Shown: piece after piece, positions 1 through 42,684 of the stretch | Layout of the letters: the number at the start of each line of letters is the position of its first letter | Numbering within the stretch: the first letter of the stretch is position 1 | Assembly (NCBI GenBank): GCA_001515985.1 | Contig: LOET01000149.1 | Coordinates: 1-42,684 of the forward strand | Direction: 5' to 3' | DNA: 42,684 bases | Source: Sphingomonadales bacterium BRH_c3 | GTDB lineage: Bacteria > Pseudomonadota > Alphaproteobacteria > Sphingomonadales > Sphingomonadaceae | Position numbers and translations under genes: made by a program | Notes under the pieces: model-generated | What the model saw: the letters and a program-made list of their open reading frames with translations, nothing else | The model's database searches: none | Told to the model about the DNA's origin: nothing

Positions 1-1647
1 TTCTTCGCCTATCTCAGCCTGTTCACCTTCGCCATGCTGATGCTGGTGACGGCCGACAATCTGGTGCAGATGTTCTTCGGTTGGGAAGGGGTGGGCCTGG
101 CCAGCTATCTGCTGATCGGTTTCTGGTTCAAGAAGCCGAGCGCCAACGCCGCCGCGATCAAGGCCTTCGTGGTCAACCGTGTGGGCGATCTTGGTTTCAT
201 GCTGGGCATTTTCGGCACCTATCTGGTGTTCCAGACTACCTCGATCCCCGACATCCTGGCCGCCGCGCCGGGAATGACGGGTTCGACCATCGGCTTCCTA
301 GGCTATCGCATGCACACGATGGACCTGCTGTGCATCCTGCTGTTCATCGGCGCGATGGGCAAATCGGCGCAGCTGGGCCTGCACACCTGGCTGCCCGACG
401 CGATGGAAGGCCCGACCCCGGTTTCGGCGCTGATCCATGCCGCAACCATGGTCACCGCCGGTGTGTTCATGGTCTGCCGCCTGTCGCCCATGTTCGAGGC
501 AGCACCGATTGCATTGGGCATGGTGGTGTTTGTCGGAGCGGCTACCTGCATTTTCGCCGCCACGATCGGCACCACGCAGTGGGACATCAAGCGGGTGATC
601 GCCTATTCCACCTGCTCACAGCTCGGTTACATGTTCTTTGCCGCAGGTGTCGGCGCCTATGGCGTGGCCATGTTCCACCTCTTCACCCATGCTTTCTTCA
701 AGGCTCTGCTGTTCCTGGGCGCTGGCAGCGTGATCCACGCGATGCATCACGAACAGGACATGCGTTATTACGGCGCGCTGCGTAAGCACATCCCGCTTAC
801 CTTCTGGGCCATGATGGCGGGTACGCTGGCGATCACCGGCGTCGGCATCTACGACCTGCACCTTGGCTTCGCCGGCTTCTGGTCGAAGGATGCGATCATC
901 GAAGTCGCCTATGCCCGCGGCACCGGCATGGCGAATTTCGCCTTCTGGATGGGCGTTTTCGCCGCCCTGCTGACAAGCTTTTACAGCTGGCGCCTGATGT
1001 TCCTTACCTTCTGGGGCAAGCCGCGCTGGATCGAGAGCGAGCATATCCAGCATTCGGTTCACAAGACGCCCGCGCAGGCCGGAGACGACACCACCGGCGG
1101 CTATCATCCACATGAAAGCCCGCCTTCCATGCTGGTCCCCCTTGGCCTGCTGTCTGTGGGGGCAATCGCCGCCGGGCAGGTGTTTGCGCCGACATTCCTT
1201 GACGATGCATCGTTCTGGAGCAATTCGATCTTCTATAACGAGCCGCTGATCCACGCGATGCACGCAGTGCCGATGCCGGTGAAATATGCCGCCTTCATCG
1301 TGATGGTCCTGGGCTTTGCCGGGGCATGGTGGGCCTATATCAGGAACACGAGCATCCCGGGCAAATTCGTGGCGCAGTTCCGCGTGATCCACAATTTCGT
1401 CTACAACAAGTGGTACTTTGACGAGCTCTACAATGTGATCTTCGTCAAGCCGGCCTTCTGGCTCGGGCGCATCTTCTGGCAAAGGGGCGATATCGGCACG
1501 ATCGACCGTTTCGGCCCCGATGGTGCCGCCTGGCTGGTGCAGCGCAGCGCGCTCGTCGCGAAGAAGGTGCAGTCCGGATATCTCTATAGCTACGCGCTGA
1601 TCATGCTGCTCGGCCTGGTTGCCGCGATTACCTGGGTGCTCTTTTGA
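1..1647 (+). CDS. nuoL: NADH-quinone oxidoreductase subunit L (5' truncated)
   Basis: This is the proton-pumping antiporter-like membrane subunit of respiratory complex I. The reading frame is open from base 1, before the first Met in the ORF track, so the gene begins outside the window; 548 codons remain of a family usually near 650-700. The conserved core is visible, including [20 protein letters not shown], the [11 protein letters not shown] helix and the KRVIAYST motif, followed by repeated hydrophobic helices and the C-terminal lateral helix region. A His-rich loop ([10 protein letters not shown]) lies near the middle. The stop overlaps the nuoM ATG by one base, as expected for translational coupling inside the nuo operon. 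Identification is secure. Confidence 0.97.
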
Positions 1648-3200
1648 TGGACGGGTTTCCGATCCTTTCGGCCATGCTGCTGGTCCCGCTGGTGGCAGGC
1701 ATCGCCTGTTTCTTCCTTGAGGCGCAGGCTGCGCGGCTGACCGCGTTGGCGGCAACGCTGGCCAACCTTGCGCTCGGCGTGGTGCTGTGGCTCAATTACG
1801 ATATCGGCGGAGCGCAATGGCAGTTCGTCGAGAAGGCGCCGCTGTTCTCGGGCTTCAGCTATGCGCTGGGGATCGACGGGATTGCGCTGATGCTGATCAT
1901 GCTCAGCGTTTTCCTGATGCCGATTTGTATCCTCGCCAGTTGGGAAGCGATCACCAGGCGAGTGGGTGAGTACATGGCCGCCTTCCTGATCATGGAAGTG
2001 CTGATGATCGGTGTGTTCGCGGCGCAGGACCTGTTCCTGTTCTACATCTTCTTCGAGGCGGGCCTGATCCCGATGTACCTGATCATCGGGGTGTGGGGCG
2101 GGGACAACCGCATTTACGCGAGCTACAAGTTCTTCCTCTACACGCTGCTCGGCTCGGTGCTGATGCTGATTGCGATGTTCTGGATGGTGAATGTCGCAGG
2201 CACTTCCGACATCCCAACGCTGATGCAGTATGACTTCGCGCCAGCGGCGCAGACATGGCTGTGGCTGGCGTTCTTCGCCAGCTTCGCGGTGAAGATGCCG
2301 ATGTGGCCGGTGCATACCTGGCTGCCCGACGCGCATGTGCAGGCGCCCACTGCGGGCTCGGTCATCCTGGCGGGCGTGCTCCTCAAGCTCGGCGGTTATG
2401 GCTTCATCCGCTTCAGCCTGCCGATGTTCCCCGAAGCCTCCGCGCAGCTTGCCTGGCTGATTTTCGCGCTGTCGATCGTGGCAGTGATCTATACCTCGCT
2501 GGTCGCGCTGGTTCAGCACGACATGAAAAAGCTGATCGCCTATTCATCGGTCGCGCATATGGCGATCGTGACGGCGGGCCTGTTCGCCTTCAACGTGCAG
2601 GGGCTGGAAGGCGCAATGATGGTGATGCTGGGCCACGGGCTGGTCTCGGGCGCATTGTTCCTGTGCGTGGGCGTGATTTATGACCGGCTGCACACGCGCG
2701 AGATTGACCGTTACGGCGGGCTGTCCATCAACATGCCCAAATATGCGCTGTTCTTCATGCTCTTCACCATGGCCAGCGTGGGCTTGCCGGGGACGAGCAA
2801 TTTCATCGGCGAATTCCTGGCGCTGGCAGGAATCTATCAGGTTTCCACCTGGGTTGCCTTGGCCTGCACCACGGGCATCATCCTGGGCGCGGCCTACATG
2901 CTTTACCTGTACCGGCGCGTGGCCTTCGGCGAGCAGAAAAACGCCGATGCGGCAGCCATGCTCGATCTCGACAAGCGTGAATGGGCGATGCTTGCCCCGA
3001 TCGCCGCTGCAGTTTTGTGGATGGGCGTCTATCCCGAAAGCTTCCTGGCTCCGATGCGGCAGGATATCGCCGCGCTCGAAGCGCGGGTGGCGCGCGCTGC
3101 CCCTGAAGGTGACAGCCGGCTTGTGGTGGGCGAGCCGACTGGAAGGATTGCCAACGAAATGCCGCATGCAAGTGAGAAGCTCGGGGAGGGGGCCCACTGA
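1647..3200 (+). CDS. nuoM: NADH-quinone oxidoreductase subunit M
   Basis: Second antiporter-like proton-translocating subunit of complex I, in the inner membrane. The protein has about 517 residues and roughly 14 membrane helices. Diagnostic segments are FYIFFEAGLIPMYLIIG, MPMWPVHTWLPDAHVQAPT and the KKLIAYSSVAHM helix, with the family Glu and Lys residues of the proton channel present. The ORF track begins at a TTG three bases earlier; I prefer the ATG that overlaps the nuoL stop (TGATG). No Shine-Dalgarno is evident, so translation probably depends on coupling with nuoL. The stop overlaps the nuoN ATG by one base. Nothing is truncated or unusual. Confidence 0.97.
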   Translation: MDGFPILSAMLLVPLVAGIACFFLEAQAARLTALAATLANLALGVVLWLNYDIGGAQWQFVEKAPLFSGFSYALGIDGIALMLIMLSVFLMPICILASWEAITRRVGEYMAAFLIMEVLMIGVFAAQDLFLFYIFFEAGLIPMYLIIGVWGGDNRIYASYKFFLYTLLGSVLMLIAMFWMVNVAGTSDIPTLMQYDFAPAAQTWLWLAFFASFAVKMPMWPVHTWLPDAHVQAPTAGSVILAGVLLKLGGYGFIRFSLPMFPEASAQLAWLIFALSIVAVIYTSLVALVQHDMKKLIAYSSVAHMAIVTAGLFAFNVQGLEGAMMVMLGHGLVSGALFLCVGVIYDRLHTREIDRYGGLSINMPKYALFFMLFTMASVGLPGTSNFIGEFLALAGIYQVSTWVALACTTGIILGAAYMLYLYRRVAFGEQKNADAAAMLDLDKREWAMLAPIAAAVLWMGVYPESFLAPMRQDIAALEARVARAAPEGDSRLVVGEPTGRIANEMPHASEKLGEGAH

Positions 3201-4663
3201 TGGACTACGCAACCTCGCTTTCGCTGATTGCGCCCGAAATCGTCCTAGCAGTTTCAGGGCTTGTACTGCTGCTGATCGCGGCCTGGGGCGGTGACAAGAG
3301 CGCTAAGCTCGTAACGTGGCTCGCAGTAGCAGGCCTGTTTGCCGCCGGTGTGCTGCTTGTGCCGACCCTGCATGACGGGCTGGTTGGCCCGGCGACGTAT
3401 GCTTTTGGCGATTTGTTCCGTGCCGATGCCTATGCCGCATTCGCCAAGTCGCTGATCTATCTCGGCGCGATCGGCTGCCTGTTGGTCGCGCCTGCCTATT
3501 TCGATCGCCTCAAGGCCATGCGCGCCGAATATCCCGTGCTGGTTGTATTTGCTTCGCTGGGCATGAGCATCATGGTTTCGGCGGGCGATTTCCTGACGCT
3601 TTATGTTGGGTTGGAGCTCAACAGTCTTGCGGCCTATGTGCTCGCCTCGATCCTGCGCCATGACGACAAATCGGCCGAAGCGGGCCTCAAATATTTCGTG
3701 CTTGGTGCGCTTGCCAGCGGCATCCTGCTTTACGGGCTGAGTCTGCTCTATGGCTTCACTGGCAGCACCAGCTTTGCTGGCGTCTCCGCAGCGATAGCCG
3801 GTGATTTGTCCAACGGCGCGCTGATCGGCATCGTGTTTGTGCTTGCAGGCCTGGCGTTCAAGATCTCGGCAGTTCCGTTCCATATGTGGACGCCCGATGT
3901 CTACGAAGGCGCGCCGACCCCGGTTACCGCCTTTTTCGCTACTGCGCCCAAGGTGGCAGCGGTTGCCCTGACCGCGCGGGTCGCGCTGGAGGTGTTCGGC
4001 AGCCAGGTCGACGCCTGGCGGCAGATCGTGATCTTCCTGGCGCTTGCTTCGATCGTCGTCGGCGCGCTTGGCGCCATCGGGCAGGAGAATATCAAGCGCC
4101 TGCTGGCCTTTTCATCGATCAACAATGTTGGCTTCATCCTGATCGGGCTTACCGCCGCGACTGAGCAGGGTGCGAGCGCGATGCTGGTCTATCTGTGGAT
4201 CTACCTGGCGATGTCGCTGGGCAGCTTTGTTGCGGTGCTGATGCTCAAAGATGCCGATGGCGTGCCGGTCGAGAACATTTCGAGCATGGCCGGCATGGTG
4301 CGCGAGCAACCATTGCTGAGTTGGTGCCTGTTCTTCCTGATGCTGAGCCTGGCAGGCATTCCGCCGCTGTTCGGCTTCTGGGGCAAGTTCGTGGTGTTCC
4401 AGGCCGCGGTTGAAGCGGACATGATCGCGCTCGCCGCGCTCGGTATCGCCGCCAGCGTGATCGGCGCCTTCTACTACCTCAAGGTGTGCAAGGTGATCAT
4501 GTTCGACGATTCCGCGGGCGTGGTGACGGGCAAGAGCAACGCCAGCCATTGGGCTGTTCTGGGGGTAACCTCGTTGATCATTTCCCCGCTCGGTTATCTG
4601 CTTACGCCGTCGCTGGGCGATCTGGCGGACAAGGCGGCAAGCGCGCTGTTCCTGGCGGTGTGA
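3200..4663 (+). CDS. nuoN: NADH-quinone oxidoreductase subunit N
   Basis: Third antiporter-like subunit of complex I, 487 residues and almost wholly transmembrane. Family segments include LYVGLELNSLAAYVL, SAEAGLKYFVLGALASG, PFHMWTPDVYEGAPTPVTAF and NIKRLLAFSSINNVGF. The ATG shares a base with the nuoM stop, and a GGGGAGGGGG stretch just upstream supplies a strong ribosome site. It is the last nuo gene here. The next gene, birA, starts with GTG inside the nuoN stop region (GTGA overlap), so the complex I transcript very likely continues into cofactor genes. Confidence 0.97.
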   Translation: MDYATSLSLIAPEIVLAVSGLVLLLIAAWGGDKSAKLVTWLAVAGLFAAGVLLVPTLHDGLVGPATYAFGDLFRADAYAAFAKSLIYLGAIGCLLVAPAYFDRLKAMRAEYPVLVVFASLGMSIMVSAGDFLTLYVGLELNSLAAYVLASILRHDDKSAEAGLKYFVLGALASGILLYGLSLLYGFTGSTSFAGVSAAIAGDLSNGALIGIVFVLAGLAFKISAVPFHMWTPDVYEGAPTPVTAFFATAPKVAAVALTARVALEVFGSQVDAWRQIVIFLALASIVVGALGAIGQENIKRLLAFSSINNVGFILIGLTAATEQGASAMLVYLWIYLAMSLGSFVAVLMLKDADGVPVENISSMAGMVREQPLLSWCLFFLMLSLAGIPPLFGFWGKFVVFQAAVEADMIALAALGIAASVIGAFYYLKVCKVIMFDDSAGVVTGKSNASHWAVLGVTSLIISPLGYLLTPSLGDLADKAASALFLAV

Positions 4664-5370
4664 TCACTTTCGTCGAGCAAACCGGCTCCACCAATGCAGA
4701 CCTGCTTGCGCGGCTTGTCGCGGGCGAGCATGTGCGCGAGGGCGATTGGCTGGTTACGCGCAGCCAGAATGCCGGGCGCGGGAGACAGGGACGCCAGTGG
4801 TTTGACGGGTCGGGCAATTTCATGGGCTCGACAGTGGTTCATCCCGCTGCTGGCGATCCGCCCGCAGCAACATTGGCGTTGATGACCGGGCTCGCGGTTT
4901 ACGAGGCGCTATTGCCGCTCTGTCCCGAACCCGGTGCTCTCATGCTGAAATGGCCAAACGACATATTGCTGCGGGACGCGAAACTTGCCGGGATCTTGCT
5001 GGAAACGGTCAAGGGGGCCGTGGTCATCGGAATCGGCGTGAACCTGCGCGCGGCGCCCGAATTGCCGGACCGCAAGACGATAGCCTTGGCTGACGTCGCG
5101 CCGGCACCTTCGCCTGAGGATTTTGCCGAGCGGCTCGCAGCATCCTTCGACGCCGAACTCGAGCGCTGGCGCATTCACGGGCTTGAGCTGCTTCTCAGGC
5201 GCTGGCAGGCGGCGGCCCATAGAGTAGGCACAGCGCTGAAAGTGCATGATCCCTCAGGCGCCATCATCAGCGGCACCTTCGCCGGGCTCGACGCAAGCGG
5301 CTCCTTGCTGTTGCGCGCTCCCGATGGCAAGACGCACACCATCCACGCCGGTGACGTGGCGCTCGATTAG
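4660..5370 (+). CDS. birA: Biotin--[acetyl-CoA-carboxylase] ligase
   Basis: Attaches biotin to carboxyl-carrier lysines through a biotinyl-AMP intermediate. About 236 residues: the catalytic domain plus a short C-terminal SH3-like domain, with no N-terminal helix-turn-helix. It is therefore a monofunctional ligase and not a BirA-type repressor. Visible motifs are the substrate loop SQNAGRGRQGRQW, the KWPNDILL segment and GIGVNLR. The ORF track opens at 4486 inside nuoN; the GTG at 4660 is chosen because it gives the family-typical start ITFVEQTGSTN and a four-base GTGA overlap with the nuoN stop. No independent Shine-Dalgarno is seen, so coupling to nuoN is inferred. Confidence 0.93.
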   Translation: MITFVEQTGSTNADLLARLVAGEHVREGDWLVTRSQNAGRGRQGRQWFDGSGNFMGSTVVHPAAGDPPAATLALMTGLAVYEALLPLCPEPGALMLKWPNDILLRDAKLAGILLETVKGAVVIGIGVNLRAAPELPDRKTIALADVAPAPSPEDFAERLAASFDAELERWRIHGLELLLRRWQAAAHRVGTALKVHDPSGAIISGTFAGLDASGSLLLRAPDGKTHTIHAGDVALD

Positions 5371-5393
5371 CCTGATCGAATAGGGGAAGCTCG

Positions 5394-6170
5394 ATGCTGC
5401 TTGCAGCCGATGTCGGTAACACAAATGTGGTCTTTGCGCTGTTCGATGGCATGGAGATCAAGGCGCGCTGGCGGATCGCCACCGATCCGCGCCGCACTGG
5501 CGATGAATATGCCGTGTGGCTGCTGCAATTGCTGGCGATCGAGGGCTTCGACAAGGCGCAAATCACACAGATCATTGTGGGTTCGGTTGTGCCCCGCGCG
5601 ATCCACAATATCGCTGTGCTGGCCGAGAAGTATTTCGGCGTTACGCCGCTGATCGCAGGGCAGGGCGATGCCGATTGGGGAATTTCAGTGGATGTGGACG
5701 AGCCGCGTTCGCTTGGCGCGGACCGTGCGCTCAATGCTATCGCGGCACACGCCAAGTACCAGGGCGATCTGATCGTAGTCGATTTCGGCACTGCTACGAC
5801 ATTCGATGCGGTGGATTTTACCGGCGCTTACAAGGGCGGGATCATTGCCCCTGGCATCAACCTGTCGCTCGATGCGCTGGTCAACAATACGGCCAAGCTC
5901 CCGCGCATTGCGATCGAAAACCCCGGCAATAACAACGTTATCGGTCGCAACACCGAAGAACAAATGCTGATCGGTGTTTTCTGGGGCTATGTCTCGCTGA
6001 TCGAGGGGCTGATCGCCCGGATGCGCAACCAGATCGGCCGACCGGCCAAGGTGGTGGCGACCGGCGGGCTGGCAATCCTGTTTGACGAGCATACCGACAT
6101 GTTCGACGCGGTTGATACAGACCTGACGCTTGACGGGCTTGCCATTCTGGCGCGCCGCGCAGCGAACTGA
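5394..6170 (+). CDS. coaX: Type III pantothenate kinase
   Basis: Phosphorylates pantothenate, the first step of coenzyme A synthesis, in the cytosol. The 258 residues match the usual length. ASKHA-fold motifs are present: the N-terminal phosphate loop [12 protein letters not shown], the central [15 protein letters not shown] segment, [13 protein letters not shown] and the C-terminal VVATGGLA glycine motif. The ATG follows AGGGGAAG with good spacing, 23 bases after birA. Placement behind birA and before rnj is a conserved alphaproteobacterial arrangement, by general knowledge. The type III enzyme is not feedback-inhibited by CoA in characterised homologs, so a regulatory role should not be assumed. 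Confidence 0.95.
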
Positions 6171-6183
6171 TCGGAACCAGTTG

Positions 6184-7839
6184 ATGAAAAAGGATTTCAC
6201 TCCCGAGAAGGAACTGCTGTTTCTGGCACTGGGCGGCTCGGGCGAGATTGGCATGAACGTCAATCTCTATGGCTGCAACGGCAAGTGGCTGATGGTGGAT
6301 CTGGGGATGACCTTCTCGGGCGATGTATATCCGGGGGTTGAGCTCGTTTTTGCCGATCTCGAATTCATCGAAGATCGCGCGAAGGATCTGCTGGGGATCG
6401 TGCTGACCCACGGGCATGAGGATCATATCGGCGCAGTCCCCTATTTCGCCGCCGAACTGGGTGTGCCGCTTTATGCCACGCCATTCACGGCTGAACTGGT
6501 TCAGCGCAAGCTGGAAGAGGCGGGGCTTGCCAAATCGGTCGATTTGTATGTCATCGATGAGGATCATGGCGCGTTCAACCTTGGCCCGTTTGGCGTGACA
6601 TATGTTCCGCTGGCGCATTCCATAGCAGAAGGAAACGCGCTGCTGATCGAGACCCCTTATGGCAAGGTGTTCCACACCGGCGACTGGAAGCTCGATGAGG
6701 AACCGATCATCGGCGAGCCAACAACTGAGGAAGAACTGATCGCCATCGGGGATGAGGGTGTGCTGGCCCTGGTGTGCGATTCGACCAATGTATTCAATCC
6801 CAAGCCCAGCGGCTCGGAAGGCGGAGTGCACCGTTCGCTGATGGAGGAAGTGGCGCGGCATGGCGGCAAGCGCGTGCTGGTAACGACCTTCGCTTCGAAT
6901 GTGGCGCGGCTGCAGACCCTGGGCGATGTCGCCCGTGAAACCGGGCGGCAGTTGTGCGTGGCCGGGCGCTCGCTCGATCGGATCATCGACGTGGCCAAGC
7001 AGACAGGTTACCTGCAGGACTTCCCTGAAACGATCGATTTCGACACGGCGATGGGCCTGCCGCGCGGCGAAGTACTGATCATCGCCACCGGCGGGCAGGG
7101 CGAACCGCGCGCTGCGCTGGCCCGCATTGCCGAAGGCAACCACCCGATCGAACTGGTGCCGGGCGATGTGATCTTGTTTTCGAGCCGCCAGATTCCCGGC
7201 AACGAGCTCGCCATCGGGCGGGTGATGAACCAGCTTGCCGCGCGCGGGATCGTGATGGTGACTGACCGCCAAAGTGCTATCCACGTTTCCGGCCACCCCG
7301 GCAGGCCGGAACTCCAGGCGCTATATGGCTGGATTCGCCCGGAATTGCTGGTGCCGGTCCATGGCGAGATGCGCCACATGCACGAACAGGCCCGGCTTGG
7401 GCGCAAAAGCGGCATCCCGGCGGCGTTGGTGCAAAGCAATGGTGACCTTGTCCGGCTCGCGCCCGGCGCCCCTGGCAAGCTGGCCGAGGTGAAGGCAGGG
7501 CGGCTTGTGCTTGATGGCGACATCATCGTGGCGGCAGATGGTGAAGCGGTGACCATGCGCCGCCGCGTGGCGCGCGACGGATTGGTGATAGTGGTTCTGG
7601 ACGAGAGCTATGGCCCGACTGTTGAAGCGATCGGCTTGCCGCTTGACGAGGATCTGGCAGGGTTTGTCGAAGAGGCCGCAGAAGACATTGTTTCAGCAAT
7701 CGCCTCTCTGCGCGGCAAGGCCGCCCGCGATCGCGATGCGGTGCACGAAGCAGCCCGTCTTGCCGCACGCCGCGCCGCACAGCGCTGGTCGGGAAAGAAA
7801 CCGCAAGTCAAGGTTATCATGCTGGGTGAAGCGCAATGA
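6184..7839 (+). CDS. rnj: Ribonuclease J
   Basis: Metallo-beta-lactamase/beta-CASP nuclease with endonuclease and 5'-3' exonuclease activity in RNA maturation and decay. The 551 residues match RNase J. The metal site LTHGHEDHIGAVPY (HxHxDH), a second metal His/Asp (FHTGDW), the CDSTN motif and the beta-CASP/C-terminal segments ATGGQGEPRAAL and PVHGEMRHMHEQARLG are all visible. The ORF track starts upstream inside coaX; I chose the ATG at 6184, 13 bases after the coaX stop, with an adjacent TTG at 6181 as alternative. The ribosome site is weak. The last four bases overlap the start of the DUF1467 gene (ATGA). Confidence 0.95.
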   Translation: MKKDFTPEKELLFLALGGSGEIGMNVNLYGCNGKWLMVDLGMTFSGDVYPGVELVFADLEFIEDRAKDLLGIVLTHGHEDHIGAVPYFAAELGVPLYATPFTAELVQRKLEEAGLAKSVDLYVIDEDHGAFNLGPFGVTYVPLAHSIAEGNALLIETPYGKVFHTGDWKLDEEPIIGEPTTEEELIAIGDEGVLALVCDSTNVFNPKPSGSEGGVHRSLMEEVARHGGKRVLVTTFASNVARLQTLGDVARETGRQLCVAGRSLDRIIDVAKQTGYLQDFPETIDFDTAMGLPRGEVLIIATGGQGEPRAALARIAEGNHPIELVPGDVILFSSRQIPGNELAIGRVMNQLAARGIVMVTDRQSAIHVSGHPGRPELQALYGWIRPELLVPVHGEMRHMHEQARLGRKSGIPAALVQSNGDLVRLAPGAPGKLAEVKAGRLVLDGDIIVAADGEAVTMRRRVARDGLVIVVLDESYGPTVEAIGLPLDEDLAGFVEEAAEDIVSAIASLRGKAARDRDAVHEAARLAARRAAQRWSGKKPQVKVIMLGEAQ

Positions 7840-8129
7840 TGGAATGGACCTCTATCCTCGCAATCTACGCGCTGTTCTGGGTGATGTCGGCGTTCGTCAC
7901 CTTGCCGTTCGGCGTGAAGACGCATGACGAAGCGGGGATCGAGAAAATTCCCGGGCAGGCAGATAGCGCGCCCGCGCATTTCCGCCCCGGCTATCACGCT
8001 TTGAGAGCGACCTTTATTGCTGCGCTCCTAACCGGGATCTATGTGCTCAATTACCAGTATGGCTGGGTCACTGCCGAGGATCTGAACTTTTTCCCGCCGC
8101 CACCCGGCACAGGCGAAACGCCTGGTTGA
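7836..8129 (+). CDS. DUF1467 family small membrane protein
   Basis: A 97-residue protein of unknown function. Two membrane helices are evident, about residues 5-25 (ILAIYALFWVMSAFVTLPF) and 55-72 (ALRATFIAALLTGIYVLNY), joined by a short hydrophilic loop. The N-terminal helix ending in LPFGVKT is typical of DUF1467. It overlaps the rnj stop by four bases (ATGA), so it is co-translated with RNase J; a second ATG lies one codon on. Family members commonly sit directly after rnj in sphingomonads. This is the last gene of the rightward nuo-birA-coaX-rnj transcript; the next gene converges 22 bases later, with no clear terminator between. Confidence 0.85.
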   Translation: MMEWTSILAIYALFWVMSAFVTLPFGVKTHDEAGIEKIPGQADSAPAHFRPGYHALRATFIAALLTGIYVLNYQYGWVTAEDLNFFPPPPGTGETPG

Positions 8130-8150
8130 ACAACCGTGGCGCGGCAATAA

Positions 8151-10769
8151 TCAATCGCGCAGCCGTTCGATCGATTGCGCGAGCGCGACATAGAGCTTGC
8201 CCATATCCGAGCTAAGCAGCGTGACCCCCATTGTGTTGCCATCGCGGGTTGAAAGTACCGAGCGCAACATGGCTTCGAAATCATGGATATAGCGGCTGAC
8301 ATGCTCGCGGAAGCTGTCATCCGCCTCGAACAGTTCCATGATTTCCCTTGCCTGGGAATTGTCGACAAGCCGCACTGCCCGGCGCGTGAAAATCCCGCGA
8401 TCGCCCTTGAGGTAAGATGCCCATGCAGTGTCTGTGGTATCGTGCGATAGCGCCTTGGCGATGTCGATGGCGTTTGAATTGAGGCTCTCGGTGATCAAGG
8501 CCACCCGCCGTGCAAAATCATTGTCGACCTTTTCCTGCGCCTGTTCTCGGGCGCGGGCAACGCGCTGCTCCAGATTGCTCACCAACTCGTTTACCTTGGC
8601 AAGCTGATCGCGCAATGTGACGGCGATTTCACGACCGCTGGTGGAAGCCCGCAAGTTTGCTTCCTCGATGCGCTCGGCGGCATGCGCGCCTTCTTCACGC
8701 AAGGATTGCTCGATCGCTGCGCTGGCCTTGACCCCGATTTCTTTGGCCAGTGCCCCAAGCCGCTCTTCCGTGCCTTCCTCGATCGCCGCAAAGGCCTGCC
8801 TTGCCGCATCTTCCAGCTGGACTATCGCGGCCCGCAATTCCTCGTTGGTGCGCGACGAAACACGATCGCTTTCCTGCTCCAGTTTGCTCAAGGCGCCGCG
8901 CAGAGCGGAAATCCGCGCCAGGCCCTCATCCGCACCCTCGGCAAGGCGCGCGTTGAGCGCCGCGATCTTCTGATCGGTTTCCTCAACAGTTTCGCGGGCG
9001 GCAATGACATAATCGGATAGGCTGCTGCTGCGCTCATGCGCGGCTTCAACCGTGCCCTTGAGCATGGCCGCGCGCTGCTCGACATCGCCCAGCATTGCCC
9101 CCGCCTTGTCGATTGCCTGGGGCAGGGCTTCGCGGCTTTCGCGCGCACCCGACTGGATAATTTCGAGCAGGCGGATACCGGCCTCGGTCAGTTCGCCAAG
9201 GATCGTGCCGGTGACGGCGAGTTCGTTGCGGCTGTGCGCAAGCTTCTCAGTCGTATCGCCAAGACCTTGACCGAGTGTAGTGGTGGTAAGCTGTGCTTGT
9301 TCGGAAACTGAAGCAATTAGGGTATTCAGCTCCTCAACCTTCGATGTAATATCAGTGCCTTGTGTTACGAGTTTTTCGAGCCGGGCGAGCTGCGCTTCGG
9401 TCCTTTCCGACAGCATTTCGTCGAGCTCTGACAGGCGCTGCGCCAACACTTCGCTGGCCTGTGCCTCGCGAGTATCGAATTCATCCTGCCTGCGGGCAAT
9501 TTTTTCGGCGAAGTCGGCATCGTGTGCCGCAAGCCTGGCCGCAAACTGTTCACTTTCCAGTTCCAGCGCTTCAATCCGCCTTCGCCCGGTCGCTACAGCG
9601 TGCTGATCGAGCTGATCGAGCTTGCCGACGACTTTGGCGAGATCGGTATAAAGCCGGTCGCGATGTTCATCGAGCATGGTGACGGAATCGTGCTGCGTTT
9701 GGTTGAGCGCGGCGCTCACCGCCTGGATTTCATCACGCAAACTGGCGATCTGGTCCTGGAAAGTGTTGACGCGGGCACGTTCCTGGGTTTCGAATTCTTC
9801 CCCCAGCGCGGCCACCATAACGCGCAGTTCTTCGGCGCGGCCGTGCATCGCGGCGAACGCGCCTGCTTCATGGCTGTCTATTTCTGCGCGGAATTCGTCA
9901 CTTTTCGCGTTCAAAACGGCAAAGCGGCTCTCGGTAATCTGATTGATCCGGTCGAGTTGAGCTTCAAATCGGGCCAGCGTGTCATTCACCTGTTCGGTCA
10001 ATGTGTTGACCTGCTGGCCGCTTGCGGCACCAAAGTGATTGAGCCGTTCGAACCCGGTGACCAGCTTCTCAATCTGTTCATGCGCGGTTCGGCCAGCCTG
10101 ACCGATCTGGTTGGAGGCATCGCGCGCCGAAGTCGCAATAACCGGCAAGTCGTCACGCAGCTTTCCCATGTTTATCAACGCAGTATCACTGACTGTTGCG
10201 ATTGCCTCTACTTGAGCGCCATTGGTGTGGATCAACGCCTGAAGCTCGCCTGCATGGGTGGACAGCCGTTCACTGGCTATGCGCCCGAAAGATTCCAGCT
10301 CGCGCGATTGTGTGCCCAGGAATTCGCGCGCCAGTGAAAGCTCGCGATTGACCGCTGCCAGCCGGTTCTCAAGCGCGCTCGCCTCTTGCCGCAGTAACAG
10401 AGCCGTATCGCCGAAACGGACAGCTTCGCGGCGGCTCAGGCGCATGGCGAGAAGCCAGCAGGCTACGATCAGCAGGATCGGCACAGACCAGTCCATGATC
10501 CATCCCGCCCATTGTTGCGGCGTCCCGCCTGTCAGAATTTCCGCTTGAAATGCCCAGCCAAAGAATCCGGTCCAGCCCGCCATGGCAAGCATCGCCAATG
10601 CGGGTACAAACCAGTCATACCAGCGCCTGCGAGGTGCCGGTTCATCAATCTCGTCACCCGGTTCTTCCTCCAGGATCAGCGGCTCATCGCCAGCATGCTG
10701 AGCGGATTGTTCAGGCGCGTTCTGCGCGGCTTCAGGCCCGATAGCCCGGATATGCGATCCAGTCGTCAT
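8151..10769 (-). CDS. Large two-TM coiled-coil protein, TipN-like architecture
   Basis: An 872-residue protein. The acidic, Pro-containing N-terminus (1-50) is followed by two membrane helices at about 54-75 and 91-110, then almost 650 residues of Ala/Glu/Gln/Leu-rich heptad sequence. A compact C-terminal segment (about 775-872) contains SYLKGDRGIFTRRAVRL, FREHVSRYIHDFEAML and LLSSDMGKLYVALAQ. Length and order match Caulobacter TipN, a new-pole marker of about 880 residues with two N-terminal helices and a long coiled coil; homology is inferred, not tested. Automated annotation often calls such proteins ATPase or kinesin-like, but no Walker motif is visible. The gene diverges from the HPt-like operon across 70 bases. 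The ATG lacks a strong Shine-Dalgarno. Confidence 0.8.
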   Translation of the reverse strand: MTTGSHIRAIGPEAAQNAPEQSAQHAGDEPLILEEEPGDEIDEPAPRRRWYDWFVPALAMLAMAGWTGFFGWAFQAEILTGGTPQQWAGWIMDWSVPILLIVACWLLAMRLSRREAVRFGDTALLLRQEASALENRLAAVNRELSLAREFLGTQSRELESFGRIASERLSTHAGELQALIHTNGAQVEAIATVSDTALINMGKLRDDLPVIATSARDASNQIGQAGRTAHEQIEKLVTGFERLNHFGAASGQQVNTLTEQVNDTLARFEAQLDRINQITESRFAVLNAKSDEFRAEIDSHEAGAFAAMHGRAEELRVMVAALGEEFETQERARVNTFQDQIASLRDEIQAVSAALNQTQHDSVTMLDEHRDRLYTDLAKVVGKLDQLDQHAVATGRRRIEALELESEQFAARLAAHDADFAEKIARRQDEFDTREAQASEVLAQRLSELDEMLSERTEAQLARLEKLVTQGTDITSKVEELNTLIASVSEQAQLTTTTLGQGLGDTTEKLAHSRNELAVTGTILGELTEAGIRLLEIIQSGARESREALPQAIDKAGAMLGDVEQRAAMLKGTVEAAHERSSSLSDYVIAARETVEETDQKIAALNARLAEGADEGLARISALRGALSKLEQESDRVSSRTNEELRAAIVQLEDAARQAFAAIEEGTEERLGALAKEIGVKASAAIEQSLREEGAHAAERIEEANLRASTSGREIAVTLRDQLAKVNELVSNLEQRVARAREQAQEKVDNDFARRVALITESLNSNAIDIAKALSHDTTDTAWASYLKGDRGIFTRRAVRLVDNSQAREIMELFEADDSFREHVSRYIHDFEAMLRSVLSTRDGNTMGVTLLSSDMGKLYVALAQSIERLRD

Positions 10770-10839
10770 TTGTGGAAACTACTCGATTTTGAGAAAGGAT
10801 AAACCCCGCTTTAACCGTTGTGCGCATATCCGCCATCAG

Positions 10840-11163
10840 ATGGCGTATGAAAGCGGTTCCCTTGATGCAACATTGGCTGCGGCTGCGGGTGAGGACATCG
10901 TCTTGCTGGCCGAGCTACGCAACGCTTTGGTTGAGAGCGCTGAGCGGCAGCTTGACCTGATGCGCCGCGCCCGTTGTGACGGAAATTGGCGTGTTGCTGC
11001 GATGCGTTTGAAAGGGCTTGCCGCAAGCTTCCACGCGGAGGAACTGCTCAACATATCCGAAGCGGCGCTGGAAGCTGTTCCGGGCGAACCTGGCGTGCTG
11101 CGCGAGGTGGAGCAGGAGATCGCGCGGCTAGCGGGGCGGCCGCTTATTCCTGCGCACGGCTGA
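10840..11163 (+). CDS. HPt-domain-like protein lacking the phospho-histidine
   Basis: A 107-residue, all-helical protein. Residues about 20-95 follow the HPt pattern: a leading amphipathic helix (LLAELRNALVESAERQL), then the segment that normally reads AHxLKG, here AMRLKGLAASFHAEEL. Met55 therefore sits where the phosphorylated His should be, so a phosphotransfer role is unlikely unless another His (for example His65) is used. The ORF track starts at TTG 10789; I prefer ATG 10840 because the protein then begins right before the domain. It is first in a rightward run with the next three genes and diverges from the TipN-like gene. Function unknown; a docking or sequestering role is inference. 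Confidence 0.7.
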   Translation: MAYESGSLDATLAAAAGEDIVLLAELRNALVESAERQLDLMRRARCDGNWRVAAMRLKGLAASFHAEELLNISEAALEAVPGEPGVLREVEQEIARLAGRPLIPAHG

Positions 11164-11268
11164 AACTGCCCAATTCCGGGCAATCTGACGCTTGGCAGGC
11201 CTGCCTTGCCGCGCCTATTGTCACCCCTCGACCGGACTAACCAATAGCAAACGGGGGGAAAGGCCGCT

Positions 11269-12453
11269 GTGCGCAGCGCATTACTATCGACACTGGAACT
11301 GACGCAGGCGGGCCGGCCGCGCGCGTTCGAGCGGCTTGGCGGGCGATCGCTGATCGCCTGGCAGGTGGATATGGCGCGCGACCTTGGCTGCACGCGGATA
11401 ATATGCCTTGCACAGCGCGACAGCGAGCCTTTGCAGGACCTGCACGAGAGTGTGGAAAGCGCAGGTTTGGAGTTCCAGCTGGTGCGGGGGCCGTTGCCAC
11501 TGGCGCGGCTGCTTTCCGCCGATCAGGAGCTGGTGGTGATTGCCGATGGACTGGTGATCGATCGTGAGCGCTTGGCCGCGACCATTGGAGAGCAACGCGG
11601 CGTTGCAGCCTTGCCAGCTGAGGAAGGGCTGGCCGCTGGGTTCGAGCGGATCGATGCGGACCATGCCTGGGGCGGTGTGCTGGTCACGCGGGCAAGGATT
11701 GCGGAACAATTGGCGGATATGCCGCCCGATTGCGACACAATCTCGGTTTTGCTGCGGCTCGCATTGCAGGCCGGGGCAAGGCTGGTGAATGTGAGCGCGG
11801 AGGCGCTCGATAGCGGAGAATGGCTGTTGGTGCGTGACCGCGCGGTGTTGGCAATGCGCGAGGAAGCTTTGCTTGATCGCAGTGTTGAGAGCGCCGCTTG
11901 GAGCGCGCCGGGCACTGCACTCAGCCGCCGGATCGCCCGGGCATTGGCGCCCGATGCGTTGGATCGGGGGCCTGCTACGGCACTGGGCCTTGGGGCATTG
12001 GGTCTGCTGGGTGCTGTGGTGCTGGCGCAGCTTGGCCTGAGTTTAGCAGGGCTGACAAGCTTCATTGTAGGCGCTTTTACGCTTAAACTGGGTGAGGCGC
12101 TGGGCAGGCTCAAGGCCAGGTTACGCGGAATAGGGCCTGGAACGCGGCGCGCAGACCTGCTGCGAAATATCCTGGATTTCTCGCTTGTGATGGCTCTTTC
12201 GCTGCCGTTCGAACTGGATTCCTTGCCCCAGCGGATGTTCCTGCCGTTGATGTTTGTGGGGCTTTTGCGCCTTGGAGAAAGCCTGGCCCCGGAAAAATGG
12301 CGTGCGGCCTGGGGTGATCGCCTCCTCGCGGCGTCGATTTTGCTTCCGGCGGCATGGTTTGGCGTGCTGGATCAAGCAGTTGCCGGTCTCTCTTTACTGG
12401 CACTCGGATTATGCCTGTTTTTTCGGCGAGAATCGAAGATAACGCGGGCTTAA
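11269..12453 (+). CDS. Membrane protein with nucleotidyltransferase-like N-terminal domain
   Basis: A 394-residue protein I cannot assign to a characterised family. Residues 1-200 look like a reduced GT-A/NTP-transferase fold (QAGRPRAFERLGGRSLIAWQ, then alternating strands and helices). Residues about 235-390 contain four to six hydrophobic helices and end in a basic tail. This order recalls bifunctional cytidylyltransferase/CDP-alcohol phosphotransferase proteins, but the CDP-alcohol motif DxxDGxxAR is not present; the matching helix reads TLKLGEALGRL. The GTG start at 11269 is supported by a strong GGGGGAAAGG eight bases or so upstream. It lies between the HPt-like and DUF2336 genes in the same direction. 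Confidence 0.65.
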   Translation: MRSALLSTLELTQAGRPRAFERLGGRSLIAWQVDMARDLGCTRIICLAQRDSEPLQDLHESVESAGLEFQLVRGPLPLARLLSADQELVVIADGLVIDRERLAATIGEQRGVAALPAEEGLAAGFERIDADHAWGGVLVTRARIAEQLADMPPDCDTISVLLRLALQAGARLVNVSAEALDSGEWLLVRDRAVLAMREEALLDRSVESAAWSAPGTALSRRIARALAPDALDRGPATALGLGALGLLGAVVLAQLGLSLAGLTSFIVGAFTLKLGEALGRLKARLRGIGPGTRRADLLRNILDFSLVMALSLPFELDSLPQRMFLPLMFVGLLRLGESLAPEKWRAAWGDRLLAASILLPAAWFGVLDQAVAGLSLLALGLCLFFRRESKITRA

Positions 12454-12476
12454 CCAAGCCGCGCTATGAGCAGGCG

Positions 12477-13433
12477 ATGAGCGAGGCTGTGATGAAACCG
12501 CAGGAGCAGACGGAGGCAAGTGATGCCTTGCGCCATGAGCTGGCGCGTGGCGATCTTGCGCTTGCCGGAGTTGCGCCTGTTCTCAGCCACTTGCTCGCCT
12601 CTCCCGGCCAGGCCTTGGTGAGCGAAGATGTGCTTGCGCGCATGCGCGGCATGCTGGGCGACCTGGCGCGACAGGTGCTGGCGGCGCAGGCAAAGGCAGA
12701 AGGGGCAAAGCAGGAGATAGACCCGGCAGCGGCAAGCGATCTTGCAGGCCGGTTTGCCGCCAGCAGCATCCTGGTGAGCCATTGCTATGCCATCGCGATG
12801 GAAAGCCAGCTTGGCGAGCGGCTTGAGCAAGGCGCGGCGATCGACCAGGTGCTTACGCCGCTGTTGCAGGAACTGATCGCCTCACCGGACGAAAACGTTG
12901 CGGAACTGGCCATGGCTACCATGAGCGCGCAGGCGCGTTTCATCCAGGCGCAGCGCAGAATGGACCTGCCGCTGGTCGAACTTCCGGCGGAACTGTTTCA
13001 CGAGGTGCTGGCGCTGGCAAAAAAGGCCGCCGTCGCAGAGGGTGGCGATGTGGCCGAACGGGCGGCGCAACAGCTCCGCAACAGCTACGACGAAGGCCGT
13101 AGCAGGCTGGCGCTGCTTACCCGTCTGGTAGGCGGCCTGGCAGGAGGAGTGCGCGCCGCACTCGATCTTGAGCACGCCGGGCTGGCACTGTTCGCGACCG
13201 CAATGGCGCGGCTTTCGCAGCAACCGCGCGAACTGGCGATACTCTCGTGCCACGAACGCCAGCAAGTGCGGCTTGCCCTGGCGCTGCGCGCCGGAGCGCT
13301 CAAGCCTGATGAGATCACCCGCCAATTTGCGCTGATCCACCAGGATTTTGCGCTTCCCGCGCAGCTCAATGACGTTTCTGCGGACCAGGCGAAAGCTTTG
13401 CTCAAGGGAACCGCGGCGGGGCGCGGGCGCTAG
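12477..13433 (+). CDS. DUF2336 domain-containing protein
   Basis: About 318 residues, almost entirely alpha-helical with HEAT-like helical pairs (for example VLTPLLQELIASPDENVAELAMATMSA split over two helices). This matches the alphaproteobacterial DUF2336 family, which has no established biochemical role. The ORF track starts at 12354 inside the previous gene; I chose ATG 12477, 23 bases after the upstream stop, while ATG 12411 (overlapping) and ATG 12492 (preceded by AGCGAGG) are alternatives. The stop is three bases before the next start, so it is coupled to the kinase-like gene. By context it belongs to the same functional unit as the HPt-like and kinase-like proteins. Confidence 0.75.
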   Translation: MSEAVMKPQEQTEASDALRHELARGDLALAGVAPVLSHLLASPGQALVSEDVLARMRGMLGDLARQVLAAQAKAEGAKQEIDPAAASDLAGRFAASSILVSHCYAIAMESQLGERLEQGAAIDQVLTPLLQELIASPDENVAELAMATMSAQARFIQAQRRMDLPLVELPAELFHEVLALAKKAAVAEGGDVAERAAQQLRNSYDEGRSRLALLTRLVGGLAGGVRAALDLEHAGLALFATAMARLSQQPRELAILSCHERQQVRLALALRAGALKPDEITRQFALIHQDFALPAQLNDVSADQAKALLKGTAAGRGR

Positions 13434-13436
13434 GCC

Positions 13437-14816
13437 GTGGCGGCTCCCGATTCGCTTCTGGCTGCGCGCGGTCTTACCGATGGCGAGGACCGCCTGGTTT
13501 CGGCTGACCAGCCCCTGTCGGAGCTGCAGCAGCGCTGTGGAGGCCAGGTTCCAGGCAGGCTGGCCATCCCAGAACTGCTCGAACTGGTGCGGCAGGGGCG
13601 CCGAATGGGCTTGCGCCTGGCGCGCGAGTTTTCTGCGCAGGATGGCGATGCTCGTGTGAGCGGCTTTGTCCGCATACATCCTTTGGCAGCGGATCGCGGC
13701 GATGGTTGTGAGATCCTGATCGAGAACTGGCGGCGGGAAACTGTCGGAGCACAAGATGACCGCGAGACCACCGCAAGGCAGGACGCGATCGACAGGGCAA
13801 CGGCGGAGTTTACCGCGCGACTCGACGGCAAACAGCGCCTGCTCGCCGGTGAAGGCAGTGCGCCGGATCTGGCGGAACTGATTGATGAGACACGCAAGCA
13901 CGCCGGCAAGCCGTGGGTGGACTATGTCGAACTGATCGGGATTGCGCACCGTCAGCCCCTGCATTGGCGCCTGCTTGACGGGGTGCGTTGCAAGCTCGCA
14001 GGTTCGCAGCGCGACTGGCGGGCTCGCCTCATTCCACTTGGCACGGAAGCCGCCATGCCGCGCGGATTTGAATTGTTGCTGGTGGCCGATCAGCCGCCGC
14101 CGCAAGCCGAGCCGCAAAACGAAGATACGCAAACAGGCGGCACCGGTCTGATCGGGGATGCGCTGATGCCTGCTCTGCGCCAGCCGGTAGCGCGGATCAT
14201 CGCCAATGCGGAAACTATCCGATCGAAACTGGCCGGGCCCTTGCGCACCGAATATTCGAATTATGCTGCCGACATCGTGTCAGCGGGCAGGCATCTGGCC
14301 GGTTTGCTTGACGATCTGGGTGATCTCGAGGCTGTCGAGGCACCCGGATTCACTGCCGCAAAGCAGGCGATCGATCTTGCCGATATCGCCCGCAAGGCTG
14401 CCAGCATGCTGACGGCCAGGGCCAATGACAAGCAGATCGAACTGGTCAGCCCCGGCAATGACGAGAGTTGTCCCGCAACCGGTGACGCCCGCCGGGTCTT
14501 GCAGATCGTGCTCAATTTGGGCGCGAATGCGATCAACTATTCGCCCAGGGATAGCCGGGTTGAGATTTCGGTGGGGCCGTGGCGCAGCGGCTTGCCCAGC
14601 GTCAGCGTGCGCGATCAGGGCCCCGGCCTCTCACGCGAAGATCAGCAGCGGATGTTTGCGAAGTTCGAGCGGCTTGGTCGTTCGGGCGATGGCGGCTCTG
14701 GCCTTGGGCTTTACATTTCGCGCAAGCTGGCCCTGGCCATGTCGGGCTCGCTTGCGGTCGAAAGCGAGGTAGGCAAGGGGGCGGTCTTCACCCTGGTTTT
14801 GCCCAAGAAAGCCTGA
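13437..14816 (+). CDS. Histidine-kinase-like protein with degenerate H-box
   Basis: A 459-residue soluble protein. Residues 1-220 form an uncharacterised, possibly PAS-like sensory region with no membrane helix. Residues about 238-300 align to a HisKA dimerisation helix pair, and 310-458 form an intact HATPase domain with N-box NLGANAINYS (Asn360, Asn364), G1 DQGPGL, F-box FAKFERLG and G2 GGSGLGLYISRKLA. In the H-box the expected SHELRTPL reads MPALRQPV, so the phospho-accepting His is Pro245. ATP binding is plausible but normal autophosphorylation is not. The GTG start lies three bases after the DUF2336 stop. Most databases would simply call it a sensor histidine kinase. Confidence 0.85.
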   Translation: MAAPDSLLAARGLTDGEDRLVSADQPLSELQQRCGGQVPGRLAIPELLELVRQGRRMGLRLAREFSAQDGDARVSGFVRIHPLAADRGDGCEILIENWRRETVGAQDDRETTARQDAIDRATAEFTARLDGKQRLLAGEGSAPDLAELIDETRKHAGKPWVDYVELIGIAHRQPLHWRLLDGVRCKLAGSQRDWRARLIPLGTEAAMPRGFELLLVADQPPPQAEPQNEDTQTGGTGLIGDALMPALRQPVARIIANAETIRSKLAGPLRTEYSNYAADIVSAGRHLAGLLDDLGDLEAVEAPGFTAAKQAIDLADIARKAASMLTARANDKQIELVSPGNDESCPATGDARRVLQIVLNLGANAINYSPRDSRVEISVGPWRSGLPSVSVRDQGPGLSREDQQRMFAKFERLGRSGDGGSGLGLYISRKLALAMSGSLAVESEVGKGAVFTLVLPKKA

Positions 14817-14841
14817 CTGTTCGCAGGCAAGGTGCCGTATT

Positions 14842-15051
14842 TCATCGTTCGATGCGTCCCGATCCCCAAAGCAGGATTGCGCCGACAAGCACGGTGATCG
14901 AACCGTAGAAAGCCCAACTGCGATCTGCCAGCATGAAGCTGTTGGCAGGCCACATCACGATGCCCAGGCCTTGCAGCGTCCATAGCCCGCCCGACAGGAT
15001 CAGTGCGACACCGAATACCTGCAGGACGAACTTGATAAAGCGCCTGCCCAT
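14842..15051 (-). CDS. Small membrane protein of unknown function
   Basis: A 69-residue protein with two hydrophobic helices, about 6-28 (IKFVLQVFGVALILSGGLWTL over two turns) and 44-62 (SWAFYGSITVLVGAILLWG), separated by a short loop, and basic residues at both ends. I do not recognise a named family. It is read in the same direction as gltA and starts 12 bases beyond the gltA stop, so it is probably the distal gene of the gltX-gltA transcript. It converges with the kinase-like gene. Composition and frame match neighbouring genes, which supports it being real. Confidence 0.6.
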   Translation of the reverse strand: MGRRFIKFVLQVFGVALILSGGLWTLQGLGIVMWPANSFMLADRSWAFYGSITVLVGAILLWGSGRIER

Positions 15052-15063
15052 GCCTGCGCAGCC

Positions 15064-16350
15064 TCAGCGCTGGGTGAGCGGAACGTAGTCGCGCTGCGTC
15101 GGGCCAGTGTAGAGCTGGCGCGGGCGGCCGATAACCTGGCCTGGATCGGAAATCATTTCGTTCCACTGCGCAACCCAGCCAACGGTGCGGGCGAGTGCGA
15201 ACAGTGCGGTAAACATGGTGGTCGGGAAACCGATCGCAGAGAGGATTACGCCCGAGTAGAAGTCGACATTGGGGAACAGCTTCTTTTCCCTGAAGTAATC
15301 GTCATTGAGCGCCATCTCTTCGAGCCGCAGCGCGGTTTCGAACACCGGATCGGTAACTTTGAGCGCCTCGAAAACTTCGCGCACGGTTTTCTGCATTACC
15401 GTCGCGCGCGGATCGTAGTTTTTGTACACCCGGTGGCCGAAGCCCATCAGGCGGAACGGGTCGTTCTTGTCTTTCGCGCGCTCGATATATTGCGGAATAC
15501 GGTCCGGCGTGCCGATTTCGCGCAGCATGTTGAGCGCGGCTTCATTGGCGCCGCCATGTGCCGGGCCCCACAGGCATGCGATGCCGGCCGCGATGCAGGC
15601 AAAGGGGTTGGCACCAGACGATCCGGCCAGGCGGACGGTGGATGTCGATGCGTTCTGCTCGTGATCGGCGTGCAGGATGAATATCCGGTCCATCGCGCGC
15701 TCAACGGCGGGATGCAGATCATACTCCTCAGCCGGAACACCAAAGGTCATGCGCAGGAAGTTGCCCGTATAGCTGAGCGAATTGTCCGGATACATGAACG
15801 GCTGACCTACAGCATATTTGTAAGCCATTGCCGCGATCGTGGGCATCTTGGCGATCAGCCGGTGGCTGCTGATCTTGCGATGCTCGGGATCGGAAATGTC
15901 GGTGCTGTCATGATAAAAGGCCGACAGTGCGCCAACTACCCCGCACATCACCGCCATTGGGTGCGCATCGCGGCGGAAGCCGCGATAGAGCACCGAAAGC
16001 TGCTCGTGCAGCATCGTGTGCCGCGTTATGGTGTATTCGAAATCCTCGAATTCATCCTTGCTTGGCAGTTCACCATTCAGGAGCAGATAGGCGACTTCCA
16101 TGAAGCTGGAATGTTCGGCCAGTTGGCCGATGGGATAGCCGCGGTGCAGCAGCACCCCTTCTTCGCCGTCGATATAGGTGAGTGCGCTTTCGCAGCTCGC
16201 GGTCGACTTGTAGCCCGGATCGAAAGTGAACGCGCCAGTCTGCCCATAGAGCTTGCGGATATCGATGACATCGGGGCCAACGCTTCCTTCCAGGACAGGA
16301 AATTCGTAGCTCTGGCCCCCAAGTTCGAGTTTCGCGTGTTTGTCCGCCAA
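15064..16350 (-). CDS. gltA: Citrate synthase (type II)
   Basis: Condenses oxaloacetate with acetyl-CoA, the entry step of the TCA cycle, in the cytosol. The 428 residues and the N-terminal extension are those of the hexameric, NADH-sensitive Gram-negative type. Active-site segments are visible: [29 protein letters not shown] (first catalytic His), [15 protein letters not shown] (second His) and NVDFYSGVI (catalytic Asp). The start is TTG, not ATG; it is supported by AAAGGAGA seven bases upstream and by the usual MADKHAKL beginning. It follows gltX by 28 bases in the same direction. A TTG start on a highly expressed central enzyme is slightly unusual. Confidence 0.97.
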
Positions 16351-16378
16351 GTTCTGTCTCCTTTAATCGTGCTCGTGT

Positions 16379-17812
16379 TCAGCCCGCCGCAACAGCCTGC
16401 GCGTCGATCCGTGCCAACGCCTCTGCCCGTCCCAAAAGGATCAGAACATCGAAGATACCGGGCGAGGTTGTCGTACCGGTAAGGGCTGCGCGCAGGGGCT
16501 GCGCGAGCTTGCCAAGGCCCAATTCAAGTTCCTCGGCGAGTGCTTTCGTAGTGGCTTCGAGTGCCTCGATTGTCCAGTCATTTTCCGCCCGTAAACGGTC
16601 GGCAACAAGTGCGAGCCGCTGCCGCGCGTCATCATCGAGCAAGGCGGCTGCTTTTTCGGTCATTTCCAGCGGTCTTTTACGGAACAGGAAGGCGGCACCT
16701 TCGGCCAGTTCCATCATGCTGCGCGCGCGCACCTTTAGCACCGGCATGGCCCGGGTCAGCAGGTCAATATCGACTTCGCCTGCGATCATCGGCGCGCAAA
16801 TCCGGGCCAGACGCGCATCATCGGCCTCACGAATGTAATGCCCGTTGAGGTTTTCGAGCTTCTTGAGGTCGAAGCGCGAGGCGCTTTTGCCGACACCGTC
16901 GAGATCGAACAACTCGATCGCCTCTTCGCGGGTAAACTCCTCGCGGTCGCCATGTCCCCAGCCAAGCCTGAGAAGATAATTGAACAAGGCTTCCGGCAGT
17001 ATCCCCATTTCGTCGCGATAGGCGTCCACGCCCAGCGCGCCATGACGCTTGGACAGCTTGGCGCCATCCGAGCCATGGATCAGTGGGATATGCGCATAGA
17101 TCGGATCGCCCCAGCCACCTTCAATCTGCTCCATCGCGCGATAGATTGGCAGTTGGCGGAAGGCGTTGTTCAAGTGATCGTCACCGCGGATGATGTGAGT
17201 CACGCCCATATCGCGATCGTCGACCACGGCGGCGAGCATATAGGTGGGTGTGCCGTCAGCGCGCAGGATGATGTAATCGTCAAGCTCGGCATTGCGGACC
17301 GTCACCTGCCCCTGGACCTGGTCAGCGATGGTGGTTTCGCCGTCCTCTGGCGTTTTCAGTCGGATCACGAAAGGCGTACCGGCGGGTGCATCGGAGGGGT
17401 CGCGGTGGCGCCACCGGCCATCATAGCGGATCGGCTGCCTGGCGGCGCGCTGGGCCGCGCGCATTTCTTCCAGTTCTTCCTGGGTGGCATAACATTTGTA
17501 GGCAAAGCCGTGTTCAAGCAGCTTTTCAGCAACTTCGACATGTCGCGAGCCTCGCTCTGACTGGTAAACAATGTCGCCGTCATAATCGAGCCCAAGCCAG
17601 TCCAGCCCATCGAGAATCGCGTCAATTGCTTCCTGGGTGGAGCGCTTGCGATCGGTGTCTTCGATCCTGAGCAGCGCCTTGCCGCCATGATGCCGCGCGA
17701 AAAGCCAGTTGAACAACGCAGTTCGCGCGCCGCCAATATGCAGGAAACCAGTGGGGGAGGGGGCAAAGCGGGTAACCACTGCGCCGGCCTGTGCCCCGCT
17801 TTCGCTTGCCAT
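16379..17812 (-). CDS. gltX: Glutamate--tRNA ligase
   Basis: Charges tRNA-Glu with glutamate, and in bacteria without GlnRS also tRNA-Gln as a misacylated intermediate. The 477 residues include the class I signature [12 protein letters not shown] (HIGH box, about 25-28) and the KLSKR form of the KMSKS loop, with the alpha-helical anticodon-binding domain after residue about 320. The ORF track adds seven residues from a TTG; I use ATG 17812, preceded by AAAGGAAA. It is first in the leftward gltX-gltA run and diverges from comEC with only 28 bases between chosen starts. Whether the enzyme is discriminating cannot be settled from this window. Confidence 0.95.
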
Positions 17813-17840
17813 AAGTCTTTGTTTCCTTTCCAATGCCTTG

Positions 17841-20048
17841 ATGGCGATATCTTACCCGCCTGTGGTGCCTATCGGGGGCGGTGCCGACAGCGACGATGCT
17901 GCATTGCAGCGCCATTGGCGCATGGCGCCGCGCTTGTCCAGCGTGGCGGAACTCACCGATCGGTTCCTGGCCAGCTCTGGCTTCGACCGTGCGCCATGGC
18001 TCACGGTAGCATTTGCGATGGGCATTGCGTGCTGGTTCGTGCTTGCGGGGCCATGGCAATGGAGTGCGGCAGTGGGTGCCGGGCTGATCGCAGCCCTGGC
18101 GGGAGCGGCATTGTGGCAGGACAATCACGGCGTGTCAGGCAGGCCGCATCTGCGCCAGGCGCTGATTTCGCTCGGGCTATTGTTCGCCGCCGGAATTGCG
18201 GTGATCTGGATGCGTTCGGAGATCGCCGGTGCTGAGCCGATAGAGCGCCCCAGGGTCGAGCTGTTGCAGGGCTATGTCCTTGAACGTGAGAACCGCGCGG
18301 CAGAGGGTCGCATCCGGCTGACCTTGGCGGTGCGCGATGCCGAAACCGCCGAAGCTCGCAAATTTCGGATCAATGTACCGCTCGAACAGGCGCGCGACGA
18401 AATGGCGGAAGGGGCAGTGGTGAAGCTGCGCGCGCGGCTGATGCCGCCAGCTTCGCCAATGCTCCCCGGTAGTTATGATTTCGCCCGCGCAGCCTGGTTC
18501 CAGGGTCTTTCTGCAACCGGCAGTGCCATTGGTGAGGTGGAGGTGATTGCTTCGCCCCAGCGCTCGCAGCACCTCAAGGCCGTGCAGCGCGCACTGGCCG
18601 GGCATGTGCGCGGTGAGCTTGGCGGGCCTGCCGGTACCATTGCCGCCGCATTTGCCAGCGGCGATCGCGGGGCCATATCGAACGCTGACGAGGAGGCCAT
18701 GCGCGATGCAGGGCTCACCCACCTGCTGTCGATCAGCGGTCTGCATGTGAGCGCAGTTATCGCTGCCGCATATTTGCTGGCGTTGAAGCTGCTGGCGCTG
18801 TGGCCAGCACTGGCGCTGCGCTTTCGCTTGCCGATTGTCGCGGCAGCGGCCGGGGCGCTGGCGGGGATCGGTTATACCTTGCTCACCGGGGCCGAGGTTC
18901 CAACGGTGCGCAGCTGCATCGGGGCCCTTCTCGTGCTTTTGGCGCTGGCACTGGGCCGCGATGCACTGTCGCTTCGGATGGTGGCTGCAGCTGCTTTTGT
19001 CGTGCTGCTGATGTGGCCGGAATCGCTTGTCGGTCCCAGTTTTCAGATGAGCTTTGCCGCTGTGCTGGCGATAGTGGCGTTGCATGATGCTGGGCCGGTG
19101 AAGGCTTTTCTGGCGCCGCGCGAAGAGGGCTGGTTAGCGTGGATTTCGCGGCGCGGGTTGATGTTGCTTGTGACAGGCCTGGTGATCGAGATTACGCTGA
19201 TGCCGATTGTGCTGTTCCATTTTCACCGGGCGGGGGTCTATGGAGCCTTCGCCAATGTGGTTGCCATCCCGCTGGTTACGCTTGTGTCGATGCCGCTGAT
19301 CGCCATTGCGCTGCTGCTCGACCTGGTGGGGCTGGGGGCTCCGGTATGGTGGCTGGCAGGCAAATCGCTAGATTTGTTGCTGGCTATTGCGCACTGGACG
19401 GCAGCGCAGCCCGGCGCCATCAAGCTGATGCCGCAGATGAGCGGGCCGACTTTCGCGCTTTATGTCGCGGGTGGATTGTGGCTGGCACTGTGGCGAGGGC
19501 GCAGGAGGCTGGCTGGCTTGGCGCCGGTGGCGATTGCGACGCTGTTGCTGGTGAGCACGCCGGTTCCCGATGTGCTTGTTTCGCGTGACGGGCGGCATGT
19601 CGGGATCACCATGTTCGATGCGGATGGCAACATGAGCCGGTTGGCGAGCTTGCGCCACAGCCGATCTGAATATGCGCGTGACAACCTGCTCGAACTGGCG
19701 GGAGTGCAGGGTGAACCGGTGACGATCGAAGACTGGCCGGGCGCGCGATGCAGCCGGGAATTCTGCTCCGTGGTGATCAAACGCGGCGGGCGTAGCTGGA
19801 GCCTGCTCCTTTCCCGCAGCAATTTGCGGGTGGAAGAGCGTGCGCTTGCTGCCGCCTGCGAGCGCGCCGACATCGTCGTGGCAGATCGCTGGCTTCCCGC
19901 ATCATGCCGCCCGCGCTGGCTGAAAGCGGACAAGCGCTTTCTGGAGCAGTCAGGCGGCCTCACGATAATGCTTGGCCGGCGCGAGCTACAGACCGTGGCT
20001 CAGTATCAGGGGCAGCATGGCTGGTGGCGCGCCGGTGCCGGGGGTTGA
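17841..20048 (+). CDS. comEC: ComEC/Rec2-family DNA uptake membrane protein
   Basis: Polytopic membrane protein of the ComEC family, which forms the inner-membrane channel for incoming single-stranded DNA in transformation. About 735 residues. An N-terminal soluble (DUF4131/OB-like) region with nearby helices is followed by the competence domain; the hallmark [14 protein letters not shown] is at about residue 295-306, then many helices. The C-terminal 150 residues resemble the metallo-beta-lactamase-like tail position but show no HxHxDH motif, as in other alphaproteobacterial forms. The ORF track starts inside gltX; ATG 17841 is chosen, while ATG 17925 would leave more room for promoters. No other competence genes are in the window, so actual competence is unproven. 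Confidence 0.9.
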
Positions 20049-20079
20049 GGAGGACAAGGCCCGGCGCGCAATCCCGCCG

Positions 20080-20769
20080 CTAGTGATAGCGGCGCAAGAG
20101 CCCTGCAAGCTTGCCCTGCACCACAACCTCATGCGGAGCATAGATCTGCGGGTCATAGGCGCCATTGGCAGGATCGAGACGGATCATCCCGTTTTCGCGC
20201 CGCAGATATTTGAGCGTAGCTTCCTCATTGCGGATCAGCGCCACCACGATTTCGCCATCGCGCGCGGTATCGGTGCGCCGCACCAACGCATAATCACCGT
20301 CGAAAATCCCGGCTTCGATCATCGAATCGCCTGAAACTTCGAGCGCGTAGTGTTCTCCTGGGCCGAGCAGCGCCGCGGGAACCGGCATGCTCGAACGGCC
20401 TTCCAGGGCTTCGATCGGTGCACCCGCCGCGATGCGGCCGTGCAGTGGCACTTCGATCACGTCATTGGCAGGCTGTGGGATTACTGGCCTGGCGGCACGG
20501 GCCATCGGAATTGCGTCATTGGCAGGTACCGCATGTTTGGAAGATGGCACTGCATCTTCCGGCATCCTGATGACTTCAAGCGCCCGCGCGCGATTCGCCA
20601 GCCGACGAATGAAACCGCGTTCCTCAAGCGCCGAAATCAGGCGGTGCACGCCCGATTTGCTCTTGAGATCGAGCGCTTCCTTCATCTCCTCGAAACTTGG
20701 CGAGATGCCGGTCTCTTCAAGCCGTTGCTGGATAAACCGGATCAGTTCGTGCTGCTTTGCCGTCAGCAT
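20080..20769 (-). CDS. lexA: SOS response repressor LexA
   Basis: Transcriptional repressor of DNA-damage genes that self-cleaves when RecA filaments form. The 229 residues comprise an N-terminal winged helix (about 1-70, with the recognition region [21 protein letters not shown]), a linker and an S24 peptidase domain. The cleavage site Ala115-Gly116 (RIAAGAPIE), catalytic Ser149 (SGDSMIEAG) and Lys187 (EATLKYLR) are present. The ORF track starts 13 codons early; ATG 20769 is chosen because GGGAGG lies eight bases upstream and the protein then begins [10 protein letters not shown]. An alphaproteobacterial LexA box lies about 50 bases upstream, so autoregulation is very likely. Confidence 0.97.
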
Positions 20770-20817
20770 GGCGAAAACCTCCCTTGGCCGCCTGTCCTGC
20801 GTTCCCATAAAGATGGT

Positions 20818-20832
20818 GAACGAATGAGGAAC
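20818..20832 (-). promoter_or_regulatory. LexA-binding SOS box upstream of lexA
   Basis: In the lexA orientation the sequence reads GTTCCTCATTCGTTC, an exact GTTC-N7-GTTC direct repeat, the established LexA operator of Alphaproteobacteria. It lies 48 bases upstream of the lexA ATG and directly abuts the candidate -10 region, placing it where bound LexA would block transcription. Spacing and both half-sites are perfect. Confidence 0.88.
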
Positions 20833-20860
20833 AATTAGGCAACACGATTCGGTAAGTCAA
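20832..20860 (-). promoter_or_regulatory. Candidate lexA promoter
   Basis: Reading leftward, TTGACT (20860-20855) is followed after 17 bases by TAATTG (20837-20832). The -35 matches the sigma-70 consensus at five of six positions, while the -10 is weak, so the call rests mainly on its position just ahead of the SOS box. The -35 overlaps the moeA stop codon, so lexA would have its own damage-inducible promoter at the end of the trp-moa-moe run. Confidence 0.5.
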
Positions 20861-22065
20861 GCAATTCCGCCATTTTCAAGCAGGATAACCGGAACAGACG
20901 TTCCTGCTTCGATCCGGCCACCGTTCGGCAGACGATCGATCAGGCAATTTGCGTTGGCAAGTGCGCCCAGCGCGGACGAGTCCTGCGAATCGGCAAGCGT
21001 AACGTGCTTGCCATCCCAGCGGGCGCGCAGGAATTCATGGCGTGTGCCAACCGGTGGCAATTCGCATCCCGACGGCAGCAGCGCCCTTCGCGGCAGGGGA
21101 TCAGCGGCTCCCATCGCCGCGCGGATCAGCGGCAGCACGAACAGAAAGCATGTAACGAAGCTCGACACCGGATTGCCTGGCAAACCGAAAATCACCTGCC
21201 TGCCATCGCTGCGCTCGCGCGTTGCCACCATGATCGGCTTGCCCGGCTTCATCGCGACCTTCCAGAAATCTAGATTGGCGCCCCAGGCCTCAAGCGCAGG
21301 GCGCATCAGATCGTGATCTCCAACCGAGGCGCCGCCAGTAGTGACCAGGAGGTCAGCGCCCTCAGCTTCGGCCAGCGCTTTTGCCAGCGCATCGGCGTCA
21401 TCCGGCACAGGGCCAAGCCGCGTTACCCGGCAGCCGATCGCCTTGAGCATTGCCCCGATCATCGCGCCATTGCTTGCCGGTATCTGGTGCTCAGCGCAAT
21501 CCATCGGGTCAGCGACCAGCTCATCGCCGCTGTCGAGCACTGCCACGGATGGCGCGCGGCGTATGTCAAGCTCGGCGTGGCCAGCGCTTAGCGCAAGCGC
21601 AAGCTGGGCGGGGCCAATTCTGGTTCCGGCGCAAACTACGACATCCCCTTCGGCGAAGTCGGAACCGCGTTGGCGAACGTGACGCAGTGGATCGGGAAAA
21701 TCCTCCACACACGAAACAGTCTCACCTTCGACCTTCGCATTTTCCTGGATCAGCACACGATCCGCGCCAACGGGCATATGCGCCCCGGTCGAAATTCGCA
21801 CGGTTTCGCCAGCTTCAAGCGCACGAGCGAAGGGTGCCCCCGCGCGGCTTTCACCCACCAGGCGCCATGGCCCAGCTGCGTCGCCGCCAATCGCATAGCC
21901 ATCCATGGCCGAAAGGTTGGCAGGCGGCTGAGTTCGCCGCGCTCGCAAGTCATGCGCGAGATAAAGGCCGACCGCATCCTCGCACGAAATCCGCTTCACC
22001 GGCATGGGCTGCACCAGCGCCAATACCCGGGCCTGCGCTTCTTCAGGGGTAAGCATTGCCACCAT
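20857..22065 (-). CDS. moeA: Molybdopterin molybdenumtransferase
   Basis: Inserts molybdate into adenylylated molybdopterin to complete molybdenum cofactor. About 402 residues with the MoeA domain order: N-terminal domain with LSAMDGYAI, then RISTGAHMPVGADRVL, the MogA-like nucleotide-binding domain with TTGGASVGDHDL and MKPGKPIMV, FGLPGNPVSSFVTC, and a C-terminal beta domain. Possible starts are TTG 22071, ATG 22065 and ATG 22056; I take 22065, two bases after the moaC stop, with 22056 giving the compact start MLTPEEAQ. Directly behind moaC in the same direction, which fits a cofactor-synthesis pair. The 3' end carries the -35 of lexA. Confidence 0.94.
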   Translation of the reverse strand: MVAMLTPEEAQARVLALVQPMPVKRISCEDAVGLYLAHDLRARRTQPPANLSAMDGYAIGGDAAGPWRLVGESRAGAPFARALEAGETVRISTGAHMPVGADRVLIQENAKVEGETVSCVEDFPDPLRHVRQRGSDFAEGDVVVCAGTRIGPAQLALALSAGHAELDIRRAPSVAVLDSGDELVADPMDCAEHQIPASNGAMIGAMLKAIGCRVTRLGPVPDDADALAKALAEAEGADLLVTTGGASVGDHDLMRPALEAWGANLDFWKVAMKPGKPIMVATRERSDGRQVIFGLPGNPVSSFVTCFLFVLPLIRAAMGAADPLPRRALLPSGCELPPVGTRHEFLRARWDGKHVTLADSQDSSALGALANANCLIDRLPNGGRIEAGTSVPVILLENGGIA

Positions 22066-22067
22066 GA

Positions 22068-22541
22068 TCAATCGGCGGTCCAGTGGCCTGACTTGCCGCC
22101 GCGTTTTTCAAGCAGGCGAACCTCGCCGATCACCATGCCCTTGTCGAGCGCCTTGGCCATGTCGTAGATTGTCAGCAGCGCGGTGGAAGCGGCCACCATT
22201 GCTTCCATTTCCACGCCGGTCTTGCCGGTCAAATTAGCTACTGCGGTTACCTGCACGCCGTCATCTTCAAAGGCAAAGTCGATATTGACGGCATCCAGGC
22301 TGAGCGGGTGGCACATCGGGATCAATTCGCCGGTTCGCTTCGCTGCCATGATCCCCGCTATCCTTGCGGTGCCCAGCACATCGCCTTTCGGCGCATCGCC
22401 CGCCTTGATCGCCGCGAGCGCTCTTGCGCTCATGCGAATAACGCCCCCCGCGCGCGCCATGCGCTCGGTCGCCGGTTTGGCCCCCACATCAACCATACGC
22501 GCATTACCGCTTTCATCGAGATGGGTCAGTCGCTTGCTCAT
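22068..22541 (-). CDS. moaC: Cyclic pyranopterin monophosphate synthase
   Basis: Converts 3',8-cyclo-7,8-dihydro-GTP to cyclic pyranopterin monophosphate, the second step of molybdenum cofactor synthesis. The 157 residues are typical. Active-site motifs are visible: [13 protein letters not shown], the [11 protein letters not shown] helix and the [10 protein letters not shown] segment with the conserved Asp and Lys. The ATG has GGAG seven bases upstream. The stop is two bases before moeA, so the two are co-translated. The partner moaA is not in the window. It is separated from trpC by 217 bases containing short direct repeats, so an own promoter is possible though none is clear. Confidence 0.96.
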
Positions 22542-22592
22542 GCTAGAACTCCGCTTGCCTTCCTACTCCGTTCGTCGCGCGCAGGGGACGCT

Positions 22593-22609
22593 TGGAACAC
22601 ATGGAACAC
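22593..22609. repeat. Short direct repeat TGGAACAC x2
   Basis: TGGAACAC occurs twice with a one-base separator (period nine) in the gap between moaC and trpC. The spacing of the GAAC elements is five bases, not the seven needed for an SOS box, so it is listed only as a repeat. It could be part of an intergenic repeat or an operator for moaC. Confidence 0.5.
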
Positions 22610-22655
22610 TGTCTTAAAAAACAAATCCGGGCGGTCACTGCAGTGCCCTTTGATC

Positions 22656-22682
22656 GATCTGGTCGATCTGGTCGATCAGGTC
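22656..22682. repeat. Nine-base tandem repeat, three copies
   Basis: GATCTGGTC, GATCTGGTC and GATCAGGTC follow one another without gaps, flanked by partial copies (GATC before, GAT after). It lies in the 217-base gap between moaC and trpC, which otherwise shows no gene; the ORFs called there only translate the repeat into PDRPDR-type or DLVDLVD-type peptides. The perfect nine-base period keeps any frame open. Confidence 0.7.
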
Positions 22683-22758
22683 GATGAAGCGAAAGGAGCA
22701 AGGCGGAACCACATCGTTCGCTCTTGCCAGTTTCTCGCAATGTAGGACAGTCCAGCTT

Positions 22759-23544
22759 CTAGCCGTTCAGCAACTTGCGTGTGGCAACCTCGACATCATC
22801 CTGCCGCATCAGGCTCTCCCCGACCAGGAAAGCACGCACGCCCGAATTCGCCAGACGCGTGCAATCGTCATGGCTGTTGATTCCGCTTTCACTGACGAGC
22901 AATGCGCCTGGCGGTGCGAGCGAAATAAGCCGTTCGGTCGTAGAAAGATCAGTCCTGAAGGTCTTCAAATCGCGATTGTTGACGCCGATCAGCCGTGAGG
23001 CGAGCCGGGCGGCGCGCTCCATCTCGGCCTCGTCGTGTACCTCGACAAGCACATCCATGCCGCGTTCAATTGCCGCAGCTTCGATCTCTGCCATCTCAGC
23101 GTCGCCAAGCGCAGCAACGATGATCAGGATCGCGTCCGCGCCGATGCTGCGCGCTTCGGCGACCTGCCACGGATCGACCATGAAATCCTTGCGCAGCACC
23201 GGCAGGTCGCATGCTGCGCGCGCCGCCTTGAGGTAATCCTCATGGCCTTGGAAATAGGGCGCATCGGTCAGGACAGAGAGGCAAGCAGCGCCGCCGGCCT
23301 GATAGGCGCGGGCGTGCTGATCAGGTTGGAAATTCTCGCGGATCAGGCCCATGGAAGGCGAGGCTTTCTTGATCTCCGCGATCAGCGCAAAGCCACCGAC
23401 GGACTTGATGCGCAGCGCTGCTTCAAAGCCGCGCGGTGCGCTTTGCCCGGCGGCGAGATGGTCGAGCGCGGTGACCGAGGATTCGGCGCGCTTTTGCGCT
23501 ACCTCGATCCGCTTTGTGGCGCAGATTTCCTCAAGCTTGTTCAT
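22759..23544 (-). CDS. trpC: Indole-3-glycerol phosphate synthase
   Basis: Closes the indole ring from CdRP in tryptophan synthesis. The 261-residue single-domain TIM barrel has [14 protein letters not shown] (catalytic Lys region), [31 protein letters not shown] and LLVSESGI in the right order. It is not fused to trpF. The ORF track is extended by about 73 codons that translate an intergenic repeat ([17 protein letters not shown]); the real start is ATG 23544, with GAGG six bases upstream, or ATG 23547. The gap to trpD is filled by that repeat, so this is the one loose joint in the trp cluster. Confidence 0.96.
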
Positions 23545-23553
23545 CATTTTCCT

Positions 23554-23632
23554 CGTCATTCCCGCGTATGCGGGAATCCAGATTGCGAGGGGAACGGTTC
23601 CGCTGTGGATCCCCGCTTTCGCGGGGATGACG
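23554..23632. repeat. REP/MITE-like intergenic palindromic element
   Basis: A 79-base element with imperfect terminal inverted repeats (CGTCATTCCCGCG and CGCGGGGATGACG, one mismatch). Each end is itself a hairpin: TTCCCGCGTATGCGGGAA and TCCCCGCTTTCGCGGGGA. In translation the two strands give the familiar IPAKAGI and WIPAYAGMT peptides produced by a repeat widespread in proteobacterial intergenic DNA. It sits between trpD and trpC and ends about ten bases before the trpC start, so the trp mRNA must carry two strong hairpins here. No transposase is nearby; mobilisation in trans would be required. Confidence 0.85.
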
Positions 23633-23653
23633 AACAGGGAGTGTAATTCGTCA

Positions 23654-24646
23654 TCATTTTGCCATCTCGATCCAGCGCGCCAGCAATGCCGCCGCCTTAC
23701 CGCTGTCGAGCGCTTCGGCCGCCAAGGCGGCACCTTCGACCCAGTCTTCAACCTTGCCCGCAACGATCAGCGCCGCTGCGGTATTGAACTTGACGGTTTC
23801 GCGATAGGCACCCGGCTCGCCTGCCAGCAAGGCGGCGAGTGCCTTTGCATTATGGGCCGGATCTCCGCCGCGAATAGCTTCAAGCGGCGCGTGCTCCAGC
23901 CCGGCCATTGCCGCATCCACACGCCGCATTTCGAAATCATTGCCGGTTACGTCGGCCAATTCGTTACCCCCGGCAAGGCTCAGCTCGTCCAGCCCTTCGT
24001 CGCCCGAGACGATGAAGGTGCGATCGCTTCCGAGCCGCGCCGCCGCGTCGCCATAGATCGAGACATAGCCGGGGCGGGCAATGCCGATCAGCTGGCGCCG
24101 CACGCCAACCGGATTGGACAACGGCCCCATGAGGTTGAAGATCGTGCGGCGGGCAAGTCTCTTGCGAATGGGCTGGATGCGCACCATCGCCGGGTGGTGA
24201 TTGGGGGCAAACAGGAAGCAGATGCCGATTTCCGCCAGCGTTTTTTCTGCGGTGCGCCCGGCGGCGGCCATGTCGAGCCCCAAAACTTCGAGCGTATCGG
24301 CCACGCCCGAAAGCGAGGAGATCGCCCGGTTGCCGTGGCGGGCGACCGGCACACCGCAGGCCGCGACAACCAGGCCTACTGCGGTTGACACGTTCAGCGT
24401 ATGGTGGCCATCCCCGCCGGTTCCGCAGACATCGATCGCATTTGCGGGTCCAGCGACTGGAATATAGCGGGCCCTGAGCGCGCGGGCTGCACCCGCGATC
24501 TCGTCTGCGGTTTCGCTGCGCTCCGTCATCGCCAGCAGGAAACGCGCGATTTCCTCATCGCTGGCCTCGCCGTCAAGGATCCAGCCGAATACCTCTTCGG
24601 CCTCGGCTTCGGTCATATGCGGCACGGCAAGGGGCAGGGTTTTCAT
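23654..24646 (-). CDS. trpD: Anthranilate phosphoribosyltransferase
   Basis: Transfers phosphoribosyl from PRPP to anthranilate. The 330 residues are typical and separate from trpG. The PRPP-binding segment [28 protein letters not shown], the [10 protein letters not shown] region and [11 protein letters not shown] are all visible. The ATG overlaps the trpG stop by four bases (ATGA), so the pair is translationally coupled; this matters because TrpG supplies ammonia to TrpE, the step before TrpD. Downstream, 109 bases carrying a palindromic repeat separate it from trpC. Confidence 0.97.
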
Positions 24647-25242
24647 GCCGCTTCCTTCACCTCGAGCCCGCAGATCCGCAGAAAGTTGGCCAGCAGCGCG
24701 TGGCCGTGCTCGGTAGCGATGCTTTCAGGGTGGAACTGCACCCCGTGGATCGGCAGCTCTCGGTGGCGGAAACCCATGGTGAAGCCATCGTCGGAAGTGG
24801 CGTTGACGGCCAGATCATCAGGCTGATTGCGCACCACCAGGCTATGATAGCGGGTGGCGGTGAAGGGCGAGGGGAGCCCCGCGAACACACCGCTGCTATC
24901 ATGGCTGATCGGGGAAGTCTTGCCGTGCATCAGCCCGCCGCGCTCGACCATACCGCCGAAATACTGACCGATCGCCTGATGGCCCAGGCACACGCCAAGC
25001 AGCGGCTTGCCGGCATCGGCGCAAGCGGAAACGAGATCGAGGCTGATCCCCGCTTCATTGGGCGTGCAGGGGCCGGGCGAGATCAGGAAACCCGCGGCAT
25101 TGGTCTTGATCGCCTCGCCAGCGCTCAGCGCGTCATTGCGTTCCACCTGCACCTTGGCGCCCAGCTCCATCAAGTAGTGGACCAGGTTGAAGGTGAAGCT
25201 GTCGTAATTGTCGATAACCAAAATGGTCGGTGCGCAGGTCAT
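24643..25242 (-). CDS. trpG: Anthranilate synthase glutamine amidotransferase subunit
   Basis: Hydrolyses glutamine and channels ammonia to TrpE. The 199-residue class I amidotransferase has LVIDNYDSFTFNLVHYL at the start, the oxyanion and nucleophile motifs SPGPCTPNEAG and GVCLGHQAIGQYFGG (Cys), and the HGVQFHPESIATEHG His/Glu pair. It may also serve folate synthesis (PabA role) if no separate pabA exists; this cannot be judged here. It overlaps trpD by four bases and overlaps the upstream glycosidase-like gene by four bases, so that gene sits inside the trp translation chain. Confidence 0.96.
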   Translation of the reverse strand: MTCAPTILVIDNYDSFTFNLVHYLMELGAKVQVERNDALSAGEAIKTNAAGFLISPGPCTPNEAGISLDLVSACADAGKPLLGVCLGHQAIGQYFGGMVERGGLMHGKTSPISHDSSGVFAGLPSPFTATRYHSLVVRNQPDDLAVNATSDDGFTMGFRHRELPIHGVQFHPESIATEHGHALLANFLRICGLEVKEAA

Positions 25243-26057
25243 GGCGCCGCCGTGTCGCGTTTTGTCACGACAATCAAGGGCCCGATCGCGGCACCGTCGT
25301 CAAGCCGCTCGGTCACCGGGTCCCACAAGGCGGACACCCCGCCATCAAGAGCGAGGGCGGCGGGCGTCTTGAGCTCGTCACGGAAATAGCGCGCGAATTG
25401 CCCGAAACTGATCGCTGCTTCGGAAATGACAAAATGCGCCTTGCCCTCGGCATCAATACCCACCCCGTTGCGGATGCTGCGCGAAGGGCCGTCATCCTGG
25501 AATTCGGGATGCAACTCGCCGTCGATCACCAGCATCGGGCCCGATTGGGTACCGAATTTCGGGCGGTCGCTGACATTGTAGAGGAAGTTGTTCGACGTGC
25601 GGATTTCCCACTTGCCGTCGGTGCCGAAAAACACACCGTTGGGCTGGAGGTGGAAATTGCCATCACCCTCTTCACGGTTGAGCTCCACAAGCCGCTCGCC
25701 TTCCTCGACGTAATAGCCCAGCGGGCTGCCATCGTCCTTGAACATGCCGCCGTTCATGGCGAAGGCCACCACTGCCGCCTGCTTGCCCAGTGCCTCGCCA
25801 TAGGTGCGTAGCGAATGGTATCTCGCCCCGTTAGGATCGGACAGCACCATGGCAATCCGGTGCTTGGCCGGATCGGCCACGCAATGGGTCAGCGGCACAG
25901 CCTCGAACACCACGACCTCGCAGGCCGAAGCCTCGCGCCGCAGTGCGACGCGCTGTTCGGATTTTGAGCCGATTTCGGTGCGGGTCACCGGCTCGCCGCC
26001 CTCAACGTCGCAAGCGGAAAGCGCCAGTAAAGGCGCAGTAAGCAGCAGCACACGCAT
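25239..26057 (-). CDS. Phosphodiester glycosidase (DUF2233) family lipoprotein
   Basis: A 272-residue probable lipoprotein: signal peptide MRVLLLTAPLLALSAC with a lipobox (LSAC) and Cys at about 16. The rest matches the DUF2233/NAGPA-like family, which cleaves sugar-1-phosphodiesters in characterised members; visible segments are FAMNGGMFKDDGSPLGYYV, NGVFF, SGPMLVIDG, RNGVGI and ALDGGVSALW. The ORF track adds 27 codons from within trpE; ATG 26057 is chosen because it overlaps the trpE stop by one base and starts the signal peptide. The stop overlaps trpG by four bases. It is therefore embedded between trpE and trpG, with no known link to tryptophan. Substrate unknown. Confidence 0.85.
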   Translation of the reverse strand: MRVLLLTAPLLALSACDVEGGEPVTRTEIGSKSEQRVALRREASACEVVVFEAVPLTHCVADPAKHRIAMVLSDPNGARYHSLRTYGEALGKQAAVVAFAMNGGMFKDDGSPLGYYVEEGERLVELNREEGDGNFHLQPNGVFFGTDGKWEIRTSNNFLYNVSDRPKFGTQSGPMLVIDGELHPEFQDDGPSRSIRNGVGIDAEGKAHFVISEAAISFGQFARYFRDELKTPAALALDGGVSALWDPVTERLDDGAAIGPLIVVTKRDTAAP

Positions 26058-27580
26058 CACTGGCCGAACCCCGGTTCGCTGGCGACGCGGGCGGCTTCCC
26101 TTGCAGCCGCGATCAATGCGCCGGCCTTGGCCTTGCATTCGGCCAGCTCGGCCTCAGGGTCGCTGTCAGCCACGATCCCGGCACCTGCTTGCACATGCAT
26201 CATCCCGTCCTTGATCACGGCGGTCCGCAACACGATGCAACTGTCGACCGATCCATCGGGCGAAAAATAACCGACGCCGCCGGCATATGCCCCGCGCGCC
26301 TCTGGCTCGAGCTCGGCGATGATTTCGCAGGCGCGGATCTTGGGCGCGCCGCTGACCGTGCCCGCCGGGAAGCCCGCGAACAGCGCGTCGAGTGCATCGT
26401 GCGAAGAATCGAGCTGGCCGATCACATTGCTGACAATATGCATGACGTGGCTGTAGCGCTCGATGGTAAAGCTTTGGGTCACCTCGACCGATCCCGTGGC
26501 CGCAACCCGGCCAACATCATTACGCCCCAGATCAAGCAGCATGAGATGTTCCGCCCGTTCCTTAGGGTCGGCAAGCAGGCTGGATTCGTTGGCGGCATCT
26601 TCTGCCAGCGTGGCGCCGCGCGGCCGCGTGCCCGCGATGGGGCGAATGGTCACTTCGCCATTTCGTACCCGCACCAGTATCTCCGGGCTTGATCCGACTA
26701 CGGCAAAACCCGGCAGGTCGAGGAAATAAAGGAAGGGCGAAGGGTTCACCCGCCGCAATGCTCGATAAAGCTCGATCGGCGGGAGCGGGAAGGGCGTGGT
26801 GAAGCGCTGGGCCAGCACCACCTGGAAAATGTCGCCCGCCTCGATGTAATCCTTGGCGCGCAGCACCATCGCCTTGTAATCTTCGGCTGCGATCACCGGT
26901 TCAAGCGCCATATCTGGCAGGCCCTGCGCCGGTGTGTGCGGCGCAATGGTACCGGCAAGGCGCCGGAGCACATCGTCAATCCGCTCGCCTGCGCGTTCGA
27001 TCACTGTATCGGGATTCTTCGCCGCCCAGATCGGCGCGATGGCAAAGAGTGCATCGGTGAGCCCGTCGAACACCAGGATCACCGTAGGGCGCACGAACAG
27101 CATGTCGGGCAGGTCAAGCGGGCTGGCGGGAGCGCGCGGCAGATCTTCAACCAATCCGACGGTTTCGAACCCGAAATAGCCGACCAGGCAAGCGAGCGCG
27201 GGTGGCAGCCCCTCTGGCACATCGATACGGCAGGAATCGGCCAGTGCGCGCAAGGCATCAAGGCTGCCCGCCCCGCATGGCTGGAAGGCAGCGCGATCGC
27301 GTTGCCAGTCGGCATTGATTTCTGCCGTGTTCCCGCGCGCACGAAACACCAGGTCAGGGTCAAGGCCGAGCAGGCTGTAGCGTCCGCGCACCTCGCCGCC
27401 TTCGACCGATTCAAGCAGGAAGTCTCCACGCTCCGGCTCGATCAGCTTGGCTGCCGCACCCACTGGTGTTTCGGTATCCGCGATGACCTTGCGCCATACC
27501 AGCGTAGGCTTGCCCGCGGCAAGCGCGGCGGCTGCGGTGGCGGAATTATCCGTCAAACGGGGGCCTGCGGCAGGGGGCAA
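26057..27580 (-). CDS. trpE: Anthranilate synthase component I
   Basis: Makes anthranilate from chorismate, the committed tryptophan step. The 507 residues include the allosteric LLES motif near residue 54 (tryptophan feedback), DIFQVVLAQRF, IRPIAGTRPRG, LMLLDLGRNDVGRV, FPAGTVSGAPKIRA and YAGGVGYF. The only reasonable start is TTG 27580, since no Met occurs for well over 100 codons; AGAGGAAA lies about nine bases before it. It begins 13 bases after the ppiD stop, leaving no space for a trp leader peptide and attenuator in front of trpE. It overlaps the following lipoprotein gene by one base. Confidence 0.95.
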   Translation of the reverse strand: MPPAAGPRLTDNSATAAAALAAGKPTLVWRKVIADTETPVGAAAKLIEPERGDFLLESVEGGEVRGRYSLLGLDPDLVFRARGNTAEINADWQRDRAAFQPCGAGSLDALRALADSCRIDVPEGLPPALACLVGYFGFETVGLVEDLPRAPASPLDLPDMLFVRPTVILVFDGLTDALFAIAPIWAAKNPDTVIERAGERIDDVLRRLAGTIAPHTPAQGLPDMALEPVIAAEDYKAMVLRAKDYIEAGDIFQVVLAQRFTTPFPLPPIELYRALRRVNPSPFLYFLDLPGFAVVGSSPEILVRVRNGEVTIRPIAGTRPRGATLAEDAANESSLLADPKERAEHLMLLDLGRNDVGRVAATGSVEVTQSFTIERYSHVMHIVSNVIGQLDSSHDALDALFAGFPAGTVSGAPKIRACEIIAELEPEARGAYAGGVGYFSPDGSVDSCIVLRTAVIKDGMMHVQAGAGIVADSDPEAELAECKAKAGALIAAAREAARVASEPGFGQ

Positions 27581-27593
27581 GCGGGCGTTTCCT

Positions 27594-29528
27594 CTAATTT
27601 TCGCCGGTGAGCTGACGCCGCACTGCAGCGACCGCCGCCGGATTGGTCTCGACGCCGATTTCGGCTCGAATCGCGCGGGTCAGCTGCGATGCCAATTCAT
27701 CGCCCATCGGGCCGCGCATTTGCCGCTGCGCGGAAGCGATCAACGGATTGTCGGGCGCAACTTCGGGCGTCTCGATATTCTGCAGGTCAACCACAAACCA
27801 GCCGATATCATTCGGTGCTTCGAGCCGCTTGGTAGAGCCTTCCGCCATGCTGAACATCAGCGCCAATGCAGGCGGGATCTGCTGGCCCTGAGCGAGCAGT
27901 TCCTGGCGATCGAGGCTGAGAAGGTCCGGCGGGGGAAGGGTTACCGGCTCTTCGCGCAGCGCCTCCGCCAATGTAGCGCCATCGCCCACGCGCTTGATCA
28001 CCCGGTCGGCTGCCTCGCGCGCCTTCCGGGCGCCTTCACGGAGCCTCCAGTCGAACACCACCTGCTCGCGAATTTCCTTGAGCGGGGCGGCGGCGGAAGG
28101 TGTGGTATCCGAAACCTCGAAAATCAGGAAAGTGGTTCCACGAACCAATTCGGCCAGTTGCGGTTCGCCTTCTTCCATCTGGAAAGCGGTGCTGATGGCA
28201 CCCTGCAATTGCGGTGGCAACGTGGCCGCAGGATTGCCGTAGATCCGGCCATCTGCGGTGATCGGCGCGGTGGCTTCCAGCGCTACACCAAGTTCCTCGG
28301 CCACTTGCGAAAGAGCTGCGCCGCCTGAAATCTCTTCTTCCACCCTTGCGCTGAGATCCGCGAGGGCTTGTGCGCGCTTTTCTTCAGTCAGTGCTTCGCG
28401 GATTTGCGGGGTGGCCTGGGCAAGATCACGTTCCGGTATCCGGTCGATCTTGTCGACTCGCACCAAATGCCAGCCAAGCGGGCTGCGCGCTGGTTCAGCG
28501 ATGCTGCCTTGTGCGGCGGCAAACGCGGCTTCAGCCACTGCGCCGCTCGTGGTATTGGCAAATTCCTCGCGTTCGACCGGGCCGACCACGGTTGTACTGA
28601 ACCCCGCACTGCGCGCCGCCGCCGCCAGCGCTGACCCACCGCTGGCCTGCTTGAGCAAGGCTTTGGCCGCATCCTCGGTCGGCACAATCAATTGCGTGAA
28701 GGTGCGCTGCTCGCGCGCGGTATATTGGGCCCGGTCGCGTTGGTAACGCGCTGCAATCTCGGCTCCTGTCGGGGCAAGATCCGTATCAAGGTTGTCCAGC
28801 CCGAAAGTGGCATAACGCAATACGCGGCGCTCTGGCCGGATGTAATCGTCACGGTTTTCCTTGTAGAAGGCGGCCAGTGCAGCTTCGCTTGGATCATCCT
28901 TCGGGGCAAATTCCGCTGACGGAATGAAACCCACCGCACCGTCGCGCCGCTCAAGCAGCAAGGCGCTATACCGCGTTGCCAGCTTACGGGGCATCTGTAT
29001 GCCGCTGAGGGCCGGTGCCAGAATTTGCGTGACCAGAATGCTGTCGGCAAGATCTTGCCGCAGCATCTCTTCGCTCAATCCCTGCTGCCGCAGGGCTGCC
29101 TGGAAGGCGGCACTGCTGAAATTGCCATCCGGACCGCGAAAGGCACCGATTTGCAGGATCTCGCTATTGACCAGATTTTTGCCTGCCCTCAGGCCGTATT
29201 TCTCGGCATAGTTCCCCACAGAGTAGCGATCGATCATCTGTTGAAGCACTTCGTCAAGTCCGCCTTGTGCGGTGAACATGGCCATTGTGATGGTCGGGTT
29301 TTCCTGCCGTACCTGGTCAACCGCGTTGCTTACGGCGCGTCCGAACTCGGCATTGCCAATCTTTTGGTCGCCCACCACGGCAACCCGGTCGCCCCCGGAC
29401 ACCCCTCCGAAAACGTTTTGATTCGCCACATCGCTGCTGGCAAAGGCGAATGCGATCAGGACCAGAAAACCCAACGTCAAACCGAGGCCAAGTTTCGAAC
29501 TGAAGAAATTGCGAAAAAATGTGATCAT
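27594..29528 (-). CDS. ppiD: PpiD-like periplasmic foldase (SurA_N and rotamase domains)
   Basis: Membrane-anchored chaperone/peptidyl-prolyl isomerase that assists proteins leaving the Sec translocon. About 644 residues: a single N-terminal helix (LGLGLTLGFLVLIAFAFA), a SurA_N-like helical chaperone region to about 250, a parvulin-like domain about 255-370 and further helical domains. The ORF track starts over 100 codons early; ATG 29528 is chosen because it places the anchor helix right at the N-terminus. The ribosome site is weak. It is the first gene of the leftward ppiD-trpE-...-moeA run and diverges from tpiA over 221 bases, where I find no well-matched promoter. Confidence 0.92.
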   Translation of the reverse strand: MITFFRNFFSSKLGLGLTLGFLVLIAFAFASSDVANQNVFGGVSGGDRVAVVGDQKIGNAEFGRAVSNAVDQVRQENPTITMAMFTAQGGLDEVLQQMIDRYSVGNYAEKYGLRAGKNLVNSEILQIGAFRGPDGNFSSAAFQAALRQQGLSEEMLRQDLADSILVTQILAPALSGIQMPRKLATRYSALLLERRDGAVGFIPSAEFAPKDDPSEAALAAFYKENRDDYIRPERRVLRYATFGLDNLDTDLAPTGAEIAARYQRDRAQYTAREQRTFTQLIVPTEDAAKALLKQASGGSALAAAARSAGFSTTVVGPVEREEFANTTSGAVAEAAFAAAQGSIAEPARSPLGWHLVRVDKIDRIPERDLAQATPQIREALTEEKRAQALADLSARVEEEISGGAALSQVAEELGVALEATAPITADGRIYGNPAATLPPQLQGAISTAFQMEEGEPQLAELVRGTTFLIFEVSDTTPSAAAPLKEIREQVVFDWRLREGARKAREAADRVIKRVGDGATLAEALREEPVTLPPPDLLSLDRQELLAQGQQIPPALALMFSMAEGSTKRLEAPNDIGWFVVDLQNIETPEVAPDNPLIASAQRQMRGPMGDELASQLTRAIRAEIGVETNPAAVAAVRRQLTGEN

Positions 29529-29749
29529 GGATTTAGGCGATCCGCAGCTAGATGCCTCGCGCAGTTGCGAGAACGAAGTTGATGGCTCGCGCCTTATCGG
29601 CCCAGCGGCGCTGCCGCAACAGCCGAGACGCGTTCTTGCCGCAACAGTGAAGAAACGGTTTTGACTGGAAAAGAAAGGTCGGCTAGCGGGGCCCGCCGCG
29701 CAGCCCCTATCTTGAAAGGGCTGGATTCGTAGATAGCAGGATATTTCCC

Positions 29750-30511
29750 ATGGCCGAACGGCCCTATATTGTTGGCAATTGGAAAATGAACGGCACGCGT
29801 GCCATGCTGTCAGAAGCGCGCGCGATTGACCGTGCGGCGCAGCGGCACATGAAGGTCGAGGTGGCGATTGCCCCGCCATACACACTGATCCATGCGGTGC
29901 ACCGCGAAGTCGAACAGATCGGTGTGGGTGCGCAGGATTGCCACCCGGGCACTGACGGTGCCTCTACCGGTGACATTTCCGCCAGCATGCTGGCGGATGC
30001 CGGCGCCAAGTTTGTGATCGTGGGTCATAGCGAGCGCCGCCAGGGGCATGGTGAAAGCAATGCCCTGGTGCGCGACAAGGCGCAGGCCGTGCTGGATGCC
30101 GGAATGCGGGTGATCATGTGCTGCGGCGAGGACGCCAAAACGCGGGATGCAGGCAAGGCGGCCAGCTTTGTTACGCACCAGCTGAAGGATTCGCTGCCGG
30201 GAATTGAAAACGCTGCTGACCGTTTGACCGTGGCTTATGAGCCGATCTGGGCGATCGGCACCGGCAATACTGCAAGCTCGCAGGACATCGCCGAGATGCA
30301 TCGGGAAATTCGCAAGTTGCTGATTGAGCTTTACGGCGAGGAGCAGGGCGGCGGCGTGCGCATCCTTTATGGCGGTTCGGTCAATCCGGAAAACGCCCGC
30401 GAGATTTTTGCCACTGAAGAAGTGGGCGGTGCATTGGTTGGCGGAGCAAGCCTGACGGCTGATAGCTTCATGGGCATCGCGCTCGCTGCCGGAGATATGC
30501 TGGACAATTGA
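29750..30511 (+). CDS. tpiA: Triosephosphate isomerase
   Basis: Interconverts dihydroxyacetone phosphate and glyceraldehyde 3-phosphate. The 253-residue TIM barrel has the catalytic residues in place: Lys12 (VGNWKMNG), His93 (IVGHSERRQ) and Glu164 (VAYEPIWAIGTG), plus the phosphate-binding YGGSVNPEN and VGGASL. The ATG follows AGCAGGA with acceptable spacing. It is followed after 109 bases by secG, a pairing common in proteobacteria. A TTGACT (about 29660) lies upstream, but no convincing -10 goes with it. Confidence 0.98.
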   Translation: MAERPYIVGNWKMNGTRAMLSEARAIDRAAQRHMKVEVAIAPPYTLIHAVHREVEQIGVGAQDCHPGTDGASTGDISASMLADAGAKFVIVGHSERRQGHGESNALVRDKAQAVLDAGMRVIMCCGEDAKTRDAGKAASFVTHQLKDSLPGIENAADRLTVAYEPIWAIGTGNTASSQDIAEMHREIRKLLIELYGEEQGGGVRILYGGSVNPENAREIFATEEVGGALVGGASLTADSFMGIALAAGDMLDN

Positions 30512-30620
30512 TGCGCGGCGTCCTGCGGGCATTGCGTGCGCGGGATCGCCTGACGCAGCAGCCCTTGTCGATTGCGCACCGCTGCCCTAAATGCGGGCCT
30601 GCAAGCTAGATAGGATTACC

Positions 30621-30995
30621 ATGTCACTGTTCCTGTTCCTCACTGTCGTTCAAACGCTGGTCGCAGCTGGGCTGGTCGGCGTGATCCTGATGCAACGTTC
30701 AGAGGGCGGCGGGCTTGGCATTGGTGGCAGCCCCGGCGGCCTGATGGGCGCGCGCGGCGCGGCGGATTTCCTTACCCGTTCAACGCGCTGGCTGGCGATC
30801 CTGTTCGTTGGCTTGTCGATCGCACTTGCCGCTGTGGCGGTGGAAACGACTGGCGGCGAAGAAATCAGCAGCACGCTTGAGCGCACGGTGGCTCCGGCAA
30901 CTGATCCGCTCGCCATGCCCGCCGATCCGCTTGCTCCGGCGCCGGTCCAAGGTGAACCGGCCAGCGACGATCCGCTAGTCGGCGCGACCGAATAG
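30621..30995 (+). CDS. secG: Preprotein translocase subunit SecG
   Basis: Small auxiliary subunit of the SecYEG channel. About 124 residues: two membrane helices (about 2-22 and 53-74) flanking the conserved cytoplasmic loop LMQRSEGGGLGIGGSPGGLMG, then an Ala/Pro/Asp-rich tail that is variable in the family. The ORF track starts ten codons early; ATG 30621 follows AGGA at good spacing and begins in the first helix. It sits between tpiA and pyrG in the same direction; 91 bases separate it from pyrG. Confidence 0.95.
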   Translation: MSLFLFLTVVQTLVAAGLVGVILMQRSEGGGLGIGGSPGGLMGARGAADFLTRSTRWLAILFVGLSIALAAVAVETTGGEEISSTLERTVAPATDPLAMPADPLAPAPVQGEPASDDPLVGATE

Positions 30996-31074
30996 CCACA
31001 AACTGACCGCGATTGTGGATTGCGGGGGCGCCCGCGCGCCAAATCGCTTGCCACGAATCCGTTTCACCGCTTAA

Positions 31075-32721
<1,647 letters not shown>

Positions 32722-32953
32722 GTGGTAAATTCGGGCGGTAATGCACTGAATTTTCAGGCCGGACGGAAAGCGACATCTCGCAAGGCACTGAAATATCAGA
32801 CTATCCCGGTTGCTCGTAAAGAAAATGCAACTCGCTGTCGCATTTATACAAGTCAGTCAGTGATTTATGGCACAGGATGCTTTTCCAAGGCGTAAATTGC
32901 GTTTGGTTTTGGATCGTTGATCCAACAGGGGTTTTCAAAGCTATAAATCTGAA

Positions 32954-33090
32954 ACTGGCTGAAATCAGCCGGTGCGGATGTTATACGAGCTCGATCCGGC
33001 TGGTGTCGTCTTCTGCGACCCGGACGTCACAGGCTGGTAGAGGCGGCTTCAGAGTCGCGGGGGCGGATGAATAATCCGCCCCCATTTCAT
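32954..33090 (+). ncRNA. Candidate small RNA ending at a rho-independent terminator
   Basis: Terminator 33059-33083 lies 340 bases beyond the pyrG stop, much too far to be needed for pyrG alone. Upstream of it, TTGATC (32917) and TATAAA (32942) could form a promoter, though the spacing of 19 is long. The intervening RNA could fold into stems such as CTGGCTGA-AA-TCAGCCGG and GTCG-TCTTCTG-CGAC. The 5' end is an estimate; no known family is recognised. It could instead be an extended, structured pyrG 3' UTR. Confidence 0.35.
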
Positions 33091-33092
33091 TT
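33059..33092 (+). terminator. Rho-independent terminator
   Basis: Perfect ten-base stem GGGGGCGGAT/ATCCGCCCCC with a five-base loop (GAATA), followed by ATTTCATTT on the + strand. The stem is symmetrical and lies 53 bases beyond the hsp20 stop, so it might also slow leftward transcription, but only the + strand has a T-rich tail. Confidence 0.8.
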
Positions 33093-33135
33093 CCGGCAAT
33101 GCGAAGGTGCAATAAGCCGCCTTGCGCTCATGCCG

Positions 33136-33612
33136 CTAGGCGGCGTCTGCCGCATCATCGCCTTTTTCGCTCGTTACAGCCTTGAGCTTGGGCTGGCCGT
33201 TCACCGAAATCTTCTTCGGTTTCATCGCGTCGGGGACTTCGCGTACGAGATCGATGGTCAGCAGCCCGTCAGCCAGATCGGCGCCGTCCACGCGGACATA
33301 GTCAGCCAGTTCAAAGCGGCGTTCGAACCCGCGATTGGCGATGCCGACATGCAGCATTTCGCCCGACGGCGCGTCGGCGCGCTTCTTGCCCTGGACCACC
33401 AGCAAGTTCTGCTGGGCGGTAATATCAACGTCGTCCGGACGGAACCCGGCTATCGCCAGGGTGATACGGTATTCATCTTCACCGCGGCGTTCGATATTGA
33501 AAGGGGGATAATTATCGCCCGAATTCAGCCGGGCCTGATTCTCGAGCAGGTCGAAAAGCCTGTCAAAACCAACCGTGCTGCGGCGATAGGGAGTAAAATC
33601 AAATCGTGACAT
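33136..33612 (-). CDS. Small heat-shock protein (Hsp20/IbpA family)
   Basis: ATP-independent holdase that binds unfolding proteins in the cytosol. The 158 residues comprise a short N-terminal arm with TVGFDRLFDLL (IbpA-like), an alpha-crystallin domain (about 35-130: PPFNIERRGEDEYRITLAIAG, then GIANRGFERRFELADYV and LADGLLTIDL) and a C-terminal tail ending in Asp/Ala. The tail motif is PKKISVNG, a form of the IxI anchor. The ORF track starts 12 codons early; ATG 33612 has GAGAGGA eight bases upstream. Its leader carries a ROSE-type thermometer and a RpoH-like promoter, so expression is probably controlled by heat at both transcription and translation. Confidence 0.95.
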   Translation of the reverse strand: MSRFDFTPYRRSTVGFDRLFDLLENQARLNSGDNYPPFNIERRGEDEYRITLAIAGFRPDDVDITAQQNLLVVQGKKRADAPSGEMLHVGIANRGFERRFELADYVRVDGADLADGLLTIDLVREVPDAMKPKKISVNGQPKLKAVTSEKGDDAADAA

Positions 33613-33711
33613 GATACAAATCCTCTCTAGAGCAATTTGAACGATCAAAAGCCTGCCAAAGCAGCGCTTTCATCAACCAAACCAAGGCTCCCATTGCGGC
33701 AAGCCCTGGCG
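33613..33711 (-). promoter_or_regulatory. ROSE-like RNA thermometer in the hsp20 leader
   Basis: Reading leftward, the ~98-base leader starts with an eight-base hairpin CCAGGGCT/AGCCTTGG (33709-33682, one G-U pair). It has a middle hairpin around AAAGC-GCT-GCTTT and ends in CAAATTGCTC-TAGA-GAGGATTTG (33639-33617). In this last stem TGCT pairs with the Shine-Dalgarno AGGA through a G-G mismatch, with one bulged T, exactly the arrangement described for ROSE thermometers of alphaproteobacterial hsp20 genes. The AGGA is eight bases before the ATG and fully buried. Heat melting is inferred. Confidence 0.75.
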
Positions 33712-33717
33712 GTACCC

Positions 33718-33745
33718 AGATAGTTAGAGAAAATTCGTGTTCAAG
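33718..33745 (-). promoter_or_regulatory. RpoH (sigma-32) type heat-shock promoter for hsp20
   Basis: Reading leftward, CTTGAA (33745-33740) is followed by ACTATCT (33724-33718), with 17 bases from CTTG to the -10. The elements fit the alphaproteobacterial heat-shock consensus CTTG...CYTATNT at all but one -10 position. A start near 33711 would place the first ROSE hairpin at the very 5' end of the RNA. Confidence 0.6.
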
Positions 33746-33797
33746 ATCGCTTTCGGAGTTTCCGCAGGCGCAAGACAAAGGTAGAACAGGGATCGCA

Positions 33798-34061
33798 ATG
33801 ACAACGCCCAAAATCGACATCTACACCAAATTCGCGTGCCCTTTTTGTGTGCGGGCCAAGCACTTGCTCAAAAACAAGGGCGCCAGCTTCAACGAGTATG
33901 ACATCACCTTGGGCGGCCCCAAGCGCCAGGAAATGCTGGAGCGTGCGCCGGGCGCGAGGACGGTTCCACAAATCTTTATCGACGATGTCTATGTTGGCGG
34001 TTCTGACGAACTCGCGGCGCTGGAGCGTGCGGGCAAGCTTGACGCGCTACTCGGGGACTGA
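33798..34061 (+). CDS. grxC: Glutaredoxin 3
   Basis: Small dithiol glutaredoxin that reduces protein and glutathione mixed disulfides. The 87 residues include the active site FACPFCVRAK (Cys-Pro-Phe-Cys; the usual residue between Pro and Cys is Tyr, so Phe is a mild variant), the TVPQIFIDD cis-Pro loop and the GGSDEL glutathione-binding motif. The ATG has CAGGGA upstream. It is followed by a nitrilase-family gene and DUF1178 with short gaps, a cassette common in Alphaproteobacteria. It diverges from hsp20; no promoter was clear in this direction. Confidence 0.96.
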   Translation: MTTPKIDIYTKFACPFCVRAKHLLKNKGASFNEYDITLGGPKRQEMLERAPGARTVPQIFIDDVYVGGSDELAALERAGKLDALLGD

Positions 34062-34069
34062 TCCTCACT

Positions 34070-34888
34070 GTGCTGCGTATCGCCGTCTTGCAAATGACTT
34101 CGGGCATTGATCCCGAAGCCAATGCGGATGCAATCGTATCGGCGGTATCGCAGTCCAAGGCGGACGGGGCGGAAATGCTTTTCACCCCTGAAATGTGCGG
34201 CCTGCTTGATCGCGACCGGGCTCGGGCGGCGGCACGCATCGTGGCTGAATCTGAAAACCCGGTGCTCAAGCAAGCAAAGCAAGCGGCGGCAGAGGCGGGG
34301 ATTTCGGTTGCGCTCGGATCGCTGGCGATTGCGCGTGAGGATGGGCGGTGGGTCAATCGCAGCGTCGTGATCGGCCCTGATGGCGCGATCCAGGCGCGCT
34401 ATGACAAGATCCATATGTTCGACGTGGAACTCGCAACTGGCGAAACCTGGCGCGAAAGCTCTGCCTATGCACCGGGTGAGCGCGTGGTCACGGTGGAGGA
34501 CACCCCGCTGGGGCGGCTCGGATTGACGGTCTGCTACGACATCCGTTTTCCCGCGCTGTTCGAGGAACTGGGGCGGCGGCGCTGCGATGCAATTGCCATC
34601 CCGGCCGCTTTCACCGTGCCGACAGGGCGCGACCATTGGCATGTACTCCAGCGCGCCCGCGCGATCGAGGCCAGCGCCTTCGTGATTGCCGCCGCGCAGG
34701 TGAGCGAGCATGAGGATGGCCGCACCACCTTTGGTCATTCCCTGGTGGTTGATCCATGGGGCGAAGTTCTGCTCGATCTGGGTGGAGAGGCGCCGGGCCT
34801 GGGCTTTGCCGAGATCGACCTAGACCGAATCGACGCGGTGCGTGCGCAGCTGCCAAGCCTTGCCAATCGCCGCGCAATCGCCAATTAG
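34070..34888 (+). CDS. Nitrilase-family carbon-nitrogen hydrolase (Nit1-like amidase)
   Basis: A 272-residue member of the nitrilase superfamily, closest in pattern to Nit1/NitA deaminated-glutathione amidases. The catalytic triad is visible: Glu41 (LFTPEMCG), Lys113 (YDKIHMFDVEL) and Cys155 (TVCYDIRFPALFEELG). The DKIHMFDV segment and RFPALF after the Cys favour the Nit1 branch over omega-amidases. The start is GTG 34070, nine bases after the grxC stop, with no strong Shine-Dalgarno. Its place after a glutaredoxin fits repair of deaminated glutathione, which is an inference from family and context. Confidence 0.88.
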   Translation: MLRIAVLQMTSGIDPEANADAIVSAVSQSKADGAEMLFTPEMCGLLDRDRARAAARIVAESENPVLKQAKQAAAEAGISVALGSLAIAREDGRWVNRSVVIGPDGAIQARYDKIHMFDVELATGETWRESSAYAPGERVVTVEDTPLGRLGLTVCYDIRFPALFEELGRRRCDAIAIPAAFTVPTGRDHWHVLQRARAIEASAFVIAAAQVSEHEDGRTTFGHSLVVDPWGEVLLDLGGEAPGLGFAEIDLDRIDAVRAQLPSLANRRAIAN

Positions 34889-34897
34889 GCGAGTGAA

Positions 34898-35359
34898 ATG
34901 ATCGTTTTCGACCTTCAGTGTGACGCTGGCCATCGATTCGAGGGCTGGTTTGGTTCGTCGGCTGACTATGCGCAGCAGCGTGAGCGCGGGCTTGTGTCTT
35001 GCCCGCAATGCGGCAGCCAGCAAGTAGCCAAGGCGCCGATGGCGCCGGCCGTTCCGGCCAAGGGCAATACACGCAGCGAAGCGGTTCTGGATGCCAAGCA
35101 GCTTTCCAACCGGCCGATGACGCCCGAGGTGGAGAAAGCGCTGGCCAAGCTCGCTCAGGCGCAGGCGAAGGCGCTTAAAGAAAGTACCTGGGTTGGTGAC
35201 AAGTTCGCCGAAGTCTCGCGCAAGATGCATTATGGCGAGGCTGACGAAAAGGCGATCCATGGGCAGGCCAGTATTGAAGAGGCCAAGGGTCTGGTGGAGG
35301 AGGGCATTCAAATTGCCCCACTGCCTTTCCCGGTTGCGCCGCCCGGCAAACTCAACTGA
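34898..35359 (+). CDS. DUF1178 family zinc-ribbon protein
   Basis: A 153-residue protein of unknown function. The N-terminus holds a metal-binding-like ribbon, MIVFDLQCDAGHRFEGWF (Cys8, His12) followed by VSCPQCGS (two Cys), typical of DUF1178. A Pro/Ala linker and a helical segment (MTPEVEKALAKLAQAQAKAL) follow, then the conserved end GEADEKAIHGQASIEEAKGL with a PLPFPV tail. It begins nine bases after the nitrilase gene stop and closes the grxC cassette. No enzymatic residues can be proposed; RNA or protein binding by the ribbon is only a guess. Confidence 0.88.
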   Translation: MIVFDLQCDAGHRFEGWFGSSADYAQQRERGLVSCPQCGSQQVAKAPMAPAVPAKGNTRSEAVLDAKQLSNRPMTPEVEKALAKLAQAQAKALKESTWVGDKFAEVSRKMHYGEADEKAIHGQASIEEAKGLVEEGIQIAPLPFPVAPPGKLN

Positions 35360-35396
35360 TTGCCTTGCTTGATTTGCCTGCGTAAAGGGGCCGCGG

Positions 35397-35473
35397 GCGC
35401 CCGTAGCTCAGCAGGATAGAGCACCAGATTCCTAATCTGGGGGCCACAGGTTCGAATCCTGTCGGGCGCACCA
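35397..35473 (+). tRNA. tRNA-Arg (anticodon CCU)
   Basis: A 77-base cloverleaf: acceptor GCGCCCG/CGGGCGC, D-arm around GTAGCTCAGCAGGATAGAGC, anticodon stem CCAGA/TCTGG with loop TTCCTAA (anticodon CCU, reading AGG), T-loop GGTTCGAATCC and encoded CCA. It decodes a codon that is rare in such GC-rich genomes. It lies 37 bases after the DUF1178 stop and has its own terminator. It could serve as a phage attachment site, but no duplication or integrase is seen here. Confidence 0.97.
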
Positions 35474-35474
35474 T

Positions 35475-35507
35475 AAAAGGGCTTGCCAATCGCGCAGGCC
35501 CTTTTTT
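35475..35507 (+). terminator. Rho-independent terminator after tRNA-Arg
   Basis: AAAAGGGC-TTGC-CAATCGC-GCAGGCCC followed by seven T residues: stem GGGC/GCCC extended by A-T pairs and an inner TGC/GCA, starting two bases after the CCA end. Confidence 0.85.
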
Positions 35508-35677
35508 GTTGTTATTGACTGTTCGATCCTCATTCGGACAAAATTTCGTGACTGGCACGCGGCGCGAGGCCAGTCTAGCAAGCGCACACCAGCCGTCTTT
35601 ATCTACTTGATGAGGTGGACTTGGCTGCCGTGCTTGGGCAAGCAACGCATGCGCTTAATTTGGAAAGCTCCTCTGAC

Positions 35678-36838
35678 ATGCAGGAAAGCGAAGACCTGGC
35701 TGAAATCCGCCGCGCGGTGCGGGCCCTGTGCGACGAATTTCCGGGTGAATACTGGCGCGATAAGGATCGCACGCGCGACTATCCGGCGGAGTTCGTAGAT
35801 GCGTTGACGCACTCCGGCTTCCTCGCCGCGCTCATCCCGGAAGAGTTTGGCGGCAGCGGGCTTAAGCTGGATGCGGCGGCGGTGATCATGGAGGAAATCC
35901 AGGCTTCCGGCTGCAATGGCGGCGCGGCGCATGCCCAAATGTACATCATGAATACGCTGCTGCGTTATGGCAGCGATGCGCAGAAGGCCGAATACCTGCC
36001 CAGGATTGCCAGCGGCGAACTGCGGCTGCAGGCTTTCGGCGTGTCCGAGCCGACCAGCGGCACCGACACGCTTTCGCTGAAGACGCGCGCGGCCAAGCAC
36101 GGCGACCATTATGTGGTCAACGGCCAGAAGATCTGGACCAGCCGGGCCGAACATTCCGACCTGATGCTGCTACTCGCGCGCACGACCCCGCGTGACCAGG
36201 TGGAAAAGCGCACCGATGGCCTGTCGATCTTCCTGGTCGACATGCGCGCCGCGCGCGAAGCGGGCGGGCTGACGATCAAGCCGATCCGCACGATGATGAA
36301 CCATTCCACCACCGAGGTATTCTTCGACGACATGCGCATCCCGGCCAGCGCGCTGATCGGCGAGGAAGGGAAGGGCTTCCGCTACATCCTCTCGGGCATG
36401 AATGCAGAGCGCATTTTGATCGCGGCCGAATGTATCGGCGATGCCAAATGGTTCATCGAGAAGGCTGGCGGCTATGCGCGCGAGCGCGAAGTGTTCGGCC
36501 GCCCGATCGGGCAGAACCAGGGCGTGCAGTTCCCGATCGCGCGCTGCTATGCGCAGATGCGCGCAGCCGAGCTGATGGTGCACCACGCGGCCAGGGTTTA
36601 CGATGCGGGAGGCAATCCGGGTGAAGAAGCCAATATGGCCAAGCTGCTCGCTTCCGAGGCGAGCTGGGCCGCGGCGGACATGTGCGTGCAGACCTTTGGC
36701 GGCTTCGGATTCGCTGAAGAATATGATGTCGAGCGCAAATTCCGCGAGGCGCGGCTCTATACTGTGGCCCCGATTTCAACCAATCTGATCCTCTCCTATC
36801 TGGCCGAGCATGTGCTTGGCCTTCCGCGTTCCTATTGA
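35678..36838 (+). CDS. Acyl-CoA dehydrogenase
   Basis: FAD flavoenzyme that oxidises an acyl-CoA to the enoyl-CoA. The 386 residues show the family folds: N-terminal helices with LIPEEFGGSG, the mid beta domain with FGVSEPTSGTD, NGQKIWTSRAEHSD, and C-terminal helices with QTFGGFGFAEEYDVER. At the site of the common catalytic Glu (YEGT) this protein reads VAPIS. A Glu in GMNAERILIAAE occupies the alternative position used in isovaleryl-CoA dehydrogenase, so the base may lie there. The ORF track starts 21 codons early; ATG 35678 has GGAAAG upstream and gives the usual beginning. Substrate unknown. Confidence 0.9.
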   Translation: MQESEDLAEIRRAVRALCDEFPGEYWRDKDRTRDYPAEFVDALTHSGFLAALIPEEFGGSGLKLDAAAVIMEEIQASGCNGGAAHAQMYIMNTLLRYGSDAQKAEYLPRIASGELRLQAFGVSEPTSGTDTLSLKTRAAKHGDHYVVNGQKIWTSRAEHSDLMLLLARTTPRDQVEKRTDGLSIFLVDMRAAREAGGLTIKPIRTMMNHSTTEVFFDDMRIPASALIGEEGKGFRYILSGMNAERILIAAECIGDAKWFIEKAGGYAREREVFGRPIGQNQGVQFPIARCYAQMRAAELMVHHAARVYDAGGNPGEEANMAKLLASEASWAAADMCVQTFGGFGFAEEYDVERKFREARLYTVAPISTNLILSYLAEHVLGLPRSY

Positions 36839-36909
36839 TTCTTTACACAAAGCGCTTGATCGCGCGCGTTAACTATGATTCTGTGTGTTCAGTTCAGGGC
36901 GGGATAGAA

Positions 36910-37209
36910 ATGCGCAAGCCACCAAAGGATCAGATAAGGCAGATGCTGGCGCTGGCCGCACTGCTTATTATCGCCGGTTTTGCGATTGCCGGGCCCACCG
37001 GTTTACTGGCCTGGAGTGAAAGTGAGGAACTGCTTGCAGAGCGGCAGGCGCAGATTGCCCAGCTGCAGGTTGAGCGCGATGCGCTCAGGAACAAGGTTGA
37101 CCGCCTCAACCCTGAAGGGGCAGATCCTGACCTGGTTGGCGAACTGCTGCGCCGGAACATGAATGTGGTTCACCCCGATGAAGTGGTGATCACACTGGAA
37201 GACGAGTAG
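36910..37209 (+). CDS. ftsB: Septum formation initiator FtsB/DivIC family protein
   Basis: Small bitopic division protein that joins FtsL and FtsQ in the divisome. The 99 residues comprise a short basic cytoplasmic start, one membrane helix (about 14-36), a periplasmic coiled coil (EELLAERQAQIAQLQVERDALRNKVDRL, in part) and a C-terminal ADPDLVGELLRRNMNVVHPDEVVI segment typical of alphaproteobacterial FtsB. The ORF track starts 25 codons early; ATG 36910 follows GGGAT. It lies between acyl-CoA dehydrogenase and pdhA; its position before pdhA is seen in other Alphaproteobacteria. Confidence 0.92.
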   Translation: MRKPPKDQIRQMLALAALLIIAGFAIAGPTGLLAWSESEELLAERQAQIAQLQVERDALRNKVDRLNPEGADPDLVGELLRRNMNVVHPDEVVITLEDE

Positions 37210-37251
37210 CTTCGCGCAACTACAGCAAGATTTCGTATGCAGGGACGGCGC

Positions 37252-37266
37252 TTGACGTTGCGTCAA
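37252..37266. promoter_or_regulatory. Palindrome upstream of pdhA, possible operator
   Basis: TTGACG-TTG-CGTCAA is a perfect six-base inverted repeat in the 131-base gap between ftsB and pdhA, about 75 bases before the pdhA start. A possible -10 (TATAGC, 37282) lies downstream, and TTGCGT within the palindrome could act as its -35 with spacing 18. The binding factor is unknown. Confidence 0.4.
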
Positions 37267-37340
37267 TGTGTCGCTTGCGCTTATAGCGGAGCTATTGTCC
37301 CGCCTCCCCGGGAAGACCAGCAACTGCAAGGATTTGAGCT

Positions 37341-38420
37341 TTGGCCAAAGCCGCGAAGACGCAAGTAAAAACGCCCAGGAAATCGGCATCGGACAATCCG
37401 GATTTTATTCTCCATTCGCTCCAGGAAGCGCATGAGAAGCACGGCCGGTATGACGCCAGCGAAGAGGAAATGCTCAGGTTTTACGAGCAGATGCTTCTCA
37501 TCCGTCGTTTCGAAGAGAAAGCCGGGCAGCTTTACGGTCTTGGCCTGATCGGCGGCTTTTGCCACCTTTACATCGGCCAGGAGGCGGTCGCGATCGGGTT
37601 GCAGAGTGCGCTCGACAATGATCGTGACAGTGTGATCACCGGCTATCGGGATCACGGTCACATGCTTGCCTATGGCATCGATCCCAATGTGATCATGGCC
37701 GAATTGACCGGGCGCCAGGCTGGCATTTCCAAGGGGAAGGGCGGCTCGATGCACATGTTCAGCACCGAGCACAAATTCTATGGTGGGCACGGCATCGTGG
37801 GTGCGCAGGTTTCGCTCGGCGGCGGATTGGCGCTGGCGCATAAATATAACGGGGACGGTGGGCTTTGCCTCACCTATTTCGGGGATGGCGCTTCGAACCA
37901 GGGGCAGGTTTACGAAACTTTCAATATGGCCGCGCTGTGGAACCTGCCGATCGTGTTCGTGATCGAGAACAACCAGTATGCGATGGGCACAAGCACGGCG
38001 CGGTCGAGCGCGGAAACAGAATTCCACCGGCGCGGGACCGCTTTTCGTATTCCGGGTATGAAAGTGAATGGAATGGACGTGCTGGAAGTGCGCGGAGCGG
38101 CCGAGATCGCCTTCAAGCACGTGCGCGAGGGCGGTGGGCCGGTACTGATGGAGCTAAGCACTTATCGCTATCGCGGCCACTCGATGTCCGATCCGGCGAA
38201 ATACCGCAGCCGCGAGGAAGTGCAGGACGTGCGCGAGCACAAGGACCCGATCGAGGGCCTGAAGAAGGTTCTGCTCGAAAAGGGCAAGACCGAGGACGAT
38301 CTGAAGGCGATCGACAAGGCTATCCGCGCGCGCGTCGCAGAAAGTGCCGACTTCGCTGAAAACTCGCCCGAGCCAGAGGCAGCCGAACTCTACACCGATG
38401 TTCTGGTGGAGGAGTATTGA
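37341..38420 (+). CDS. pdhA: Pyruvate dehydrogenase E1 component, alpha subunit
   Basis: Thiamine-diphosphate-binding half of E1, which decarboxylates pyruvate in the PDH complex. The 359 residues include FCHLYIGQEAVAIGL, YRDHGHMLAYG, the KGKGGSMHMF loop and the ThDP/Mg motif GDGASNQGQVYETFNMAALW ending in ENNQYAMGT, with the YRYRGHSMSDPAKYR phosphorylation-loop region. The start is TTG 37341, supported by AAGGAT eight bases upstream; no in-frame Met precedes the core. It is followed by pdhB after three bases. The alpha2-beta2 form is usual in Alphaproteobacteria. Confidence 0.97.
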   Translation: MAKAAKTQVKTPRKSASDNPDFILHSLQEAHEKHGRYDASEEEMLRFYEQMLLIRRFEEKAGQLYGLGLIGGFCHLYIGQEAVAIGLQSALDNDRDSVITGYRDHGHMLAYGIDPNVIMAELTGRQAGISKGKGGSMHMFSTEHKFYGGHGIVGAQVSLGGGLALAHKYNGDGGLCLTYFGDGASNQGQVYETFNMAALWNLPIVFVIENNQYAMGTSTARSSAETEFHRRGTAFRIPGMKVNGMDVLEVRGAAEIAFKHVREGGGPVLMELSTYRYRGHSMSDPAKYRSREEVQDVREHKDPIEGLKKVLLEKGKTEDDLKAIDKAIRARVAESADFAENSPEPEAAELYTDVLVEEY

Positions 38421-38423
38421 GCC

Positions 38424-39806
38424 ATGGCTATCGAACTGAAAATGCCAGCGCTTTCGCCCACCATGGAGGAAGGCACGCTTGCGCGCTGGCTCAAGCAGGA
38501 AGGTGATGAAATCGCCCCGGGTGACATCATCGCCGAAATCGAAACCGACAAGGCAACGATGGAATTCGAGGCGATCGACGAAGGCGTGCTGGGCAAGATC
38601 CTGATCGCTGAAGGTACCGAGAACGTGAAGGTCGGTACGGTTATCGCTACGCTTGAAGGCGAAGACGATGACAGCGCTTCGGCCCAAGCCGCTCCGGCGC
38701 CTGCGCCCGCTCCGGCTCCCGAACCCGAAGCCAGCTCCGAACCAGAAGCCAGCCCCGCACCCGTTCCGGCGCGCCCGAAAGCCGAACCCAAGGCTGACCC
38801 AGCGATTCCCGAAGGCACCAGCTTTACCCAGGTCTCGGTGCGCGAAGCGCTGCGCGATGCCATGGCCGAGGAAATGCGCCGCGACGAACGTGTGTTCGTG
38901 ATGGGCGAGGAAGTGGCCGAATACCAGGGCGCCTACAAGGTTACCCAGGGCCTGCTCGACGAATTCGGGCCCAAACGGGTGATCGATACGCCGATCACCG
39001 AATACGGTTTCGCCGGGATCGGCACGGGCGCGGCGATGGGCGGATTGCGTCCGATCGTGGAATTCATGACCTTCAATTTTGCCATGCAGGCGATCGATCA
39101 CATCATCAATTCCGCGGCCAAGACCAATTACATGTCGGGCGGGCAGATGCGCTGCCCGGTGGTTTTCCGCGGCCCCAATGGGGCGGCCAGCCGCGTGGGT
39201 GCGCAGCACAGCCAGAATTACGGCCCGTGGTACGCCAGCGTGCCCGGACTGATTGTGATCGCGCCCTATGATGCCGCCGATGCCAAAGGCTTGCTCAAGG
39301 CGGCAATCCGCACCGAGGACCCGGTGGTCTTCCTCGAAAACGAACTGGTTTACGGGCGCAGCTTCGATGTGCCTGATATTGACGATTACGTGTTGCCGAT
39401 CGGCAAGGCGCGCATCATGCGCGAAGGCAGCGATGTGACCATCGTCAGCTATTCGATCGGGGTCGGCTTTGCGCTCGAAGCTGCCGAACAACTTGCCGAA
39501 GATGGCATCGACGCCGAAGTGATCGATCTGCGCACGCTGCGCCCGCTCGACCGGCAGGCGATCCTGGACAGCCTGGCCAAGACCAATCGCCTGGTGATCG
39601 CGGAGGAAGGCTGGCCGACCTGCTCGATCGCTGCGGAAGTGATTGCGATCTGCATGGAGGAAGGCTTCGACCATCTCGATGCGCCGGTGCTGAGGGTCTG
39701 CAACGAAGATGTGCCGCTGCCCTATGCCGCAAACCTGGAGAAACTGGCGCTGATCGACGCATCGCGCATCGTCGCTGCGGCAAGAAAGGTTTGTTACCGC
39801 GATTGA
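38424..39806 (+). CDS. pdhB: Pyruvate dehydrogenase E1 component, beta subunit, with lipoyl domain
   Basis: Second half of E1. The 460 residues start with a biotinyl/lipoyl domain (about 1-80; lipoylated Lys43 in [11 protein letters not shown]), then an Ala/Pro-rich flexible linker (about 85-128), then the transketolase-like E1-beta core ([58 protein letters not shown]) and a C-terminal domain. The N-terminal lipoyl domain on E1-beta is a known feature of rhizobial and sphingomonad complexes. It begins three bases after pdhA. E2 (pdhC) and E3 are not adjacent here: a terminator-like hairpin and convergent genes follow. Confidence 0.97.
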
Positions 39807-39811
39807 GGCGC

Positions 39812-39833
39812 GGGCGGGGTGTGTGCCCCGCCC
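39812..39833 (+). terminator. GC-rich terminator-like hairpin after pdhB
   Basis: Perfect eight-base stem GGGCGGGG/CCCCGCCC with a six-base loop TGTGTG, five bases after the pdhB stop and between convergent genes. There is only a short TT after it, so it may act in both directions or need Rho. Confidence 0.55.
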
Positions 39834-39854
39834 TTGCAGCGCACTTCGCCTCAG

Positions 39855-40295
39855 CTATTCTTCGAAGACGAAGATGGGCCGGCTATAGGTCATGTTCAGC
39901 GCATCGATATTGACCAGCGGCAGGAAATCCTCGCCGAGATAGGCAATCGCTATGTCCATTTCGGTGGCATCCTGAACCCTGCTGGTGCCGGCTTGGGTGA
40001 CGGTAACCTGCAATTGGTCAGTCTCGAGCAGATAGGGCGCGCCAACCGCAATGCTGCGCGCGATCGCCTCTATCTCGATCGGCGAGACCTGATTCTCCTT
40101 CTGGTATTCGATCATCACGCGGCGCGCAGTATCGGAAGCGATCGAACGCAGCGAATTGTAGTTCTGCATGTAGATCGCGACATGAAAGACGCCGATCGTG
40201 GCAACGATGAGGACCGGCGCCAACAGCGCAAACTCGATAATGGTCGAGCCGCGCGCGTCGCGCAGGAATCGATTGAGGCGTGCCCTGATCGTCAT
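39855..40295 (-). CDS. TadE-family pilus assembly protein (distal)
   Basis: A 146-residue pseudopilin-like protein of the Flp/Tad system. The N-terminus has the typical basic start followed by GSTIIEFALLAPVLIVATIGVFHVA, a hydrophobic helix (about 18-42) with the conserved Glu used by TadE/TadF for prepilin-type processing. The rest is a soluble periplasmic domain without cysteines. The ATG overlaps the preceding gene by four bases. No flp, tadA or rcp genes are in the window, so the pilus itself is unproven. It is the last of three coupled genes. Confidence 0.85.
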   Translation of the reverse strand: MTIRARLNRFLRDARGSTIIEFALLAPVLIVATIGVFHVAIYMQNYNSLRSIASDTARRVMIEYQKENQVSPIEIEAIARSIAVGAPYLLETDQLQVTVTQAGTSRVQDATEMDIAIAYLGEDFLPLVNIDALNMTYSRPIFVFEE

Positions 40296-40756
40296 GACAG
40301 CATCACAGTTCGAACAACATTGTAATTGATCGTCTCACCGATGCCGAATTCGGTCCAGACCGGCGTATAGCTGTCAGACATCCGCAGGCGGACATAATTG
40401 CTCACCACATCGTCCACACCGCAGCTCTCTTTTGTGCTGACGAGCGTCTCGCTGTCGTTGCAGCGATAGAACCTCGTCACCGTGATCTGCTCTTCGCTCA
40501 GGCCAACCGATTGTGCCAGGATCGCCTTGATCTTGTCTGCATCGGTCGCGGCACCGGTTGCTGCGGCGACAGCGATGATCTCTGCCTCCGCAGCGGCGGA
40601 TTGCAGTTCATACTGGCGCGAAACGACCATGCTCGCCTCGAAAGTGCCAAACGACATCAGGATCAGCAACGGCAGCACGAGCGCCGTTTCGATCGCCATC
40701 GAACCCTGCGCGCTCGCGCGAAGATTGCCAATGAGGTTGCGCCAGCGGGAGATCAT
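40292..40756 (-). CDS. TadE-family pilus assembly protein (proximal)
   Basis: A 154-residue TadE/TadF-like protein. After a basic start comes GSMAIETALVLPLLILMSFGTFEASM, the hydrophobic segment with a conserved Glu, and then a periplasmic domain with one Cys pair (RCNDSE and ESCGVDD) that could form a disulfide. It is translationally coupled at both ends through ATGA overlaps with the TadG-like gene before it and the second TadE gene after it. Two paralogous minor pseudopilins in tandem are the usual TadE/TadF arrangement, although sequence alone does not tell which is which. Confidence 0.85.
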   Translation of the reverse strand: MISRWRNLIGNLRASAQGSMAIETALVLPLLILMSFGTFEASMVVSRQYELQSAAAEAEIIAVAAATGAATDADKIKAILAQSVGLSEEQITVTRFYRCNDSETLVSTKESCGVDDVVSNYVRLRMSDSYTPVWTEFGIGETINYNVVRTVMLS

Positions 40757-42036
40757 GCGACCATCCTCACCTTGCCACTGCTCGAACCGACCTCAGTCGC
40801 TTCATTCACCGGGCATAGCGTTTCGAGCTTGGCGCCGCCCTTGATATCGATGCGATAGGCCGAAACCAGAAGGCACTGCGAGCTGACGTCGGCGGTGCCG
40901 TTGATCGTCAACGTGCCGGAAGGCATGTAGATCAGTCCTTCGATCAGCGAGTTCGAGTTGCCGTTCATGATATGGCCGGGGCTGGGCGGATCGTTCTCGC
41001 GGTCTTCGAAGATCAGCATCCCCGCATAACGATCGACCATGTCCGGGTATCCGGCGTTGATCACATCGTTTGCGGTCATGGGTGACAGGCGGATCGAATT
41101 GTCGTTGCCATTACCGCCCAGCTTCACCCGCGCGCCGTTTTTCAGCACGAACATCACGCCGGTTCCCGTGACATTGTAGTTGGCGGAAAGATCCAGTTCG
41201 CCCCCGTCGATCACATAGACGCCCGATGCAAGCACCGTGGTGCAGGAAACCACAAGCGAGGAATAGGTGCCCGGCAGCAGCGAAGCCTGCCTGTTCGGGC
41301 CCTTGCCGGTGCAGTTATAGGTGCGGGGTGTATCGTTCGTCGGCGGCTCCAGATCGGAGTATATATCCGTTAGTCCCGAGGCATCCTCAACCACCAGGTG
41401 TTTGAGTTCTTCAGGAGCATCAACCTTGCCGCAAGCAACGATGATATCAGTCTCGACCGTTGCCGATCCGTCGACGCTAATGGCATCTTCGCTGCAGGAA
41501 AGCGCGGCGATGCCGCATTGCGCCTTGACCGACGCATTGCCGCCGATGATCGTCCCTTCGCCGTCCTTGGCGAGTGAGACGAGGCAGGCGCTGAAGTGGC
41601 CGCCTTCGGCGAAGGTGGCCTGGGCCGAAGCGGTTACGGTCACCCCATTACCCGTCAGAAAGCTTGAAAAGGGCAGTGTTCGGGTCGCGCTTGCCCGTAC
41701 CAGCACACTGTTGTTGCTGCCGCCGGCGAAACTTGCCAGTGTGATCACGGGTTCCGATGCAAAATCAGAAATCACCACGAGATTGGCATCATATTCCTGT
41801 TTCGCGCGCTTTTCGTAGAAACCAGCCGAATCATCATTGGTGAGCGCCCATGCGCCAGCATAGGCGGCCTGGTCGACAGCCTGCTGCAGTTCGCGCTTCC
41901 ACAGGTACCATTGCGCGGTATCGACAGCCAGGCCCGCACCGCCAATAAGGGCAGGGGTTCCCATCGCCACAAGAAGTACGGCGTTTCCGCGGGTATTTTT
42001 CCGCAGCTTCTGGAACAGCTTTTTCACTCTCATCAT
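40753..42036 (-). CDS. TadG-like pilus assembly protein
   Basis: A 427-residue protein. Residues about 13-45 match the Tad/TadE-like N-terminal helix (RGNAVLLVAMGTPALIGGAG, then DTAQWYLWKRELQQAVDQAA). The remainder is a Gly/Asn/Ser/Val-rich periplasmic domain with about eight cysteines and repeated short strands (ASGVYVIDGGELDLSANYNV, GTLTINGTADVSS), suggesting a beta-helix-like shape; no von Willebrand motif (DxSxS) is seen. The ORF track starts 13 codons early; ATG 42036 (or 42033) follows GAGG. It is first in the leftward tad trio and diverges from the synthase gene over 176 bases. Confidence 0.82.
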   Translation of the reverse strand: MMRVKKLFQKLRKNTRGNAVLLVAMGTPALIGGAGLAVDTAQWYLWKRELQQAVDQAAYAGAWALTNDDSAGFYEKRAKQEYDANLVVISDFASEPVITLASFAGGSNNSVLVRASATRTLPFSSFLTGNGVTVTASAQATFAEGGHFSACLVSLAKDGEGTIIGGNASVKAQCGIAALSCSEDAISVDGSATVETDIIVACGKVDAPEELKHLVVEDASGLTDIYSDLEPPTNDTPRTYNCTGKGPNRQASLLPGTYSSLVVSCTTVLASGVYVIDGGELDLSANYNVTGTGVMFVLKNGARVKLGGNGNDNSIRLSPMTANDVINAGYPDMVDRYAGMLIFEDRENDPPSPGHIMNGNSNSLIEGLIYMPSGTLTINGTADVSSQCLLVSAYRIDIKGGAKLETLCPVNEATEVGSSSGKVRMVA

Positions 42037-42113
42037 CGACGTACAACCTCGATTAAACCGGCCAGTCGCATGCACACTGACCGCAATCTTGTGACGTTAG
42101 TGCCCGAAATGAG

Positions 42114-42128
42114 TTAATGACTTTCTAA
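42114..42128. promoter_or_regulatory. Possible CtrA-type site
   Basis: TTAA-TGACTTT-CTAA resembles the CtrA box TTAA-N7-TTAA with one mismatch. It lies 77 bases before the TadG-like start and just upstream of the rightward promoter candidate. CtrA control of pilus genes is known in Caulobacter; binding here is only a suggestion. Confidence 0.3.
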
Positions 42129-42131
42129 GGT

Positions 42132-42160
42132 TTGGCAGAAATTCCTACAAAACGTAGACT
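42132..42160 (+). promoter_or_regulatory. Candidate promoter for the squalene/phytoene-synthase-family gene
   Basis: TTGGCA (five of six matches to -35), 17 bases, then TAGACT (four of six to -10). Transcription would start near 42167, leaving a leader of about 45 bases before the ATG at 42213. Confidence 0.5.
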
Positions 42161-42212
42161 TATCCTGAATATTTAGTTGACGCCGCAGGCTGACAACGGG
42201 GTAACGCGAGCG

Positions 42213-42684
42213 ATGCTGACAGAAGATCACGAGGCCCTGCCTCCCGATCAGCGCCTTGCGCTGTCTTATACAAGGCCTGATTTGCGGCCCGCGTTGGCCA
42301 GTTTCTTCGCGCTGGACCGCCGGTTTGGGCAGATCGTGGCCAAGACCAGCGAGCCGGTGATGGGGCAGATGCGGCTCGCCTGGTGGCGCGAACAGCTTGA
42401 AAAGCCGGTTGGCGATCGACCTGCGGGTGATTTTCTGCTCGACGCGGTCAGTCAATATTGGGCTGGTCAGGAAGAGGGGATGGTTTCGCTGGTCGATGGG
42501 TGGGAGGAATTGCTGGTGGTCGACAATTTGACGCACGCTGAGGCCAAACGTTTCTGCTCCAACCGCGCCCGCCCCCTTGCGCTGTTAGCTGCGCGTTGCG
42601 GCAGCGGGGCGGGTGTACGTGCACAGGCGGCGGGTGAACGCTGGGCCGCGGCCGACGCTGCGGTGCATGTCAGCAGCGATGAGG
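42213..42684 (+). CDS. Squalene/phytoene synthase family protein (3' truncated by window end)
   Basis: Not in the ORF track because it has no stop within the window; the frame is open from ATG 42213 to the last base (157 codons). The translation begins MLTEDHEALPPDQRLALSY and contains FFALDRRFGQIVAKTSEP and MGQMRLAWWREQLE, which match the start of the isoprenoid-synthase-like squalene/phytoene synthase family. The RLAWWRE form is the one found in NDUFAF6-like members, which in mitochondria assist complex I assembly; carotenoid synthesis is the other possibility. The Asp-rich metal motifs cannot be judged because most of the gene is missing. Confidence 0.8.
   Translation, partial: MLTEDHEALPPDQRLALSYTRPDLRPALASFFALDRRFGQIVAKTSEPVMGQMRLAWWREQLEKPVGDRPAGDFLLDAVSQYWAGQEEGMVSLVDGWEELLVVDNLTHAEAKRFCSNRARPLALLAARCGSGAGVRAQAAGERWAAADAAVHVSSDE

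Follow-up and report, generated by a model that had tools for sequence, protein, structure and literature searches.

The window analysed here, a 42,684-nucleotide stretch of contig LOET01000149.1 from Sphingomonadales bacterium BRH_c3, contains a gene for an 872-residue protein that had been proposed, from the letters of the DNA, to be a counterpart of the Caulobacter new-pole marker TipN, with the products of the operon next to it as possible partners. The locus raises the question of whether the protein is a TipN, and what the divergent HPt gene beside it has to do with it. The gene is probably the Sphingomonadaceae member of an alphaproteobacterial family of cell-pole scaffolds comprising RgsE, GPR and, more distantly, TipN, with the divergent HPt protein as its likely partner. 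The family assignment is by itself fairly ordinary; less so are the recurrent pairing with HPt and the shared, un-modelled domain described below.

Gene and protein architecture

The gene occupies positions 8151-10769 of the minus strand, starts with ATG and is a single intact frame encoding a membrane-anchored helical-rod protein of 872 residues. It is flanked on one side by DUF1467, ribonuclease J, coaX, birA and nuo genes, and on the other by the divergent operon containing the HPt gene, followed by gltA. An ortholog was present in all 21 sampled relatives. The gene was found in 60 of 61 Sphingomonadaceae genomes, usually in one copy, the sole miss being a genome that is 67% complete. Two genomes, G119 and G333 (locus L234), have two copies of the C-terminal domain.

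Behind a short N-terminal region the protein has two hydrophobic helices. The second (residues 91-109; 10443-10499, minus strand) is the single clear transmembrane helix found in the window copy by a hydropathy scan. The first (residues ~52-73; 10551-10616, minus strand) is weak here, lying just below the hydropathy threshold, and is above it in several orthologs. With one clear and one sub-threshold helix, the protein would be anchored at its N-terminus by both, leaving its bulk in the cytoplasm.

The following rod (residues ~121-735; 8565-10409, minus strand) has 0.3% proline and is rich in alanine, glutamate, leucine, arginine and glutamine. It is built of apolipoprotein-like amphipathic repeats, which match PF01442 with E=5e-8 and a sub-threshold 33.2 bits against the Pfam cut-off of 90. 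Its 3.6-residue hydrophobic period exceeds all 500 shuffles, whereas the 3.5-residue (heptad) period is not above them. The structure is therefore better termed an apolipoprotein-like helical rod than a canonical coiled coil. The 872-residue protein gives weak matches to a range of helical models, those for SMC, apolipoprotein and other coiled coils among them, and no specific similarity of the rod itself to other proteins was seen. NCBIfam has nothing specific for the protein, and a search of phrogs gave no match.

The C-terminal domain

The last part of the protein (residues 733-872, with a core at ~759-870; 8154-8573, minus strand) is a globular, all-helical domain, as delineated by sequence comparison and a model. 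Two segments in it, SYLKGDRGIFTRRAVRL and DMGKLYVALAQ, had been singled out as distinctive. Both are the best-conserved parts of a ~110-residue domain common to Alphaproteobacteria, and their residues are among its invariant or near-invariant ones. A 15-sequence profile detects the domain in 70 of 190 sampled alphaproteobacterial genomes spread across the class. Each of these 70 genomes nearly always has it once, and the ORFs that contain it reach ~2,500 residues.

No Pfam or NCBIfam model covers the domain. The AlphaFold2 model, computed from an alignment of 43 sequences, is all-helical with a mean pLDDT of 91 and a pTM of 0.83. A fold search of the PDB with this model returned no match at E<=0.001, the best TM-scores being below 0.4, and a viral structure library contained no fold match at E 0.001; searching the PDB by sequence gave no convincing solved match. 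A single un-modelled domain joins RgsE/GPR and TipN to a protein that is near-universal in sphingomonads.

Relation to RgsE and GPR

In the PLSDB entry of Sinorhizobium meliloti Ak57 (CP090106.1), the window domain matches the C-terminus of UIJ93612.1 (tblastn, E=4e-16), a 2,089-residue protein annotated as 'kinesin' and containing eight apolipoprotein stretches. Comparison of the window protein with full-length UIJ93612.1 by BLASTP gives 38% identity over 112 residues, with 82 bits and E=2e-19. RgsE of S. meliloti (SMc00190) has the same published length and apolipoprotein architecture (PMC7327166), and UIJ93612.1 is taken here as RgsE on organism, length and architecture. Although its label reads plasmid pSymB, CP090106.1 (locus L298) measures 3.7 Mb and contains cytochrome bc1 and folP genes, which suggests a chromosome under the wrong label.

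GPR of Agrobacterium tumefaciens (Atu1348) is a homolog of RgsE (PMC8262873). Both are new-pole growth proteins, the loss of which rounds or distorts the cells (PMC7327166, PMC8262873). Removal of the last 10 or 221 residues of GPR impairs or abolishes its function, and its C-terminal end comes after a proline-rich stretch (PMC8262873); in a 2,158-residue GPR-like protein sampled here the domain is likewise situated downstream of such a stretch. Homologs of RgsE have been reported in Rhizobiales and, in more remote form, in two further orders (PMC7327166). In the profile search the domain was found in 59 of 61 genomes of one order (that of genome G090), mostly in very long ORFs. We infer this GPR-rich order to be Rhizobiales/Hyphomicrobiales.

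The window protein shares with RgsE and GPR a long apolipoprotein-like rod and the homologous C-terminal domain of ~112 residues, and would share the two N-terminal membrane helices, the first of which is weak here. However, its length is 872 rather than ~2,100 residues, its rod is shorter and falls below the PF01442 cut-off, and no proline-rich stretch precedes the domain. Because of this length and the low PF01442 score it is not filed as a GPR/RgsE proper; judged by its sequence, it is a short relative of these proteins. RgsE and GPR have been characterised in polar growers, and the likeness of the sphingomonad protein to them is known from sequence. Its membership in the same family as RgsE/GPR can be proposed on these grounds with high confidence.

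Relation to TipN

TipN marks the new pole of Caulobacter and has effects on ParA and PopZ. Its published length is 882 residues (PMC13170164). Caulobacter vibrioides DSM 9893 has an 882-residue protein that ends in a diverged version of the domain and is taken as TipN on organism, length and architecture. A domain profile made without Caulobacteraceae rows finds the diverged domain in 13 of 13 Caulobacteraceae genomes, in ORFs of ~830-1005 residues. Conversely, a profile built from Caulobacterales alone has the window gene as its only match in the window's genome (E=1.4e-13), so that the reciprocal HMM search put forward with the original prediction succeeds both ways. A profile restricted to Caulobacteraceae did not retrieve the gene from that genome. 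Alignment of the Sphingomonadales and Caulobacteraceae domains with hhalign gave 96.6% and E=5.6e-10.

The pairwise match of the window protein to the Caulobacter protein is marginal (BLASTP: 25 bits, E=0.015, 25% identity over 64 residues). The Caulobacter protein also matches the C-terminus of the S. meliloti protein with 25 bits, and the place of TipN in the family thus rests on profiles.

With TipN of Caulobacter the window protein has in common its size (872 against 882 residues), two N-terminal helices, a helical rod and a distantly homologous C-terminal domain. The differences are that the domains are about 16-25% identical, that the WxxYxxGDRxxFxRR part cannot be made out in the Caulobacteraceae proteins, and that no HPt neighbour is found at the Caulobacteraceae loci. 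Common family membership with TipN is accordingly proposed with moderate confidence. Since the window protein matches the S. meliloti protein with 82 bits (E=2e-19) and the Caulobacter protein with 25 bits (E=0.015), its sequence is closer to that of RgsE/GPR, with TipN more remote, and it would be best described as an RgsE/GPR-TipN family member that is not specifically a TipN. The original identification thus stands at the level of the family, through the reciprocal profile link of the C-terminal domain, and calls for correction at the level of TipN itself. GPR/RgsE and TipN have been compared only in passing in the accessible literature (PMC8546619, PMC13170164), in which no paper treating both TipN and Sphingomonadales was found.

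The divergent HPt gene and its operon

The first gene of the divergent operon (10840-11163, plus strand) encodes a degenerate HPt protein of 107 residues, recognised by its sequence and predicted fold. It has methionine at the histidine position of HxxKG, and its Pfam Hpt score is below the cut-off. The fold is nevertheless predicted to be intact: the model has a pLDDT of 90, and named HPt proteins account for six of the seven PDB entries that it matches best. The top five matches have probabilities of 0.92-0.99 and TMq values of 0.57-0.69, with no Foldseek E-value below 0.001. The predicted helical bundle is shared with the single-domain HPt proteins ShpA, HptB and AHP1, from which the window protein differs in lacking the phosphorylatable histidine and in its sub-threshold Pfam score. 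It is 55-62% identical to the HPts of four other genera.

The second gene (11269-12453, plus strand) encodes a protein with a weakly MobA/GlmU-like (NTP-transferase-like) N-terminal part and a hydrophobic C-terminal half. A histidine kinase-like protein with a HATPase domain is encoded further downstream (13437-14816, plus strand); the histidine of its H-box is replaced by proline. The phospho-accepting histidine is absent from both the HPt-like and the kinase-like protein, in agreement with their earlier description as non-phosphorylating.

The neighbourhood was compared at 52 Sphingomonadaceae loci, which are the window, 11 loci of its genus and 40 of other genera. At 51 of them the scaffold gene has one or more of the HPt, NTP-transferase-like and kinase-like genes beside it. 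The NTP-transferase-like gene is the most consistently kept (46/52), with HPt present at 37 and the kinase-like gene at 36. In Sphingomonas parapaucimobilis the divergent neighbour is annotated as 'Hpt domain-containing protein'. Locus L234 is the only one in the family without an operon gene nearby. The H-box position of the kinase-like protein is proline at 27 of the 36 loci and histidine at three; the kinase-like proteins at L223 and L224 have an intact HELR[TS]PL box.

Beyond the Sphingomonadaceae, iterated profiles placed an HPt gene next to the scaffold gene at four of eight loci from further families of Sphingomonadales; upstream of the gene there is little or no sequence at two of these eight. 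Linkage to the operon is conserved within Sphingomonadaceae, and linkage to an HPt gene recurs in other orders. In the GPR-rich order an HPt gene adjoins the scaffold gene at 14 of 15 loci, 13 times divergently and once on the same strand, the remaining locus being without HPt. In S. meliloti an intact HPt gene diverges from the rgsE-like gene of CP090106.1, an arrangement shared with the window, where the HPt neighbour differs in having no histidine and in belonging to a larger operon. Elsewhere in the class 9 of 48 sampled loci had the pair (iterated profiles). By the same profiles there was no HPt beside the gene at 11 Caulobacteraceae loci or at five loci of a sister family, and the HPt link is therefore not a TipN feature.

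All eight of the distant HPts that were tested exceed the Pfam Hpt cut-off. As there are just 2-7 HPt matches per genome, the recurrent adjacency of HPt and scaffold genes is unlikely to have arisen by chance. The phospho-accepting histidine is kept in 28 of 28 HPts outside Sphingomonadaceae, compared with 2 of 37 inside. The recurring HPt neighbour, that of S. meliloti rgsE included, provides a concrete candidate for the connection between scaffold and phosphorelay, and the Sphingomonadaceae loci without the histidine are a natural experiment on the need for phosphotransfer. No published account of the pairing of HPt with rgsE or gpr was found in the accessible literature.

The divergent intergenic region

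The scaffold and HPt genes are separated by 70 nucleotides (10770-10839) that form a divergent promoter/operator region, as had been noted originally. Within it there is a conserved, operator-like box, TAAA-N7-TTAAC (10800-10815, plus strand), recognised by conservation across loci. The pattern T.AA-N7-TTAA was matched at 20 of 33 loci at a similar position between the two genes, 0.1 being expected from shuffled sequence; the loci are related, and the figure overstates their independence. The box resembles that of CtrA, with one mismatch to TTAA-N7-TTAA(C). However, TWAAN7TTAAC has only two matches in the 2.5-Mb, 82%-complete genome assembly, against 17 for a reversed control. The only match other than the one in the window is L250 (G000:C32:496-511). 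The box is thus nearly unique in the genome and is probably not a general CtrA site; control of the divergent pair by CtrA was not accepted.

Proposed role of the scaffold and its neighbour

By analogy with RgsE, GPR and TipN, the protein would be situated at the new pole or in the growth or division zone, where it may organise envelope growth. The two N-terminal helices would anchor it in the inner membrane. The rod of ~600 residues would extend into the cytoplasm and self-assemble into oligomers, and the C-terminal helical domain of ~110 residues would be needed for pole function, that is, for targeting or for binding of clients. Ancestrally, a phosphorelay would have been linked to the scaffold through the HPt, which in Sphingomonadaceae may have turned into a partner or regulator that acts without phosphorylation, a single operator controlling both genes. 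The divergent HPt protein is a likely candidate for a functional partner of the scaffold. The wider proposal, that RgsE/GPR-TipN scaffolds work with a dedicated divergent HPt which wires pole organisation to a phosphorelay, and that this module has become phosphorylation-independent in Sphingomonadaceae, with a pseudo-kinase under the same operator, is made tentatively.

The protein might belong to the family and yet do most of its work at the envelope or the site of division, alongside Tol-Pal and peptidoglycan enzymes for instance, as an organiser of the septum or growth zone instead of a persistent new-pole marker. The greater similarity to RgsE/GPR than to TipN makes this conceivable, as do the interactions of RgsE with TolQ, RgsA and RgsS and the altered cell shape upon its loss (PMC7327166); loss of TipN also affects envelope integrity (PMC7403779). 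Nevertheless, RgsE has been reported at the growing pole and is absent from the septum (PMC7327166), and a mainly septal role is regarded as a tenable but doubtful alternative.

It is unlikely that the HPt gene is a positional relic, sharing a promoter region with a protein with which its product does not cooperate and having lost its histidine as dispensable. Caulobacteraceae do lack the linkage, other orders show it only in places, and 35 of 37 Sphingomonadaceae HPts have lost the histidine. However, the conservation of the degenerate sequence across genera, its intact predicted fold, the retained divergent linkage and the conserved intergenic box all argue against a relic, and selection therefore seems to act on the degenerate HPt.

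An unrelated long coiled-coil membrane protein, TipN-like only in size and composition through convergent helical repeats, would account for the weak matches to all coiled-coil models, the rod without specific similarity and the 25-bit Caulobacter match, but is very improbable and was rejected on the evidence of the C-terminal domain, since the homology lies in this globular domain and not in the rod, reaches E=2e-19 with the S. meliloti protein (as regards RgsE/GPR the idea is close to refuted), extends through class-wide profile matches with reverse retrieval of this gene alone, and is accompanied by an HPt gene that diverges from the family gene here as in S. meliloti.

A second small gene beside scaffold loci

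At several loci a protein of 85-125 residues with the motif GGKLPLFD...TIRACI..GWAEPWF.NP..PDWLVCKLT is encoded between the HPt and scaffold genes or adjoining the scaffold gene. Neither the window nor the Sphingomonadaceae loci contained it, and it has no match in Pfam or NCBIfam. The gene adjoins the scaffold gene in the GPR-rich order, in other Sphingomonadales families and, among Caulobacteraceae, in Caulobacter sp. CCUG 60055; it links TipN-side and RgsE-side members by synteny. Copies are located at L279 (2010-2348, minus strand), L280 (318-659, plus), L033 (9120-9374, plus), L105 (1664-2008, minus) and L181 (5250-5594, minus). The C-terminal part of the protein may be winged-helix-like.

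Follow-up and report, generated by a model that had tools for sequence, protein, structure and literature searches.

The window analysed here, the whole 42,684-nt stretch of contig LOET01000149.1 from Sphingomonadales bacterium BRH_c3, encodes on its minus strand a 158 aa small heat shock protein of the IbpA type (hsp20, 33,136-33,612, with its ATG at 33,612-33,610). The leader of the gene lies on the same strand, a point that the first-pass annotation had left unstated. The hsp20 product scored above the cut-off of PF00011 (E 6.9e-18; 65.1 bits, cut-off 20.8), which places the leader where a ROSE element is expected, ahead of a small heat shock protein gene. IbpA was the nearest of the NCBIfam models, the PRK10743 profile giving an E value of 1.4e-42, under its equivalog cut-off. 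No other Hsp20 match was present in the genome, which is 82% complete. The flanking genes are ordinary, with grxC transcribed divergently (33,798-34,061) and pyrG on the other side. Just beyond the 3' end of hsp20, positions 33,059-33,083 hold a terminator-like inverted repeat of 10 pairs, GGGGGCGGATGAATAATCCGCCCCC, which has a T-rich tail on the plus strand only.

The region between 33,745 and 33,613 extends from a putative -35 element through to the edge of the start codon. The RpoH (sigma-32) consensus consists of a -35 CTTGAA and, at 17-18 nt, a -10 of the alphaproteobacterial type. On the minus strand, the sequence CTTGAAC-N14-ACTATCT (that is, CTTG-N17-ACTATCT), running from 33,745 to 33,718, resembles such a promoter, with the -35 CTTGAA at 33,740-33,745 and the -10 ACTATCT at 33,718-33,724, 17 nt past the CTTG. 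The hsp20 locus was then compared with those of 80 orthologues of the protein from Erythrobacter, Altererythrobacter, Tsuneonella, Porphyrobacter and others, 81 leaders altogether. CTTGA was found in all 81 upstream regions (CTTGAAA in 64), and each carried a -10-like element 17 or 18 nt after it, CCTATCT-like in 42 and ACCAGAT-like in 39, although this -10 count is lenient, both templates having been picked by eye from the same alignment. The two -10 forms occur at equal spacing, as can be seen by comparing L008 and L031 with L003 and L007. Genome-wide, the pattern CTTGAN(16,17)MYTATNT occurred 5 times, versus once in the reversed control. An rpoH gene is encoded in the same genome (TIGR02392, 365.5 bits, above cut-off). 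The conservation of the promoter and the presence of rpoH support the RpoH-type promoter proposed in the first-pass annotation, from which RpoH would drive hsp20. Transcription is predicted to start at about 33,712, some 6 nt past the -10, giving a leader of roughly 100 nt. A first hairpin begins just 2 nt after this point, as had been anticipated for an RNA started by this promoter.

Folding predicted three hairpins in this leader, running from 33,710 to 33,681, from 33,671 to 33,647 and from 33,639 to 33,617, in line with the two to four hairpins, stable in the upstream part, that characterize ROSE elements; for the middle one there is also covariation. Hairpin 1 (33,681-33,710) appeared in the minimum free energy folds and aligned with hairpin 1 of the Rfam ROSE family. 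The penultimate, or middle, hairpin (33,647-33,671) reads GAAAGC-G-CUGC-UUUG-GCAG-GCUUUU, with a bulged G at 33,665. The last one, the putative sensor (33,617-33,639), has the sequence CAAAUUGCUC-UAGA-GAGGAUUUG (in DNA, CAAATTGCTC-TAGA-GAGGATTTG), and its stem contains the Shine-Dalgarno (SD) core AGGA (33,621-33,624), 8 nt ahead of the ATG. Facing this core (33,624-33,621) is UUGCU (33,635-33,631), which agrees with the U(U/C)GCU definition of the ROSE anti-SD (PMC3669281; PMC11342760). The sequence was as first described, with TGCT predicted to pair with AGGA and to bury the SD, the guanine being either bulged or in a G.G pair.

The Rfam ROSE model (RF00435) aligned with the leader over its full length (model positions 1-94 of 94) at 33,609-33,706, minus strand. 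This was the only match to the model reported genome-wide at E ≤ 10 (E 1.35), and its 20.1 bits fell below the gathering cut-off of 45. The covariance search, which had been put forward as a check of the first-pass proposal, returned the right strand and the right place, before hsp20, with a score that does not reach family membership. At curated cut-offs, Rfam reported nothing but a tRNA in the whole window. Similar results were obtained at 20 orthologous loci: 11 of them accounted for the 14 listed matches to ROSE or ROSE_3, each of which coincided exactly with the leader, and none attained the RF00435 cut-off, the best being 36.6. Judged from its sequence, the leader is ROSE-like by motif and by homology and is not a member of RF00435 that Rfam can call.

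Conservation across the orthologues provided strong evidence. The (U/C)GCUC...GAG(GA/AG)TTT hairpin recurred among them, all 81 leaders containing A(T/A)(T/C)GCTC, followed by GAGGATTT in 79 and by GAGAGTTT in 2, and the nucleotide preceding the motif G was U in 71 and C in 10. The motif G itself was present in 81/81 and the opposing G in 79/81, as befits a bulged or G.G guanine, the geometry of which is invisible from sequence. In the remaining leaders, L011 and L017, GAGAGTTTG replaces GAGGATTTG, which alters the SD and removes the G opposite the motif G. A structure of two helices was paired in 96.4% of the alignment cells over the 81 leaders, with 114 two-sided changes versus 34.8 ± 4.7 in shuffles, and sliding the partners by a single column lowered pairing from 96% to 53% or below. 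Nearly all of this covariation sits in the penultimate hairpin. The sensor helix was 99.5% paired and nearly invariant; it covaries little, with 4 of its 8 pairs constant and 3 varying on one side only, so its support consists of conservation and complementarity. Such near-invariance is expected, because one of its strands is the SD.

It is this comparative evidence, conservation and covariation, that raises the observation above chance. Taken without context, the motif TYGCTC-N2-10-GAGGA turned up 19 times across the 2.5 Mb genome, against 7 times in the reversed control, and it was consequently dropped as a genome-wide marker. Single-sequence energetics were also weak: the folding energy of the leader was moderately unusual relative to shuffles (z = -3.4), and its degree of SD burial was matched or bettered in 20-36% of shuffled leaders, hence not exceptional. 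Both results would suit a chance hairpin ahead of an ordinary gene, an explanation that we regard as extremely improbable and that is refuted by the 81 leaders, which come from many genera and yet agree in position, sequence and pairing.

The unexceptional burial of the SD could also point to a conserved structured 5' UTR that governs basal translation or the stability of the mRNA and hides the SD without any temperature switch, heat induction then coming from RpoH alone. The promoter is conserved as well as the hairpin, and the computed opening of the SD is gradual (unpaired probability 0.07 at 25 °C and 0.26 at 42 °C), which would also suit a leader of this kind. However, the anti-SD motif of experimentally tested ROSE thermometers, together with its destabilising G, was retained in 81/81 leaders. 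In silico deletion of the unpaired G of the motif stabilised the hairpin, folded by itself, to -8.4 kcal/mol as against -4.6 kcal/mol with the G in place, in agreement with the published effect of deleting that G in another ROSE-like thermometer (PMC11342760), and a weak point that is kept despite this cost in stability fits simple occlusion poorly. We thus consider a leader without a switch improbable, and a thermometer the better reading of these data.

A different kind of thermometer, in which the SD would be masked by the first hsp20 codons or would alternate between these and the ROSE hairpin, was suggested by folds that extended into the gene. When 24 nt of the hsp20 reading frame were folded as well, the minimum free energy structure of the window paired the SD region with hsp20 codons, the model favouring this arrangement by 0.8-1.9 kcal/mol, and the probability of the core ROSE pair was 0.13-0.28; with the leader alone the ROSE pair was dominant (0.88-0.98). 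Because pairing between the SD and the first codons competes in this way, energy models of the window by itself are not decisive. The preference is nonetheless small and comes from programs that give the non-canonical G.G and U pairs of ROSE hairpins no credit. Moreover, the orthologues favoured the ROSE hairpin, with a median probability of the core pair of 0.71-0.74 between 25 and 37 °C and values above 0.5 in 45/81 at 37 °C (median 0.71), or in 74/81 when 6 nt of coding sequence were included. Masking by the codons therefore seems unlikely, if a little less so than a leader without a switch, and the ROSE hairpin remains the preferred arrangement.

A covariance model, R1, was built from the 81 leaders, window included. 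In the genome of origin R1 found one strong site, the window (E = 2.6e-10, a score obtained by construction, as the window is part of the model), the next best having an E of 0.17. Among 201 Sphingomonadales genomes, 70 contained R1 sites. Weaker second matches to R1 coincided with sites at which RF00435 scored above its cut-off (for example G167:C4, G140:C1, G166:C2, G146:C1, G135:C9 and G192:C4), R1 also matched an above-cut-off ROSE site at G177:C1 and, reciprocally, RF00435 gave sub-threshold matches at R1-type sites (G131, G127, G163 and G194), so that the two models match each other at the same sites. Leaders of the window type and Rfam-positive leaders both precede hsp20 genes. In some genomes (G135, G140, G146, G150, G166, G167, G191 and G192) a leader of the window type occurs together with a second ROSE-type leader that exceeds the Rfam cut-off, and where loci of this second kind were read (L141-L145) they preceded hsp20 genes. 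In a class-wide sample, R1 produced weaker matches in other alphaproteobacterial families, and 12 of the 19 places outside the family adjoined an Hsp20 ORF, as called with a profile made from the orthologues. In other Alphaproteobacteria, ROSE-like anti-SD/SD hairpins were seen immediately before start codons at L120, L124, L126 and L139. The first three lacked a match to the orthologue-built Hsp20 profile, and other genes may be controlled there; the L120 and L139 proteins both start with MRLYTV.

Given the reciprocal matches between R1 and RF00435 and the shared hsp20 context, these leaders can be assigned to a divergent group within ROSE. The full-length, if sub-threshold, alignment with RF00435, the UUGCU/AGGA core and the three hairpins before an IbpA-type gene point the same way, and the ROSE identity put forward in the first-pass annotation is upheld by them. 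We therefore conclude, with a probability of about 0.9, that the hsp20 leader contains a divergent, lineage-specific thermometer of the ROSE type, transcribed from an RpoH-type promoter. In cells at growth temperature, the SD would be kept within the stem of the last hairpin, in which the conserved guanine, unpaired or in a G.G pair, and nearby weak pairs would lower the stability. Upon heat shock, RpoH would increase transcription while the hairpin opens, leaving the SD free for the 30S subunit, and the two upstream hairpins would remain folded and could assist the correct folding of the last one. For other ROSE elements, experiments have demonstrated that the SD is released as the temperature rises (PMC3669281; PMC11342760). 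The two layers combined would place hsp20 under tight heat control. By extension from the conserved leaders, control of hsp20 by a ROSE thermometer is very probably general among Erythrobacter and its relatives. These leaders are missed by annotation pipelines because they score under the curated Rfam cut-off, and the alignment of 81 sequences could serve to extend the ROSE family model.

The penultimate hairpin deserves separate consideration, as 9 of its 10 pairs showed two-sided compensatory changes and its bulged G was present in 81/81 leaders. In the RNAalifold consensus the G of the sensor motif was likewise bulged, with a pyrimidine-G pair on one side and a C-G pair on the other, and a YGC/GG module was common to both hairpins. 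According to local folds, the bulged G is apparently absent from the Rfam-positive ROSE paralogues L140-L147. It was seen in several matches from other alphaproteobacterial families, a biased observation, as the search model contains the bulge. No description of the penultimate bulged G was found in a literature comparison that did not extend to the founding B. japonicum ROSE paper, and this invariant G is the sole feature of the leader that we did not trace to a described one. A tentative and rather speculative interpretation is that the YGCY/RGG bulged-G module of the penultimate hairpin constitutes a second functional element, in which case this lineage would have a ROSE subtype of its own with two sensors, unlike the Rfam type; such an element may act as a second melting point or provide a tertiary or protein contact. 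As the role of the upstream ROSE hairpins is not fully understood (PMC3669281), a hairpin that lies ahead of the sensor and conserves a bulged G bears on that question.

In the literature collection searched, no paper joined "RNA thermometer" and Erythrobacter, and in the Sphingomonas melonis Hsp17 paper "RNA thermometer" occurs once, in the reference list, and neither "promoter" nor "UTR" occurs. With regard to known systems, ROSE_3 (RF02523) covers the last two hairpins in some relatives, with up to 40.4 bits; it was rejected as a better home for the leader, as it had no match in the window, and none of the 201 Sphingomonadales genomes sampled reached its cut-off. The short ROSE-like ibpA thermometers of Pseudomonas (PMC3669281) have two hairpins in about 61-62 nt, whereas the window leader has three in about 100 nt; the leaders of the relatives L012, L064, L076 and L078 are only about 62 nt long. 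The ROSE-G motif likewise has two guanines facing each other in the SD helix, but it contains CUGCU and precedes ABC transporter genes (PMC12857270), whereas leaders of the window type carry UUGCU or UCGCU before hsp20. Also close is the ROSE element of the Bradyrhizobium hspA type (RF00435), with which the window leader shares a three-hairpin alignment over the full length, the UUGCU anti-SD, an SD within the last hairpin and a small heat shock protein gene downstream, and from which it differs in scoring less than half the cut-off of that family and in the conserved penultimate bulged G, absent from the Rfam consensus.
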